The notes below the pieces were generated by a model. The model worked only from the letters and a program-made list of their open reading frames with translations, ran no database searches and was not told where the DNA came from. From Bacteroidales bacterium (GTDB lineage: Bacteria; Bacteroidota; Bacteroidia; Bacteroidales; P3), in NCBI GenBank assembly GCA_017443265.1, contig JAFSOU010000092.1, positions 1-64,000 on the forward strand: a DNA stretch of 64,000 bases, given 5' to 3'. Below, in pieces: positions 1 through 64,000 of the stretch. Every line of letters begins with the position of its first letter. Positions within the stretch are counted from its first letter, which is position 1. A program made the position numbers and the translations under genes.

Positions 1-61
1 CACCTATCGAAGCGTGTATCAGATGGTTAGAACTGCAACCCGAACTTTTTTACAGAAAAAC

Positions 62-92
62 TTTGATAATCGGAAAAAATGTTATACCTTTG
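62..92 (+). promoter_or_regulatory. Bacteroidota-type promoter
   Basis: TTTG at 62-65, a 19-base spacer and TACCTTTG at 85-92 match the Bacteroidota housekeeping promoter (TTTG-N19-TAnnTTTG). It points right into a region with no long ORF and would drive only the short reading frame at 127-207. Confidence 0.6.
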
Positions 93-126
93 CAGTGTGA
101 AAATAGCCATTTTCAACAATAACGTT

Positions 127-207
127 ATGAACTATTACACTATGAAAAAGAAAACATCAAGATACGCTTTGTTTTTTTGGAAAACCATACACGTACCTTT
201 CTCTTAA
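127..207 (+). CDS. possible 26-residue small ORF
   Basis: ATG at 127 (a second ATG at 142) opens a 26-codon frame ending in TAA at 205-207, about 30 bases after a well-formed promoter. The peptide starts with a lysine cluster and continues with aromatic and hydrophobic residues, so it could be a small membrane peptide or a leader. I do not recognise it. A weak hairpin (251-270, AAAAACG/CGTTTTT) followed by T residues could end the transcript. It may equally be a noncoding RNA. Confidence 0.3.
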   Translation: MNYYTMKKKTSRYALFFWKTIHVPFS

Positions 208-308
208 AGTCGTTTTTTTTGTAAGAACTTTCTGCAACAAAATGCGTCATAAAAACGGAGTTGCGTTTTTTTTATTGTGTAGAGTTGCAATTTTTTTTGA
301 AAAAAACG

Positions 309-1556
309 CTAACTCATTGACAATGTGTCTCTGTTCTTGTCGATTTTTTCTTCTACCATCTTGGCGGTGATACGCACTTTGGTGGTGTCTTTTTTCGACG
401 GCAGGTCGAACATAATGTCGGTCATCACCGTTTCCATAAGCGAACGCAGTCCGCGGGCGCCGAGTTTGAACTCGATGGCCTTGTCCACCACCATTTCGAG
501 GGCGGCTTTGTCGTAGGTCAGCTCAACGCCGTCCATGGCAAACAGGGCTTTGTATTGTTTGGTGATGGCGTTTTTTGGTTCGGAGAGTATGCGTTGCAGA
601 GCCTCCCTGTCGAGGGGGTTGAGCGAGGCAAGCACCGGAAAACGTCCCACAAGCTCCGGTATCAGTCCGAAACGTTTCAAATCCTGCGGCTGCACGTATT
701 TCAGCAGGTTGTCGTCCTTTTTGTTGGAACGTCCCGTGGCCTCTTTGAAACCTATTACGTGGGCTTTCAGCCTTGCGGCGATATGGCGTTCGATGCCGTC
801 GAAAGCACCGCCGGAGATAAACAGTATGTTCTGTGTGTTAACGGCAATCATTTTCTGTTCGGGGTGTTTGCGTCCGCCTTGCGGAGGTACGTTCACCACG
901 GCGCCTTCGAGGAGTTTGAGCATGGCCTGCTGTACACCTTCGCCCGACACGTCGCGGGTTATGGAAGGGTTGTCGCTTTTGCGGGCAATCTTGTCAATTT
1001 CATCGATGAACACTATGCCGCGTTCGGCGGCTTCCACGTTGTAGTCGGCCTCCTGCAGAAGTCGGGTGAGTATGTTCTCCACGTCCTCGCCCACATATCC
1101 TGCCTCGGTAAGGGTGGTGGCGTCCACTATGCAGAAAGGCACGTTGAGTATTTTGGCAATGGTGCGTGCCAGGAGTGTCTTTCCGGTACCCGTTTCGCCA
1201 ACTATTATTATGTTCGATTTTTCTATCTCCACATCGTTGGCGGAGCGTTTTTTGTCGCTTTGGTAGAGCAGACGTTTGTAGTGGTTGTACACGGCCACGG
1301 ATAGCACGCGCTTGGCGGCGTCCTGGCCTATCACATAGTCGTCGAGGTAGGATTTTATTTCCTGCGGGGTTTTTATCTCAAGCTGATTGGGCTGCTTATA
1401 TTTGGAGTTGTTTTCGTTTTGGCGCACCATTTCGAAAATCTCGGTGGCGCGCTTGCTGCAAGAGTAACAGATAAAACCGTTGAGTCCGTTCAAAAGAGGT
1501 CCCGCCTCTTTCTCACTTCTTCCGCAAAAGGAACATACTTCCTGTTTTTTAGCCAT
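309..1556 (-). CDS. clpX: ATP-dependent Clp protease ATP-binding subunit ClpX
   Basis: ClpX is the AAA+ unfoldase that recognises substrates and feeds them to ClpP in the cytoplasm. The 415-residue length is normal. An N-terminal C4 zinc-binding domain (CSFC near residue 8, CYSC near 30) is followed by the AAA+ module with Walker A GETGTGKT, Walker B VFIDEIDK, a RKSDNPS pore-proximal segment and sensor 2 GARGLR. It is the last gene of a reverse-strand operon, 24 bases after rodA. No clpP is adjacent, so the protease subunit must be elsewhere. Certain family assignment. Confidence 0.97.
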
Positions 1557-1580
1557 ATATAATTTGTTTTGTAATGTGTT

Positions 1581-2849
1581 TTAAATCATGATGTTGTGTG
1601 AGGCGTCCTGTCGAAGGAAGACAAACAGCAGTGCGGTGAATGCCAACAGCGAGGAGCCGCCGTAGCTGAAAAACGGCAGCGGAACGCCGATGGTGGGCAG
1701 AAGGTCGAGCACCATGCCCAAGTTTATTATGAAATGGAACAACAGAATGCCCACCACGGAATAGCCGTAAACCAACGCAAATTTGGAGTACTGCCGTTCG
1801 GCTATGTTGATAAGCCGTATAAACAGCACCACGTACAGTATAACAAGCACTGCCGAACCAAGGAATCCCCATTCCTCGCCCACGGTGCAGAAAATGAAGT
1901 CGGTCTCCTGTTCGGGCACGAAATGGAATTTGGTCTGGGTGCCTTTCAGGAACCCTTTTCCGATAAGCCCTCCCGAGCCTACGGCTATTTTCGACTGACG
2001 TACGTTGTATCCTATACCCTGCGGGTCGTCGATTTTTCCGAGCAGCTGCAGGATACGTGTTTTCTGGTGAGGCTCAAGAACGTGGTCGAAGACAAAACCT
2101 GTGGACAGCACAAATGCCGAGCAGGCAGCCACAATGAGTATTGTGCGTATCACTATTTTGCTTGTCCGCTTGTTGAGCCACAAAAAGAGGTAGGCAAGGG
2201 CTATGGCCACTATTATCCCGATAAGGATGAAGTTGTTATCAATGAGCAACGCAAGCACAAACAGAAGCACGGCCAATACTCCGTAGATGAGCACTTTGCC
2301 CGAAAGTCCCATCCTGTACAGCGGCACGCAGAAACTGGTGAAGACAATAGCCGAGCCGGCGTCGTGTTGTAACAAGATAAGTGCGGCGGGTATCAGAATC
2401 AACCCGAAGGTTATAATTTTGGTCTTGAAATCGCGTATATGTATATCGATGGAACCCAGATATTTGGCTATGGCCAATGCCGTGGCGAATTTGGCGAACT
2501 CCGACGGCTGCAGCTTGAGCGGTCCTATGGGAATCCACGAGGTGGCTCCTTTCACCGCCGACATCGAAAGCACCACCAGCAGTAGCACCAGCACCAGACC
2601 GTATATCACATACGCCGCCGTGCTGAAAAAGTGGGCGTCGGCAAGCAGTATCACCAAAGCGAGCAGAAACGACAGCCCTATCCACAACAGCTGTTTGCCG
2701 TGCTGCGAATTCATGTTGAAGACATTTGCCGTGTCGTGATCGTAGGTGGCGGCATAGATGTTCACCCATCCGAAAAGGACTATCAGTACATATACAAGAA
2801 CTGTCACCCAGTCCACGCTGCTAAGTATGCTGTTGTTTCGTGCTCTCAT
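1581..2849 (-). CDS. rodA: rod-shape peptidoglycan polymerase RodA (SEDS)
   Basis: RodA is the SEDS-family glycosyltransferase that polymerises peptidoglycan in the elongasome together with PBP2. The 422-residue protein has about ten hydrophobic segments and the conserved SEDS stretches ATSWIPIGPLKLQPSEFAK and the C-terminal GVPLPFFSYGGSS loop. It starts 2 bases after the PBP2 stop, so the two are translated together, which fits their joint function. mreBCD, often upstream in this phylum, are not present here. Confidence 0.95.
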   Translation of the reverse strand: MRARNNSILSSVDWVTVLVYVLIVLFGWVNIYAATYDHDTANVFNMNSQHGKQLLWIGLSFLLALVILLADAHFFSTAAYVIYGLVLVLLLVVLSMSAVKGATSWIPIGPLKLQPSEFAKFATALAIAKYLGSIDIHIRDFKTKIITFGLILIPAALILLQHDAGSAIVFTSFCVPLYRMGLSGKVLIYGVLAVLLFVLALLIDNNFILIGIIVAIALAYLFLWLNKRTSKIVIRTILIVAACSAFVLSTGFVFDHVLEPHQKTRILQLLGKIDDPQGIGYNVRQSKIAVGSGGLIGKGFLKGTQTKFHFVPEQETDFIFCTVGEEWGFLGSAVLVILYVVLFIRLINIAERQYSKFALVYGYSVVGILLFHFIINLGMVLDLLPTIGVPLPFFSYGGSSLLAFTALLFVFLRQDASHNIMI

Positions 2850-2851
2850 AT

Positions 2852-4726
2852 CTAACGGCGTTTTTTCATTTTTTTATACACTCGTTTCAGCGGCAGGCTC
2901 TGGCAGGGACGCGCTTCCATATACTGCCTTTCCACGTCGGTGCGCTCCACTTTCTTTTTCAGATATTTCTCCACCACGAGGCTGGCTATCGGAGCGGCCC
3001 AAGTGCCTCCGGCGCCCGAGTTCTCCACATAAACCGACACGGCTATCTTAGGGTTGTCCTTGGGTGCGAAACAGATAAACACCGAGTGGTCGATGCCTAT
3101 GTTTTCGGCGGTACCCGTCTTGCCGCAGATGTCGATGCCCGGAATGTTGGCACGGTGTGCAGTGCCCCCCGCTCCATGGATAACATCGTACATGCCGTTG
3201 GCGGCAATCTCGAAATATTCGGGGGCCACGCCCGTTTCGTGCTTCTCGTAGAATTCCGACGGACGCACCGAGTCCTCGCCGTAGAAACGCACTATGTGAG
3301 GTGTGTAGTAGTAGCCGCGGTTGGCCACTATCGCCGCAAGGTTGGCCATCTGCAACGGTATTATGGTAACCTCGCCCTGTCCGATGCTGTTGGAGTAGAT
3401 TGTGGAGAATGTCCAACGGCCGTTGTACCACTTGTCGTAAAAAGTTGTGTCGGGGATGTTTCCCGTTCCTACGTTGGGGAGGTCCAGCCCCAAGCGCTGT
3501 CCGAAACCGAATTTGAGCATGTGTTCGCGCCAAAGTGCCAAGCCGTAGTGGCTGTCGCGCACATCGTTGCTGTACTTGCCCTGCTGTATCATACGCCGGT
3601 AGGTGAAGTAGAAATAGGGGTTGCACGACATTTTGATGGCATCGCGCACGCAGCCCGCGCTGGGGTGGTTGTGGCAGCCCAGTTTCGATTTGTCGCACGG
3701 AAAACCGGTGTTGGGGGTTATCACGCCTTCGTCGAGGGCTATCATGGCTTGTGCCACCTTGAAAATGGAACCGGGAGGATAGGTGGCCTGCAAAGCCCTG
3801 TTGAACAACGGCTTGGCAATGTCGTCCTGAAGTTTTTTGTAGTTTTCGCCGCGCACTCGTCCCACAAGCAGGTTGGGGTCGTAGCTTGGTGCGGATACTA
3901 GTGTCAGTATCTCGCCGGTGGAGGGCTCTATGGCCACGATGCAGCCACGTTTGTTGGCCATCAGTTTCTCGGCGTACTCCTGCAGTTTTATATCGATGGA
4001 GGTGTAGAGGTTCTTGCCGGCGATGGCGGCGGTGTCGAAACGGCCGTTCTCGTAACGACCTTTCTCGCGGTTGTGTACATCGACAAGGGTTATCTTCTGG
4101 CCTTTCCTGCCACGGAGCACACTTTCGTACGACTTCTCCAGTCCGCTTTTGCCTATATAGTCGCCCTGACGGTAATAATTGTCGCCGTTGATATTGGTGT
4201 CTTTCAGCTCACGTTCGTCTATTTCGCCTATGTAGCCGAGCAGATGAGCGGCAATGGGTTTTGGGTAATGCCTCAAGGTACGCTGCTGGGCGTAGAATCC
4301 TTTGAATTTCCACAGGTTCGACTGCAAAGCCCCGTAGGTCTCCTTGGAAATTTGTTTTATGAATGGCGACGGTGCCTGCATAGAATATTTGCAGGCTTTG
4401 GCCATATTCGAATCGAAAGCGTCGCGGGTGATGTCGAGTATTTGGCAGAACATCGCTGTGTCGAAATCTTCGGCATTTTTCATCTGGGCAGGCACCACCA
4501 TAATGTCGTACACGGCGTCGTTATATACCAGCAGCTCGCCGTTGCGGTCGTACACAAGGCCGCGGGCGGGATACTGCACTATATGGCGCAGGGCGTTATC
4601 GTCGGCGGCTTTTTTGTAATCCGAGTTGAAAATCTGCAGATACATCAGCCGAACGATAAAGAGAATACCTATGGATAGTATAAGTATCTTTATAATTTGT
4701 TTCCGGTTGGAATACGCGTCCGTCAT
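2852..4726 (-). CDS. mrdA: penicillin-binding protein 2, elongasome transpeptidase
   Basis: PBP2 cross-links new peptidoglycan during elongation. I place the start at ATG 4726 (624 residues, beginning MTDAYSNRKQ); the longer frame begins with TTG inside the promoter box at 4793-4800. One N-terminal membrane helix (KILILSIGILFIVRLMYLQIF) is followed by the PBP dimerisation domain and the transpeptidase domain, with PPGSIFK (SxxK serine), YSNS (SxN) and CGKTGTAE (KTG). It is first in the mrdA-rodA-clpX operon. Confidence 0.95.
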   Translation of the reverse strand: MTDAYSNRKQIIKILILSIGILFIVRLMYLQIFNSDYKKAADDNALRHIVQYPARGLVYDRNGELLVYNDAVYDIMVVPAQMKNAEDFDTAMFCQILDITRDAFDSNMAKACKYSMQAPSPFIKQISKETYGALQSNLWKFKGFYAQQRTLRHYPKPIAAHLLGYIGEIDERELKDTNINGDNYYRQGDYIGKSGLEKSYESVLRGRKGQKITLVDVHNREKGRYENGRFDTAAIAGKNLYTSIDIKLQEYAEKLMANKRGCIVAIEPSTGEILTLVSAPSYDPNLLVGRVRGENYKKLQDDIAKPLFNRALQATYPPGSIFKVAQAMIALDEGVITPNTGFPCDKSKLGCHNHPSAGCVRDAIKMSCNPYFYFTYRRMIQQGKYSNDVRDSHYGLALWREHMLKFGFGQRLGLDLPNVGTGNIPDTTFYDKWYNGRWTFSTIYSNSIGQGEVTIIPLQMANLAAIVANRGYYYTPHIVRFYGEDSVRPSEFYEKHETGVAPEYFEIAANGMYDVIHGAGGTAHRANIPGIDICGKTGTAENIGIDHSVFICFAPKDNPKIAVSVYVENSGAGGTWAAPIASLVVEKYLKKKVERTDVERQYMEARPCQSLPLKRVYKKMKKRR

Positions 4727-5153
4727 TGGCGAATGTGGTAATACTTTATCAATAAAACAATTGCGAAATACACAGCCTTTTCCAAAGCTTTGCAAATATA
4801 CGCAAATTTTTATGTATTATTGTTGTTGTGCGATTTTTTTTTGACGTGTCGAAATAGCTCTCGAAAGAGACGATTTCAACATATTTTATCCTTATATATC
4901 AAGGAACAATAAAAACACAAAAATTAAAGTATTCTTCACATTATGTATTTTTTGCTTCAAAACGTCGGAAAAAAAATGAGCGATACCTGTTTTGTGCGGA
5001 AAAAACCCCTCCGCTATGGTAAATAAAAAGTAAAATAAAGCAATACTAATCAACAAAATAGGCAAACGCCGCCGTTTTTTTGGCCCCTAAACTTTCTTTT
5101 TTTGCCAAAAATATCGTATTTTTGCAGTCTTAATTGTAAAAATTTCAAACGTT
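4727..5153. promoter_or_regulatory. divergent promoter region, mrdA and MFS gene
   Basis: This 427-base AT-rich gap holds no ORF I would accept. A reverse-strand box TATATTTG (4793-4800) lies 66 bases before the mrdA start. A forward box TATTTTTG (5117-5124) lies 29 bases before the MFS start. Neither has a clear TTTG at the usual distance. The middle part (about 4850-5080) shows nothing I can interpret. Confidence 0.5.
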
Positions 5154-6860
5154 ATGACAGAAAAATTAAAAACATTGAGAGACAGTGCTGCCATGAGATG
5201 GATAGCCCTGTTGTTACTGGCTTTGGCCATGTTTTGTTCATATATATTTATGGACATCCTTTCCCCAATTAAGGATTTGATGCAATCTACCAGAGGATGG
5301 GATTCTTCCTCGTTTGGCACGATGCAAGGTGCAGAGACTTTCTTGAATGTGTTCGTGTTCTTCCTTATCTTTGCTGGTATTATTCTTGACAAGATGGGAG
5401 TTCGTTTTACGGCTCTTCTTTCCGGTGCTGTTATGCTCATTGGAGGTATTATCAAATATTACGCTGTTTCTGAATCTTTTATCGGAAGTGGCATTGAGGT
5501 TTGGTTTACAAATCATTTGAACTATATTCCTGGATTTGATGAAATTGGAGTGGCTCCGTTCTATGGTGAATACTGGAATGTAATAGTGGATGGGGTAGAA
5601 AAAACCATTAATTCGGTTAAATTTGACGCATCTACGATGGAATTTGTTTCAAAAAGCTCTATTATGCCAGCTTCTGCTAAAGTTGCAGCTGTTGGATTTA
5701 TGCTTTTCGGCTGTGGTGTGGAAATGGCCGGTATCACCGTTAGCCGTGGTATTGTGAAATGGTTCAAAGGTCGCGAGACAGCTTTGGCCATGGGCTCCGA
5801 AATGGCTCTGGCACGTCTGGGAGTGGCCACCTGTATGATTTTCTCACCCTACTTTGCAAATTTAGGCGAAAAAGTTGATGTCTCCCGTTCAGTGGCATTT
5901 GGAGTTGTGTTGCTCTGCATCGCCCTTATGATGTTCATCGTCTATTTCTTTATGGACAGAAAACTCGACAAACAGACTGGCGAGGCCGAAGAGAAAGACG
6001 ACCCATTCAAAATTTCAGACATTGGCAAGATTTTATCCAGCCTTGGATTCTGGCTCGTGGCTCTGCTCTGCGTGCTCTACTATAGCGCCATCTTCCCCTT
6101 CCAAAAATATGCTGTGAATGTGTTGCAATGCAATCTTACTCTCAATCCTCATGGTGGTTTTTGGTCGGGTGATGCGGTTACAATTATCCAATACATAATA
6201 ATGTTAGTGGTAGCCGTTTGTTCCTTTACAAGCAATTTCTCAAAGAATAAAGTATTAAAATATGTGTTGATGGGAGGTGCTGTTGTGGCTTTAATAGTTT
6301 ATTGTTGGATGGGGTACATGATTGGCACTCCTGGTTCCATATTCGCCGTATTCCCGCTGCTGGCCGTGGCCATCACTCCTATACTTGGCAACTATGTGGA
6401 CCACAAGGGTAAGGCCGCTTCAATGCTTATGATAGGCTCGTTGCTCCTTATACTTTGCCATCTTACTTTTGCTTTCATCCTTCCGATGTTCAAGGGCAAT
6501 GATATTGGTGGTACTGTCGTAGCCTATGCAACCATTCTCGTACTCGGAGCTTCGTTCTCGTTAGTTCCTGCAGCTTTGTGGCCCAGCGTTCCTAAATTGG
6601 TTGACGAAAAAATCATCGGCTCGGCATACGCACTTATATTCTGGATACAGAACATTGGTTTGTGGCTATTCCCGATGCTTTACGGTAAGATGCTTGATAA
6701 AACCAATCCTGTTGGTACTGCTCCCGATGCTCTTAACCACACCGTTCCGCTTGCAATGTTTGCTTGTCTTGGCGTGGCTGCCCTTTTGTTGGGTATCGCA
6801 CTTAAGGCTGTGGACAAAAAGAAACATCTCGGTCTGGAAGAACCCAATATCAAAGACTAA
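5154..6860 (+). CDS. major facilitator superfamily transporter
   Basis: A 568-residue polytopic membrane protein with about twelve hydrophobic helices. It has an MFS-like GIILDKMGVR loop after helix 2 and a second-half counterpart GNYVDHKGK. A roughly 80-residue insertion with polar and aromatic residues between helices 3 and 4, and a DRKLDKQTGEAEEKDD linker in the central loop, make it longer than a typical 400-residue MFS protein. The substrate is unknown. It stands alone between its own promoter box and a strong terminator. Inner-membrane secondary transport is the safe statement. Confidence 0.8.
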   Translation: MTEKLKTLRDSAAMRWIALLLLALAMFCSYIFMDILSPIKDLMQSTRGWDSSSFGTMQGAETFLNVFVFFLIFAGIILDKMGVRFTALLSGAVMLIGGIIKYYAVSESFIGSGIEVWFTNHLNYIPGFDEIGVAPFYGEYWNVIVDGVEKTINSVKFDASTMEFVSKSSIMPASAKVAAVGFMLFGCGVEMAGITVSRGIVKWFKGRETALAMGSEMALARLGVATCMIFSPYFANLGEKVDVSRSVAFGVVLLCIALMMFIVYFFMDRKLDKQTGEAEEKDDPFKISDIGKILSSLGFWLVALLCVLYYSAIFPFQKYAVNVLQCNLTLNPHGGFWSGDAVTIIQYIIMLVVAVCSFTSNFSKNKVLKYVLMGGAVVALIVYCWMGYMIGTPGSIFAVFPLLAVAITPILGNYVDHKGKAASMLMIGSLLLILCHLTFAFILPMFKGNDIGGTVVAYATILVLGASFSLVPAALWPSVPKLVDEKIIGSAYALIFWIQNIGLWLFPMLYGKMLDKTNPVGTAPDALNHTVPLAMFACLGVAALLLGIALKAVDKKKHLGLEEPNIKD

Positions 6861-6877
6861 CATCTTGTAACGATAAC

Positions 6878-6920
6878 AAAAATCCGCCCCGTACACAATA
6901 TCGGGGTGGATTTTTTGTTT
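6878..6920 (+). terminator. intrinsic terminator after MFS gene
   Basis: A 14-base-pair stem (6878-6891 with 6902-6915, one G-U pair) and a 10-base loop, followed by TTTTTTGTTTTTATTTT. It sits 17 bases after the MFS stop and only about 10 bases before the next start, so the glycosyltransferase gene must be transcribed by read-through or from a promoter overlapping the hairpin. Confidence 0.9.
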
Positions 6921-6927
6921 TTATTTT

Positions 6928-8127
6928 ATGTCAAATACCCCCAACCTACACATCGCCATCCCTCTGATGGACGAGCTGGAAAACCTGCCCGCACTTGTGG
7001 AATGTCTGCAAAAACAGACTTTCCACAATTTCGATGTGTATGTGTGTGTAAACCAGCCGGAAAGCTGGTGGGGGGATGAGACAAAACAACAAATCTGCAC
7101 CAACAACGCGGATTCTATTGCATTTCTTCAAACTGTTGATACATTTCCCCTTAAAATAATCGACCGTAGCTCACGTGGGCATGGCTGGCCTACCAAGCGC
7201 CACGGCGTAGGCTACGCCCGCAAGGAGCTGTTCGACACAATTTTAAAAACCGCAGCGGACAATGAAATAATCGTCAGCTTGGACGGAGACACTGCCTTTG
7301 GCAAGGACTATCTTGCCTCCATAGCCGGGCAGTTTGCTCACAATCCCCATCTTTCGGCTATCGCTGTGCCGTACTACCACCCGCTTTCGGGCAACGCAAC
7401 CACCGACCGCAGCCTGCTGCGCTACGAGATTTACATGCGGCACTACCTTATTAATATGTTGCAGATTGGCAACCCCTACGCCTTTACGGCTCTCGGCTCG
7501 GCAATGGCGTTCACGGTGGGGGCTTACAAGCGTTGCGGTGGCATAACGCCCCTGCAGGGCGGCGAGGATTTCTACCTTTTGCAGAAACTGTGTAAAACGG
7601 GTGAGTTGTCGGTGTATAGTACCGCAACGGTTTTCCCGCAGGGACGGGAGTCGAAGCGTGTGCCTTTCGGCACGGGTCCGGCTGTGGCCAAGAGCGTGGT
7701 GGAGCAGGATGCCTCGTACCCGTTTTACGCCACGGCGTCGTTCCAAAAAGTGCGGCAGACCTACAATCTGTTTCCCGCCCTTTACGAAAAGGACATCCCC
7801 ACCCCGATGACGGAATTTCTGTGCAAACAGCTGAAAACCGACGATGTGTGGCAACCGCTACGCAAGAACTTCAAAACCGTGCAACTGTTTGTAAAAGCCT
7901 GCACCGAGCGTGTGGACGGGCTGCGGATTTTGCAGTTCCTCAAGTCGGAGCACCGACATGGGTCGAGCAACGGCAATTTTGCGGAGTTCTGCACCGTCAA
8001 CGGCATACCGCTGCCCGAAGGTTTTTCGTTCGAGAGCACCGACATCCGTCAGTTGGACGAAATTCGTAATGTTTTGTTCGAAAAGGAGATGGAACTAAGG
8101 AAAAGAAAAGCGCCGGTGTGCGTTTAA
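6928..8127 (+). CDS. glycosyltransferase, family 2-like
   Basis: A 399-residue soluble protein with a GT-A fold start (LHIAIPLMDELENLPALVECL), a nucleotide-sugar/metal motif SLDGDT near residue 110, GSAMAF near 190 and a GGEDF acid motif near 210. These are the GT2 landmarks. There is no membrane segment, so it probably acts at the cytoplasmic face on a lipid- or protein-linked acceptor. Acceptor and sugar are unknown. The ATG is a few bases after the upstream terminator. The next gene converges, 9 bases away. Confidence 0.75.
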   Translation: MSNTPNLHIAIPLMDELENLPALVECLQKQTFHNFDVYVCVNQPESWWGDETKQQICTNNADSIAFLQTVDTFPLKIIDRSSRGHGWPTKRHGVGYARKELFDTILKTAADNEIIVSLDGDTAFGKDYLASIAGQFAHNPHLSAIAVPYYHPLSGNATTDRSLLRYEIYMRHYLINMLQIGNPYAFTALGSAMAFTVGAYKRCGGITPLQGGEDFYLLQKLCKTGELSVYSTATVFPQGRESKRVPFGTGPAVAKSVVEQDASYPFYATASFQKVRQTYNLFPALYEKDIPTPMTEFLCKQLKTDDVWQPLRKNFKTVQLFVKACTERVDGLRILQFLKSEHRHGSSNGNFAEFCTVNGIPLPEGFSFESTDIRQLDEIRNVLFEKEMELRKRKAPVCV

Positions 8128-8136
8128 CGACCTGTT

Positions 8137-9477
8137 TCAGTCGGTTACAACTTTTTTGAAAATCTCTTCAAACTTATCTTTCATGATTTTTGCGGTTTTC
8201 TGTTTGAAAAACAGCATTTTCCAACCGATAAACAGCCGTTTTACAAGACTTCCTAAACGGTAGGCCGATTTCCAAACCGCTATTCCGGCCACCAAGGCCA
8301 CCGCGGCGTAGCCCCAGCCCTGCAGCAGTCCTACGGCTATGGTCATTGCCAGCAGATACAGCACAACAAGCACAAACTGCACGGCAAAATTCAATGAGCC
8401 GACAAACTGACGGTCTTCAACGTTGCGGAACAGCAGACGGGTGGGCAAAAAGGGTATCGGACAAAGCAAAAGCAGCATGACCAGCAATCGCCAATTCAGC
8501 AACGCAATTGTCATAGGGATACCCACAAGCAATATGGTGCCGACTAAAGTTTCAACCACACTTTTTGCCTCGAACAGATGCATGGAATCCACGCCGTAGG
8601 CACGGCAGAGAGTGGCAGTATCCGAAATTTCCTTGGCAATATCGTCGGCGTTTTGCGGATTATGTTTTTCCAAATCGTCCAATTTCTGCGTCATCTGCCG
8701 CCGAAGCTCAAACTTGCGCCAAGTAGCTTTTCCGCCATATCCCTCGCCACGGGCGTCGGCATATAGTTTCGACAAAAGGTAAAACTCGTCGTAATGTTCT
8801 GCGGATTGTATGATGTGCATCTGTGCGGTCATCGCCACCCGCAAATTCTCTTTTATTTTATTGATTGCCAAAGCGTTGTTGTCTTGGTACGACTCTATGT
8901 AGTCTTTCACTGCAATGGGTTGCCCGATGTTGATAATTGAGGGGTTTCCGGGGGTGTCGTAGCTTTCGTAGTCGATGCCCACAGGCACTATGTATAGCGG
9001 TTTGTCGACGAGTTTCTGTTGGGCTGCGAAGGCAATGCGGAACATCCCTTTTTTCAGCGGCAGCAGCTGGCGGCGGTCGTTGTGGGTGCCTTCGGCCATC
9101 ATACAGAAAGGAGTGCTGTGAAGCACCACTTCCATCGATTTTTTGAAAATGAGGTCGTTTTGGGCAAGGCTGTTTTTTCCGTCGCGGGCGCGATATACAG
9201 GCATTATCTTCAGAAAATGCAGTACTTTGTCTGCCAGCGCACTGCCAAAAATATCGGCGCGTGCCAAGAACACCGTCGGGCGTAATTTGTTTATCTGTAG
9301 GATCATCAGTGCGTCCACAAATGCGTTCTGGTGGTTGGGCGCAAGGATGTAGCTGCCGTCGGAGGGCAGGTTTTCGCGACCATTTATCACAATATTCCCG
9401 AAATAGGCCCGCAGGCCGAAGTTTACGGTATGTTTTACAAGACGGTAGAAAACGCCGTTGCTGTATATTTCGGGCAT
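8137..9477 (-). CDS. PlsC-type glycerophosphate acyltransferase
   Basis: A 446-residue member of the PlsC/GPAT acyltransferase superfamily, probably making phosphatidic acid or acylating a related lipid. Block I reads APNHQNAFVDAL, so the His and Asp are five residues apart, one more than the usual HX4D; the EGTHNDR block III and a following IVPVGIDYES block are clear. Two to four hydrophobic helices near residues 310-400 anchor it in the inner membrane. It follows terC by 10 bases in a four-gene operon. Confidence 0.8.
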   Translation of the reverse strand: MPEIYSNGVFYRLVKHTVNFGLRAYFGNIVINGRENLPSDGSYILAPNHQNAFVDALMILQINKLRPTVFLARADIFGSALADKVLHFLKIMPVYRARDGKNSLAQNDLIFKKSMEVVLHSTPFCMMAEGTHNDRRQLLPLKKGMFRIAFAAQQKLVDKPLYIVPVGIDYESYDTPGNPSIINIGQPIAVKDYIESYQDNNALAINKIKENLRVAMTAQMHIIQSAEHYDEFYLLSKLYADARGEGYGGKATWRKFELRRQMTQKLDDLEKHNPQNADDIAKEISDTATLCRAYGVDSMHLFEAKSVVETLVGTILLVGIPMTIALLNWRLLVMLLLLCPIPFLPTRLLFRNVEDRQFVGSLNFAVQFVLVVLYLLAMTIAVGLLQGWGYAAVALVAGIAVWKSAYRLGSLVKRLFIGWKMLFFKQKTAKIMKDKFEEIFKKVVTD

Positions 9478-9487
9478 AAGCGGCAGG

Positions 9488-10558
9488 TTATTGGTTCTCC
9501 ACTTTCACTGTCTCCTTTTTGGGGATAAGCATCGAAAACACAATGCTCAGCGTCAGTATTCCGAGTATCACAAAGAGCGATATTACGGTGCCTATCTCTA
9601 TGTGCCAGAAGGTGTTGAGCAGCATTTTCACACCTATAAAGGTGAGCAGCACGCCCAATCCGTATTTCAGCAGCCAGAATTTGTCCACCACGCTGCTGAG
9701 CATAAAGAACAGCGACCGCAATCCCAAAATGGCGAAGATGTTGGAAAAGAACACAATAAATGGGTCTTGCGTTACGGAGAAGATGGCAGGGATGGAGTCG
9801 ACGGCGAAAAGCACGTCGGAGAATTCTATCACCAAAAGTACCACAAACAGCGGGGTGATGTACAGTTTATGGTCCACACGTGTGAAAAAGTCGTGGCCGT
9901 GGCCTTGCGGCAGCACGCGGAAATGCTTGGAGGCGAAACGCACCACGGGGTGGTGTTCGGTGTCGATTTTTTCGTCGTCTTTCTTGAAAAACATCCTGAT
10001 ACCCGAAATTACCAAAATGCCGCCGAAAACAGCCAGCACCCATGCAAATTTGGTGATAAGGGCGGCACTGAGGAAGATGAAAATGAAACGCAGAACTATT
10101 GCGCCCAGTATGCCCCAGAAAAGTACGCGATGGTAGTATTTCTTGTCGATGCCGAAGCTCACAAATATCAGTATCATCACAAAAATGTTGTCGATAGACA
10201 GGGCTTTTTCGATAAAATAACCCGTCAGGTACTCCATTCCGAGGGTGTTGCGATAGATGCTCAGGTTTTCCTCGAAAGAGTTGTTCATGTCAATGCCTTG
10301 ATGCAGTCTTCCGTAGTAATACTTGTCGTAATAGTTCTGCAGTCCGGCGTTGTCGGTTATGCCGTGTATCCATTCGGCCTTGAAGAAAATGAAAAGGCAG
10401 AACAGCAGCGAAACGCCTATCCACACCGCCGTCCAGATGGCCGACTCCTTGAAAGTTATCACATGGTCGTCTTTGTGGAAAACGCCCAAGTCCAAAAAAA
10501 GCATAAAGGCTACAAGCAACAAAAAGCCTCCAAAAAATAGCAATTCCGATGTTATCAT
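9488..10558 (-). CDS. TerC/Alx family membrane protein
   Basis: A 356-residue integral membrane protein with about nine helices. The family signatures KALSIDNIFVMILIF and EFSDVLFAVDSIPAIF carry the membrane-embedded acidic residues. TerC/Alx proteins are linked to manganese (or other metal) export and to tellurite resistance; which applies here is unknown. The ATG overlaps the stop of the TPR gene (ATGA), so translation is coupled. No manganese riboswitch was recognised upstream of the operon. Confidence 0.9.
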   Translation of the reverse strand: MITSELLFFGGFLLLVAFMLFLDLGVFHKDDHVITFKESAIWTAVWIGVSLLFCLFIFFKAEWIHGITDNAGLQNYYDKYYYGRLHQGIDMNNSFEENLSIYRNTLGMEYLTGYFIEKALSIDNIFVMILIFVSFGIDKKYYHRVLFWGILGAIVLRFIFIFLSAALITKFAWVLAVFGGILVISGIRMFFKKDDEKIDTEHHPVVRFASKHFRVLPQGHGHDFFTRVDHKLYITPLFVVLLVIEFSDVLFAVDSIPAIFSVTQDPFIVFFSNIFAILGLRSLFFMLSSVVDKFWLLKYGLGVLLTFIGVKMLLNTFWHIEIGTVISLFVILGILTLSIVFSMLIPKKETVKVENQ

Positions 10559-12381
10559 GTCTCTGTGTTTTTATTTTTCAACATATTATATTTTTTTCGC
10601 GATTCGGCAACGAAAAGGCTTGCCGGATAGTCGAGTATTATTTTTTCGTAGTATTCCGATGCTTTTGCGGGGTTGCCCAGCTGCTCCTCGTTGATGGAGG
10701 CGAGCAGGAAAAGGGCGTCGTCGGCAAGTATGTCGGAGGGATATTTCTGTGTGAGTTCTGTAAGCAGGCTGTCGGCTTGGATATATTGTCCTTGCTGCAG
10801 GGCAATCTGCGCCCGGCGCATCAGTATCTCGTCGAACAGCGGGTGCGATAGGTTGAGTATTTGCACCGAGTCGTAGTATTGGCAGGCCTCGTCGTATTTT
10901 TTTTGGTAAAGTAGCATGTCGCCTTTGGCAAAGTAGGTGAGCATGGTGTATGTGCTGTCGTCGTCCATATTGTCGCTTATAAGCAGCGAGAGTTGCATGG
11001 CGTCGTTGGCGATGGGTTTGGAGGTGGAGGCGCGCAGCACGTCGAGTTGCGTCTTGGCCCACTGGAAATCGGCGTTGTAGTACGAGAGCTGTGCGTTTCT
11101 GAATTTGGCCTGCGAGCCGATGATGTCGTTCTTGAAATCTTTCTCCACCTGCATGTAAAGTAGCGATGCCTCCCACACAGAGCCGGAGAAAAGCAGCAGG
11201 TCGCCCAGTTGCAGTTTGGTTTCGGCTTTCTGGTGCGTCGCCACCGACGGCATGTCGAGTATGTTGTATAGGATATCGGTGGCTTTGGCTGAGTTGTTTT
11301 TGTACATCGCCAGCAGTTGTGCGTAGTTGCGCAGCAGTGGCACGGTTTGGCTGTTGCTGCCTAATTTGGCTATGGCTGTCTCGTAGTCCGAGACAAGGGC
11401 GTCGATTTGTCGCTGGGTAGGGGAGTGCAGGGTGCTTATTTGGTCGTATTTGGCCGAAAGCAGTCCCACGTAGCTGTCGAAATAGTAGTCGCCGTCGGTG
11501 CCTTTTTTCAGCAGGTAGTCATACCCTTCGATGGCTGTGGTTAAGGCCTGGTTGGAGGCGGCTATCTGCGACACCCGGAACACCTGTGTGCCGTGGTCGT
11601 CGGCAAACCGCTTGTCGATGGCCTTGGCCTGACTCATGGCAAAGTCGAAATCCTTTTTCTGCAACGAAAACCAGATCATCATATCGTGGTAGGTCTGGTT
11701 TTGCGGATTGTCGGCAATGTGTCGTGCTATGGTGTTTTTCAGGCAGCGGTCGAATTCGGCGTTGTCGCCCTGTGCCTGCTGTTGCAGCATCAGCTGTATC
11801 TGTCCGCTGGCAAAGGGGTATTTCTCCAAGTAGCCGAAATAGAGTTCGATCATTTTCTGGTAGTCGCTGTTTTTCTCGTACAGCTGGGCCATTTCGAAGG
11901 TATAGGCGTAGGGGTTGCGCAGACGTTCGCCGGCGGTTTGGTAGGTCTGTATGGCTTGTTGCGGATGGCCTATGTTTTCGAATGCTTCGGCTACTTTGTC
12001 GATGGTGCTTTTGTTGTAGCCGGCTTTTTCAATGGCGGTGGAGTAGTGTTTCTCGGCTTGTTTGCGTTTGCCGTAGCTTTCGGCTATCCAGCCCCAGTCC
12101 ACGTATATCGATGCGTCGTCGGGACGTTGTTTGAGGCGTTTTTTCACCACTTTCTCGGCTTCGGAAAACTGTTTTTGCTGTATAAGGCACTCTGTAAGCC
12201 GGTGGTAGTTGAAATCGTTGGGGTCTTTGGCGAACAGCTGTTCGTATATCTCGGCACTTTTGTCGTATTCGCCGTTGTTGAAATAGTGGTTTGCCAGTTG
12301 CAGTTCCTGCTGTTGGGCAAACAATACTATTGTGGCCGACAGCACAACACACAAGGCAAGTATGTATCGCAATCGGCGCAT
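10555..12381 (-). CDS. secreted TPR-repeat protein
   Basis: A 608-residue protein with an N-terminal signal peptide (ending LFAQQQ near residue 24) and tetratricopeptide repeats over most of its length, e.g. ANHYFNNGEYDKSAEIYEQLF near 30-50 and further repeats near 500-600. It should be a periplasmic or outer-membrane-associated scaffold. No enzyme motif is visible. It is co-transcribed with a redoxin-like gene (39 bases upstream) and terC (4-base overlap). Confidence 0.75.
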   Translation of the reverse strand: MRRLRYILALCVVLSATIVLFAQQQELQLANHYFNNGEYDKSAEIYEQLFAKDPNDFNYHRLTECLIQQKQFSEAEKVVKKRLKQRPDDASIYVDWGWIAESYGKRKQAEKHYSTAIEKAGYNKSTIDKVAEAFENIGHPQQAIQTYQTAGERLRNPYAYTFEMAQLYEKNSDYQKMIELYFGYLEKYPFASGQIQLMLQQQAQGDNAEFDRCLKNTIARHIADNPQNQTYHDMMIWFSLQKKDFDFAMSQAKAIDKRFADDHGTQVFRVSQIAASNQALTTAIEGYDYLLKKGTDGDYYFDSYVGLLSAKYDQISTLHSPTQRQIDALVSDYETAIAKLGSNSQTVPLLRNYAQLLAMYKNNSAKATDILYNILDMPSVATHQKAETKLQLGDLLLFSGSVWEASLLYMQVEKDFKNDIIGSQAKFRNAQLSYYNADFQWAKTQLDVLRASTSKPIANDAMQLSLLISDNMDDDSTYTMLTYFAKGDMLLYQKKYDEACQYYDSVQILNLSHPLFDEILMRRAQIALQQGQYIQADSLLTELTQKYPSDILADDALFLLASINEEQLGNPAKASEYYEKIILDYPASLFVAESRKKYNMLKNKNTET

Positions 12382-12420
12382 CTTTGGTTGTTTTGATATG
12401 TTAGAGGGCGGAGGGAGTGT

Positions 12421-13440
12421 TTAGCGTTTCTTTTTGTTGAACATGTTCTGCAGTTCATCGGCGAGCCGTGCGTTAGGCACGTCGCGGGCTATGATGGTGC
12501 CTTCGCTGTCGATGATTATGTTGCAAGGAATGTAAGGTATGCACAATGTGTTGGCAATAACGCTTTCCCATCCTAGAAGGTCGGAGGCGTGTTTCCATGT
12601 GAAACGGCTCTCCTCTATGGTTTTTATCCAAGTGTCGCGGTGCACGTCGAAAGAGACAGAGAGAAATTCCACGCCTTTGTTTTTGTATTTGTGGTACAAT
12701 GTGCGCAGTGTTCCTTTGTCGTTTTCGGTAAGGTCTTTCGACGACCAGATGTTTATCACAAGGTATTTGTTGCCTTCGAGGGCTTGGTAGCAGGTGGTTT
12801 CGCGGCTCGAAGTGTCGGGCAGGGCGAAGTCGGGCAGTTTTTCGCCTACCGATACGCGGCTGAGCTGGCGTATTTTCTTTTGTAGATAGCGGTAGTAGTA
12901 GGTGCGAGTGGCGGCGCCGGTAAATTTCGACACATAGCGGTTGAGTTCGCGCGAGTTGAGCAGTGCAAAATAAGGCTGGGTGGCAAGGATGTGCGGCGCA
13001 AAGATGGATTCGGGGTTTTGGATGATAAAGTTTTCCAGACATACGTTCACGCTATCCTCTTTCATTTCGCAATCCTCAAGGATGTACCTGTATTGGCTGT
13101 TGCTGAACGAGCCGTTGATGCGGGTGTTTTCGATGTCGTCGGGGTCCACCTTGAGGGTGATGAGGTTGTTCTCGAGGTAGAAGAAATATCCGCGCGATGT
13201 GGTGGCGAGGCGCAACTCGGCCAAGCGCGGTTCGGGCAACGAACCGGTGAACACGAAAGAGCCGTCGGGCTCGATGCGTGCCTGGTATCTCACCACTGAG
13301 TCCTTGGCGCTGTACAGCTGGAGGAAAACCCTTTTCAGGGGAGTCTTGCCAACAGTGCCTTTTATTGTGTATTTGCCCTGCGATTGGGCGGCGCCTATGC
13401 AAAACACCGCAAGCAGTAGGATAAATAACCTTTTTTTCAT
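12421..13440 (-). CDS. redoxin-like periplasmic protein without CXXC
   Basis: A 339-residue exported protein: signal peptide to about residue 20, an N-terminal beta-rich domain like DUF4369 (KYTIKGTV...VFLQLY), then a thioredoxin/AhpC-TSA-like domain from about residue 200 (VGEKLPDFALPD). Where TlpA/ResA proteins have WCxxC the sequence is IWSSKDLTEND, so both catalytic cysteines are absent, although the cis-Pro region IPYIPCNIIID is kept. It probably binds rather than reduces a thiol, or has lost activity. First gene of the operon with the TPR protein, TerC and acyltransferase. Confidence 0.75.
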   Translation of the reverse strand: MKKRLFILLLAVFCIGAAQSQGKYTIKGTVGKTPLKRVFLQLYSAKDSVVRYQARIEPDGSFVFTGSLPEPRLAELRLATTSRGYFFYLENNLITLKVDPDDIENTRINGSFSNSQYRYILEDCEMKEDSVNVCLENFIIQNPESIFAPHILATQPYFALLNSRELNRYVSKFTGAATRTYYYRYLQKKIRQLSRVSVGEKLPDFALPDTSSRETTCYQALEGNKYLVINIWSSKDLTENDKGTLRTLYHKYKNKGVEFLSVSFDVHRDTWIKTIEESRFTWKHASDLLGWESVIANTLCIPYIPCNIIIDSEGTIIARDVPNARLADELQNMFNKKKR

Positions 13441-13538
13441 CTTGTTGTAAAACGTAAATCGGAGATCGCCATTACTTGTTCAGCAAAGCAATCTTCGAGT
13501 TTTAAAAACTTATATGTCAATCTGTTCTGCAAATGCCT

Positions 13539-13751
13539 TTATATGGCCGGTAGCACTACATCGGTTTCGGAATATTCGATAACGTTCTCGCCCACAACAC
13601 GGTAGTTCTGTTTGATGGCCTGAGAGCCTTTGCGCGGCTTTTGGTTGTACATGACACCTTCACCCGATTTCGACGACTTGCAGGAGCCGAAAGCACAGCA
13701 AATCATCACTCCAAGTGTAAGCAACACCGAAATTTTCAGAGTCTTTTTCAT
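13539..13751 (-). CDS. small lipoprotein, 70 residues
   Basis: A short protein with a clear lipoprotein signal: basic start MKKTLK, hydrophobic core and lipobox FGSC near residue 24, followed by KSSKSGEG. The mature part of about 47 residues is basic and then ends VVLPAI. No family recognised. It would be anchored to a membrane. It lies 98 bases upstream of the redoxin gene on the same strand. Confidence 0.6.
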   Translation of the reverse strand: MKKTLKISVLLTLGVMICCAFGSCKSSKSGEGVMYNQKPRKGSQAIKQNYRVVGENVIEYSETDVVLPAI

Positions 13752-14261
13752 AACAGATATTTTTTTAAATGTCTATATTTCAATTGTTTTACTTTTGCCG
13801 ATGTTCCAAATCGCAAACATCGAAATTAGCGACAAAAATACGAATTTTATTGCATTTTTCCAAACTTTACTTTGTTTTTTATATAGCACTGTTGTGGAAT
13901 TGGTTGATTTTTAATGTGATAATTGATTTTTTTGAGTGTTTTTGTTTTCCCGTATTTTAAAGTCGTTGTTTTTTTGTAACCGCAAAAGTGTTTTTATTAT
14001 GCTTATGGGCGAAAATGGGGCAGGAGGAATTTTATGAGGCCTTTGTAAAGTGATTGGAAATAGCGCAACAGTCCCGAATTTATATGTTTCCGCACCCTAA
14101 GTTCTTGTTCGAGGTCCGAAAAAGGGGCGGGGAACGGGATGGAAAACGGTTATTTCCTCTGTCGTGGCATTTTATTTTTGTGGATGGTAGTTAATTCAAT
14201 AAAAAAGCGTAAATTTGCACTGTCAAAACATCTTTACTTTTGTTGTAAAGCATTGAATATT
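13752..14261 (+). promoter_or_regulatory. intergenic region with lptE promoter box
   Basis: 510 bases, strongly AT-rich, between divergent genes. The forward box TAAATTTG at 14210-14217 precedes the lptE start by 45 bases; a well-placed TTTG is not seen. No other feature was found in 13752-14190. Confidence 0.4.
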
Positions 14262-14813
14262 ATGGTAATAGACAGAATTGGAGTAGCTTGGAAAGTGCCA
14301 AAACGCACATCGCAGGCGGTTTTGTGCGTGTGTTTGGCGTTGTTGTCGCTTTTTAGTGGCTGTGTGGGCGGCTATTCTTTCACGGGTGCCTCTATCCCTG
14401 CCGACGCCAAAACTATTTCCATCGCCAATTTTCCCAACTATGCCACCACGGTGAACCCGCAGCTGAGCCAGATCCTTAGCGACGGCCTGCGCAACACCTT
14501 CTCGTCGCAGACCAACCTCGTGGTTACGGAGTCGGGCGGCGACCTCGACCTAAGCGGCGAGATAACTACCTACACTGTGCAGCCCACAGCCATCACCAGC
14601 AACGACCAGGCAGCCATGAACCGTCTGACCATCGGCGTGAAGGTAACTTTCACCAACTCCAAGGACCCCAATGCCAATTTCGAGCAGAGTTTCAACCGCT
14701 ACAAGGAGTTCAGCTCGCAGCTCAATTTCTCGGCAGTGGAAAACTCGCTGGTGGAGGAGATTGTTAACGAGATAATCGAGGATATTTTTAACAAAGCCGT
14801 TGTCAACTGGTAG
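14262..14813 (+). CDS. lptE: LptE-family LPS-assembly lipoprotein
   Basis: A 183-residue protein starting at ATG 14262; the longer frame would begin upstream of the promoter box. A hydrophobic segment ends in a lipobox FSGC, then GGYSFTGASIPADAKTISIANFPN, the typical start of the Bacteroidota LptE-like (LptE/DUF4292-type) lipoprotein. LptE plugs the LptD barrel that inserts lipopolysaccharide in the outer membrane. The next gene follows after 6 bases. Confidence 0.8.
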   Translation: MVIDRIGVAWKVPKRTSQAVLCVCLALLSLFSGCVGGYSFTGASIPADAKTISIANFPNYATTVNPQLSQILSDGLRNTFSSQTNLVVTESGGDLDLSGEITTYTVQPTAITSNDQAAMNRLTIGVKVTFTNSKDPNANFEQSFNRYKEFSSQLNFSAVENSLVEEIVNEIIEDIFNKAVVNW

Positions 14814-14819
14814 TTTCCG

Positions 14820-17800
14820 ATGAATTTCGCTAAATGGAATAACCTTTTCGGGTGGCTGGTTTTTGCGATTGCCACTGCGGTTTACGCCCTCACCCTCGAG
14901 CCTACTGTAAGTTTCTGGGACTGTGGCGAGTGGATTGCCACATCATACAAGCTGGAAGTGGGGCATCCGCCGGGAGCGCCTTTGTATATGCTTGTGGCTC
15001 ATCTGTTTTCGTTCCTCTCTTTTGGCGATGTTGCGCGCGTGGCTTGGGCGGTGAACATTCTCTCGGCAGTGGCCAGTGGAGCCACGGTGATGTTCCTTTT
15101 CTGGACCATCTCGCGCCTTATACGTCGTTTCGACGAAGAAAGCCGCAAACTCGGCATTTTCGCCACCCTCGCTGCCTCGTTTGTTGGGGCTATGGCTTTC
15201 TGTTTCTCCGACAGTTTCTGGTTTTCGGCGGTGGAGGCCGAAGTTTATACTCTTTCGTCGCTGTTCACGGCTGTGCTGCTGTGGGCCATGCTGCGCTGGG
15301 AGGCGGAGTTTGCCACCGACCGTCGCCGCTCCGTGCGGTGGCTGCTGTTGGCGGCCTTGCTGCTCGGACTCTCCGAGGGAGTGCATTTCCTCTCGATGCT
15401 CGTCATACCTTCGGCCGTGATGTTGTTGTATTACAATACTTTCCATCCCCGCTGGTGGAAAACGCTGCTGGCCTTTTTGGCCTCGCTGGCGGCTTTGCTT
15501 GTGGTTTACAAGCTTATAATTCCGGGGCTTTTCTTGCTTTTTGCCAAATGCAATATTTTGTTTGTCAACAATATGCACCTTTCGGTGAACGGTGCCATGC
15601 TGCTCACCGCCGGCATTGTGGCTTTGGTGTGTGTGGCGGTGCTTGTGGTGGCGTTGTTGAAAAGGAAACGTGTATTGGAGCTTGCCACCGTTGCCGTCAT
15701 GCTTTTTTTGATGGGACTTTCGCCAAATTTTGTGACAATACTCCGTTCGCAGTCTCACCTGCCGCTGAACGAAGGCCGTCCCGACAACCCGGTGTCGTTC
15801 TATTCCTATTGGAGCCGCGACCAATACACCCAGCCGCCGCTCGTTTACGGACAGTATTACACCGCTCCCGTGGAGGACTACGGCCAAAAAGACCCTGTTT
15901 ACGAGCTGTTTTACCGCGTTGAAACCGAGGACACCGTTCTGTTGTTCGCCGACAATGGTGAGGCACAGCGTTTTATATCGCAAAACCATTTGAAAAATGT
16001 TGCCGTGGAGGCCCGCTACCTAATTGCCGACAGCGGCCGCAACAGCGGATACATATATAACAAAGCTTTCTGCACCTTTTTCCCACGTATGTGGAAAGCC
16101 GACGCAGACCATTATTATCCCGCTTGGAGCGGACTTAGCGGCAGCCTTGTGGATTACGACGGCGAGAAAATATACCGACCTTCGTTTGGCGACAACCTGC
16201 GGTTTTTCGTCACTTTCCAGCTGGTGCATTCCTATTTCCGTTACTTTATGTGGAACTACTGCGGACGTTTCAACGACTGTCAGGGCTACGGCTCCATCCG
16301 CAACGGTGCGGTAACCACCGGAATCCCCGCCGCCGACCGTCTTTTCAACGGCACCGCCGAGAGCGACATCCCCGACACACTGCGCAACGAAGGTCGCAAC
16401 GAATACTACGCCATACCTCTGTTGCTCGGCATCGTAGGACTGCTGTACCACATAAAGCGCGACAGCCGTGGCGCCGGCGTGGTGGCACTGCTGTTTCTGA
16501 TAACCGGCGTGGGACTCGTCGTTTATCTCAACTCCGCACCCTACGAGCCCCGCGAACGCGACTACGTTTATGTTACCTCGTTCTACGCCTTTGCCATTTG
16601 GATAGGCATTGGCGCAAGCCTTTTCCTCTCCCTTGCGGGAAAAATCAGAGGCTGGCTTGGCAAAGTGCTGCAAATTGTTGTAGCTGTGATTCTTATGGCT
16701 GTGCCCGCCTTGATGGCCGCCCAGAACTACGACGACCACAACCGTTCCGGCCGTTTTATGGCACGCGATTCGGCCTACAACCTGCTTATGTCGTGCCAGC
16801 GCAACGCCATCCTGTTCACCCACGGCGACAACGACACTTTCCCGCTGTGGTACCTGCAGGAGGTGGAGGGCATCCGCACCGACGTGCGAATCGTAAACCT
16901 GAGCCTGCTCAGCACCCCGTGGTATATCGACCAGTTGCGCCAAGCGCAGAACGAAGCGCAGCCGCTGCAGCTCTCCTTCTACGCAAGTCAGTACCACGGA
17001 CGCAAACGACAGCTCGTTTTTTCGAACACCGAAGGCAAGAAAATCCTCTCGCTGGAAGAGATGATTGACTTGGTGAAAGACGACAGTCGCGCCATACATT
17101 ATATGGACGATGTGGATTATTTCGTCATACCCACCTCGAGGGTTGAGATCCCGGTAAACACCGAGGCGTTTGCCGCCCAGACTCCCGGCATTGTGTACAA
17201 ACGCATACCCCGCAGTTTGTTTGTGCTGCTTAGCGGCACGCTCACCCGCAGCGACCTTATGCACTACGACATACTTCTGCACAACGACTGGCAACGGCCT
17301 GTTTACTACTCGAAATACGCACTCTCCGCCGTACCGGAGTTGGAGAAATACCTGCAGCTCGAAGGCATGGCCTACCGTCTTACCCCTTTCGGACTGGACA
17401 ATGCCGAACGTTCCAGCTCCGAGCAGATTGCGGTGAACAGCCAATTGATGTTGGACAATGTTTTGACCCATTTTTCGTGGAACGACCTGCACGGCGTTTA
17501 CCTCGACGAGACCTCGCGCAATTTCTGCAAAATGCTGCTGGAGGACATCGGAGAGCTGTCGGAAACACTGGTGGAGGAGCGCGACTACGCCACCGCCATG
17601 CGACTTTGGGACACCGTGCTGAATTACGTGCCCGAAAAGATGCTCCGCGACGAGGTGCTGCTATCCATGCTCAACGCCTATTGGGCGGCTGGCGACACCG
17701 CTATCAACACCTTTGCCCGACGCAAAACCGACCAGCTGGCCACAGAGACGGGATATTTCTTTGCCATGAGTCCGCAGGTGCAGCATTACGTGGAAACGGA

Positions 17801-18110
17801 CATAGAGCAGTGCTCCGAAACTTTGCTCCACATGGCCATGCTTGCCAAAAACCACAAACAGGAGATACCGTTTAAACTCATTTTCGACCGTTTAAACCCA
17901 TTTTTGGAACCACTCACTGCCATTTGGGACAGCAAACTGCGATTTTACTTCTCCTCCGACGACCCGCTTCATTACGAGGACGAGATTGCCAGTTATATCG
18001 ACAAGCTGCAGATGCTCTACGACCTGATGGAAGGCGAACCCGACGTGGAACGTTCCAAAAGGTTGTCCGAAATGTTGAAAATTCACATCGAAAATTACAT
18101 GGATTTGTAA
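14820..18110 (+). CDS. DUF2723 membrane protein, probable GT-C glycosyltransferase
   Basis: A 1096-residue protein. The first ~250 residues carry the DUF2723 signature FWDCGEWIATSYKLEVGHPP with an acidic residue in the first loop, as in GT-C enzymes that use lipid-linked sugars; about a dozen helices run to near residue 640. The last ~450 residues are hydrophilic (HGDNDTFPLWYLQ...). The only experimentally assigned relative I know is human TMEM260, an O-mannosyltransferase, so a protein O-glycosylation role in the periplasm is a reasonable inference. It is downstream of lptE in the same operon. Confidence 0.8.
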   Translation: MNFAKWNNLFGWLVFAIATAVYALTLEPTVSFWDCGEWIATSYKLEVGHPPGAPLYMLVAHLFSFLSFGDVARVAWAVNILSAVASGATVMFLFWTISRLIRRFDEESRKLGIFATLAASFVGAMAFCFSDSFWFSAVEAEVYTLSSLFTAVLLWAMLRWEAEFATDRRRSVRWLLLAALLLGLSEGVHFLSMLVIPSAVMLLYYNTFHPRWWKTLLAFLASLAALLVVYKLIIPGLFLLFAKCNILFVNNMHLSVNGAMLLTAGIVALVCVAVLVVALLKRKRVLELATVAVMLFLMGLSPNFVTILRSQSHLPLNEGRPDNPVSFYSYWSRDQYTQPPLVYGQYYTAPVEDYGQKDPVYELFYRVETEDTVLLFADNGEAQRFISQNHLKNVAVEARYLIADSGRNSGYIYNKAFCTFFPRMWKADADHYYPAWSGLSGSLVDYDGEKIYRPSFGDNLRFFVTFQLVHSYFRYFMWNYCGRFNDCQGYGSIRNGAVTTGIPAADRLFNGTAESDIPDTLRNEGRNEYYAIPLLLGIVGLLYHIKRDSRGAGVVALLFLITGVGLVVYLNSAPYEPRERDYVYVTSFYAFAIWIGIGASLFLSLAGKIRGWLGKVLQIVVAVILMAVPALMAAQNYDDHNRSGRFMARDSAYNLLMSCQRNAILFTHGDNDTFPLWYLQEVEGIRTDVRIVNLSLLSTPWYIDQLRQAQNEAQPLQLSFYASQYHGRKRQLVFSNTEGKKILSLEEMIDLVKDDSRAIHYMDDVDYFVIPTSRVEIPVNTEAFAAQTPGIVYKRIPRSLFVLLSGTLTRSDLMHYDILLHNDWQRPVYYSKYALSAVPELEKYLQLEGMAYRLTPFGLDNAERSSSEQIAVNSQLMLDNVLTHFSWNDLHGVYLDETSRNFCKMLLEDIGELSETLVEERDYATAMRLWDTVLNYVPEKMLRDEVLLSMLNAYWAAGDTAINTFARRKTDQLATETGYFFAMSPQVQHYVETDIEQCSETLLHMAMLAKNHKQEIPFKLIFDRLNPFLEPLTAIWDSKLRFYFSSDDPLHYEDEIASYIDKLQMLYDLMEGEPDVERSKRLSEMLKIHIENYMDL

Positions 18111-18214
18111 GTCGCAACGGCCAAAAAACACACCGTTTTTGCACATAAATTGAATTAAATTTAAATATAGTTGGGTGTAATGGACAAAAATTAGGCTGTT
18201 TTTTCAGCCGACTT

Positions 18215-18245
18215 TTTGCTTTTTCAAATTGATTTCGTAATTTTG
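18215..18245 (+). promoter_or_regulatory. Bacteroidota-type promoter inside the 18.2 kb element
   Basis: TTTG (18215-18218), a 19-base spacer and TAATTTTG (18238-18245): an essentially perfect promoter pointing right. Transcription should start near 18251. Confidence 0.7.
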
Positions 18246-18249
18246 CACC

Positions 18250-18358
18250 GTCGATGAAGCGGAGAAAGGCTCTGCTGAGGAGCAACCTTTCGGGGAATAA
18301 GTCGACGAGATATTAAACCGATGAAAAGAGGGCTGCCACAGTGTGTGCAGTTTTTTTT
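18250..18358 (+). ncRNA. candidate small RNA (or 20-codon ORF) with terminator
   Basis: From the predicted start near 18251 to a T8 tract at 18351-18358. GTCGA (18250-18254) pairs with TCGAC (18302-18306), enclosing a hairpin GAAAGG-CTC / GAG-CAA-CCTTTC (18264-18291) with a CAA bulge. A second hairpin (18332-18350) precedes the T tract and would act as a terminator. An alternative is a 20-codon basic peptide from ATG 18254 to TAA 18314-18316. I do not recognise the RNA; its class is unknown. Confidence 0.5.
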
Positions 18359-18435
18359 GTTCATAACATTTGAACGCCGTAATCGTTTGAATATTATGTG
18401 TGTTACAAAGATATTAGCCTGATTTTGTCCATTAC

Positions 18436-19002
18436 CTCAAATCTCGCAAAGGTAGTGCTTCCCTACAAATATGAAGTTTTTATCCTGCAATTTGACCTAT
18501 AGACGAATTTTCTTGGTTTGTCCCGCAACCCGCCAAATGATGACACCCGACAATATTTGACATCATAAAGATAGAAGATTTTAAGTAACTTCGCAAATCG
18601 GGGAAATAAATAAATGATATATGAAAATTACTGGTAATCAAGATGATGCGTTTTTTGTGCACATGGGCAAGGTGTGTAAATTCTTGATTGTCAGTGTTTT
18701 GCCCACACGCAAACGCATTTTTCTTTCCCGCAACCTCATTAAATACTATATAGGACAGGTAATAAGTTTTTTCGCTATATTCTTCGGGTTCTTTGAAAAA
18801 GTATCGTCTTGCGAAACCACTGCAAAACACGGAATGAAATCCTGCGGGACAGTATTTCGAACGACGAACAAAGTACAAACCAACGGCCGTCGCGGCAGGA
18901 GGTACTACCTCGCCAAATCATGCCCTGCCACGGGATTTCTTTTGGCGGGGCAAACACGGATGAAAAAGAAAAAAAGTAATAAAAATAAAAACATAAAACA
19001 CA
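18436..19002. other. gene-poor AT-rich stretch
   Basis: Overlapping frames of about 130-140 codons exist on both strands (18480-18878 and 18621-19046), but neither has a plausible start context, a domain or a protein-like composition, so I call none. A 10-bp hairpin with a wobble pair lies at 18919-18951 (TGCCCTGCCA / TGGCGGGGCA) without a T tract. The region may be a decayed mobile element. Confidence 0.4.
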
Positions 19003-19299
19003 ATGAAAAAAACATATATAATTGGCTTTTCTGTAGCTATCAATAGTGGTATGTTTTGGAAATATGAATATCCGATGATTATGTATAACATTTCATCAAT
19101 GGATAAAAGAAATTGTCCAAAGTATCCAAGGAGCCCAGAACTTCCTACTAGCGAAAACAATCAAATTAGATGGGCTGACCATAAAGGTTGGTGGCGAAAA
19201 GGGAAAAGTAGCCGTTCTTGCTCGGCGTATTCCGCTTCAGCGCAAAAACACGCATCAATAATTAGACAACATGGAGGAGCTTACTATGAAGGCGATTAA
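19003..19299 (+). CDS. uncertain 98-residue ORF
   Basis: ATG 19003 follows an A-rich leader (AAACACAATGAAAAAAAC) typical of genuine starts in this phylum, and the protein begins MKKTYIIGFSVAI like a short exported peptide. Beyond residue 30 the sequence is rich in Trp, Ser and Lys and has no recognisable fold; a neighbouring frame is open from 19079 to 19258, so a frameshifted or decayed gene is possible. It overlaps the next gene by 14 bases. Confidence 0.25.
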   Translation: MKKTYIIGFSVAINSGMFWKYEYPMIMYNISSMDKRNCPKYPRSPELPTSENNQIRWADHKGWWRKGKSSRSCSAYSASAQKHASIIRQHGGAYYEGD

Positions 19300-20029
19300 A
19301 AACATACTGATTTTTTCTTTATTGATGGCATTTGTAGAGACATATGCCCAATCTACAAATGATAATAAAACGCCGTTAACCTTTTCTGGTTTTATGGATA
19401 ATGCTATGCAGAAAGTGCAACAGTTCGGTATTCCGACAGATGCTTTTTATAGTTCAGAAAGACACTTTAACGGAAAGACGCAAGAATCCACTACGGCCAA
19501 ATTAGACACAGAGTTTGAAATAAAACAATCAAAACTACACAAACGCAGTGGCTCAAATGTCAAGTTTACAGTTAAAGACGCTGTAACCAATTCAAAGACC
19601 GACCAAAAAGGGAAGAAGGCATTTTCTGAAAAACACAATGTAAAAGCGCTACTTGAAAATAATCCCTGCATTAATAGAAAAGGAGTGTTTGATGCTTTTG
19701 GAGGGGAAATGCTTTTTGCAGGTGTTAATATTGATAAAGAAAACGATATTTCCTATGCTCACTATATGTGGACGGGGTCGGGTAAAAATGCGGAAGACAC
19801 TATTCGAGTAACAATTGACCAAAGTAGTGGCTTTGTCCAGCGTTGTGAACTTGTTTCAATGGATAAAAAAGACGATTTGGAGGTTGTCCTATGCTATAGT
19901 TATGTTTTTGCAACTAGAGAGGATACCATGATTCCTATAAGAATGACTTTTAGGTCTGTTGAAAGAGGCACCTCCAATCATAACCCATTTGAATATACAA
20001 TAACTAATTCGATAACGATGAATAATTGA
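19286..20029 (+). CDS. secreted protein of unknown function
   Basis: A 247-residue protein from ATG 19286, preceded by GGAGGAG, which is unusual here; an upstream in-frame ATG at 19271 would add five residues before the signal peptide. Signal peptide ends near ETYAQ (residue 22). The mature part starts TFSGFMDNAMQKVQQFGIP and is largely beta-type and polar, with GGEMLFAGVNIDKENDISYAHYMW and a final FEYTITNSITM. I recognise no family. AT content is visibly higher than in the neighbouring housekeeping genes, suggesting acquisition. Confidence 0.6.
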   Translation: MKAIKNILIFSLLMAFVETYAQSTNDNKTPLTFSGFMDNAMQKVQQFGIPTDAFYSSERHFNGKTQESTTAKLDTEFEIKQSKLHKRSGSNVKFTVKDAVTNSKTDQKGKKAFSEKHNVKALLENNPCINRKGVFDAFGGEMLFAGVNIDKENDISYAHYMWTGSGKNAEDTIRVTIDQSSGFVQRCELVSMDKKDDLEVVLCYSYVFATREDTMIPIRMTFRSVERGTSNHNPFEYTITNSITMNN

Positions 20030-20079
20030 GCGTTTTTATGTTCTTCTACTGGGAATAGTAGTTAATTGTATCTTTTGGT

Positions 20080-20121
20080 TCAGAGAGGTGTCAGAAAAAG
20101 TAATGACACCTCTCTGATTTT
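20080..20121 (+). terminator. perfect 14-bp terminator hairpin
   Basis: TCAGAGAGGTGTCA (20080-20093) pairs exactly with 20104-20117 across a 10-base loop and is followed by TTTTAG. It ends the secreted-protein transcript. Bases 20122-20394 beyond it hold no gene; an 8-bp hairpin (20356-20363 with 20376-20383) lies just beyond the tgt stop. Confidence 0.8.
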
Positions 20122-20394
20122 AGAATTTCATCTTATGTTTCTTTCATCACAAGCATTTCCGTTGTTGCCGATTTATTACTTGTCTGCAAAAGTTCACAAG
20201 GTTGTCAAAGGCATTTGTCTTCAAACGAAGGTGGGATTGCAAGTCTGCGACAACAGGAGCACCCTGCATAAGTGTCAAAAACTCTCAAATACCACGTGGA
20301 AAATTATATGAATCTGTAAAGGTAGTTATCCCACTATCTCTGCAGAAAAGGCGTTACTATCATTTACAACAGATTATGATAGTTTCAAAAAACG

Positions 20395-21525
20395 TTACAG
20401 CCGTTGCGACAGTACCGGAACCATTTTGTCCTTCCATTCCCTGAAATCGCCGGCAATGATATGTTCGCGAGCTTGTGTTACCAGCCGCAGATAGAAACTG
20501 AGGTTGTGTATGCTGGCAATCTGCATGGCCAGAATTTCCTGTGCCTTGAACAGATGTCGCAGGTAAGCCTTGGTGTACACCTTGTCAACAAGCGCTGTGC
20601 TCTCCTCGTCGAGGGGCGAAAAATCGTATTCCCATTTTTGGTTTTTCATGTTCATGGTGCCCTGCGAGGTAAACAGCAGACCGTTGCGGCCGTTGCGGGT
20701 GGGCATCACGCAGTCCATCATGTCGATGCCGAGAGCGATGCTTTCGAGTATGTTGGCCGGAGTGCCCACGCCCATCAGGTAGCGCGGTTTGTCGGCGGGC
20801 AGTATGCCGCACACCAACTCGGTAAGCTCGTACATCGTCTCCACCGGCTCGCCCACCGAGAGTCCACCTATGGCGTTGCCGTCGCAGCCAGCCGAAGCTA
20901 TCTTCTCCGCCGACTGTATGCGCAGGTCGCGGTACACGCTGCCCTGCACTATGGGGAATAGCGACTGGCTGTAGCCGTATTTCGGCTCGGTGGTGCGCAC
21001 CCGCTCCACACAGCGGTCGAGCCATGCGTGTGTGAGATGCATCGAGCGTTTGGCGTAGTTGTATTCGCAAGGGAAGGGGGTGCACTCGTCAAAAGCCATA
21101 ATGATGTCGCCGCCTATGCTGCGCTGCACGTCGATGGCAAATTCGGGGGTGAAGAAATGTTTGGAACCGTCGATATGCGAGCGGAACTCCACACCGTCCT
21201 CCTTCAGTTTGCGGTTGTCGGAAAGAGAATACACCTGAAAGCCGCCGCTGTCGGTGAGTATCGGCCGTTTCCAGCCGTTGAAACGGTGCAGTCCACCGGC
21301 GGCCTCCAGCACTTTTACACCCGGTCGCAGGTACAGATGGTAGGTGTTTCCGAGTATTATCCTTGCCGCAACTTGGTCGATAAGTTCTTGTATATGAACG
21401 GCTTTTACGCTTCCCACAGTGCCAACAGGCATAAAAATGGGGGTAGGTATGTCGCCGTGGTCGGTGCTGATGACTCCGGCACGTGCCTTGCTCTGGGGGT
21501 CGGTGGCTTCGAGGGTGAATTTCAT
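20395..21525 (-). CDS. tgt: queuine/preQ1 tRNA-ribosyltransferase
   Basis: A 376-residue TGT, which swaps guanine 34 for a queuosine precursor in GUN-anticodon tRNAs. The (beta/alpha)8 signatures are present: ILTDSGGFQVYSL (proton-acceptor Asp), FPIVQGS, GGLSVGEP, MGVGTPANI and the nucleophile region DCVMPTRNGRNG. At the usual C-terminal zinc site the Cys-x-Cys-x-x-Cys triad is replaced by Ser, Ala and Asp (EESTALVDKVYTKAYLRHL), though the final IHNL histidine remains. From memory, other Bacteroidota TGTs also lack these cysteines. Confidence 0.95.
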   Translation of the reverse strand: MKFTLEATDPQSKARAGVISTDHGDIPTPIFMPVGTVGSVKAVHIQELIDQVAARIILGNTYHLYLRPGVKVLEAAGGLHRFNGWKRPILTDSGGFQVYSLSDNRKLKEDGVEFRSHIDGSKHFFTPEFAIDVQRSIGGDIIMAFDECTPFPCEYNYAKRSMHLTHAWLDRCVERVRTTEPKYGYSQSLFPIVQGSVYRDLRIQSAEKIASAGCDGNAIGGLSVGEPVETMYELTELVCGILPADKPRYLMGVGTPANILESIALGIDMMDCVMPTRNGRNGLLFTSQGTMNMKNQKWEYDFSPLDEESTALVDKVYTKAYLRHLFKAQEILAMQIASIHNLSFYLRLVTQAREHIIAGDFREWKDKMVPVLSQRL

Positions 21526-21573
21526 CGTTTTATGGCATTGTTAGTAAATAGTTGATAAAATCGGGCGTTGGGT

Positions 21574-21605
21574 TTTGGACGGTAGTCAAAAAAAAACTAT
21601 TTTTG
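21574..21605 (+). promoter_or_regulatory. Bacteroidota-type promoter of the 21.6 kb operon
   Basis: TTTG (21574-21577), 20-base spacer, TATTTTTG (21598-21605). It lies 20 bases before ATG 21626 and shows that the upstream in-frame start at 21575 cannot be right. Confidence 0.7.
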
Positions 21606-21625
21606 CAGACCAAATCAAACTCATC

Positions 21626-22798
21626 ATGACACTCTTTGGAACATATTTTGAGACCATTCCGCTGATTCTGATGGCGCTGTTTGCAATAACCTTCGTGTTT
21701 TTGGCGTTGTACTACGGCCTTAACCATTTCCGTGTAAGCCGCTACAATGCGTCCAAAACAAAACCGACGCCCAATAATAACGCACAACCATCCGTTTCTG
21801 TTGTGCTTACTTCAAAAAATGGTGAAAAACTTTTGACCGACAACCTCACTTACCTGCTCGAGCAGAACTACCCCAAACTCGAGGTGGTGGTGGTTGACTA
21901 CGACTCGTTCGACAACACGCAGTACGTGCTGCAGGTGTTCAAAAGCAACTATCCCGACAAACTGAAAATTGTTCGGCTGGAAAAAGATGTGAACAACTAC
22001 AAAGGCAAGAAATTCCCCCTTTCCATCGGCATTCAGTCGGCCAAGAACGACATAATACTGCTTACCGAAAACGACTGCGTGCCGAAGAGTTTCGACTGGG
22101 TGGAGAAAATAGTGGCACCTTTCGCCAACCCGAAGACACAGATAGTGCTGGGCTACCACGGCCTGGAATCAAGCAAAGGTATGCTCAATGCTTTCGAACA
22201 ATACGAAAACCTGTCGCACTCCGCTGTCATGTTCGGCACCGCCCTAATGCACCGCCCCTACTGCGGTGTGGGACGCAATATGGCATACCGCCGTCAGTTT
22301 TTCTTCGACAACAAAGGATTTATCAAACAATACAATATACCCTACGGCGACGACGACTTGTTTGTGAACAAGAACGGCAACAGCTCAAACACCGGAGTCT
22401 GCTTGGAAAAAGATGCCTATGTCGTGTCAAAACCGCCAAAAACCGTCACTGCATGGTTAGACCAACGGCGACGCCTGCACAGCACCATAAAAAAATACAA
22501 AGCCTCCGACAAAACCATGCTGCTGCTGCGCACCCTTGCGATAACGCTTTTCTACCTTTGCGGCATTTTGCTGTACGTACTCAACCCGCTCCCCATACTC
22601 GGTTTCATACTTCTGGGCGTGCTTGTGGCAAAAATAGCGTGGCAGATTGTGTGCAATTACCAACTTTGTCGGCGTTTAAATATAAAACGCTATATAGCAG
22701 CACTTTCCCCTTTTTTTGAAATTTATTTTTTGTTTGCAAATACTTTTTTGTTCCTATTAACGTTAAAGCGTAAAAATGGCCATGGAAGCAACTCCTAA
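21626..22798 (+). CDS. membrane-anchored glycosyltransferase, family 2
   Basis: A 390-residue protein: one N-terminal helix, a cytoplasmic GT2 domain and two or three C-terminal helices (about residues 285-380). GT2 landmarks: SVVLTSKNGEKLL, VVVDYDSFDNT, LTENDCVPKS (END in place of the usual DxD), GVGRNMAYRR, YGDDDLF and DQRRRLHST at the QxxRW position. It may build a surface glycan; the substrate is unknown. The 3' end overlaps the sigma-factor start by 23 bases. Confidence 0.8.
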   Translation: MTLFGTYFETIPLILMALFAITFVFLALYYGLNHFRVSRYNASKTKPTPNNNAQPSVSVVLTSKNGEKLLTDNLTYLLEQNYPKLEVVVVDYDSFDNTQYVLQVFKSNYPDKLKIVRLEKDVNNYKGKKFPLSIGIQSAKNDIILLTENDCVPKSFDWVEKIVAPFANPKTQIVLGYHGLESSKGMLNAFEQYENLSHSAVMFGTALMHRPYCGVGRNMAYRRQFFFDNKGFIKQYNIPYGDDDLFVNKNGNSSNTGVCLEKDAYVVSKPPKTVTAWLDQRRRLHSTIKKYKASDKTMLLLRTLAITLFYLCGILLYVLNPLPILGFILLGVLVAKIAWQIVCNYQLCRRLNIKRYIAALSPFFEIYFLFANTFLFLLTLKRKNGHGSNS

Positions 22799-23393
22799 TC
22801 TAACCACGGATAAAGCGCAAAGGGACTACCAGCTTGTGCGCTTGGCTCGCGAAAAAGGCGACGAGAAGGCTTACGCCGACCTGCTCAAGATTTATCGTGA
22901 ACCGTTGTACCTTATGCTTTTGAAAATGACCAACGACCCTGTGGAGGCCGACGACCTCACCATCGAGGCTTTCGGCAAGGCGTTCCGCTCGCTGCATCTC
23001 TACACTCCAACCCACGCTTTCAGCACATGGCTTTTCACCATAGCCTCCAACAACTGCATCGACTTTATCCGCAAAAAACGTCTGCGCACCATATCGCTCA
23101 ACAGCATGTGCACCAATCGCGACGACGAGGTTACCGACTACAGCATACCCTCCGAGGACCACAATCCCGAAGAGGCCATCATAAAGGAGCAGAAAATAGA
23201 GATGATGCGTCAAGTGGTGCAGCTGCTCAAACCGCGCTACCGCAAACTGGTGGAGCTGCGCTATTTCAAGGAATACTCCTACGAGGAGATTGCACAGGAG
23301 ATGGACCTGCCGCTTGGTACCGTGAAAGCCCAGCTGTTCCGCGCCCGCGATTTCCTATATCAGATGATGAAAGGCAAGGAGTCGAACATTTAA
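22776..23393 (+). CDS. ECF-type RNA polymerase sigma factor
   Basis: A 205-residue sigma-70 family protein with region 2 (DPVEADDLTIEAFGKAFRSLH...FSTWLFTIASNNCIDFIRKKR) and region 4 (LKPRYRKLVELRYFKEYSYEEIAQEMDLPLGTVKAQLFRAR). The acidic linker between them is longer than in minimal ECF factors. ATG 22776 or 22782 could be the start. No anti-sigma gene is adjacent; the following gene encodes an outer-membrane-like protein. It overlaps the glycosyltransferase gene, implying coupled translation. Confidence 0.9.
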   Translation: MAMEATPNLTTDKAQRDYQLVRLAREKGDEKAYADLLKIYREPLYLMLLKMTNDPVEADDLTIEAFGKAFRSLHLYTPTHAFSTWLFTIASNNCIDFIRKKRLRTISLNSMCTNRDDEVTDYSIPSEDHNPEEAIIKEQKIEMMRQVVQLLKPRYRKLVELRYFKEYSYEEIAQEMDLPLGTVKAQLFRARDFLYQMMKGKESNI

Positions 23394-23403
23394 AAAACTC
23401 CAC

Positions 23404-24300
23404 GTGCCTAAATTCCATTTACACACAATGCTTACTTTGGCGGTGCTCTTGGCAGCCTTTACCCCTTTGTTGGCACAAGACGATTTATACAACGACCTGC
23501 CGCCGCTCAGAGGTTTTTCCGTAACCATCGACGCAGGTGGCACCTATGCAGGCAAGTTCCACTCCAATTTCTACAACGGCATTCCCGAAAACACCAACAC
23601 CATCGAACGCATACTGCACAGCGAGGCGTATGGCAATTCCATCTGGAACAACCTAGCGGACCAGGGACTTATAAACCCTTCTGCCATCGGTACATACAAT
23701 CAACTGAAGGTGGCCGAATATGCCGACATGCACTATGCCATCACCTATCAGATTGGCATCGGTTTCCGTTACGATTTCGAAGGCAGAAACACCGCAGTTT
23801 TTGCACGTTTCAACTACTCCAAACTTACGGCAAAAGGAGCGTTCAACCTTTACAGCGGTGCCAGCACTTCTACATTGTCCAATATGAACCAATACATCCC
23901 CTGCGACATCTGGGGCACCGAATCGCGCACCTACATAGATTTGGGGCTCTCAAAGTCGATACCGATGAACCCAATGCTGCATTTTGTAGCAGATATTGGC
24001 CTTAATATCAATCATATACGTGTGCTGAGCAATGATGTTGAAATTGGTGGCAGCACCTACAGCATCCTCGATGTGTGGGGAGGACATTACCCGATGATGA
24101 ACTCGCAGACATACGAGTATTACCAGACAGGCATCGGATACGGGGTGTTTGTGGCACCGTGCCTGCGGCTTATGCTCCCGCACTCAATGGCCGCCGACCT
24201 TGGAGTGAACTGCTACTACAACAAGATAAACCTGCCCAACTACGACAAATTTGCACCCCAGTTCACTTTGTTCTTACGTTTTATTCTGAACAACCTGTGA
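23404..24300 (+). CDS. outer-membrane beta-barrel-like protein
   Basis: A 298-residue exported protein. The open frame starts with GTG 23404, 10 bases after the sigma-factor stop; ATG 23428 is the alternative. The GTG gives a signal peptide with a basic start and cleavage after LLAQ. The mature part has alternating aromatic and polar strands (YQIGIGFRYDF, FARFNYSKL, TLFLRFIL ending in a hydrophobic strand), as in small Bacteroidota outer-membrane barrels. No specific family was recognised. Confidence 0.55.
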   Translation: MPKFHLHTMLTLAVLLAAFTPLLAQDDLYNDLPPLRGFSVTIDAGGTYAGKFHSNFYNGIPENTNTIERILHSEAYGNSIWNNLADQGLINPSAIGTYNQLKVAEYADMHYAITYQIGIGFRYDFEGRNTAVFARFNYSKLTAKGAFNLYSGASTSTLSNMNQYIPCDIWGTESRTYIDLGLSKSIPMNPMLHFVADIGLNINHIRVLSNDVEIGGSTYSILDVWGGHYPMMNSQTYEYYQTGIGYGVFVAPCLRLMLPHSMAADLGVNCYYNKINLPNYDKFAPQFTLFLRFILNNL

Positions 24301-24827
24301 TGCCCTTCGATTTTTCCAACGCCTTTATTTCCGAAACTGACCGCGATTTTGCCAAAAGACTTTTGGAGAGCGCCTTTCCGGCAGAGGAACGTCCCTCTTT
24401 CGAGGCAATGGAACGGCGAGGCGACGAGTACCGGTTGTGTGTGGTGCATAAGGATGGCCAAAACGTGGGAGTATTAGGCTACTGGACTTTCGGAAAAACG
24501 GTTTATGTTGAGCATTTCGCCATCAGCGAACCTTTGAGGAACAACGGCTTGGGAGGAGAGGTGTTGGACGTGTTCCTTGCTGGGTTAACCAACGACACGC
24601 AAATGGTTTTGGAAGCGGAACTGCCCGACAACCATTTGGCACAGGGACGGATAGAATTTTACCGACGACACGGCTTTATAGCCAACATTTACGAATACCT
24701 GCAGCCGCCCTACCATTCCGGCGACGGCTTTCTGCCAATGCTTTTGCTGTCGAGGTATCCGTTGAACGATATGGAGTACGAGGAAATAAAGGGGGTTTTG
24801 TATAAAAAAGTATATGGGAGAGACTAA
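24300..24827 (+). CDS. GNAT-family N-acetyltransferase
   Basis: A 175-residue protein starting at ATG 24300, which shares one base with the preceding stop (TGATG). The GNAT core is visible: VGVLGYWTFGKTVYVEHFAIS, then the acetyl-CoA pyrophosphate loop in LRNNGLGGEVLD, and FYRRHGF near the C-terminus. Substrate unknown. Last gene of the glycosyltransferase-sigma-barrel-acetyltransferase operon; it converges on and overlaps the TerB-like gene by 4 bases. Confidence 0.8.
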   Translation: MPFDFSNAFISETDRDFAKRLLESAFPAEERPSFEAMERRGDEYRLCVVHKDGQNVGVLGYWTFGKTVYVEHFAISEPLRNNGLGGEVLDVFLAGLTNDTQMVLEAELPDNHLAQGRIEFYRRHGFIANIYEYLQPPYHSGDGFLPMLLLSRYPLNDMEYEEIKGVLYKKVYGRD

Positions 24828-25141
24828 CCCAACACCTTTTTCAACACTCGTGTAAGGTGGTTCTCCATAGCGGAGTGGCGGCCGTCGGAGGCGATGATGG
24901 AATGCACGTCGTCGAGCAGTTGCTGTTTCTCGGTGGCGTCGGCAAGGTATTGGGCTTTATTGTCTTGAATGCTCGACAGTATTTCGGTGTCGCTCATTTT
25001 ATTGAACATTTTTCTCACTTTTTCATAAGTGGCGGCATCGGTTTTCTCGAGTATCCGGTCCACTTCGTTTTGGTGTATGTTGCTGTCGATATTGGCGGCA
25101 TAGAGCATCACCAGCACCTTGAATTCCTCTTTGGTAAACAT
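24824..25141 (-). CDS. TerB-like small helical protein
   Basis: A 105-residue all-helical acidic/basic protein. MFTKEEFKVLVMLYAANIDSNIHQNEVDRI and the later DDVHSIIASDGRHSAMENHL give the two acidic-loop helical repeats of the TerB/DjlA N-terminal fold, which binds metal. Function unknown. It follows coaBC by 56 bases on the same strand. Confidence 0.6.
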   Translation of the reverse strand: MFTKEEFKVLVMLYAANIDSNIHQNEVDRILEKTDAATYEKVRKMFNKMSDTEILSSIQDNKAQYLADATEKQQLLDDVHSIIASDGRHSAMENHLTRVLKKVLG

Positions 25142-25197
25142 ATTATTTTGGTTTTGTTTTTTCTGTTTTTTTAATTATTCCGCAACTTTTCAAAAAA

Positions 25198-26400
25198 TCA
25201 CTCCCCCATCAGCCCTTCCATACGGTCGGCGATGTCCTTGGCTACATCGGCTTTGTGTTTGAGGGAGCCGTCGGTAACCGTCCCGTCGGCGGTGATGATG
25301 GTAACCTTGTTGGTGTCGTGGCCGAAGCCCGCACCTTTGTCTTTCAGCGAGTTAAGCACAATCATGTCGAGATTTTTGCGTGCCAGTTTCGACTTGGCGT
25401 TTTCCAACTCGTTGTCGGTTTCCAAAGCGAAGCCGATAAGCAGCTGATGGTCGTTTTTCATCTTGCCCAAAGTGGCCAGAATGTCGGGGTTCTGCACAAG
25501 ATGTATGTCCAGAGTCTCGGTGTCGGCGGTCTTTTTTATCTTGTGGTCGGCCACCGTTTCGGGACGGTAGTCGGCCACGGCTGCGGAGAGTATGGCGGCG
25601 TTGCAGCTCGGGAAAGTCTCTATGCAGGCTTCGTACATCTCGCGTGCAGATTCTATATTTATCTGCTTGATATTACGATGCTTGGCCGTAAGACTCGTGG
25701 GGCCTGCCACAAGTATTACCTTGGCCCCGCGCTCAGCCAACTCCTCGGCCACGGCAAAGCCCATCTTTCCGGTGCTGAAATTGCCGATAAACCGCACGGA
25801 GTCGATACGTTCGTAGGTGGGGCCGGCGGTTACGAGCATGGTTTTTCCGGTAAGGCTCAGTTTTTTGGCAAAAACAGCCTGAACATACTCGAAAATTTCC
25901 TCGGGTTCGGGCATACGTCCCACGCCCGAAGTGCCGCAGGCCAGCTCGCCCTCGGCGGGGGAGAGGATGTTAATTCCTTTGTCTTTCAGGCAGTTGATAT
26001 TTTCCTGCACCATAGGGCTGTTGTACATATTGGTGTTCATGGCGGGACACACAACAATGTCCTTGGCAAAAGCCAGAAGCAAGGTGGAGAGAGCGTCGTC
26101 GGCAATGCCTGAGGCGTATTTGCCTATGATGTTGGCCGTGGCCGGTGCCACCACAATCATGTCGGCCCAGTCGGCGAGGGCTATGTGCTCGGTGCTGTAC
26201 TCGTTGCGGGGTGCGAACACGTCGCAGTAAACCGCGTTGCCCGAAACGGTCTCGAGGGTGAGTTCCGTAACGAACTGCATGGCGTTTTTGGTGGCCACCA
26301 CTTTCACCTCGTCGCCGTTTTTGGCAAAGAGGCGTATCAGCTGCGGAATTTTATAGGCGGCAATGCCTCCCGTTATCCCGACTATTATCTTTTTGTTCAT
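25198..26400 (-). CDS. coaBC: bifunctional phosphopantothenoylcysteine synthetase/decarboxylase
   Basis: A 400-residue fusion making 4'-phosphopantetheine for coenzyme A. The N-terminal flavoprotein decarboxylase (CoaC) has GGIAAYK, a catalytic His in STEHIALADWAD and PAMNTNMY, then the GTSGVGRMPEPEEI substrate flap. The C-terminal ligase (CoaB) has AGPTYERIDSVRFIGNFSTGKMG and IGFALET. It is 20 bases after the upstream barrel-protein gene. Confidence 0.96.
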   Translation of the reverse strand: MNKKIIVGITGGIAAYKIPQLIRLFAKNGDEVKVVATKNAMQFVTELTLETVSGNAVYCDVFAPRNEYSTEHIALADWADMIVVAPATANIIGKYASGIADDALSTLLLAFAKDIVVCPAMNTNMYNSPMVQENINCLKDKGINILSPAEGELACGTSGVGRMPEPEEIFEYVQAVFAKKLSLTGKTMLVTAGPTYERIDSVRFIGNFSTGKMGFAVAEELAERGAKVILVAGPTSLTAKHRNIKQINIESAREMYEACIETFPSCNAAILSAAVADYRPETVADHKIKKTADTETLDIHLVQNPDILATLGKMKNDHQLLIGFALETDNELENAKSKLARKNLDMIVLNSLKDKGAGFGHDTNKVTIITADGTVTDGSLKHKADVAKDIADRMEGLMGE

Positions 26401-26420
26401 CGTCTGTGTTTGTTATCTTA

Positions 26421-29081
26421 TTATTCGGAGTCGTCGCCTTCGCCGCCCACTTTGGCCTGACGTTCGAGTTCCATCTTACCGAAACGCAGGGTGATGCCGG
26501 CGCTTATGAAACGGCTGTTGAGGGTTTTGCGGGTGGATTCGCTAAGATAGTAGGGGTTGGTGTTGGTGGAGCCTGTACCGTAGCGTCCGCCCCAGTTGAA
26601 GAGGTCCTGAATGTTGATAAACACGGAGAGTTTGCGTTTGAAGAAATCGCTGCGTATGCCCATGTTCATCGAGTAGCGGGCTTTGGTTTCGGACAGCAGT
26701 CCGATGGTGGGCGAGTTGTAGTGCGCCGAGAGGTGTATCTGGTAGTTGTCCCAAACCTTTGCCCAAGCGTTCACACGCACGCTCCACGACCATTTGTCCT
26801 TGGTGATGTCCTGATGACGCACGTTGCCAAAATCGTCGGTGTGGTCGTATTCCATGTGGTAGCCGTAGTCGTAGAGGTTGGCGTAGAGACGCACGTTGAA
26901 AAATCCCGTAGGACGGTAGGTCATATTGAGCGAAGCGCCATAGCGCCACGACGAGCCCATATTGTAAGGTATGGAGTAGGAAACCATGCGGTCGAAGAGG
27001 TATTCGTCGTGGTTTGTGGCGTCGGTGAGGGAACTTATCTCGTTGGTGGCCAGTCGTCCGTAGCCTTCGATGCCCACATTGCCGAATGAGGTGAAATATT
27101 TAGTCCAGCCCGCTTCGGCGGAATGTGTGTACGAGGGTTTCAATCCGTCGGGGTTACCGGTGCGGTAGCTCTCGTCGCCGTAGATGCGGAACTTGGTGAG
27201 CTGACTTTCGTCGGGCTGACGCATACGCATTGAGTAGTTGAGTTTGAAGTTGTGCATGCTTTCGGTGCGATACGAGAGGTGTACCGAAGGACGTGCAGTG
27301 ATGAAAGTACGTTCGCCGTTGTCGGCAAAATCCATCTCGGTATTATAGTTCCACGAGATGCTTTGCAATCCCAGACCAATTCCTGTGGAGAGGGTGAAAT
27401 TGCCCCATCGGTGGGTCCAGTTGACGTCGCCGCTCACATTACTGGTGTAGCCATTGTAATCGTAGGTGCGCAGCAGGTCGGAGATGACTTTCATATTGTT
27501 GTACGAGGAGTCGACCCTATAGTATCGGTCGTAGTTGTTGTGGGTGTAGGTGTAGTCGGCATTGAGGCCGTAGCTCATCTCGCCGTCTTTGCTGTAGGGG
27601 CGGTTGTAGCGGGCAAAAAGGCTTCCGCCGCCGTTACGCTGGTTGGTGAGACGGTAGCGGTATTCGTCGTTGAGGTCGAAATATTCGGTGTACATACAGT
27701 CGTAGAACTCGGTGGAGCGGTTGTGCGAGAAACGTCCGCTAAGGCCGATACGGAGGTTATGACCGTTGAGGTCGAATTTCTTGGTGTAGTCGGCACCGAG
27801 GTCGCCGAAGAACCCCGGGTTACGGGTGCTGTCGTAGGTGGAGTAGCCGTAGGTGTAATTGGTGTCGGTTTCGAACACTGTTCTATATACGCTGTTGTCG
27901 GACACGCTGCGGTTGAAAGTGCCGTTCACGCCGCCGTGAATCTCGATGTCGCTCATCGAGTCTATCTCGTAGTTGATGTTCATAAACAGGTTGCCGCCGA
28001 GGTTCTTGCTCCAGTTGGAGGAGGTGTCGGTCTGGTAGCGGGTGGTGTCGTAGGTGTCGGGCTCGCTGCCGTCCACACGGGTGATGGACCAGCCGTTCGA
28101 TTTGTTGTTGCGGAACGAGTAGCGTCCGCTGGCAAACACGTTGATGCTGAGTTTTTCTTTGGCCCACATGTACGAAATCCACGGGCTTATGTTTGGCTGG
28201 GTGCTGCCGTTGACACCGAAACTCACAAACTGGTTGCTTTTCACGTGTGCCGAGGTTATGATGTTGATAACGGCTTCGGCGTCGGTGGCGTATTTGGCCG
28301 AGGGGTTGGTGATGGCCTCAATGCGGTCGAGAGCGTTGGCGGGCAGGGTTTCGAGGTAGGTCTTGAGGTTTTCCTCGGTAAGTTTGGAGGGTTTGTCGTT
28401 AATCCATATTTCCACACTCGACACACCGCGAAGGGTAACGTTGCCTTCCACGTCCACCTCCACGCCGGGGGCGTTCTGCAGGGCGTCGTTGGTGGTTCCG
28501 GTCTGTATCGACGGATCGTCGGCCACGTTGTAAATCATTTTCTCGCCGTCCTGAGCGTAAAGCGGTCGCTGTCCCTTTACGGTAACGGCTTTAAGCATAG
28601 AGCCCTCTTTCATGTTAATGTTGCCGAGAGCTGTGTTGTTCTCCACTTTGAAAGGGATATAACGTGTGGTGTAGCCGATGTATGTGGCGCGAAGTAAATA
28701 CTCTCCTGCAGGCACTTCGGTAACTTCGAAATAGCCATAGAGGTCGGTGGCGGCACCGCGCACGAGGCTGCTGTCCTCCTTGTCGAGCACGGCCACATTG
28801 CCGAATCCCAGCGGTTCGTTTTTAGTGCTGTCGATAAGGGTTCCCACCACTTTGAAGGTGGAGCCGCTGCGTACTTTTTTCTGTTTCACGGTCTGCCCTT
28901 TTTTCTGAGAATCTTGCATATTGCGGTCGAAACGCTCGCTGCGCGGGAAACCGCCTTCGGGGCGCTCGCCGCCTGGTCTGCCTCCCGGACGACCGCCTGG
29001 AAAACCGCCGCCGGGTTGGGCCATAAGTGTAACGCTAACTATTAAAGATAAGAATAAGAATGCGGATGTAAGTTTTTTCAT
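26421..29081 (-). CDS. TonB-plug/outer-membrane beta-barrel protein
   Basis: An 886-residue protein from ATG 29081 (a TTG four codons upstream is less likely). Order: signal peptide; a Gly/Pro/Arg-rich stretch of about 30 residues; a carboxypeptidase-D-like domain (VVGTLIDSTKNEPLGFGNVAV...GYFEVTEVPAGEYLLRATYIGY); a TonB plug (VTVKGQRPLYAQDGEKMIYNV...DALQNAPGVEVD); then a barrel of many amphipathic strands. This is the Bacteroidota barrel_3 type. The transported ligand is unknown; no SusD partner is adjacent. Confidence 0.85.
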   Translation of the reverse strand: MKKLTSAFLFLSLIVSVTLMAQPGGGFPGGRPGGRPGGERPEGGFPRSERFDRNMQDSQKKGQTVKQKKVRSGSTFKVVGTLIDSTKNEPLGFGNVAVLDKEDSSLVRGAATDLYGYFEVTEVPAGEYLLRATYIGYTTRYIPFKVENNTALGNINMKEGSMLKAVTVKGQRPLYAQDGEKMIYNVADDPSIQTGTTNDALQNAPGVEVDVEGNVTLRGVSSVEIWINDKPSKLTEENLKTYLETLPANALDRIEAITNPSAKYATDAEAVINIITSAHVKSNQFVSFGVNGSTQPNISPWISYMWAKEKLSINVFASGRYSFRNNKSNGWSITRVDGSEPDTYDTTRYQTDTSSNWSKNLGGNLFMNINYEIDSMSDIEIHGGVNGTFNRSVSDNSVYRTVFETDTNYTYGYSTYDSTRNPGFFGDLGADYTKKFDLNGHNLRIGLSGRFSHNRSTEFYDCMYTEYFDLNDEYRYRLTNQRNGGGSLFARYNRPYSKDGEMSYGLNADYTYTHNNYDRYYRVDSSYNNMKVISDLLRTYDYNGYTSNVSGDVNWTHRWGNFTLSTGIGLGLQSISWNYNTEMDFADNGERTFITARPSVHLSYRTESMHNFKLNYSMRMRQPDESQLTKFRIYGDESYRTGNPDGLKPSYTHSAEAGWTKYFTSFGNVGIEGYGRLATNEISSLTDATNHDEYLFDRMVSYSIPYNMGSSWRYGASLNMTYRPTGFFNVRLYANLYDYGYHMEYDHTDDFGNVRHQDITKDKWSWSVRVNAWAKVWDNYQIHLSAHYNSPTIGLLSETKARYSMNMGIRSDFFKRKLSVFINIQDLFNWGGRYGTGSTNTNPYYLSESTRKTLNSRFISAGITLRFGKMELERQAKVGGEGDDSE

Positions 29082-29149
29082 CTTTGTAAACAAATAATAA
29101 ATAATATATTTGTATCTGAAAAAGGGTAAAAATTGCTATGCCGGAGCGA

Positions 29150-30478
29150 TTATTTTTCGAATTTTTCCTTGCCCCAGATGTCTTTCATCTCGGGTTTTTG
29201 CACGTCGTTCAGGAACACACAGCGGTCGAGAGAGGCATCGCGGCAAACTATGTCTTCGGCCAGGGCGTTGCACGAGGGGCTTCCGCACACTCCGCAGTCG
29301 ATTTGAGGGAGCATGCACTGTATCTTGTTTATTTTCTCCATTTTTTCGAGGGCTTTGGACACGTCCTCGTCGAGGGCGAGCATGGAGCGCGGCTGCACGG
29401 CCGACACACGCACGTCGGAGAGCAGGAAATCGCTTTCGGCTTCGAGTTTGGAGTCGTTGGTGGCCTCGCCGTTGCGTTCGCGTTCGGTAATTTTGCGGGC
29501 CCGGGCGTACATGCATTCGCTGATGAGGAAACGGTTTTGGCAGGCAAGCACTCCGCCGGCGCAGCTCTGGTCGCAGGCGCGGAGCTCGAGGAATTCGATA
29601 TCCTCAATCTCTTCGTTTTCCACTTTTTCCAAAAACTCCGTCACGTTGTGAATTTCGTCAATGGCCAGCGAGCGTTTGGCTATGCACAATCGTCGCTCGC
29701 CGTTGGTGAGGGTTGATAGCACGGCATCCGACGAGAGGCGCGCCATCGAAAAACCGGGAACGGTGTAGTCCTTGCCCAGCTCTTTCATCTTTTTCTGAAC
29801 ACGGTTGTAAAGCTCGTCCATGTTTATTATGCCGTCCACAAGGGATTTCTCCTCCCCCACGGGACTTTTCACGGCAGCCACTTTGGCGGCGCAGGGCGAG
29901 ATGTAGAAAAAGCCTATGTCCCTGCGAGGTATGTTGCTTTCGGTGAGCACCTTGCAGGCATATTTTGCCACTATGTCGACAGGAGCTTTAACCGGAATGA
30001 TGTTGTCCACCAGCGACGGGAAACGCACCTGTATCAGCCTTACTATAGCGGGGCAGAATGATGAAATCAAGGGTTTCTCGCCAAGACCTTCCTCGGCGTA
30101 CTGGTTTTTGGCCTGAGCGAAAATATGCACAGCCGACTCCACTTCGAAAACATGTGTAAAACCAATCTCTTTCAGCACAGAGTACACCCGCGAAGCGGGG
30201 ATGTCCTCGGAAAAATGGCCTAGGAAAACGGCCGGTACCAGTGCAACACGGCATTTGTAGTTGAAAATCTGGTCGAAATCGTCCTGTTTTATGTATATTG
30301 CCTTCACGGGGCAAACTTTGAAACAGTTGCCGCAGTCCACACAGCGGTTTTCTGAGATGGTGGCGTGGCCGTTGACGACGCGTATGGCTTCGGTGGGGCA
30401 GCTTTTCATGCAGCGAGCACAGGCAATGCACTGGTCCTCATCTACTTGCAGAGCGTGGTAAAAAGTCTGTTGGCTCAT
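29150..30478 (-). CDS. FeFe-hydrogenase-like iron-sulfur protein, probable sensor
   Basis: A 442-residue protein. Two 4Fe-4S ferredoxin motifs (CIACARCMKSCP, CVDCGNCFKVCP, residues 18-60) precede a hydrogenase large-subunit domain: L1 SSFCPAIVRL, L2 SPCAAKV, L3 ELRACDQSCAGG. The four H-cluster cysteines are kept, but the proton-shuttle Cys of catalytic enzymes (TSCCP) is Phe. The C-terminus has a CGVCGSPSC...C cluster domain. This pattern is that of sensory (HsfB-like) rather than H2-turnover enzymes. It follows RsbW-like and DRTGG genes, supporting a signalling role. Confidence 0.85.
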   Translation of the reverse strand: MSQQTFYHALQVDEDQCIACARCMKSCPTEAIRVVNGHATISENRCVDCGNCFKVCPVKAIYIKQDDFDQIFNYKCRVALVPAVFLGHFSEDIPASRVYSVLKEIGFTHVFEVESAVHIFAQAKNQYAEEGLGEKPLISSFCPAIVRLIQVRFPSLVDNIIPVKAPVDIVAKYACKVLTESNIPRRDIGFFYISPCAAKVAAVKSPVGEEKSLVDGIINMDELYNRVQKKMKELGKDYTVPGFSMARLSSDAVLSTLTNGERRLCIAKRSLAIDEIHNVTEFLEKVENEEIEDIEFLELRACDQSCAGGVLACQNRFLISECMYARARKITERERNGEATNDSKLEAESDFLLSDVRVSAVQPRSMLALDEDVSKALEKMEKINKIQCMLPQIDCGVCGSPSCNALAEDIVCRDASLDRCVFLNDVQKPEMKDIWGKEKFEK

Positions 30479-30506
30479 ATCATTTGGATTGGTTAAAACG
30501 TTCTAA

Positions 30507-30920
30507 TTATTTGAAATTCACTTCCATCTCCACTGTGGTACCCACACCCACGGTGCTTTGCACGTTGAGTTTGTCCACATTGTTTTTGATGTTTGGCAGA
30601 CCCATGCCGGCGCCGAAACCCATGTCGCGAACCTCGGGGCGGGCGGTGGAGTAGCCTTCCTGCATGGCCAGATCTATGTCGGGGATGCCGGGGCCCTTGT
30701 CGGCCACCACAAGGCGTATCTTGTCGGAGTCGATGTCGGCTGTAACAAGGCCGCCGCAGGCGTGGGCGATGGCGTTTACCTCGGCTTCGTACAAGGCCAC
30801 CACCACTCGTTTGATGATGGCGGGGGGGATGTTGAGCTGTTTCAGTGTTTTCTTTACCGAGCTCGAAGCTATGCCGGCATTGACGAAATCGCCTTCTATC
30901 ACAGTATATTCGAAATGCAT
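30507..30920 (-). CDS. RsbW-like ATP-binding regulatory protein
   Basis: A 137-residue GHKL ATPase of the anti-sigma/serine-kinase type, starting at ATG 30920; the longer open frame runs through the upstream gene. N box EAEVNAIAHA, G1 box DKGPGIPD and G2 region GFGAGMGLPNI are complete. Such stand-alone domains phosphorylate or sequester partner proteins. It lies 20 bases after the DRTGG gene and 28 before the hydrogenase-like gene. Confidence 0.85.
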   Translation of the reverse strand: MHFEYTVIEGDFVNAGIASSSVKKTLKQLNIPPAIIKRVVVALYEAEVNAIAHACGGLVTADIDSDKIRLVVADKGPGIPDIDLAMQEGYSTARPEVRDMGFGAGMGLPNIKNNVDKLNVQSTVGVGTTVEMEVNFK

Positions 30921-30940
30921 GGTGTGTCGTTTTTTTAGGG

Positions 30941-31285
30941 TTAGAACAAAGGTTTGATGTCGTTGGCGTACATCAGGCCGCAGGCTTTGAACATGGAGAA
31001 ATCGCTCTCTATCAGCACCATGTCGTTGTCCTCGGCCAGCTCGATCATCTCTTCGGTGGCTTTTTTCTTGCGTACGAAGATGATAATATCCAGTCCTGCC
31101 ATCTCGCAGGTGCGTATGGTCTGCAGGTTGCACAGTCCGGTAACGAGCAAAGGGGTCTGTTTAAGGGTAAGCACGTCGCTCATAAGGTCCGATGCAAAGG
31201 CGGTGGTGATGTCCTCGTTGAGCTGTTCCTCGGTGCCACAAAGTATCTTTGCTTCAAGCAGTTCTGCAATTTGTTTTACAGTCAT
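30941..31285 (-). CDS. DRTGG-domain protein
   Basis: A 114-residue protein, MTVKQIAELLEAKILCGTEEQLNEDITTAFASDLMSDVL..., matching the small DRTGG domain also found in phosphotransacetylases and CBS proteins and commonly linked to FeFe-hydrogenase clusters. Probable ligand-binding sensor. First gene of the trio; a promoter box TATATTTG lies on this strand at 31329-31336. Confidence 0.75.
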   Translation of the reverse strand: MTVKQIAELLEAKILCGTEEQLNEDITTAFASDLMSDVLTLKQTPLLVTGLCNLQTIRTCEMAGLDIIIFVRKKKATEEMIELAEDNDMVLIESDFSMFKACGLMYANDIKPLF

Positions 31286-31512
31286 TTTATATATGTTTTG
31301 AAGTTTTTTAATGTTGTTTTTAAACTTGCAAATATACGAAAAAAAATCGGATTTTCCTAAAAAAAATCATACCTGAACCCAATTGCCAGCTTTACAAATG
31401 TAAAATTGCAGGCGGTTGGCATCTGTTTCGGCGTAGCGTGTTACTTTTTTTTGTCGTCACAAAACAAAAAACGGTTTCTTGCGTTTTTATTTGGATTACA
31501 ACAATAACTGAT

Positions 31513-33063
31513 ATGGACAAAACAACCATTCTTTGGGCCGACGACGAGATTGACCTGCTAAAACCGCACATCATGTTCCTTGAGGAAAAAGGCTACAACG
31601 TCATTGCCGTTACCAGCGGCGACGAAGCCTTGGACGAACTTTCGCACCATGTGGTGGACATCGTTTTCCTCGACGAGAACATGCCCGGACTAACAGGATT
31701 GGACACCCTGAGCATCATCAAAAGCCGCCACCCCATGATTCCCGTGGTGATGATTACCAAAAGCGAGGAGGAACACATTATGGACGAGGCGCTTGGCGGA
31801 AAAATCTCCGACTACCTGATAAAACCCGTCAAGCCGAACCAGATACTGCTAACCGTAAAGAAACATACCGAGGGCAAACGCCTCGCCGACCAGAAATCGA
31901 TACAGAACTACCAGCAGAATTTCCGCAACATAAGCATGGAGCTGATGAACCCGCTCTCCGCCGAAGGCTGGGTTGACATCTACAAACGTCTGGTGCAGTG
32001 GGATTTGGAACTATCCAAGACCGAAGACCGCAATACCCACGAGATACTTTACTCGCAACGTGCCGAAGCCAACCAGCTTTTCTGCCGTTTCTACGAGCAG
32101 AACTACGAGGACTGGCTCAGCGGACGTGCCGAAAAACCCCTTATGTCGCCTACAGTGCTGAAAGAGAAGCTCTTCCCCCTGCTGAAAGACGACAAGCCTA
32201 CCTTCCTCATCGTTATCGACAATTTTCGTTTCGACCAATGGAAATACACACAGCACACCATCGAAACGCTGTTCCACACCGAGGAGGAGTGCGTGTATTA
32301 CAGCATACTGCCCACCACCACACAATACGCCCGCAACGCCTTGTTTTCGGGACTCATGCCATCGGAGATTGAAAAAAAATATCCCCAATACTGGATAAAC
32401 GAAACCGAGGAGGGCAACAAAAACCAGTACGAAAACGAGTTGCTCGACGAGAACCTTCGCCGCTACGGTTTCAACATCAAACACTCGTACCACAAGGTGC
32501 TCAACGCCACTTTCGGCAAAAAACTAATCGACAGCATCCCACGCATGATGCAGAACAAACTCACGGTGGTTATCTACAACTTTATCGACATGCTTTCGCA
32601 CGCCCGCACCGAGCTGGACATCATACGCGAGCTGGCCGAAAACGAACAGTCGTACCGCTCGCTCACCCTCTCGTGGCTCGAACATTCGCCGCTTATGGAT
32701 TTCCTTAAACGCATAGCCGAGGAGGACGTTAACCTCGTCATCACCACCGACCACGGCTCGGTGAAAATCAACAATCCTGTAAAGGTGAAAGGCGACAAGG
32801 ACGTGTCGGTGAACCTGCGCTACAAAGTGGGACGCCTGCTCGACTACAACCCAAAACAGGTGTACGAGGTGAAAGACGCATCCAAGATTTTCCTGCCCAA
32901 ACTCTATGTCACCTCCCCCTACATCTTCGCCCACCGCAACGATTTCTTTGCCTACCCCAACAACTACAACCAGTACGTGCAATATTATATGAACACCTTC
33001 CAGCACGGCGGCATCTCGATGGAGGAAAACCTCGTGCCGTTCATTATCCTCAAAAAACGATAG
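31513..33063 (+). CDS. porX: PorX-type response regulator with PglZ domain
   Basis: A 516-residue protein from ATG 31513. Receiver domain residues 1-120 with acidic pocket D10/D11, phospho-acceptor D54 (FLDENMPG) and Lys near 104. The rest is a PglZ/alkaline-phosphatase-fold domain (LIVIDNFRFDQW, LPTTTQYARNALFSG, TTDHGS metal ligands). In Porphyromonas and other Bacteroidota this architecture is PorX, which with PorY and an ECF sigma factor activates type IX secretion genes. The porY kinase is not in this window. ispE follows after 4 bases. Confidence 0.9.
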   Translation: MDKTTILWADDEIDLLKPHIMFLEEKGYNVIAVTSGDEALDELSHHVVDIVFLDENMPGLTGLDTLSIIKSRHPMIPVVMITKSEEEHIMDEALGGKISDYLIKPVKPNQILLTVKKHTEGKRLADQKSIQNYQQNFRNISMELMNPLSAEGWVDIYKRLVQWDLELSKTEDRNTHEILYSQRAEANQLFCRFYEQNYEDWLSGRAEKPLMSPTVLKEKLFPLLKDDKPTFLIVIDNFRFDQWKYTQHTIETLFHTEEECVYYSILPTTTQYARNALFSGLMPSEIEKKYPQYWINETEEGNKNQYENELLDENLRRYGFNIKHSYHKVLNATFGKKLIDSIPRMMQNKLTVVIYNFIDMLSHARTELDIIRELAENEQSYRSLTLSWLEHSPLMDFLKRIAEEDVNLVITTDHGSVKINNPVKVKGDKDVSVNLRYKVGRLLDYNPKQVYEVKDASKIFLPKLYVTSPYIFAHRNDFFAYPNNYNQYVQYYMNTFQHGGISMEENLVPFIILKKR

Positions 33064-33067
33064 CCCT

Positions 33068-33889
33068 ATGACCGAGCACCCCAACTGCAAGATAAACATA
33101 GGCTTAAGCGTCGTTGCCAAGCGTCCCGACGGCTTCCACAACCTCGAGTCGGTGTTCTACCCCCTGCCCATCAGCGACACGTTGGAGATTGAGAAAGCCG
33201 ACAACTTCAGTTTTGAGCAGGACGGCATTGCCCTCGACTGCGCCGGCTCCGACAACCTGTGCGTCAAGGCTTACCGCCTGATGCAGAAAGATTTCCCGCA
33301 GATTGGTCCCGTGGCCATACGCCTTACCAAAAACATACCTTCCGGTGCCGGCTTGGGCGGCGGCTCCTCCGACGCAGCGTTCACCATAAAGATGCTTAAC
33401 TCGCTGTTCAAGTTGGGGTTACACACCGAACAGCTGCAAGGCTACGCCGCACGTATTGGCGCCGACTGTGCCTTTTTTATCGAAAACAAGGCGGTGTTTG
33501 CCAGCCAGAAAGGCGATGTGTTTCAGGATATTGCGCTCGATTTGTCGGGCCACAGACTGCTTTTGGTAAAGCCCGATGTGGGGGTGAGCACCGCCGAGGC
33601 ATATAAAAGCATAGTGCCCGCCCCGGCACACTTCGACCTGCGCAAGCTCGGCTCCACACCGATGGAAGAATGGAAACAGTTGGTTACCAATGATTTCGAG
33701 AAGTCGGTTTTTGAGAAACTCACCGTACTGCGCGAGATAAAAGAGCGTATGTACCAAGGTGGAGCGGTGTATGCGGCAATGAGCGGCAGCGGCTCCACAA
33801 TCTACGGCTTCTTTGCTAAAAATCAAGACATTACAGAGCTACGCACGGACTTCGATAAACGGTTTTTCACGGCGGAGATTGCATTTTAA
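33068..33889 (+). CDS. ispE: 4-diphosphocytidyl-2-C-methyl-D-erythritol kinase
   Basis: A 273-residue GHMP kinase of the non-mevalonate isoprenoid pathway. It begins CKINIGLSVVAKRPDGFHNLES, with the catalytic Lys near the N-terminus, has the ATP loop IPSGAGLGGGSSDA and a C-terminal GGAVYAAMSGSGSTIYGFF motif. It follows porX closely and is probably co-transcribed. Confidence 0.95.
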   Translation: MTEHPNCKINIGLSVVAKRPDGFHNLESVFYPLPISDTLEIEKADNFSFEQDGIALDCAGSDNLCVKAYRLMQKDFPQIGPVAIRLTKNIPSGAGLGGGSSDAAFTIKMLNSLFKLGLHTEQLQGYAARIGADCAFFIENKAVFASQKGDVFQDIALDLSGHRLLLVKPDVGVSTAEAYKSIVPAPAHFDLRKLGSTPMEEWKQLVTNDFEKSVFEKLTVLREIKERMYQGGAVYAAMSGSGSTIYGFFAKNQDITELRTDFDKRFFTAEIAF

Positions 33890-33940
33890 TACTCCTTTTC
33901 GCTTCGCTCAAGAGATTTTTTTGATTTTTTTTGTTCTCCT

Positions 33941-34065
33941 GCTCGTCTTCGACGAGCGAAATCAAGGAAATCTTGTAAATAGCTTTCGCCTTCGGCGAAA
34001 TAATTATTGAGATTTACAAGATTTCTGCCCGAAGGGCTAGGAGCATTCAATTGCCCGCAGGGCAA
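33941..34065. repeat. cluster of short palindromes between convergent genes
   Basis: Four perfect hairpins with 3-base loops lie in tandem: 33941-33957 (7 bp), 33984-34000 (7 bp), 34027-34037 (4 bp) and 34051-34065 (6 bp). The second is itself enclosed by a 14-bp inverted repeat, GAAATCTTGTAAAT at 33967-33980 with its complement at 34012-34025. A TTTCAACTTTCAA-type repeat follows at 34073-34102, entering the 3' end of the kinase gene. It may act as a two-way terminator or be a dispersed palindromic repeat. Confidence 0.7.
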
Positions 34066-34082
34066 GACGAGAATTTCAACTT

Positions 34083-34742
34083 TCAATTCTCAACTTTCAA
34101 CTTCCGCTCGTATGTCTGGAATACGATAGTCTCACCGGTGGTACGCACCTCGAAACTGTCGCCGAGGGCGGAGTTCAGCGTTCCTTCCCACCAATAACGG
34201 AATTTCCTCCCCTCCACATGATATTCCAAACCGCTGTAACTCAGAACATTATCTTTGTCCAAGCTGAACACCGACACCTGTTGCCGTGCAAAACTGCGGA
34301 AAGTGGTGTCGCCGCTTATGGCGGTAAACACTCCGTAGTCGGTAAACATCCGGCATTGGGCCACCTTGGCAAAGTCGGCAAGCAGGGCGATATTGGCAAG
34401 CAGGTGGTCCTCGCGCAGGCCGCTCGCCCCCACTATGGCCAATCGTCTCCAGCCCTGCGCCACGCTGTAGTCCACCGCCTTGCTGAGGTCGTTGTTGTCC
34501 TGCCGCGACACAACCACAAGCCTATCCGAAAGTCTCTCTTTCAGTGCTTTGGACAGCGAGTCGCCGTCGCCAACCACTGCCGTGGGCATAATACCGGCAT
34601 CGAGCAGTTTCTCCGCCGCGCCGTCGCAGCACACCACGGGCAGTCCCCCGCGCAGCAGCGACAATGGAATGTCGTTTCGCGGAAACTCGCCGTTGGCAAG
34701 TACCACAGCGTCAAATTTTTGTATGTCTATTGTGTATCGCAT
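34083..34742 (-). CDS. thiamine pyrophosphokinase
   Basis: A 219-residue protein from ATG 34742; the longer frame reads through palindromic intergenic DNA and is not real. VVLANGEFP, VVCCDGAAEKLLDAGIMPTAVVGDGDSL and DNNDLSKAVDYS are the nucleotide- and thiamine-binding motifs of the TPK catalytic domain, and the C-terminal half is the beta-sandwich thiamine-binding part. It makes thiamine diphosphate from thiamine. 67 bases downstream of rnr. Confidence 0.88.
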   Translation of the reverse strand: MRYTIDIQKFDAVVLANGEFPRNDIPLSLLRGGLPVVCCDGAAEKLLDAGIMPTAVVGDGDSLSKALKERLSDRLVVVSRQDNNDLSKAVDYSVAQGWRRLAIVGASGLREDHLLANIALLADFAKVAQCRMFTDYGVFTAISGDTTFRSFARQQVSVFSLDKDNVLSYSGLEYHVEGRKFRYWWEGTLNSALGDSFEVRTTGETIVFQTYERKLKVEN

Positions 34743-34755
34743 CGTGTTTCTGTTC

Positions 34756-34798
34756 CGTGGGTTGTACCCACGTTTGTTGTCCGTCGCCCTTTCAGGGC
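34756..34798. repeat. pair of palindromes between rnr and the kinase gene
   Basis: CGTGGGT-TGT-ACCCACG (34756-34772) and GCCCT-TTC-AGGGC (34786-34798), the second followed by TTTTT on the forward strand. The same type of paired palindrome is, from memory, dispersed between genes in many Bacteroidota; this needs a genome-wide count. Confidence 0.6.
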
Positions 34799-34809
34799 TT
34801 TTTGGTAGT

Positions 34810-37089
34810 TTATTGTTTTTTGTTAGATTTTTTGTTGTTTTTGCGTTTCGCCGAACCGTGTCGGGAGTCGTGCCTGCCGCCGTTTTTGGCTTTGCGGTCG
34901 GGACGCTGCTCTTTGGCATCGCGGCGACGGTCGGGACATGCCGTGGGTTCGTCGTCGTCGTTCACCAAAGTGAAATCCAGCTGCTTGCGCTGCATGTCCA
35001 CACGTTTCACACGTATCGTCACCGGCGAGCCGAGCTTGTAGGTCTTGCCGTAGCGGCGTCCTATCACCTGATAGTTGTCCTCGTCGAGGTAATAGAAATC
35101 GTCGTTGAGGTCGCCGAGGGGAATCATGCCCTCGCATTTGTTGCCCTCTATTTCGGCGTAGATGCCCCATTTGCTCACACCCGATATAAGTGCCGGAAAT
35201 TCCTGTCCTATCTTGTCGGAGAGGAATTCGGCCTGCTTGTATTTCACCGATGTGCGTTCGGCTTCCACAGCCTTGCGCTCCATCAGCGAGGCATGTTTGC
35301 AACGTTCCTCGTAGGCTGTCTGGTCGGCGGACTTGCCACCGTTGAGGTAATGCTCAAGCAGACGGTGCACCATAAGGTCGGGGTAGCGGCGTATGGGCGA
35401 GGTGAAATGTGTGTAGTAGGGGAATGCCAGACCGTAGTGCCCGATGTTGTCGGTAGAATAATAGGCTTTGGCCATGGTGCGTATGGCAATGGCGTCGATC
35501 ATATTCTGCTCGCCCTTGCCCTCGGTGGCGTCGAACAGGCTGTTGAACGACTTGGCCAGCGACTGGCGGTTGGCAACGTTCATCTTGTAGCCGAGCTTGC
35601 GCACAAACTGCACAAAGGTGTTCAGCTTTTCGGGGTTGGGCTCGTCGTGCACACGATATACAAAAGTCTTGGCTTTGCTTTTACCGTGAGGCTTGCCCAC
35701 AAATTCGGCCACACTTTTGTTTGCCAAAAGCATAAACTCCTCTATCAGGAAATTGGCCTCTTTCTGCTCTTTGATGTAAACTCCTATGGGCTTGGCGTTT
35801 TCGTCGAGCTTGAATTTCACCTCCACGCTCTCGAAATTGATGGCTCCCGTTTTGTGGCGGGCATCCTTCATTCTCTGTGCCAACTCGTTGAGTTTCAGAA
35901 TTTCGTCTTTCAAATCGCCTTCGCCTGTCTCTATTATCTGCTGTGCCTCCTCGTAGGAGAAACGGCGGTTGGAGTTTATCACTGTCTTGCCGAACCATTG
36001 GTTGTGCACACGGGCTTCGTCGTCCATCTCGAAAACGGCCGAGAAACAGAGCTTGTCCTCGTTGGGACGCAGCGAGCAGAGGTTGTTGCACAGCTTTTCG
36101 GGCAGCATGGGGATGGTGCGGTCAACCAGATACACCGAGGTGGCACGGTTGTATGCCTCGTTGTCGATGGGGGTGCCGGGTTTAACGTAGTGCGACACGT
36201 CGGCTATATGCACGCCGATGCGGTAACGGCCGTTGTCCAAACGGCGGAACGAAAGGGCGTCGTCGAAGTCCTTGGCGTCGGCAGGGTCGATGGTGAAAGT
36301 GATGTCGTCCCTGAAATCGCGGCGGCGGGCTATCTCCTCGTCGGTGATTTTGGAGGGAATTTTGCCGGCGGCTTTCTCCACCTCGGCCGGGAACGACAGC
36401 GGAAAGTCGAACTCGGCAAGTATCGACTGCATCTCCACATCGTTTTCGCCGGGCTGGCCAAGCACCTGCAGCACTTTGCCCACGGGATTGTTCAGGTTGT
36501 CGGGCCATTCCACCATCTCCACAAGGGCTTTCTGTCCGTTGCGGGCGCCGCCGAGGTTCTCAAGCGGGATGAAAATGTCCACGTTCATCGTCTTTAGGTC
36601 GGGGATGAGGAAAGCAAAACGGCGCTGTATCTCTATAAGTCCCACAAACTGGGTTTTGGCACGTTTCACAACCTCCACCACACGGCCTTCGGGCTGTTTC
36701 ATTTTGCGGGCGGGGAAGAGCTGAATCTTCACCGTGTCGCCGTGCAGGGCGTGGCCTATGTTGTTGGGTGCCACAAAAATTTCCTGTGCCTCGGGGTCGT
36801 CGGGAATGACGTAGGTCTGGCTTCGGCGGCGTATGTCGAGGGTGCCCACCACGAAATTCTGCGGCAGCAGGTCGTCGGTTATCTTTTGCGGATTGATACG
36901 GAACTTGCCGCGACTCTCGCTGACAAGCACACCTTCGTCGGCAAGGTCGAGTATGGTGTTTATAACTTGCTGGCGCGAAGCCTTGTCCATAGCGCCCATG
37001 CGGGCCGACACCTGCTTGTGGTTGAGCGACTCAAAAGGGTTGCTGGCAAAAATTTTCAGCAGTTGTGTAGTAAAGTCTTTGTTTGTCAT
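34810..37089 (-). CDS. rnr: ribonuclease R
   Basis: A 759-residue 3'-5' exoribonuclease that degrades structured RNA. Order: N-terminal winged-helix (residues 1-70), two cold-shock domains, the RNB catalytic domain with FTIDPADAKDFDDALS (metal-binding aspartates) and YYTHFTSPIRRYPDLMVHRLL, a C-terminal S1 domain (ISGVSKWGIYAEIEGNKCEGMIPL) and a Lys/Arg-rich tail. Typical length. Terminates just before the palindromic spacer upstream of the thiamine kinase gene. Confidence 0.96.
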   Translation of the reverse strand: MTNKDFTTQLLKIFASNPFESLNHKQVSARMGAMDKASRQQVINTILDLADEGVLVSESRGKFRINPQKITDDLLPQNFVVGTLDIRRRSQTYVIPDDPEAQEIFVAPNNIGHALHGDTVKIQLFPARKMKQPEGRVVEVVKRAKTQFVGLIEIQRRFAFLIPDLKTMNVDIFIPLENLGGARNGQKALVEMVEWPDNLNNPVGKVLQVLGQPGENDVEMQSILAEFDFPLSFPAEVEKAAGKIPSKITDEEIARRRDFRDDITFTIDPADAKDFDDALSFRRLDNGRYRIGVHIADVSHYVKPGTPIDNEAYNRATSVYLVDRTIPMLPEKLCNNLCSLRPNEDKLCFSAVFEMDDEARVHNQWFGKTVINSNRRFSYEEAQQIIETGEGDLKDEILKLNELAQRMKDARHKTGAINFESVEVKFKLDENAKPIGVYIKEQKEANFLIEEFMLLANKSVAEFVGKPHGKSKAKTFVYRVHDEPNPEKLNTFVQFVRKLGYKMNVANRQSLAKSFNSLFDATEGKGEQNMIDAIAIRTMAKAYYSTDNIGHYGLAFPYYTHFTSPIRRYPDLMVHRLLEHYLNGGKSADQTAYEERCKHASLMERKAVEAERTSVKYKQAEFLSDKIGQEFPALISGVSKWGIYAEIEGNKCEGMIPLGDLNDDFYYLDEDNYQVIGRRYGKTYKLGSPVTIRVKRVDMQRKQLDFTLVNDDDEPTACPDRRRDAKEQRPDRKAKNGGRHDSRHGSAKRKNNKKSNKKQ

Positions 37090-37215
37090 AGTTTTTTAGT
37101 TTTAATTTGTTAGTTTTTAGTTGTTTGTATATTGGGAGCGGAAGCGTTGTTTTTAGGTCTTATCCAAAAAAAGGAAGACTTTCATGGCCTGAAAATCTTC
37201 CCCCTTTACTTTTTG

Positions 37216-37290
37216 GGTGGGAGATGGGATTCGAACCCACGACCTTCGGAACCACAATCCGCGACTCTAACCAGCTGAGCTACACCCACC
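37216..37290 (-). tRNA. tRNA-His (GUG)
   Basis: Cloverleaf with the extra 5' G(-1) opposite C73 that marks tRNA-His, D arm GCTC...GAGT, anticodon loop TTGTGGT (anticodon GTG) and T loop TTCGAAT. One U-U mismatch in the acceptor stem (pair 6-67). The CCA end is not encoded. Confidence 0.93.
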
Positions 37291-37617
37291 GTAAAAAGTT
37301 GTGCAAAGGTAGCACTTTTTTTCGAAACCACAAAATTTTTTGTCCCCCAAACAATTGTTTTCTAATATAACAAACTGTTTAACAGGTGTTTATTTTAATG
37401 AAATATATGGTTGATATTACCCACTTTTTCACCGAAAAAAGACTTTCAAAACAATAAAGCTGTACAATTTTTGGGGTAAAAATGACAATATTTTTGTTCA
37501 TTCCACACACACATTATTTCAACAATCACAACCTGATTTGCAGTTTATAAATAAAAAAAACAGGCTCGAAGGAGCCTGTTTTATGTGTGTTTGGAGTTTT
37601 TTCGATGTTGAATTTTG
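37291..37617 (-). terminator. intergenic region with terminator of the ECF sigma gene
   Basis: 327 bases without a gene. CAGGCTC-GAAG-GAGCCTG (37561-37578) forms a 7-bp stem; on the reverse strand it is followed by a run of eight T (37553-37560), about 40 bases after the sigma-factor stop. The part next to tRNA-His shows nothing else. Confidence 0.85.
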
Positions 37618-38205
37618 TCAGATTTCCAGCATCACGTTGCTGTTGCGGGCCAGACGGCGCAGGTTGATGATGGCGTAGCGCATGCGGCCGAGGGCGGTGT
37701 TGATGCTCACGCCTGTTTTTTCGGCTATGTCCTTGAACTCGTATTTGCCGTAGTGGCGCAGTATCACCACGCGGCGCTGCTCGTCGGGGAGTTTCTTTAT
37801 CAGTTTGCGTATGTCCTGACGGGTCTGGTTTTTGATTACCACTTTTTCCACATTGTCGTCGAGCACGCGCAGGTTTTCGAGCAGAAAGTCGTTTTTGTTC
37901 ACTGTGGGCAGCTTGCTCACCCTGCGGAAATGGTCCACAATAAGGTTGTGCGATATGCGCATAACCCAGTGTATGAACTTGTTTTCGTCCTTGTACATGC
38001 CCGAGTTGATGGTCTGTACAACTTTCAAAAATGTGTCTTGGAATATGTCGTCGGCCACGTTCTTGTCCTTTACCACGGAAAAGATATAGCCATACACTTT
38101 TGCCTGATGGCGGGCCAGAAGTGTCTCGAAGTCTGCATAATTACCATTTCTGTAGCCGTCTATCAGCTCGTTGTCGCTGACGTATGCCTTTGTTGCCACG
38201 TTCAT
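37618..38205 (-). CDS. ECF-type RNA polymerase sigma factor
   Basis: A 195-residue sigma factor: region 2 (ADFETLLARHQAKVYGYIFSVVKDKNVADDIFQDTFLKV...FIHWVMRISHNLIVDHFRR) and region 4 (LPDEQRRVVILRHYGKYEFKDIAEKTGVSINTALGRMRYAIINLRR). It stands alone with its own promoter and terminator and has no anti-sigma partner nearby. In Porphyromonas a free-standing ECF factor, SigP, works with PorX; whether this is that protein cannot be told here. Confidence 0.9.
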   Translation of the reverse strand: MNVATKAYVSDNELIDGYRNGNYADFETLLARHQAKVYGYIFSVVKDKNVADDIFQDTFLKVVQTINSGMYKDENKFIHWVMRISHNLIVDHFRRVSKLPTVNKNDFLLENLRVLDDNVEKVVIKNQTRQDIRKLIKKLPDEQRRVVILRHYGKYEFKDIAEKTGVSINTALGRMRYAIINLRRLARNSNVMLEI

Positions 38206-38318
38206 AATAACCTCCTGTGTTTTGGGTTTTATTTACTGTTTTCTTTTACAAAAATAGTAGTTATGCTTCGATAATCTTCTGTTTTGGTTTATACTTTGTT
38301 TTTAACTGTTTCGAACTG

Positions 38319-38349
38319 CAAAGATACAATTTTTTTTCTACTCTGCAAA
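38319..38349 (-). promoter_or_regulatory. Bacteroidota-type promoter of the ECF sigma gene
   Basis: On the reverse strand, TTTG (38346-38349), a 19-base spacer and TATCTTTG (38319-38326). The start codon is 113 bases downstream, leaving a long untranslated leader. The rest of the gap to 38502 has no gene. Confidence 0.75.
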
Positions 38350-38502
38350 ATATTTTTATCAGTTTTACGTTGTTTGTTTTTCAATACGCTATATATCAAG
38401 TTTTTAGCTTTCTAAATTATTGGTTTCCCGATGTTTTTCGCTTTTCGGAAGTACTTTTTTGTACCGCTTTTTTGCCAAAACTTACTGCGGGGGAGAGATT
38501 TT

Positions 38503-39828
38503 TTATAAAAACGGCGTGAAATAAACCGGTAGACATGAGGTTTGTCCATCAGTTTGATAATCTTTGGTATATATCAAATATCTGTCCTTTATGCGTGACG
38601 AGTATTTTTGACAAAAGGAATCCAAAGACTTGTGTGTTTTATAGCCCGACGACTTCACTTCGATAGGACACAGTTTGTTGCTGCGAGACAATAAAAAATC
38701 CACCTCGTAATTATGATTGTTCTCTGTGGGAAATGTATGATAGAACAATTCATTTCCTGTACTTTTCAGCATCTGGGCAACCAAATTTTCATAGATGTAA
38801 CCCAAATTTGCTTCAAGTTTGTCGCTCAACAACTTGCTATAGATTGTGTTTTCGGTAAAGGCTTTGTCGCGAAAAGCAAGTGTGACAAAAAGACCGGTGT
38901 CGGCGACAAACATTTTGTAACGGTAGATGTTTTGCGACAGTGGCATACCAACATTTGGGTCATTGATATGGTAAGCCAAAAGTATTGTCATGCTGTCGGC
39001 CATGTCTGCAACCACATTTGCTACACGTTGTGCATCTTGATTTTCCAAAACACTTGAAATCTGGTATCGGCCAGCGTTGTTTGTCAGTTGCGAAGGTATG
39101 GCAGCAAACAGCTGTGAGGCTCTGCCAGTATTGTCAATTTTGTTGAAGTCATCCTGATACAACTCAATTATTTCTCTTTTAATGTCGTCAACCGTCTGCA
39201 GATTATTTGTTTGCAAAAATGCGTCGATAGCTTGGGGCATACCGCCGACAAGCATGTACAACCGCAAGTCACGCATTATTTTGCGATGAGAGCTTCCCAA
39301 GGGTTGTTTGATTTCCCAAAACTTACGCAGCGTCTCGTATGTGGCGGTGTTGCCCAAAGCCCAATAAAATTCCTCAAAATCCATTGGATATAGTGTCAAA
39401 CGGGTTTCTTCGGATGGGATAACGATATCTTTCACATTCTTTTTAATGCTCAACAGCGAACCTGTTTCGATATAGTCGTATCGTCCGTCTTTCACCAGGT
39501 ATTTTATGGCTTGTCGTGCAATGGGTTTGAGCTGTATTTCGTCGAATATTATGACGGATTCTCTTTTATACAATTTCACCCCCGTCTCCACTTCAAGACG
39601 CATAAAGAATAAGTCTAAGTTGCTAATATCATCAAAAAGTTCGTTTATCTTTTTGGAAACATTTGCAAAATCGATGAGGATATATGATTTGTATTCGTTT
39701 TTCGCAAATTGAAGCGCCAATGTGGACTTGCCAACTCGCCTTGCCCCTTTTATAAGCAAAGCTGTAGAGCCGTTGCGCTCTCTTTTCCATCTATGCATTT
39801 GCTCATATATTTTTCTCTTGAAAACCAT
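38503..39828 (-). CDS. AAA ATPase with DUF4143 nuclease-like C-terminus
   Basis: A 441-residue protein: Walker A KGARRVGKSTLA near residue 30, Walker B VIIFDEIQ near 92 and sensor IETGSLLS form an AAA_14 domain; the C-terminal DUF4143 part has YEVDFLLSRSNKLCPIEVKSS, the D-x-ExK pattern of a PD-(D/E)xK nuclease fold. These proteins form large paralogous families in Bacteroidales; a biological role is not established. Own promoter with tandem repeats upstream. AT-rich relative to housekeeping genes. Confidence 0.88.
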   Translation of the reverse strand: MVFKRKIYEQMHRWKRERNGSTALLIKGARRVGKSTLALQFAKNEYKSYILIDFANVSKKINELFDDISNLDLFFMRLEVETGVKLYKRESVIIFDEIQLKPIARQAIKYLVKDGRYDYIETGSLLSIKKNVKDIVIPSEETRLTLYPMDFEEFYWALGNTATYETLRKFWEIKQPLGSSHRKIMRDLRLYMLVGGMPQAIDAFLQTNNLQTVDDIKREIIELYQDDFNKIDNTGRASQLFAAIPSQLTNNAGRYQISSVLENQDAQRVANVVADMADSMTILLAYHINDPNVGMPLSQNIYRYKMFVADTGLFVTLAFRDKAFTENTIYSKLLSDKLEANLGYIYENLVAQMLKSTGNELFYHTFPTENNHNYEVDFLLSRSNKLCPIEVKSSGYKTHKSLDSFCQKYSSRIKDRYLIYTKDYQTDGQTSCLPVYFTPFL

Positions 39829-39853
39829 ATTGATATATCGATTAATTTTTTTG

Positions 39854-39884
39854 CAAAGATAGAATTTTTTTTTGTATTCGCAAA
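39854..39884 (-). promoter_or_regulatory. Bacteroidota-type promoter of the AAA ATPase gene
   Basis: On the reverse strand, TTTG (39881-39884), 19 bases, TATCTTTG (39854-39861), 26 bases from the start codon. The -33 element lies in the first copy of the tandem repeat at 39876. Confidence 0.75.
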
Positions 39885-39952
39885 ATTTATTTATGCAAAA
39901 ATGCGTAAATTCGCAAAATTTATTTATGCAAAAATGCGTAAATTCGCAAAAT
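39876..39952. repeat. 33-bp tandem repeat, 2.3 copies
   Basis: Identical 33-base units at 39876-39908 and 39909-39941, with an 11-base partial third copy to 39952. Each unit has two TTTGC-like motifs on the reverse strand and overlaps the upstream part of the ATPase promoter, so copy-number change would add or remove promoter-like elements. Confidence 0.9.
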
Positions 39953-39999
39953 GTTGGTTGGGTTTTGTGTCAGTCTAGGGGCTAGGTTTCACTTCAATG

Positions 40000-40263
40000 T
40001 TATGCCAACGAAATAGAATACTCCTCGCTGATGTCCAGCCACTCGTCGGTGTGGATGAAAATGCTGTCGTCCTCTACTTTGATGATATTCCCGAATTGGT
40101 AGTCGGGACGGACGAAAACTGTTAGCTTCACTCGGTCGCCTTGTTGTAGTTGGTGTTCGTTGCGATTTACCATAAACTTGTAGTTTTGGCTTTCGTCATC
40201 GTCAAACGACCAATCAAGATAGGTACGAGGTATAATTGGCTTTTCTTCTGTATTTCTTTTCAT
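40000..40263 (-). CDS. hypothetical acidic protein, 87 residues
   Basis: Small acidic cytoplasmic protein (MKRNTEEKPIIPRTYLDWSFDDDE...). The C-terminal half, HQLQQGDRVKLTVFVRPDYQFGNIIKVEDDSIFIHTDEWLDI, reads like a small beta-barrel (SH3-like or OB-like) that could bind RNA or protein. I recognise no family. It starts 5 bases after the RlaP gene, so it belongs to the RNA-repair operon. Confidence 0.6.
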   Translation of the reverse strand: MKRNTEEKPIIPRTYLDWSFDDDESQNYKFMVNRNEHQLQQGDRVKLTVFVRPDYQFGNIIKVEDDSIFIHTDEWLDISEEYSISLA

Positions 40264-40268
40264 TTGTT

Positions 40269-41039
40269 TTATCCTTTATATTTCATCACCATATCGTACA
40301 GCAGGTCGTCCAGTGTTTCGGTGGAGTGTTTGTCCAGTTCGGGACGGAATGTCTCGATATGTTCGTTGTAATAGCTGGCAAGGTTGCGGGCGTAGGTCAT
40401 AAGGTCGTGGTCCACCACGCTTACGTCGTGTTCCTCACCACTTTTCTTGAGTTGTAGCAGGTGGTCGATTTTCGCCCGCAGCGCCGCGTCATCCACGGTG
40501 GCTTCCACCAGCTTGGCGAAAGGCACGGGCGGCAGGGTGCGGCGTTGCTCTATCCAGCGGCAGGCCAGCACTCCGCGCAGGTAGTACAGAAAACGTTTCA
40601 TCGAGCAGTCGGGACGTTGCAGGTAACGCTCGTCGTGGGAGATGTAGGTATGGTTGTAGTGGTACATCGAGGCAATGGGGTTGAAGAAATCCTGTGCCGC
40701 GGTGCGGATACGTGCCAGAAAAGCGTCGTCGGCACGATAGACGAAGGGGGAGTCGAGCCACTCCATCAGCGCGGGGTTGCAGCGTTTGAGCAGTGCCAGT
40801 GTCTTGCGCAGCTCCCAGCCCGCGAGGTCGAGGTCGCCGTGCATACGCTCTATGGTGTCGCGCTGGGGCTCCACACGCAAATACCACTGCGGACGGTGCA
40901 CATACACGAAACGCACGTCCCAGTCGCTGTTCTTCGACTCGAAGCCCCAAGCCCTGCTCCCCGACTCCACGGCAAGAAGCACCGAAACATCGTGCTCCCG
41001 CTCGATGGTCTTAAGCTGTTCAAGTATTGCGGTTTTCAT
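40269..41039 (-). CDS. RlaP-type predicted nucleotidyltransferase
   Basis: A 256-residue protein from ATG 41039 (GTG 41054, overlapping the upstream stop, is an alternative giving 261). The polymerase-beta-type nucleotidyltransferase motif is clear: AVESGSRAWGFESKNSDWDVRFVYVH (GS...DxD), matching the RlaP family described as RNA-ligase-associated. The rest is helical. By family context it should add or transfer a nucleotide to RNA ends during repair. It sits in a cluster with RtcB and Ro60. Confidence 0.85.
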   Translation of the reverse strand: MKTAILEQLKTIEREHDVSVLLAVESGSRAWGFESKNSDWDVRFVYVHRPQWYLRVEPQRDTIERMHGDLDLAGWELRKTLALLKRCNPALMEWLDSPFVYRADDAFLARIRTAAQDFFNPIASMYHYNHTYISHDERYLQRPDCSMKRFLYYLRGVLACRWIEQRRTLPPVPFAKLVEATVDDAALRAKIDHLLQLKKSGEEHDVSVVDHDLMTYARNLASYYNEHIETFRPELDKHSTETLDDLLYDMVMKYKG

Positions 41040-41050
41040 TGCTTTATCAA

Positions 41051-41455
41051 TCACTTAATAAGTTTGTTGTTTTTCTCTAAATCTTTAATCTCCCATCCCA
41101 TAGATTCAAAAAAAGTATAAGCAAAAAAATCCTCATTCCCTTCTATTCCCATTCCGCCTATTCCGTGCTGGTAGCATTCGTCATCTTGATTGTGGGTGTT
41201 TACTCCAGCCCATAGATGCCAGCGCACTTCCACCAAACCGACGGAAAACCTGCAATCAAAACGTTCTGTATCCCATAAAAAGTCTAATTCCTTTTCTCCA
41301 TCCCATGCAACGGTTGCATCTTTTAAAATCCTGTCGTCGGGACACTGGTTAAGGAACATTACAACGTTGGATTCGTATTGTTCTGCGTTTGGAACATTAA
41401 GTTGTACCAATTGTTCCTGAACATCTTTTAGCAATCTTGAAGCATTTTCTTCCAT
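41051..41455 (-). CDS. hypothetical protein in RNA-repair cluster
   Basis: A 134-residue acidic protein from ATG 41455 (the longer frame crosses a promoter box and a structured RNA). Helical start MEENASRLLKDVQEQLVQL, then FLNQCPDDRILKDATVAWDGEKELDFLWDTERFDCRFSVGLVEVRWHLW, a beta-rich part with many Trp, and a C-terminal DLEKNNKLIK. No family recognised. It is 11 bases upstream of the RlaP gene and is AT-richer than rtcB. Box TATTTTTG at 41468-41475 is its likely promoter. Confidence 0.7.
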   Translation of the reverse strand: MEENASRLLKDVQEQLVQLNVPNAEQYESNVVMFLNQCPDDRILKDATVAWDGEKELDFLWDTERFDCRFSVGLVEVRWHLWAGVNTHNQDDECYQHGIGGMGIEGNEDFFAYTFFESMGWEIKDLEKNNKLIK

Positions 41456-41492
41456 ATCTTTTTTTTGCAAAAATACGATTTTTATCCGACAT

Positions 41493-41579
41493 AAAAAAAC
41501 AGAGCCGTTGGGGTGCGGAGGTATCCCCATCATCCGTACTGGTGCACCAGCACACGGCAGCAATCCGACTTCCTGCTCT
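41493..41579 (-). terminator. structured terminator after rtcB
   Basis: On the reverse strand AGAGC (41575-41579) pairs with GCTCT (41501-41505), enclosing a CCGT/ACGG + CTGG-TGCA-CCAG hairpin and a GGGG...CCCC hairpin, and a run of seven T follows (41493-41499). It lies 60 bases after the rtcB stop. It is more elaborate than an ordinary terminator and may be a separate small RNA or a 3'-untranslated element. Confidence 0.6.
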
Positions 41580-41639
41580 TAACGACTCGTCTCTTTAGAA
41601 AATAAACTTTCGCTTTTTTTCGTACTTTTCGATGTTTCT

Positions 41640-42815
41640 CTACCCTTTTATCACCGCTATCGGCTCCAGTTTGACTTTCACTTTCACAAGGTCCGACTCG
41701 AGGGCAATCACATGGTCGATGTCTTTGTAGGCGCTGGAGGCCTCGTCGAGGTCGCGCTGGCTGCGGAGGCCGTGGACGATGCCTTTTTCGTCCATCTTCT
41801 TTATCTCCTCCTCGAGGTTTAGGGTGTTGATAGCCTTGGTGCGGCTCATGGTGCGTCCAGCGCCGTGGCTGGAGCTCATAAAGCTTTCGGGATTGCCGAG
41901 ACCTTCCATAATATACGAGCTTGTCCCCATGGAGCCGGGGATGATGCCCGTCTCGCCCGCCCTTGCGCGCACAGCCCCTTTGCGGTGCACTATGCAGTTG
42001 TGGCCGAAATGGTTCTCCCAAGCGGCGTAGTTGTGGGCGATGTCGATGTCGGGCTCGAACTCCACGTCGGGCAGGGCGTCGGTAAACACCTCTTTGATAC
42101 GTTCCATCATCAGGCTGCGGTTGCAGTGGGCAAAGGCTATGCAGTAGCTCATCTCGTTCCAGTAGCTGCTGAATTCAGGTGTCTTCAAAGGCAGGAACGG
42201 CAGCTGTATGCTCGACTCTACTTTGCTGAAATACATCTCGTTGAGTGTCTTTGCGTGTTTGTTGTAGTAGTCGCCCACCTGTTTGCCGAGGTTGCGCGAG
42301 CCGGAGTGTATCATAATCCAAAGCCACCCTTCCTCGTCTTTCTGCAGTTCGATGAAATGGTTGCCTCCCCCCAGCGTACCCACCTGACGTTGTGCGGAAA
42401 TATACTGATGTTTAACTACATACATACTGTCTATGTCGAAACCTGCGGGCATATATTTCTCATCCTGACGTTCTTTGTGGTGGTCCATTCCCAGCGGGAT
42501 GCGTTGACGTATTCCGCGCATTATTATCTTGCGCAGGAAAGTCTCCTCTATCATCTCGGCACGAATGTTGGTCTTTACGGCACGCATGCCGCAGCCGATA
42601 TCCACGCCCACGGCGTTGGGAATAACCACGTCGTTGGTGGGCAGCACGCCGCCGATGGGCATCCCCATACCTGCGTGACAGTCGGGCATCAGCGCGATGT
42701 GATGATACACGAAAGGCAGCGAGGCGAGGTTCTGCACCTGCTGTAGTGCCTTTTCCTCTATGTCGGTGAGCCACATCTTGACCACCGTGGTTCCCATTTC
42801 TTCTACTTTTTCCAT
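41640..42815 (-). CDS. rtcB: RNA-splicing ligase RtcB
   Basis: A 391-residue RtcB, the GTP- and manganese-dependent ligase that joins 2',3'-cyclic-phosphate (or 3'-phosphate) and 5'-OH RNA ends, as left by ribotoxins and tRNA-cleaving nucleases. Motifs: MPDCHAGMGMPIGGV, GVDIGCGM (Mn Cys), GTLGGGNHFIE, HSGSRNLG, PGSMG and the guanylylated His in SSSHGAGR. Shorter than the 408-480 residues of classic RtcB, as in the RtcB2-like branch. It follows the Ro60 gene by 53 bases. Confidence 0.95.
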   Translation of the reverse strand: MEKVEEMGTTVVKMWLTDIEEKALQQVQNLASLPFVYHHIALMPDCHAGMGMPIGGVLPTNDVVIPNAVGVDIGCGMRAVKTNIRAEMIEETFLRKIIMRGIRQRIPLGMDHHKERQDEKYMPAGFDIDSMYVVKHQYISAQRQVGTLGGGNHFIELQKDEEGWLWIMIHSGSRNLGKQVGDYYNKHAKTLNEMYFSKVESSIQLPFLPLKTPEFSSYWNEMSYCIAFAHCNRSLMMERIKEVFTDALPDVEFEPDIDIAHNYAAWENHFGHNCIVHRKGAVRARAGETGIIPGSMGTSSYIMEGLGNPESFMSSSHGAGRTMSRTKAINTLNLEEEIKKMDEKGIVHGLRSQRDLDEASSAYKDIDHVIALESDLVKVKVKLEPIAVIKG

Positions 42816-42834
42816 TTTTTTACTAATTAATTAT

Positions 42835-42866
42835 CTGAAAATCTGAATATCAGAAAATCCGAAAAT
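42835..42866. repeat. 8-bp tandem repeat, four copies
   Basis: CTGAAAAT, CTGAATAT, CAGAAAAT, CCGAAAAT follow without gaps between the Ro60 stop and the rtcB start. It could be a slippage-prone spacer. Confidence 0.85.
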
Positions 42867-42868
42867 CT

Positions 42869-49672: not shown

Positions 49673-50355
49673 CAACCGTAAACCCCAACATAGAAGCGAG
49701 TTGGCTCGAGGTGCTGCGCCCCGATTTCCAATCTGACTATTTCGCGCGGCTGAAGGAGTTTTTGGTCGAGGAACGCCGGCAGTATAAGTGCTTCCCTCCG
49801 GGCAAGGACATTTTCGCAGCTTTCTGGCACACCCCTTTCGACAAGGTAAAGGTTGTGATTTTGGGACAGGACCCCTACCACAACGACGGACAGGCGCACG
49901 GACTCTGTTTTTCCGTGCCTCAAGGTGTGGCTTGCCCCCCCTCGCTGGTGAACATCTTTAAGGAGATAAACTCCGATTTGGGTTTGAACATACCCCTCAC
50001 CTGCGGTACCCTCACCGGCTGGGCCGACCAAGGGGTTTTTCTGCTCAACACCACGCTAACGGTGCGGGCCCATCAGGCTTACTCGCATGCTGGACACGGC
50101 TGGGAGACATTCACCGACAGTGTTATTCGCAACCTCTCCGATCGTCGCACAGGACTGGTGTTTCTGCTTTGGGGCAGTCCCGCCATTGCCAAAGCCAAGC
50201 TTATCGACAAAAGCAAACACCATGTGCTTACCGCTCCGCACCCCTCGCCGCTTTCGGCCTACCGTGGGTTCTTTGGTTGCCGCCATTTTTCCAAGACCAA
50301 CGAAATCCTTACCGCCCAAGGCCAGCAACCTATCAACTGGGCAAAGACGGTGTGA
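49669..50355 (+). CDS. ung: uracil-DNA glycosylase, family 1
   Basis: A 228-residue enzyme from ATG 49669, which overlaps the upstream stop (ATGA). It removes uracil from DNA. Motifs: water-activating GQDPYHNDGQAHGLCFSV, uracil-binding LLNTTLTV, and the DNA-minor-groove loop HPSPLSAYRGFFGCRHFSKTN. Normal size. Confidence 0.96.
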   Translation: MTTVNPNIEASWLEVLRPDFQSDYFARLKEFLVEERRQYKCFPPGKDIFAAFWHTPFDKVKVVILGQDPYHNDGQAHGLCFSVPQGVACPPSLVNIFKEINSDLGLNIPLTCGTLTGWADQGVFLLNTTLTVRAHQAYSHAGHGWETFTDSVIRNLSDRRTGLVFLLWGSPAIAKAKLIDKSKHHVLTAPHPSPLSAYRGFFGCRHFSKTNEILTAQGQQPINWAKTV

Positions 50356-50442
50356 GGGTAGTGTTGAAAATTGTATTGAATAATATAGGTGGTTGGTTGT
50401 GTGTTTTGTCATTTTATTGTTTCTCACCATAAATAAATAGCA

Positions 50443-50471
50443 AAAGAGGCGTGCCTGTGGCACGCCTCTTT
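50443..50471 (+). terminator. terminator after ung
   Basis: Perfect 13-bp stem (50443-50455 with 50459-50471), loop TGT, rich in A on one arm and T on the other, so it can act in both directions. Confidence 0.85.
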
Positions 50472-50483
50472 CGGCACAATAAA

Positions 50484-50515
50484 AAAAAAGAGATGCCAAA
50501 AGGCATCTCTTTTTT
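50484..50515 (-). terminator. bidirectional terminator after T9SS cargo gene
   Basis: AAAAAAGAGATGCC-AAAA-GGCATCTCTTTTTT: a 14-bp stem 20 bases beyond the stop of the reverse-strand gene. A-tract and T-tract arms allow termination from either side. Confidence 0.88.
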
Positions 50516-50534
50516 CTTGTATAGAAGTTACTTA

Positions 50535-52985
50535 TTAGCGAACAATCAGTTTTTCAACTTTGCTGAAGTTGTTGTTGGTGATACGTACGAAATAAGTACC
50601 GCGAGCCAAACCTTCGAGGTTGATCTGTTCGGTAGCGTTAGCGTTGATAACTTTCTGGCTGATAACGCGACCGTTCATATCGATAAGAGCGAAGTTAACG
50701 TCACCGTTAACACCTTCGATTGTGAGGTTGGCAACGGAAGAAGCGGGATTGGGCTGAACTTTAACAACAGCGTTGTCGGCGATGTTCAGACCTTCACGAT
50801 GGAATATAGCTTCGCAGTTGGTGTTGGCTTGCAGGTTGGCTACGCTGTACACATAGTAACCCTGGGCAACGGAGAAGTTAGGATCGGAGGTCATGTCAAT
50901 GGAGTTGCCATTAACTTTAAGATCTATGAGTTGGAAGTAGTCATCAGTATTTTCATCGATAGCGAAGTTTACTGTCGAACCCTGAGGATAGCTTACAGGA
51001 GCTGTAACGGGCGAATAGTTGGTCAAATCCATGATTTCACCACCGTTAGCGGGAGTAACTGTCCAAGTAATGTTGAAGTTGGGGATGCTCTGTTCAGGAC
51101 CTACAATCATACGAATCATAGGAAGACCGTGGGTACCCATACCGTAAACAGTGTTGCTGGAGCAAAGAGGTTGCAGGCAGAAAACGTTGGCGTAAGCACC
51201 AGCGCCGAAGTTGTTGTCGTAGTGGTTGGGAAGCGGAGTTCTGATAGAGTCGATAGGATCGTAGTAGAAACCTCTACTTACCGAAGGAGCAAATGTGCCG
51301 GCTTCAGCCATTTCGTAACCAATCCAGTATTTTTGGTTGGCAACCAAAGCGGGCTGCAACGGGAAGTTGATTCTTACAGTGTTGTATGTGCCATAGTTAC
51401 GTTTGTCAACGAGGAATTCGTTGAGGTCGTTAGTTTGAACTGTGTATGTGGAAGCACCGGTGGCAACACGCAAGAAATATACAGAGGTGCTCGTGGGGTT
51501 GGCATCGATTGAGTCAATGGTGAGGGTAGCATCCAGTTTAGCGCCAGCAAGAGCGTAACCAGGACGGGAAGCGGGAACGATTTCAAGGCCGCGGATTACC
51601 CAACCTTGAGGAACGGTAGCGGGTGTGCAGTACATAACGCGGAGGCTGTAGCCAGCTTCACCGGTTGTAGCGTCATCGGTATACAAACCGTCAGCTGTCA
51701 TACCCCATGTCCAAGCATTGTAGCCAGAGAGCCAGCCGTTATCACGACCCCAAATGTGGTCGCCATTAGTTTCTTCGTTTACATTGAATTTGATAGTGTC
51801 GAGGTTGAAAACAAGGCTGTCGCTTGTAATGCTGATCATCAGGGAGTCGATACCTGTTGTTGTGGAGGGAACATAGCCAGTTGTACCATAAGTGTTGGTG
51901 GAACCAGCGTAGTAGTTGTGCATACGTCCTGTCGGGTCGATGTAGAGGAAAGTGTCGTTAACAGCATCGGGAACAAGACTTGCTGCGCTCTGGCTGCTTG
52001 CCAAAGTGGTGCCGTTGCTGCTCTTAATGGTAGCTATAACATTGCTTTGGTTATAAGCACCAGTGTTGCGGAATGTAGAAGCCCACATGAAGGAGTTGCC
52101 ACCCATTCCCTTGGGAACCAGTTGGTAACCACCGTCATACATGTTTCTGGTGTAGATGTTCATACGGTTGCTGGAAGCTGAATCAACAGCAAAGTCGTCA
52201 ACCAACCAGAAATAACCATAAACGCCACCAACTGTTGTGTCGCATTTCCAACGCAGACGGAGGTAGAGGGTGTTATAAGTGTCAACGTTTGCGGGAAGAG
52301 CAACGGTTTTAACGTCTCTTGTGCTTTCGTTTGATGCCATCTCAACACCGATACGGTTGATGTAAATTTGGTTCCAGTTTACGCTGTCGTCGGAATATTC
52401 GAGGAAGCAGGAGTCGCGGTTGAATTTCATGAACCACTGGTAGAAGGAAACGTCGTAAACGTAACCCTGTGCGGGCTGAAAACCTGCAAAAGCAATCCAA
52501 GAGTCGAAGTTGCCAGTAGTGATACCACTGCTAATAGAACCAGCGTCTCTCATAGACATTGCCATGAAACCGCCACCGGACTGGGATTCGAAAAGACCAC
52601 CAAGACCGCCTTGGCTGTTAACCAACCAACCATTGGTGCGGTCGAACATTGCGGGCATAGCAGTTGCTGCTTGGGAACAAGCGGCGGCTGTTGTGTCGGA
52701 AATGTACTGCCAGAGGGCATAGTTTGCTGTCTGGTATCCCGGATTGGTGTTACGGCCAGTCAGGAAACCCGATTGAGTGGTAAAGTCCTGTGTATACAAA
52801 GGAGCTTTTGTGAAGATTGAGCCTTTGAAGGCATCCTGCCTCTGTGTTTCTTTAGCGTCTAATTTTGTGGAAGCGCTTGCTTTCACTTCATTAGCGGCGC
52901 GGTACACTTTGGCACTTTTCGGCATTTGTGCAAATGCAACAGTTGCACACAATGCAAGACTTAAAGCCATTAATGTTTTTTTCAT
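50535..52985 (-). CDS. secreted protein with T9SS C-terminal sorting domain
   Basis: An 816-residue protein with signal peptide (cleavage after FAQ, residue 20). Residues ~60-260 form a jelly-roll-like adhesion domain (LYTQDFTTQSGF...WIAFAGFQPAQGYVYDVSFYQWF...YLRLRWKCD). Later domains are beta-rich, including an IdeNTDDYFQLIDLKVNG module. The end, VQPNPASSVANLTIEG...GTYFVRITNNNFSKVEKLIVR, is a type A T9SS sorting signal that is cleaved on attachment to the surface. Lower GC and codon use unlike neighbours, possibly from high expression. Confidence 0.88.
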   Translation of the reverse strand: MKKTLMALSLALCATVAFAQMPKSAKVYRAANEVKASASTKLDAKETQRQDAFKGSIFTKAPLYTQDFTTQSGFLTGRNTNPGYQTANYALWQYISDTTAAACSQAATAMPAMFDRTNGWLVNSQGGLGGLFESQSGGGFMAMSMRDAGSISSGITTGNFDSWIAFAGFQPAQGYVYDVSFYQWFMKFNRDSCFLEYSDDSVNWNQIYINRIGVEMASNESTRDVKTVALPANVDTYNTLYLRLRWKCDTTVGGVYGYFWLVDDFAVDSASSNRMNIYTRNMYDGGYQLVPKGMGGNSFMWASTFRNTGAYNQSNVIATIKSSNGTTLASSQSAASLVPDAVNDTFLYIDPTGRMHNYYAGSTNTYGTTGYVPSTTTGIDSLMISITSDSLVFNLDTIKFNVNEETNGDHIWGRDNGWLSGYNAWTWGMTADGLYTDDATTGEAGYSLRVMYCTPATVPQGWVIRGLEIVPASRPGYALAGAKLDATLTIDSIDANPTSTSVYFLRVATGASTYTVQTNDLNEFLVDKRNYGTYNTVRINFPLQPALVANQKYWIGYEMAEAGTFAPSVSRGFYYDPIDSIRTPLPNHYDNNFGAGAYANVFCLQPLCSSNTVYGMGTHGLPMIRMIVGPEQSIPNFNITWTVTPANGGEIMDLTNYSPVTAPVSYPQGSTVNFAIDENTDDYFQLIDLKVNGNSIDMTSDPNFSVAQGYYVYSVANLQANTNCEAIFHREGLNIADNAVVKVQPNPASSVANLTIEGVNGDVNFALIDMNGRVISQKVINANATEQINLEGLARGTYFVRITNNNFSKVEKLIVR

Positions 52986-53100
52986 TGTTTTTTTGATTTT
53001 TAATTAATAAAAAATTTATTTCCAAAACTAAGTGAATTGCTTGTTTTTCAGGGTTTTGTGTTGTAAACTCGTTAAAAAAACTCGCTTTCTTCACGGATTG

Positions 53101-53132
53101 CAAAAATATGCTTTTTTTTCGTTTCTTACAAA
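53101..53132 (-). promoter_or_regulatory. Bacteroidota-type promoter of the T9SS cargo gene
   Basis: Reverse strand: TTTG (53129-53132), 20-base spacer, TATTTTTG (53101-53108). The leader to the start codon is about 110 bases. The forward box TATCTTTG at 53299-53306 in the same gap serves aroB. Confidence 0.7.
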
Positions 53133-53321
53133 TTTTTCGTTCTTTTATATTATTAATTAATGTTAAACGACTGATTATTAATTATTTATATCTATAATAT
53201 TTTTTGCTGTTTCGATTATTTTTCTTTGTTTTGTGTTTGCAGAACAATCTTTTGTAACCCCTCGAAATGAAAAATTACGTTTTTTCGACAAAAAAATGTA
53301 TCTTTGCAAAAAATATCCGTA

Positions 53322-54380
53322 ATGAAATCGCACAATATATTGTATAGTAACGGCCATTTGCCCGCTCTGAAATTGCTGGACAGGCATCTGAAAAGCAAAC
53401 AATATCTCGGCTCCCGGTTTTTCATTCTGGGCGACAGCAACACCATCGACCATTGTCTGCCATTGTTGGTTTCCGAGGTAGGGGCGTTGCAGGAGTCGGA
53501 GTTCTTCGAGGTGGAGGCTGGCGAAGGCTGCAAGGATTTGGCCGTGGCGGAAAACCTGTGGCTGGGACTTATGGAGAGCGGTGCCGACCGCAACGCCGTT
53601 ATCATAAACCTCGGCGGAGGCGCCGTGTGCGACCTCGGCGGCTTTGCGGCGGCGGCATACAAACGCGGCATACGCTACATCAACGTGCCTACTACTCTGC
53701 TGGCAATGGTGGATGCAGCTGTTGGCGGCAAGACTGCCATAAATGTGGGCGACATAAAAAATCAGGCCGGCTTTTTCTACCTCCCGCAGAGGGTGTGCAT
53801 CGAACCGGCATTCCTGCAAACGCTGCCGCAAAGGGAGCTGCTTTCGGGAACTTTCGAGATGGCCAAGACTTTCGCCGTAGCCGACAAGGAACGTTACTCG
53901 CAGTTTTGCAGGCTGTGGCAGAATGATTTTTCCATCGGCGAGGAAATGATATATGCCTGCGCCAATATCAAGGATCAAATCACCAAACGCGATTTTAAAG
54001 ACACCGGCGAGCGTAAAATACTGAATTTCGGACACACTTTCGGTCACGCTATAGAGGGTGCCATGCTCAAGTACGGCAAAGATGCTCTTTCGCACGGCGA
54101 GGCTGTGGGGTTGGGTATGGTGTGCGCTATGTACCTTTCGACCAAAAAAACGGGACTGCCGGAAAAAGTTTATGGCGATTTTGCACAAAAGGTGCGCTCG
54201 TTGCTCGGTAAACAGCACTTCACCCCAAAAACGATGGACACTATTATATATAATATGTATGCCGACAAAAAAAACGCCGTCGGTGAGATACGGTGCGTGC
54301 TGTTGAAGGACATCGGCGAGGCGGTTTGTGACATATCTGTTTCGGAAGAAGAAATTCGGGATGCTTTAGGTGTGGTTTGA
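53322..54380 (+). CDS. aroB: 3-dehydroquinate synthase
   Basis: A 352-residue AroB, second enzyme of the shikimate pathway, from ATG 53322; the TTG six codons upstream lies in the promoter. NAD-binding INLGGGAVCDLGGFAAAAYKRGI, PTTLLAMVDAAVGGKTAIN, the zinc ligand region SGTFEMAKTF and NFGHTFGHAIE and SHGEAVGLGM are all present. Requires NAD and a divalent metal. Confidence 0.95.
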   Translation: MKSHNILYSNGHLPALKLLDRHLKSKQYLGSRFFILGDSNTIDHCLPLLVSEVGALQESEFFEVEAGEGCKDLAVAENLWLGLMESGADRNAVIINLGGGAVCDLGGFAAAAYKRGIRYINVPTTLLAMVDAAVGGKTAINVGDIKNQAGFFYLPQRVCIEPAFLQTLPQRELLSGTFEMAKTFAVADKERYSQFCRLWQNDFSIGEEMIYACANIKDQITKRDFKDTGERKILNFGHTFGHAIEGAMLKYGKDALSHGEAVGLGMVCAMYLSTKKTGLPEKVYGDFAQKVRSLLGKQHFTPKTMDTIIYNMYADKKNAVGEIRCVLLKDIGEAVCDISVSEEEIRDALGVV

Positions 54381-54543
54381 GGGTGAAAATGCTTGTTTTC
54401 TAACTCGCAAAACATGCTTTTTCGTATTTTCTTGGCTGTTTTTGTAAAATTTATTATACTGAAACACAGGTTGTTAAATAAAAATATTTATTTTTTTATT
54501 GCTATTTCAGAAAAAAGTTGTACTTTTGCAAACCGAAAAAAAT

Positions 54544-54630
54544 GCCCAGGTGGTGAAATTGGTATACACGCCACTTTGAGGGGGTGGTGGCCTTACGGCC
54601 GTGCAAGTTCAAGTCTTGTCCTGGGCACCA
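54544..54630 (+). tRNA. tRNA-Leu (GAG)
   Basis: Class II cloverleaf: acceptor GCCCAGG/CCTGGGC, anticodon loop TTGAGGG (GAG), long variable arm GGTGGCC...GGCC, T loop TTCAAGT. The CCA end is encoded. Confidence 0.93.
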
Positions 54631-54652
54631 AACAAAATCACAATTCAAGCGA

Positions 54653-54734
54653 GCCCGGGTGGCGGAATTGGTAGACGCGTACGTTTCAGGTGCGTATTTC
54701 GAGAGGAGTGCAGGTTCAAGTCCTGTCCCGGGCA
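54653..54734 (+). tRNA. tRNA-Leu (CAG)
   Basis: Class II cloverleaf: acceptor GCCCGGG/CCCGGGC, anticodon loop TTCAGGT (CAG) in stem TACGT/GCGTA, T loop TTCAAGT, discriminator A; CCA not encoded. 22 bases after the other tRNA-Leu and co-transcribed with it. Confidence 0.93.
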
Positions 54735-54743
54735 CAAAAAGAA

Positions 54744-54780
54744 AAAAGGTGTTGAAATTGCTTCAACACCTTTTGTTTTT
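54744..54780 (+). terminator. terminator of the tRNA-Leu pair
   Basis: 13-bp stem AAAAGGTGTTGAA (54744-54756) with 54762-54774, loop ATTGC, then TTTTGTTTTT. It also faces the 3' end of the flavin reductase/rubredoxin gene. Confidence 0.88.
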
Positions 54781-54797
54781 TATCATCCCACAACAAA

Positions 54798-55424
54798 TTA
54801 TTCCTTCACAAAATCGGCTTTGCCGTGTTTGCACCACGGGCACACGAAATCGTCGGGGATGTTTTCGCCCTCGTAAACATATCCGCACACCTGGCACACC
54901 CAGCGGGTAACCTTTGCCTCGTCGCCGGCAGGCTTTGCCACAGCTGGTTTGATGTTTTTCTGGTAGTAGGCGTATGTGAGTGACGGTGCATCGCTAAGCT
55001 TCACAGCTTCGGTGATCTCGGCTATGAAAAGTGTGTGAGTTCCCAAGTCCTTGGCATACATCAGCTGGCCGCTTATGTAGGCGTTGGTGTATTTTGGAAT
55101 GTAGTAGATTCCGTTGGCGGCACGTTTTACGGCGTCGCATTTCTCGAACTTGTTCACATCCTTGCCGCTTTGGAAGCCGAAATGCTGGATAACTTTCATC
55201 GGGGTTTCCTCGGTAAGCAGCGACACGTTGAAATGTCCGGTTTTAAGAATCATATCGTGGGTAAGGTTTTTCTTGTTCACTGTAATCATTATACGCATGG
55301 GATTGTCGGTGAGCTGCGCCACCACGTTTATTATACAACCGTTGTCCTTTTCGCCCTCGTGGGCTGTGAGCACGTACAGTCCGTAGCCAATGCTCATCAC
55401 AGCGTTTTTGTCTATGTTGTTCAT
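54798..55424 (-). CDS. flavin reductase-rubredoxin fusion (Hrb-like)
   Basis: A 208-residue protein. Residues 1-150 are an FMN-binding flavin-reductase-like domain (GYGLYVLTAHEGEKDNGCIINVVAQLTDNPMRIMI). The C-terminus is a rubredoxin with CQVCGYVYEGE and CPWCKHG. High-molecular-weight rubredoxins of this type pass electrons from NAD(P)H to flavodiiron proteins, and the gene follows one by 10 bases. Cytoplasmic; supports reduction of O2 or NO in an anaerobe. Confidence 0.9.
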   Translation of the reverse strand: MNNIDKNAVMSIGYGLYVLTAHEGEKDNGCIINVVAQLTDNPMRIMITVNKKNLTHDMILKTGHFNVSLLTEETPMKVIQHFGFQSGKDVNKFEKCDAVKRAANGIYYIPKYTNAYISGQLMYAKDLGTHTLFIAEITEAVKLSDAPSLTYAYYQKNIKPAVAKPAGDEAKVTRWVCQVCGYVYEGENIPDDFVCPWCKHGKADFVKE

Positions 55425-55434
55425 AGTGTATGGT

Positions 55435-56640
55435 TTATTTGTTTAAATCGTTGTAAATGGTTTCTGCAATAGCCTCCAAACCGGCAATCTGGTTTTGTTT
55501 GAGGCTGGATTTAAGCGTTATGCTGTCGTCCAAAACGTTGATATTTTTCATCTCGCCAAGGATAGCACGTATCAGCTTGCCGCTCTGCGGTGCCCACGTG
55601 CCATTTTCTATAATGGCAAAGGTTCGGTTTTGCAGGGCGTGGGCTTTGATGTCGAGCAAAAAATTCTCCATCGGGGTGAAAATGCCGTTGTTGTAGGTGG
55701 ACGATGCCAGCACTATGTGCGAAAATTTGAAAGCTTCGCTCACCAGCACGCTCACGTCGGTTTTCGAAACATCGTACATGACTATGCCTTTGACGCCTTT
55801 ATCGGCGAGTTTGGAGGCAAGTATGTCGGCGGCGTTTTCGGTGTTGCCGTAGATAGAGCCGTAGGCAATCATGACGCCTTTTACCTCAGGCTCGTAGCGG
55901 CTCCATTTGTCGTATTTCTCGATAAAATATCCCAAGTTGCTACGCCACAACGGTCCATGAAGCGGGCAAATCATTTTTATTTCCAAAGCCGATGCCTTTT
56001 TCAGAAGAGACTGCACCTGGGTGCCGTATTTTCCAACGATATTGGCATAATAGCGTCGGGCTTCGTCGAGGCAGTTGCGGTCGAAATCCATCTCGTCGGC
56101 GTAGAGGTTGCCGCCTATGGCTCCGAAAGTGCCGAAAGCGTCGGCGGAGAAAAGAGTGCCGGTGGCGGTGTCGAAAGTTACCATGGCTTCGGGCCAGTGC
56201 ACCATGGGAGCCATAAAGAACTGCAAGGTGTGGCTACCGGTGTTGAGTGTGTCGCCTTCGGAAACTGCCAGCGTTCGGCCTTGGAGGTCGAAATCGAAGA
56301 ACTGTCCGATCATGGTTATAGCCTTGGCGTTGGAAACTATTGTTACATCGGGGTAACGGAGCAGCAGGTCGGCGATAAGTGCACAGTGGTCGGGCTCCAT
56401 GTGGTTTACAACCAGATAGTTCAGCGGACGTCCGTCGAGGGCAGCCGCAACATTTTCGAAGAAATGGTGTGCCACCGAAGCATCGGCGGTGTCGAAGAGA
56501 ACGGTTTTTTCGTCGCGTAGCAGATAGCTGTTGTACGACACACCGTAGGGTACTGGATATACATTTTCGAAGAGAGCCAAACGGCGGTCGCTGGCCCCAA
56601 TGTAAATCAAATCGTCGTAGATTTTTCTTGTGTTGTGCAT
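55435..56640 (-). CDS. flavodiiron protein (FprA-type oxygen/NO reductase)
   Basis: A 401-residue flavodiiron protein. The metallo-beta-lactamase-like domain keeps the diiron ligands in NHMEPDHC, MVHWPEAM, FSADAFG and PLHGP; the flavodoxin domain has YGSIYGNTENAA (FMN phosphate loop) and ASSTYNNGIFTPM. It reduces O2 to water or NO to N2O with electrons from the adjacent rubredoxin fusion. Marks an anaerobic, oxygen-exposed life style. Confidence 0.95.
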   Translation of the reverse strand: MHNTRKIYDDLIYIGASDRRLALFENVYPVPYGVSYNSYLLRDEKTVLFDTADASVAHHFFENVAAALDGRPLNYLVVNHMEPDHCALIADLLLRYPDVTIVSNAKAITMIGQFFDFDLQGRTLAVSEGDTLNTGSHTLQFFMAPMVHWPEAMVTFDTATGTLFSADAFGTFGAIGGNLYADEMDFDRNCLDEARRYYANIVGKYGTQVQSLLKKASALEIKMICPLHGPLWRSNLGYFIEKYDKWSRYEPEVKGVMIAYGSIYGNTENAADILASKLADKGVKGIVMYDVSKTDVSVLVSEAFKFSHIVLASSTYNNGIFTPMENFLLDIKAHALQNRTFAIIENGTWAPQSGKLIRAILGEMKNINVLDDSITLKSSLKQNQIAGLEAIAETIYNDLNK

Positions 56641-57148
56641 ATATTATTATGTGTTTGTTGTTGTTTTTTTAGTCGTGCAAATTTACGCAAAAAAAATGAT
56701 TTATTTTGCATGGAGATATAAAAATTTGAAACCTAGCCGCTAAGTGTCGACCAACACCGCTTAAAAAACAGTTGCTGAATAATTTCGCCAGTCGCAAAAA
56801 TATTTGTGATAATGCGTATAACACCTGTTTTTTTTATACGAAAGTGCCAAAAACCGCCGGAATTGCAAAGGCATATTTCATCTTATGGAAGAAAAAATAT
56901 TTTTTGCGCATTTGCACTTTTGTAATTCGTTGAATGACAAAAACATATCTGTTTCATTATTCTTTTTTGACCAAAAAACGAAAAAAAACGATTGCCGAGT
57001 GAAAAAAAAAGTGTATCTTTGCAGTTGCTTTTTATTAAAGAAAAGTGAGGCGAAACGGGCTGTAAAACCATAAAAACACACCCGCAACCGTCTAAAATAC
57101 AAAGAAATAAAAAAATAAGAAACAGGAATATAATCAAAGTAAAAAACG
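56641..57148 (+). promoter_or_regulatory. intergenic region with promoter of the T9SS repeat protein
   Basis: 508 AT-rich bases. Forward promoter near the right end: ATTG (56991-56994), 19-base spacer, TATCTTTG (57014-57021), with a 120-base leader before ATG 57149. Nothing else interpretable in 56641-56980. Confidence 0.55.
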
Positions 57149-58822
57149 ATGAAAAAAGGATTTATAGGTTTTTTATTGATGGCGTTTTGCCTGCCGTTTG
57201 TTATGCACGCTCAATATAAAGCGCCGATTGCAGTGGTATATGACACAATAGACACTTGCGACTCCTACACTTGGATTGACGGTCACACCTACACCGAAAA
57301 TTCAACAGGATATTACATCTACAAGAATGCTTCGAGCGAAGACAGCGTTATGGTAATAATGACTTTTGTGATACACAAAAGCACTACTGCCGAGGTTTCC
57401 GCTTCGAGCTGCGGCAACTACTACTGGGCTGTTAGTGGCAGAGTGTACAGCGAACCGGGCGACTACACATTCACCTTGGCAAACGCCGCAGGATGCGACA
57501 GTGTGATAACTCTCCATTTCTCGCACAAAAACCCCGACACAACATACACAGACGTTGCACAGTGCGCCGCCTACACATGGTCGGTTGACGGCAATACCTA
57601 CGTAAACGACACTACCGTTTACTTTACCAGCCCGACAGCCGGTGCCGACAGCTGCCATGCTGTTTTTGCTCTGAGATACAAAAAGATGACGACAGCCGAC
57701 ACTATCTTTGTGGAGACCTGCGAGGCTTCCTACGTTTGGCCTATCGATGGACAAACCTATACCTCAGGCGAAGGTGTTGCTTCGTTCCGTAAGGTGAATG
57801 CCGGCGGATGCGACACAATGTACACACTGAAATACAAAGTGGGTATAGGCCAATACGAACTTCCCGACACCAACATCTCGGTATTCGGTTACTTCGTTTG
57901 GAACAACGACACCATTAAAACCGATTCGACAAGAATAGACACGGTACTCGTACAAACTCTTGCAAGTGTTGATAATTGCGACACCGTGAAGAACTACAAC
58001 GTTTCCATACTGCCGATATTCAGAATAGACACAATGTTCTGCGGCGGCACCCGCGGATACCGCTGGCCCGTGGCTCAAGGCGCTGGCGTTCTGATCATCC
58101 TTCCCAGAACAGGAGACACAACTTATATTTGCAAGGGTGCAGATAGAAAAGACAGCTGCATGATGGAATTCCATTACACCAACACAGCCTCCGACACAAC
58201 TTGGCTGCCCGCTGTCTCTGCTTGCGGTAGCTACAGATGGGATGCCAACGGCACCACATACACTTATTCCGAAGACACCATCGTTTGCCGCCTTACCAAC
58301 ATAATGAGATGCGACAGCGTGGTAATTCTCACAAAACTTACCATCAACCCACTGCCAAATGTTTACATCGGCGGAGACCTCCAAGTGCGTCCCGGCCACA
58401 GCACCAAACTCTATGCCGTAGGCGACAGCAACCTCACCTACCTCTGGAACACCGGCGAAACATCCGACACCATAACTGTAACTCCTTCGGAAAACACCGA
58501 ATACTCCATAACAGCAACCAACAGCAACGGATGCCAGAGACACTCGACAGCTACCGTGGTTATTAGCGAAGGTCTTAACCAAGCTACTGCCAACAGCGTG
58601 AAAGTGTTCCCGAATCCCGCTTCGACAAAAGTAACCATCGAAGGCGAAAATCTTGTAAACGTGAAACTTTACAATATGCTCGGCCAGCTGATGGTTTCGA
58701 AAAACGCTGTGAACGGCAAGGTTTCGTTATCTGTTGCTGACTACAACAACGGCTCGTACATAATGCGCGCCGAGACTGCCGACGGCAAGACTACCATCCG
58801 CAGCGTTGTGATAAAGAAATAA
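57149..58822 (+). CDS. secreted repeat protein with T9SS C-terminal sorting domain
   Basis: A 557-residue exported protein (signal peptide ends MHAQ, residue 21). It has several diverged repeats of about 60-80 residues built on C-x-YxW...G-x-Y...CD-x-x-x-L, e.g. CDSYTWIDGHTY, CAAYTWSVDGNTY, CEASYVWPIDGQTY and CGSYRWDANGTTY, so paired cysteines may stabilise Ig-like modules. A PKD-like stretch (VRPGHSTKLYAVGDSNLTYLWNTGE) precedes the type A sorting domain KVFPNPASTKVTIEGE...SYIMRAETADGKTTIRSVVIKK. Cell-surface or released protein, possibly an adhesin. Confidence 0.87.
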   Translation: MKKGFIGFLLMAFCLPFVMHAQYKAPIAVVYDTIDTCDSYTWIDGHTYTENSTGYYIYKNASSEDSVMVIMTFVIHKSTTAEVSASSCGNYYWAVSGRVYSEPGDYTFTLANAAGCDSVITLHFSHKNPDTTYTDVAQCAAYTWSVDGNTYVNDTTVYFTSPTAGADSCHAVFALRYKKMTTADTIFVETCEASYVWPIDGQTYTSGEGVASFRKVNAGGCDTMYTLKYKVGIGQYELPDTNISVFGYFVWNNDTIKTDSTRIDTVLVQTLASVDNCDTVKNYNVSILPIFRIDTMFCGGTRGYRWPVAQGAGVLIILPRTGDTTYICKGADRKDSCMMEFHYTNTASDTTWLPAVSACGSYRWDANGTTYTYSEDTIVCRLTNIMRCDSVVILTKLTINPLPNVYIGGDLQVRPGHSTKLYAVGDSNLTYLWNTGETSDTITVTPSENTEYSITATNSNGCQRHSTATVVISEGLNQATANSVKVFPNPASTKVTIEGENLVNVKLYNMLGQLMVSKNAVNGKVSLSVADYNNGSYIMRAETADGKTTIRSVVIKK

Positions 58823-58845
58823 TGATTTTTTCATAATTTTCAATG

Positions 58846-58887
58846 AAAAGAGGTGTGCCTTATGGCACACCTCTTTTGTTTTTTTGC
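58846..58887 (+). terminator. terminator after T9SS repeat protein
   Basis: Perfect 14-bp stem (58846-58859 with 58864-58877), loop TTAT, then TTTTGTTTTTTT. Its stem sequence is almost the same as that of the terminator at 50443-50471. Confidence 0.9.
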
Positions 58888-59180
58888 AAGGGTTGATATC
58901 CCCTTGATGTTGATAGACTGTTTCCAACAAGGTTTTGTGTTACAGCCTCCATTGGTTGTTGCGGAAATGGAGCCGATAAAGGGGGTGGGTGGGTTTATGA
59001 TGTGTATTTGCAGCTTTCTTGACGAGGATGTGATTTCACGCCACTGTCATACTGTGTGGAAACGAACCCGTTGAAGGGGTTTGTGGGCTTTTTCGTTCGA
59101 TTTCACAGTCGTCTTGTGGAAAGGCAATCACAGAATTGTGATCTCCGCTTAGCTATCTTAAGGCCGACAGTGTCGTTCCC
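58888..59180. other. intergenic region without recognised features
   Basis: Between the terminator and the convergent TPR gene. Short open frames on the forward strand have no start context or composition that would support a gene. I see no repeats or RNA structure worth naming. Confidence 0.4.
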
Positions 59181-60179
59181 TCATTTGCCTAGACGTTTCA
59201 GTCCCTCGAGGGCTGGGGAGAAATTGCCGTCGATGGCCAGGGCGTCGGTATATCCCTGCCGGGCCGCAGTTTTGTCGCCTTTCTGTTCGTAAGCCAAAGC
59301 ACGGTTGGTGAGTGCCTGTATGTTGTTTGGCGCCACTTCGATGGCCTGAGTGAAATAATCGATGGCTTTGTCGGGGTTTTGCTTGAAAGTGAGTTCGATG
59401 TAGCCCAAATTGTGCAGAGCGTCGGAGTGTTGCGGATTGATGGTAAGCACTTTGTTGTAGAACGTTTCGGCTTTCTCGATATCGTTGTTGTCCTGATAAT
59501 AGAGCGCTAAGGCATAGAGTGCGACGGTGTTGTTGGGGTCGAGTGTTGTAACAGTGGTTAGGTATTCCATACCGAGTGGGTCGTTGCGGTTTATAAAAAG
59601 CAGTCCGAGGAGTTCGTAAGCTTGTGAATACTCGTTGTCCAAGTCGATGGTTTTACGGAGGTCGCGGATGGCCTCGGTGGTGTCGCCTTTTTCAAGGAAC
59701 AGATAGCCGCGCATATAGTAGGCCTTGGGATTCAGGTTGTCGAGCTCTATGGCTTTGTCGATGCTTTCGAGGGAGCGGTTGTAGTCGCGGCTGAAAAGTG
59801 CTATCTCGCCGATTTTGAGGTAGGCGTCGATGTTTTTTGGGTTTATGTTGAGCACCTCCTGCAGGTCGGCATAACTTTCCTTTACTTTGCCGTTGCGCAG
59901 ATGGGCGTCGGCTAGAAGCAGATGGTATTTCTCTTCGCCGCTTTTCAAGGAGATGGCTTGTGTCAGCGAATTGATGGCATCGGTAACTTCGTCGAGCTCT
60001 AACAGCACACGTCCGCGCTCGTAGTAAAGTTCGGCATCCTTGGGGTTTTGTTTGATTTTGGCCTCCAAAAATGCGAGAAGCTCTTTGGGGTCGGTGGGAG
60101 CCTGTTCGTCGTTGCCACCACAGCCGATAAGCATGGCTGAGATAAATAATGCTATGATTGTCAGTGTTTTGAGTTTCAT
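59181..60179 (-). CDS. TPR-repeat lipoprotein
   Basis: A 332-residue protein with lipobox LIGC at about residue 20 and eight or so tetratricopeptide repeats filling the rest (e.g. AELYYERGRVLLELDEVTDAINSLTQAI, PKAYYMRGYLFLEKGDTTEAIRDLRKTI, ALHNLGYIELTFKQNPDKAIDYFTQAI). Probably an envelope-anchored scaffold for a protein complex. Reverse-strand box TATCTTTG at 60201-60208. Confidence 0.85.
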   Translation of the reverse strand: MKLKTLTIIALFISAMLIGCGGNDEQAPTDPKELLAFLEAKIKQNPKDAELYYERGRVLLELDEVTDAINSLTQAISLKSGEEKYHLLLADAHLRNGKVKESYADLQEVLNINPKNIDAYLKIGEIALFSRDYNRSLESIDKAIELDNLNPKAYYMRGYLFLEKGDTTEAIRDLRKTIDLDNEYSQAYELLGLLFINRNDPLGMEYLTTVTTLDPNNTVALYALALYYQDNNDIEKAETFYNKVLTINPQHSDALHNLGYIELTFKQNPDKAIDYFTQAIEVAPNNIQALTNRALAYEQKGDKTAARQGYTDALAIDGNFSPALEGLKRLGK

Positions 60180-60393
60180 AATGGGTTTTTATTTATTCTG
60201 CAAAGATACAAAAAAATAGTGAATTGTGGTTGTTGAGGCTGCGACTCTTCGGCAAAGACTGTAGCCCTTTGTCGGTATGGTACCACTTTTTTTCGGCAAA
60301 AACACAATAAAACGGCGAAAGTGGCGGTTATATATTATATATGTAGGAGTTTCTCTCCAGATAAAAACGTTGAATTTGAAAATTGAATATTCG

Positions 60394-60921
60394 ATGAAAG
60401 TGCATAATTATCTAATTTTGTTGGGTTTGGCGTTGTCCTCTTTAGGATGTCTCGCTCAAAGCGAGCCATACGATTTCAATGGCGACGGCAAAAAGGAGAC
60501 CTTTGCGCTTGTGGCACCTCAAATAAATGAAGAAACATCGGACTGCAATGGCAGTTGCGAGTGCCACATCCGTTTTTCGGACAATAAAATCCCCGACCTC
60601 GTTGTGGAGAATTGCATAGGAGGCGAGCCCGACATACTTGGCGACCTCGACGGCAACGGCACCGTGGAGATAGGGCTCCACCCTTGGTGGTGGACAAGCT
60701 GCTGGGGCGGGTATTACGTTTTCACCCTGAAAAACGGCAAATGGGTGAATTTTGTTGACCCTTTCTCCATCTACCACTGCGATGAAAATCTGGACAGAGA
60801 GAAACCCCTGATACGAAAAATCCCCGACAAGAAAGGCGTGTACACAATAATTTACTACGAATTTGACATGGAGAGCGAAGAAATACAGCAGAAAACCAAA
60901 GTGGTGAAACAAAACATCTGA
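60394..60921 (+). CDS. small exported protein with DxNGDG motifs
   Basis: A 175-residue protein from ATG 60394 (upstream in-frame codons lack support). Signal peptide with cleavage near LAQ (residue 22). DFNGDGKKE and DLDGNGTVE are calcium-loop-like motifs as in FG-GAP/VCBS repeats; CNGSCECH adds a cysteine cluster. Function unknown. 23 bases before the pseudouridine synthase gene, likely co-transcribed. Confidence 0.6.
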   Translation: MKVHNYLILLGLALSSLGCLAQSEPYDFNGDGKKETFALVAPQINEETSDCNGSCECHIRFSDNKIPDLVVENCIGGEPDILGDLDGNGTVEIGLHPWWWTSCWGGYYVFTLKNGKWVNFVDPFSIYHCDENLDREKPLIRKIPDKKGVYTIIYYEFDMESEEIQQKTKVVKQNI

Positions 60922-60944
60922 CCCACTGCAGCAAACAACAAAAC

Positions 60945-61796
60945 ATGGGCACTTTCAAGGTAGAAAAACCTCAGGAGCTGATGCCGTTCCTAACCGAGAA
61001 TCATCCCGATACCAGCCGCTCAAAGATAAAGAGCTGGCTGGTAAACGGAAACGTCACCGTCGACGGAGAACACATTTCGCAATACAACTTCATGCTCCAG
61101 CCCGGCATGACGGTGCGCATCGAAAAGTCGGGCACTTTCCTCAGCCAATGGATGAACATTGTTTATGAGGACAATTATATCATTGTGGTGGAGAAAAGGG
61201 AGGGCATACTAACCCACAGCCTGACTCTGAACGACCCCTCGCTGCAGAACATACTCAACGACTACCTGCTTTTTACGCACCAGAAATGCCGTGCACACGT
61301 GGTGCACCGTCTCGACCGCGACACCTCGGGACTGCTTATCTTCACCAAGGACAAGAAAGTGGAACTGCTTTTCGAAAAAGACTGGAAAGGCACTGTGTAC
61401 GACCGCCGTTATGTGGCAGTTCTTTCGGGACAGATGCAGAAAGAGGGCACCATTGAGTCGTATATCCGCTACGAGGACGACGGACGTTTTACCTGCAGCG
61501 CCACCGACAACGGCGGCAAATGGGCAGTAACCCATTATCGCACATTGAAAGCCAGCAACCGTTACTCGCTGGTGGAATTCAAACTCGACACCGGACGCAA
61601 AAACCAAATACGCATACACTCTAAAGTTATGGGACACCCTGTGGTGGGCGATTTCCGCTATCAAAACTACGATGACCCCATAGGCCGACTCGGACTGCAT
61701 GCCTACAAACTCTGTTTCACCCACCCCGTAACGGGTGAGGACCTGCGTTTCGAGACACCCTTCCCGAAAAAATTCATGGAGCTGTTTGGAGAGTGA
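60945..61796 (+). CDS. RluA-family pseudouridine synthase
   Basis: A 283-residue enzyme with an S4-like N-terminal RNA-binding part (SRSKIKSWLVNGNVTVDGEHISQYNFMLQPGMTV) and the RluA catalytic domain: VHRLDRDTSGLLIFTK with the catalytic Asp, and LDTGRKNQIRIHSKVMGHPVVGD. It isomerises uridines in rRNA or tRNA; the exact sites cannot be told. Confidence 0.92.
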   Translation: MGTFKVEKPQELMPFLTENHPDTSRSKIKSWLVNGNVTVDGEHISQYNFMLQPGMTVRIEKSGTFLSQWMNIVYEDNYIIVVEKREGILTHSLTLNDPSLQNILNDYLLFTHQKCRAHVVHRLDRDTSGLLIFTKDKKVELLFEKDWKGTVYDRRYVAVLSGQMQKEGTIESYIRYEDDGRFTCSATDNGGKWAVTHYRTLKASNRYSLVEFKLDTGRKNQIRIHSKVMGHPVVGDFRYQNYDDPIGRLGLHAYKLCFTHPVTGEDLRFETPFPKKFMELFGE

Positions 61797-61859
61797 TTGT
61801 GATAAAATGATATTAAACCATCTGTGTGGCTGTAAGGCAAACGAGCATAAACTATTTTT

Positions 61860-61891
61860 TTTGCGTTCCGAATAAAAAAAACGTATATTTG
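61860..61891 (+). promoter_or_regulatory. Bacteroidota-type promoter of the 61.9 kb gene
   Basis: TTTG (61860-61863), 20-base spacer, TATATTTG (61884-61891), 52 bases before the start codon. Confidence 0.7.
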
Positions 61892-61943
61892 CAGTGCGAA
61901 ACTATTGTATAAATTCATCAAAATATAACAAAATCAAATAGTT

Positions 61944-62396
61944 ATGAAAGCAATTAAATACATAATGGTGGTTATGATGACGGCCTTGGCAGTTGTGGCC
62001 ATGGGTCAGAAAAAGGGTGTCAGTAACGCCCAGCTCGAAAAACAGGTCATTGGCAAGCACATGCTTAGTTTGCAGTGGATTTCGTGGGAAAAATTCGGCA
62101 CGTGCGACATCACCAAGGAGGCCACAGGCAGACTTCGTTGTGTTGGAGCGCAGTATTCCGACGAAAACGACGACTACCTTAAGTTGGACGGATATATAGA
62201 GATTGTTTCGGCCAAGCACCTTCGTTTCACGGGAACTATCAAAACCAAGGTTTATCACCTCAACAACGGCGAAGAATACGTGCGAGAGGGCACATTCGAT
62301 TTCAAGTCAACACAAGGCCGCAGGTACTGGCGCGAGCAGGAGATGAAAGGTCCCGACGGCGTAACGGACTACGTGGATATCTATTTCAAACGCTGA
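61944..62396 (+). CDS. small exported protein of unknown function
   Basis: A 150-residue protein with a signal peptide (MKAIKYIMVVMMTALAVVAMGQ). The mature part is mixed beta (LSLQWISWEKFGTCDI, HLRFTGTIKTKVYHLNNGEEYVREGTFDF) and ends YVDIYFKR. No family recognised; the strands suggest a small periplasmic beta-barrel of lipocalin-like size. Own promoter. Confidence 0.65.
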   Translation: MKAIKYIMVVMMTALAVVAMGQKKGVSNAQLEKQVIGKHMLSLQWISWEKFGTCDITKEATGRLRCVGAQYSDENDDYLKLDGYIEIVSAKHLRFTGTIKTKVYHLNNGEEYVREGTFDFKSTQGRRYWREQEMKGPDGVTDYVDIYFKR

Positions 62397-62601
62397 CACG
62401 GGTTGGTGGTGAGGGGGTGAATTGTTTTACGCCCAATTTGTAATAATGCACCGTGAGTGGCCGAAAATACACATTTCACCGCTACTTACAAGGGCAATAA
62501 ATATGCAACAACAGTAAATAATACAACTTACAAACTGGCAACAGAGTGTTACCGGTTACGGTTTACATTTCACAAAAATCAATCATCTGCTTACTGCTAA
62601 T

Positions 62602-62624
62602 AAAAAAGCCCCTTTTCAGGGGCT
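62602..62624 (-). terminator. terminator after tRNA-Val
   Basis: Reverse strand: AGCCCC (62619-62624) pairs with GGGGCT (62607-62612) and is followed by T residues to 62602. Bases 62397-62600 hold no gene. Confidence 0.8.
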
Positions 62625-62630
62625 GAATTG

Positions 62631-62705
62631 TGGTCTGTGGGAGATTCGAACTCTCGACCTCTTCCGTGTGAAGGAAGCGCTCTGAACCAACTGAGCTAAC
62701 AGACC
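62631..62705 (-). tRNA. tRNA-Val (CAC)
   Basis: Acceptor GGTCTGT/ACAGACC, D arm GCTC...GAGC, anticodon loop TTCACAC (CAC) in stem CTTCC/GGAAG, T arm GAGAG-TTCGAAT-CTCCC with one mismatch, discriminator A, CCA not encoded. Confidence 0.93.
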
Positions 62706-62832
62706 GAAAAAACTCTTTCGTTTTGCGGGTGCAAAAGTACGATTTTTTTTCCGAACAGACAAATAAAATGTCAAAATATCGATAAATTACTTTAAATCAA
62801 GCTTTTGTAAATGAAAAAAAATATACTTTTTT

Positions 62833-63999
62833 TTATAAGTCCAGTATTTTGAACTCAACTCTGCGGTTTTTTTGACGTCCTTCCTCAGTTGCATTGGTGG
62901 CTATGGGCTGCGTTTTGCCGTAGCCTTTGAATTTAAGTCGTTTTTCCTCTATGCCGTTTTCCATAAGGTAGGTCACCACCTCTTTGGCGCGGTTTTCGCT
63001 TAGCTGTTGGTTGTGCAAGTCGGAGCCTTGGCTGTCGGTGTGTCCCGATATTTCGATTTTCATCTTGGGATGCGATTCGAGGATGGCTATAAGATACTGA
63101 AGCTCTTGATACGACTGCTGCAGCAGGGTGCTCTTGTCGGTGTCGAAAAAAATGTTGTTCAGCACAAAGGTGGCTCCCACTTTGTAGGTTGTGTCGGTTT
63201 TTGCAATGGGCTCATCGTTGTAATCGTCGTCGCAGTCGAGGCAATATAGCTTCACATCGTCGATATAATAGTACGAGCCGGGCAGCAGGTAGGTGAGCAG
63301 CAGGGTGTCGTCGGTATATCCCGAGCTTGCCGCAGAAAGGAAATTGCCTATGGTGAGGAATGTTTCGCCCCCTTCGGCCACGAAATCGCCTGTTATTTCC
63401 ATCCAACCCTGAGTGTCCATCAGCGGACGGTCCGCGCTGTTCATCACCTGCGGCTGGTAATAAACCGAGGTGGTTTGCGAGATGCGTGAGGTTATGGGAC
63501 GCACTATTTTTTTCATAAGTATGGCGCGTGTGGTGTCGCTCAGACGCTCTTTGCTCAGCAGTCCGCCGATGGTGGCCACACCGCCGGTGGAGTATTCCGA
63601 AAGGCTGACAAAAAACGACAGGCGGTAGCGGTGCCCCGCTTTGAGGGGCTGCTCGAGCTGTGTTTGCAGGTATTCGCGGTAGTTGTCCTTGGAGCAGTAT
63701 ATGCCGCAGTAGCCGTCGCCGGTGCGGGGCTGCTGTATGCCCAATTTGTTGTTCGGCACAAAACACTCCACGCTGCCGCACACGTTGTAGTAGTCGGCGG
63801 AGCCGCTGGTGGGCTGGAACCACGCGTTCACTATCTTCAGCACTCCCACGGGGTTTATTTTGTCGGGACAGCGGCGGTACTTCTCGAAACTGGGGTTACT
63901 TATCAGGTTGCGTCCCGAGTCGTTTTGGGCCAAAGTATGACAAGGCTGGAAAACAGCCGTTGACAATATTATTATAATATGTACCCGCGTGAAATTCAT
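62833..63999 (-). CDS. OmpA-family outer-membrane protein
   Basis: A 388-residue protein starting one base from the window edge. Signal peptide to about residue 25 (LAQ), a large N-terminal domain of carbohydrate-binding/jelly-roll type (NLISNPSFEKYRRCPDKINPVGVLKIVNAWFQP...YYYIDDVKLYCLDCD) and a C-terminal OmpA domain from about 275 (LNNIFFDTDKSTLLQQSYQEL, ISGHTDSQGSDLHNQQLSENRAKEVVTYL, RQKNRRVEFKIL) that binds peptidoglycan. It may tether a surface complex to the wall. Confidence 0.88.
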   Translation of the reverse strand: MNFTRVHIIIILSTAVFQPCHTLAQNDSGRNLISNPSFEKYRRCPDKINPVGVLKIVNAWFQPTSGSADYYNVCGSVECFVPNNKLGIQQPRTGDGYCGIYCSKDNYREYLQTQLEQPLKAGHRYRLSFFVSLSEYSTGGVATIGGLLSKERLSDTTRAILMKKIVRPITSRISQTTSVYYQPQVMNSADRPLMDTQGWMEITGDFVAEGGETFLTIGNFLSAASSGYTDDTLLLTYLLPGSYYYIDDVKLYCLDCDDDYNDEPIAKTDTTYKVGATFVLNNIFFDTDKSTLLQQSYQELQYLIAILESHPKMKIEISGHTDSQGSDLHNQQLSENRAKEVVTYLMENGIEEKRLKFKGYGKTQPIATNATEEGRQKNRRVEFKILDL

Positions 64000-64000
64000 T

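What the first reader, a model, noticed from the sequence alone, without database searches (positions are those of the whole stretch)
18177..18435. Miniature element with inverted repeats, promoter and small transcript
A 13-bp perfect (about 20-bp imperfect) inverted repeat encloses a near-perfect promoter, a foldable about 108-base transcript and a terminator with T8. A 20-codon basic ORF overlaps the RNA. A mobile unit carrying its own small RNA or peptide would be unusual.
Basis: seen in the sequence. Interest (0 to 1): 0.6.

Follow-up and report, generated by a model that had tools for sequence, protein, structure and literature searches.

The report
Deleted mobile element with pseudoknotted RNA
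The 259-base stretch is a shrunken, transposase-less copy of a jumping gene, and it led to an apparently undescribed structured RNA that several unrelated kinds of jumping genes in Bacteroidota bacteria carry.

Summary
In detail: 13-bp perfect terminal inverted repeats enclose an exact Bacteroidota promoter, a stably folding RNA and a T8 hairpin. The element is a MITE: an IS256 "Zn-variant" insertion sequence (NCBIfam NF048019) that lost about 966 bp at a 6-bp microhomology (GGGCTG, 18330-18335). The T8 'terminator' is antisense of the transposase's first codons, and the 20-codon ORF is chance.

The RNA is the real find. In full-length elements it is an about 155-nt gene with its own promoter: three stacked helices (P1-P3), a long hairpin (P4) and a conserved 3' motif (AUG[C/G]CU..AAAAAAC) that closes a covarying pseudoknot. 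Covariation is very strong (0.81 vs 0.23 shuffled). It matched no Rfam 15 family, and ten paper searches found no description. It occurs in 59 of 395 Bacteroidia genomes, beside IS256-Zn (nearly always), IS3, IS110, IS481 and IS256 transposases (patchily), as a portable module at the tnp-3' end. It is not antisense to tnp, not bridge/seekRNA-like and not a peptide. The window copy has lost the P4 3' strand and the pseudoknot strand, so it is probably non-functional. Function is unproven; I favour a trans-acting regulatory RNA working through a host factor.

The parts
18177..18197 (+). Left terminal inverted repeat (13 bp perfect, about 20 bp imperfect) of an IS256 Zn-variant element
   Evidence: same ends in full-length IS copies
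18215..18245 (+). Promoter of the RNA, TTTG-N19-TAATTTTG (Bacteroidota consensus)
   Evidence: TAnnTTTG recurs at fixed spacing before the RNA in relatives
18246..18311 (+). Domain 1 of the IS-borne RNA: P1 18249-18255/18301-18307, P2 18265-18269/18286-18290, P3 18270-18272/18280-18282, loop UGCUGAG
   Evidence: cmsearch 65 bits, E 7.5e-13; covariation
18254..18316 (+).
   Evidence: ATG absent, frame shifted or stops in relatives
18317..18335 (+). Remnant of the 5' strand of hairpin P4, ending in the deletion junction GGGCTG (18330-18335)
   Evidence: alignment to L024: query 29-186 and 181-293 overlap on GGGCTG
18330..18364 (-). First codons of the deleted transposase (MNKKNCTHCGS, CxxC zinc ribbon); its antisense makes the T8 hairpin at 18330-18358
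   Evidence: sequence; alignments to L002, L003, L024
18416..18435 (-). Right terminal inverted repeat

Best explanation
18177-18435 is a MITE derived from a roughly 1.2-kb IS256 Zn-variant (IS1249-like) insertion sequence by an about 966-bp internal deletion at a 6-bp microhomology. It keeps both inverted repeats, the promoter and domain 1 of a structured RNA that full-length elements encode at the 3' side of the transposase, nearly always convergent with it. The complete RNA (P1-P2-P3, hairpin P4, 3' motif in a pseudoknot) is a conserved, apparently undescribed family spread as a portable module among unrelated IS families of Bacteroidota. Shown by computation: the element's descent, the RNA fold and its covariation, the promoter's fixed position, the association with several transposase families. 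Inferred: it is transcribed as a stand-alone RNA of about 120-165 nt. Most likely function (about 40%): a trans-acting, structure-dependent regulatory RNA that acts through a host factor (an RNA-binding protein, ribosome, polymerase or RNase) to the benefit of the IS. The window copy has lost the pseudoknot strand and is probably a non-functional relic.
For: Element copies and full-length relatives in own and related genomes. Transposase NF048019, E 8e-109. Deletion junction mapped on L024. Complete elements 1.17-1.33 kb with RNA 44-109 nt inside one repeat; 8-bp target duplications visible in L150 and L160. RNA covariation 0.697 vs 0.222 and 0.812 vs 0.229. Pseudoknot position paired in 55/57, at most 44 in 1000 shuffles, pair types G-C, C-G and U-A; 220/255 cells paired vs at most 127 when slid. 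TAnnTTTG clustered 6-9 nt before the RNA. G-U 21 vs A-C 7 supports the strand. 59/395 Bacteroidia genomes. Multi-copy ends show the RNA inside the element. Transposase families verified. Tnp-first sample: 7/8 IS256-Zn, 2/30 IS3, 1 of about 22 IS110 carry it. No Rfam match.
Against: No target-site duplication is visible at the window copy, and this deleted form is single-copy in its genome. No transcript data. The host-factor role is inference: no binding partner, target or phenotype was tested. A bidirectional terminator-like P4 could also point to a cis role. RNA-model searches favour members that keep the structure; alignment A2 was fitted to the model.
Confidence: 0.85

Rival explanations
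1. The RNA is a cis-acting 3' boundary device: convergent promoter plus bidirectional terminator that shields the transposase gene from outside transcription.
For: RNA lies just past the tnp stop codon and is convergent in all 25 IS256-Zn cases listed; P4 resembles a bidirectional terminator.
Against: Does not need the conserved loops, pseudoknot or 3' motif; same-strand arrangement in IS481 and some IS3/IS110 elements.
Confidence: 0.15
2. The RNA is an antisense regulator of transposase mRNA, like RNA-OUT of IS10.
For: Self-encoded RNAs control tnp translation in IS10 and in ISPpu9 (PMC8450116); the RNA tail overlaps the tnp 3' end in convergent elements.
Against: No significantly better pairing with its own tnp leader than with others' (p 0.09 whole RNA, 0.88 apical part); P1 and P2 sequence drifts freely with compensation.
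Confidence: 0.12
3. The RNA is a guide or cofactor of transposition, like bridge RNA or omega RNA.
For: Encoded in the noncoding end of the IS; complex fold; found also with IS110 transposases.
Against: Occurs with DDE transposases having inverted repeats; no clear excess of matches between RNA and own IS ends or flanks (own 7.9 vs other 7.4 nt); the same RNA comes with unrelated transposases.
Confidence: 0.1
4. The feature encodes a short basic peptide.
For: 20-codon ORF at 18254-18316.
Against: Start codon missing in L026, L027, L054; frame changed in L046; in-frame stop in L011; substitutions follow base pairing.
Confidence: 0.02

Closest known systems
IS110 bridge RNA / IS1111 seekRNA (PMC11208160, PMC11187229)
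   Same: Structured noncoding RNA encoded in the noncoding end of an insertion sequence.
   Different: Here shared by DDE elements with inverted repeats and unrelated transposases; no guide-like match to ends or flanks.
ISPpu9 sRNAs Asr9 and Ssr9 (PMC8450116)
   Same: IS-encoded sRNAs with own promoters; orphan copies away from the IS.
   Different: [quoted passage not shown] here no tnp-leader pairing, and the RNA spans several IS families and much of a phylum.
IS10 RNA-OUT
   Same: Small RNA made by an IS.
   Different: RNA-OUT is antisense to tnp mRNA (general knowledge); this one is not.
TnpB/IscB omega RNAs and RAGATH-18 reRNA (PMC11061315)
   Same: Conserved structured RNA linked to IS elements.
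   Different: No Rfam match to these families; no TnpB/IscB noted beside the RNA.
MITEs of IS256-type elements
   Same: Short, transposase-less, parent-like inverted repeats.
   Different: Retains a promoter and an RNA domain; L016 (335 bp) is a second such case.

Membership tests
MITE / non-autonomous derivative of an IS256 Zn-variant IS | Terminal inverted repeats matching an autonomous parent | tested here: met
MITE / non-autonomous derivative of an IS256 Zn-variant IS | Short, no functional transposase, derivable by internal deletion | tested here: met
   259 bp; 6-bp microhomology junction on L024
MITE / non-autonomous derivative of an IS256 Zn-variant IS | Target-site duplication (often lost with age; its absence does not exclude the derivation) | tested here: not met
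   none at the window copy; 8 bp seen in L150 and L160 of the parent family
MITE / non-autonomous derivative of an IS256 Zn-variant IS | Several copies of the short form in the genome (typical of successful MITEs, not required for a deletion derivative) | tested here: not met
   only one full-length match in own genome
IS256 Zn-variant IS (parent) | Transposase over NF048019 cut-off | tested here: met
   363.5 bits, cut-off 150
IS110 bridge RNA / seekRNA | Guide segments matching IS ends and target | tested here: not met
   own vs other longest match 7.9 vs 7.4 nt
IS110 bridge RNA / seekRNA | Partner is a DEDD IS110 transposase | tested here: not met
   mostly DDE families
RNA-OUT type antisense RNA | Complementary to tnp 5' region | tested here: not met
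Known RNA family in Rfam 15 | Match to any curated model | tested here: not met
Stand-alone small RNA | Own transcript detected | not testable with these tools
   only promoter position and covariation available

The most novel reading that the evidence does not exclude
A portable, pseudoknotted RNA gene is exchanged between insertion sequences with unrelated transposases and gives them a common benefit by acting on the host, independent of the transposition chemistry: the first known IS accessory RNA that is neither guide nor antisense.
Probability: 0.4. Interest if true: 0.92.

Novelty: new variant of a known kind. Interest (0 to 1): 0.78.

Why it matters
IS elements are usually taken to carry only what their transposition needs. 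A conserved structured RNA shared by at least five transposase families would mean that ISs trade an accessory RNA module across a whole phylum. It would give a concrete handle on how ISs control or exploit their hosts, and it adds an unannotated RNA family to about 15% of sampled Bacteroidia genomes.

Tried and rejected
Peptide reading. Antisense to tnp leader. Bridge-like matching to IS ends. Rfam families, including permissive E-values. A conserved host RNA gene: solo copies have no common neighbourhood, and several share upstream sequence with known IS ends. General rule that solo copies are MITEs: only the window and L016 have flanking repeats. IS30 association: one truncated case with the RNA upstream (L064), left as uncertain. 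Plasmid search found no real match; viral contigs gave 5 good hits. Patescibacteria search not possible. Literature searches found no description of this RNA. The candidate sRNAs of Flavobacterium columnare (PMC5395568) could not be compared because the supplement is not available.

Full report
Observation. The described parts are all present: 13-bp perfect inverted repeats 18177-18189/18423-18435, an exact TTTG-N19-TAATTTTG promoter at 18215-18245, an RNA with z = -3.1, a T8 hairpin and a 20-codon ORF. The repeat score exceeds all 20 shuffles (13 vs at most 10).

What the element is. A search of the own genome gave eight partial matches. They belong to a longer element: L003/L005 hold one repeat, then a transposase ORF of 321 codons, then a 3' noncoding part with the RNA on the opposite strand. 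The transposase is NCBIfam NF048019, 'IS256 family, variant Zn-binding type' (8.4e-109). Against the 1227-bp relative L024, window positions matching its left end and its transposase-start end overlap on GGGCTG (18330-18335), present at both breakpoints: an internal deletion of about 966 bp. The minus strand 18364-18330 still reads MNKKNCTHCGS, the transposase start. The T8 hairpin is therefore a junction product. Two same-genus genomes hold the upstream gene at 88-89% identity without the element, so it is not conserved in place. A strict empty site could not be defined because the flank beyond the gene differs. The window copy shows no target duplication; L150 and L160 of the parent family show 8 bp (my reading of the flanks).

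The RNA. Aligning 21 relatives gave 90 cells with changes on both sides and covariation 0.697 vs 0.222 shuffled, and at most 0.181 when slid; 35 relatives gave 0.812 vs 0.229. The core is P1-[GAAGCGGA]-P2-GCUCUGCUGGGGAGCAAC-P2'-[AAGGAAUA]-P1'. G-U cells outnumber A-C cells 21 to 7, and TAnnTTTG clusters 6-9 nt before the model start (29 of 34 hits; 5.7 expected in the whole stretch), which fixes the strand. Downstream, nearly every full unit has a composite hairpin P4 and a motif AUG[C/G]CU-n-AAAAAAC about 101 nt after the core. The motif pairs with the 3' strand of the domain-1 internal loop: AGG/CCU, AGC/GCU and AGU/ACU occur, 55/57 paired at the covarying position vs at most 44 in 1000 shuffles, and 220/255 cells vs at most 127 in slid controls. 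The window copy lacks the 3' strand of P4 and this motif.

Distribution. Multi-copy genomes show the element edge about 60-150 nt upstream of the core. Verified transposase families beside it are IS256-Zn, IS256, IS481, IS110, IS3 and IS110. In a transposase-first sample it lies beside 7 of 8 IS256-Zn hits over cut-off, 2 of 30 IS3 and 1 of about 22 IS110 loci. So IS256-Zn is its main home and others hold it patchily. The C-G pseudoknot type occurs in IS110, part of IS256-Zn and, by eye, IS481; the G-C type in IS3, IS256 and most IS256-Zn, which suggests exchange between element families. Copies without a transposase are mostly relics: several share upstream sequence with known elements. L016 is a second, 335-bp RNA-bearing MITE with 20-bp repeats.

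Function. No ORF is conserved. Pairing with its own transposase leader is not significantly better than with others. No clear guide-like match to the element ends appears. The orientation relative to tnp varies between families, against a purely antisense role. A conserved fold with invariant loops, its own promoter and indifference to transposase type point to a trans-acting RNA that binds a common host factor; that step is inference (about 40%). Rivals are a cis boundary device, antisense control, a transposition cofactor and a passenger.

Novelty. No Rfam 15 model matches, and ten full-text searches returned no description; absence from an open-access library is not proof. ISs with their own RNAs are known (bridge RNA PMC11208160, seekRNA PMC11187229, ISPpu9 sRNAs PMC8450116), but I know of none shared by unrelated transposase families. 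I therefore rate the system a new variant of a known kind that could prove categorically new. The window element itself is an ordinary MITE.

Limits.

Noticed in passing
L008 150-232, L022 360-425, L131 and L132 (left ends), L006 1501-1560: Several IS256-Zn elements carry two direct copies of the terminal repeat about 40 nt apart at the RNA-side end.
   Followed up: no
L016 1546-1880: A second RNA-bearing MITE (335 bp, 20-bp repeats) in a genome of another family, with the full 3' motif intact.
   Followed up: partly
L142 463-525 and 2610-2675: Two copies of the RNA about 2 kb apart, one beside an IS256-Zn transposase and one without.
   Followed up: no
L080 2110-2186: A group II intron match (RF00029) close to an IS3 element that carries the RNA.
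   Followed up: no
L060, L062, L070, L076, L091, L151: In IS481 and some IS3/IS110 elements the RNA is on the transposase strand and overlaps the end of the gene instead of being convergent.
   Followed up: partly
window, 13 sites incl. 14214-14242, 29083-29112: Exact TTTG-N17-21-TAnnTTTG promoter matches are sevenfold above expectation, a ready map of Bacteroidota promoters.
   Followed up: no
L155, L156, L159, L162, L163, L176, L177: Relic RNA copies keep helices and promoter although the transposase is gone.
   Followed up: partly
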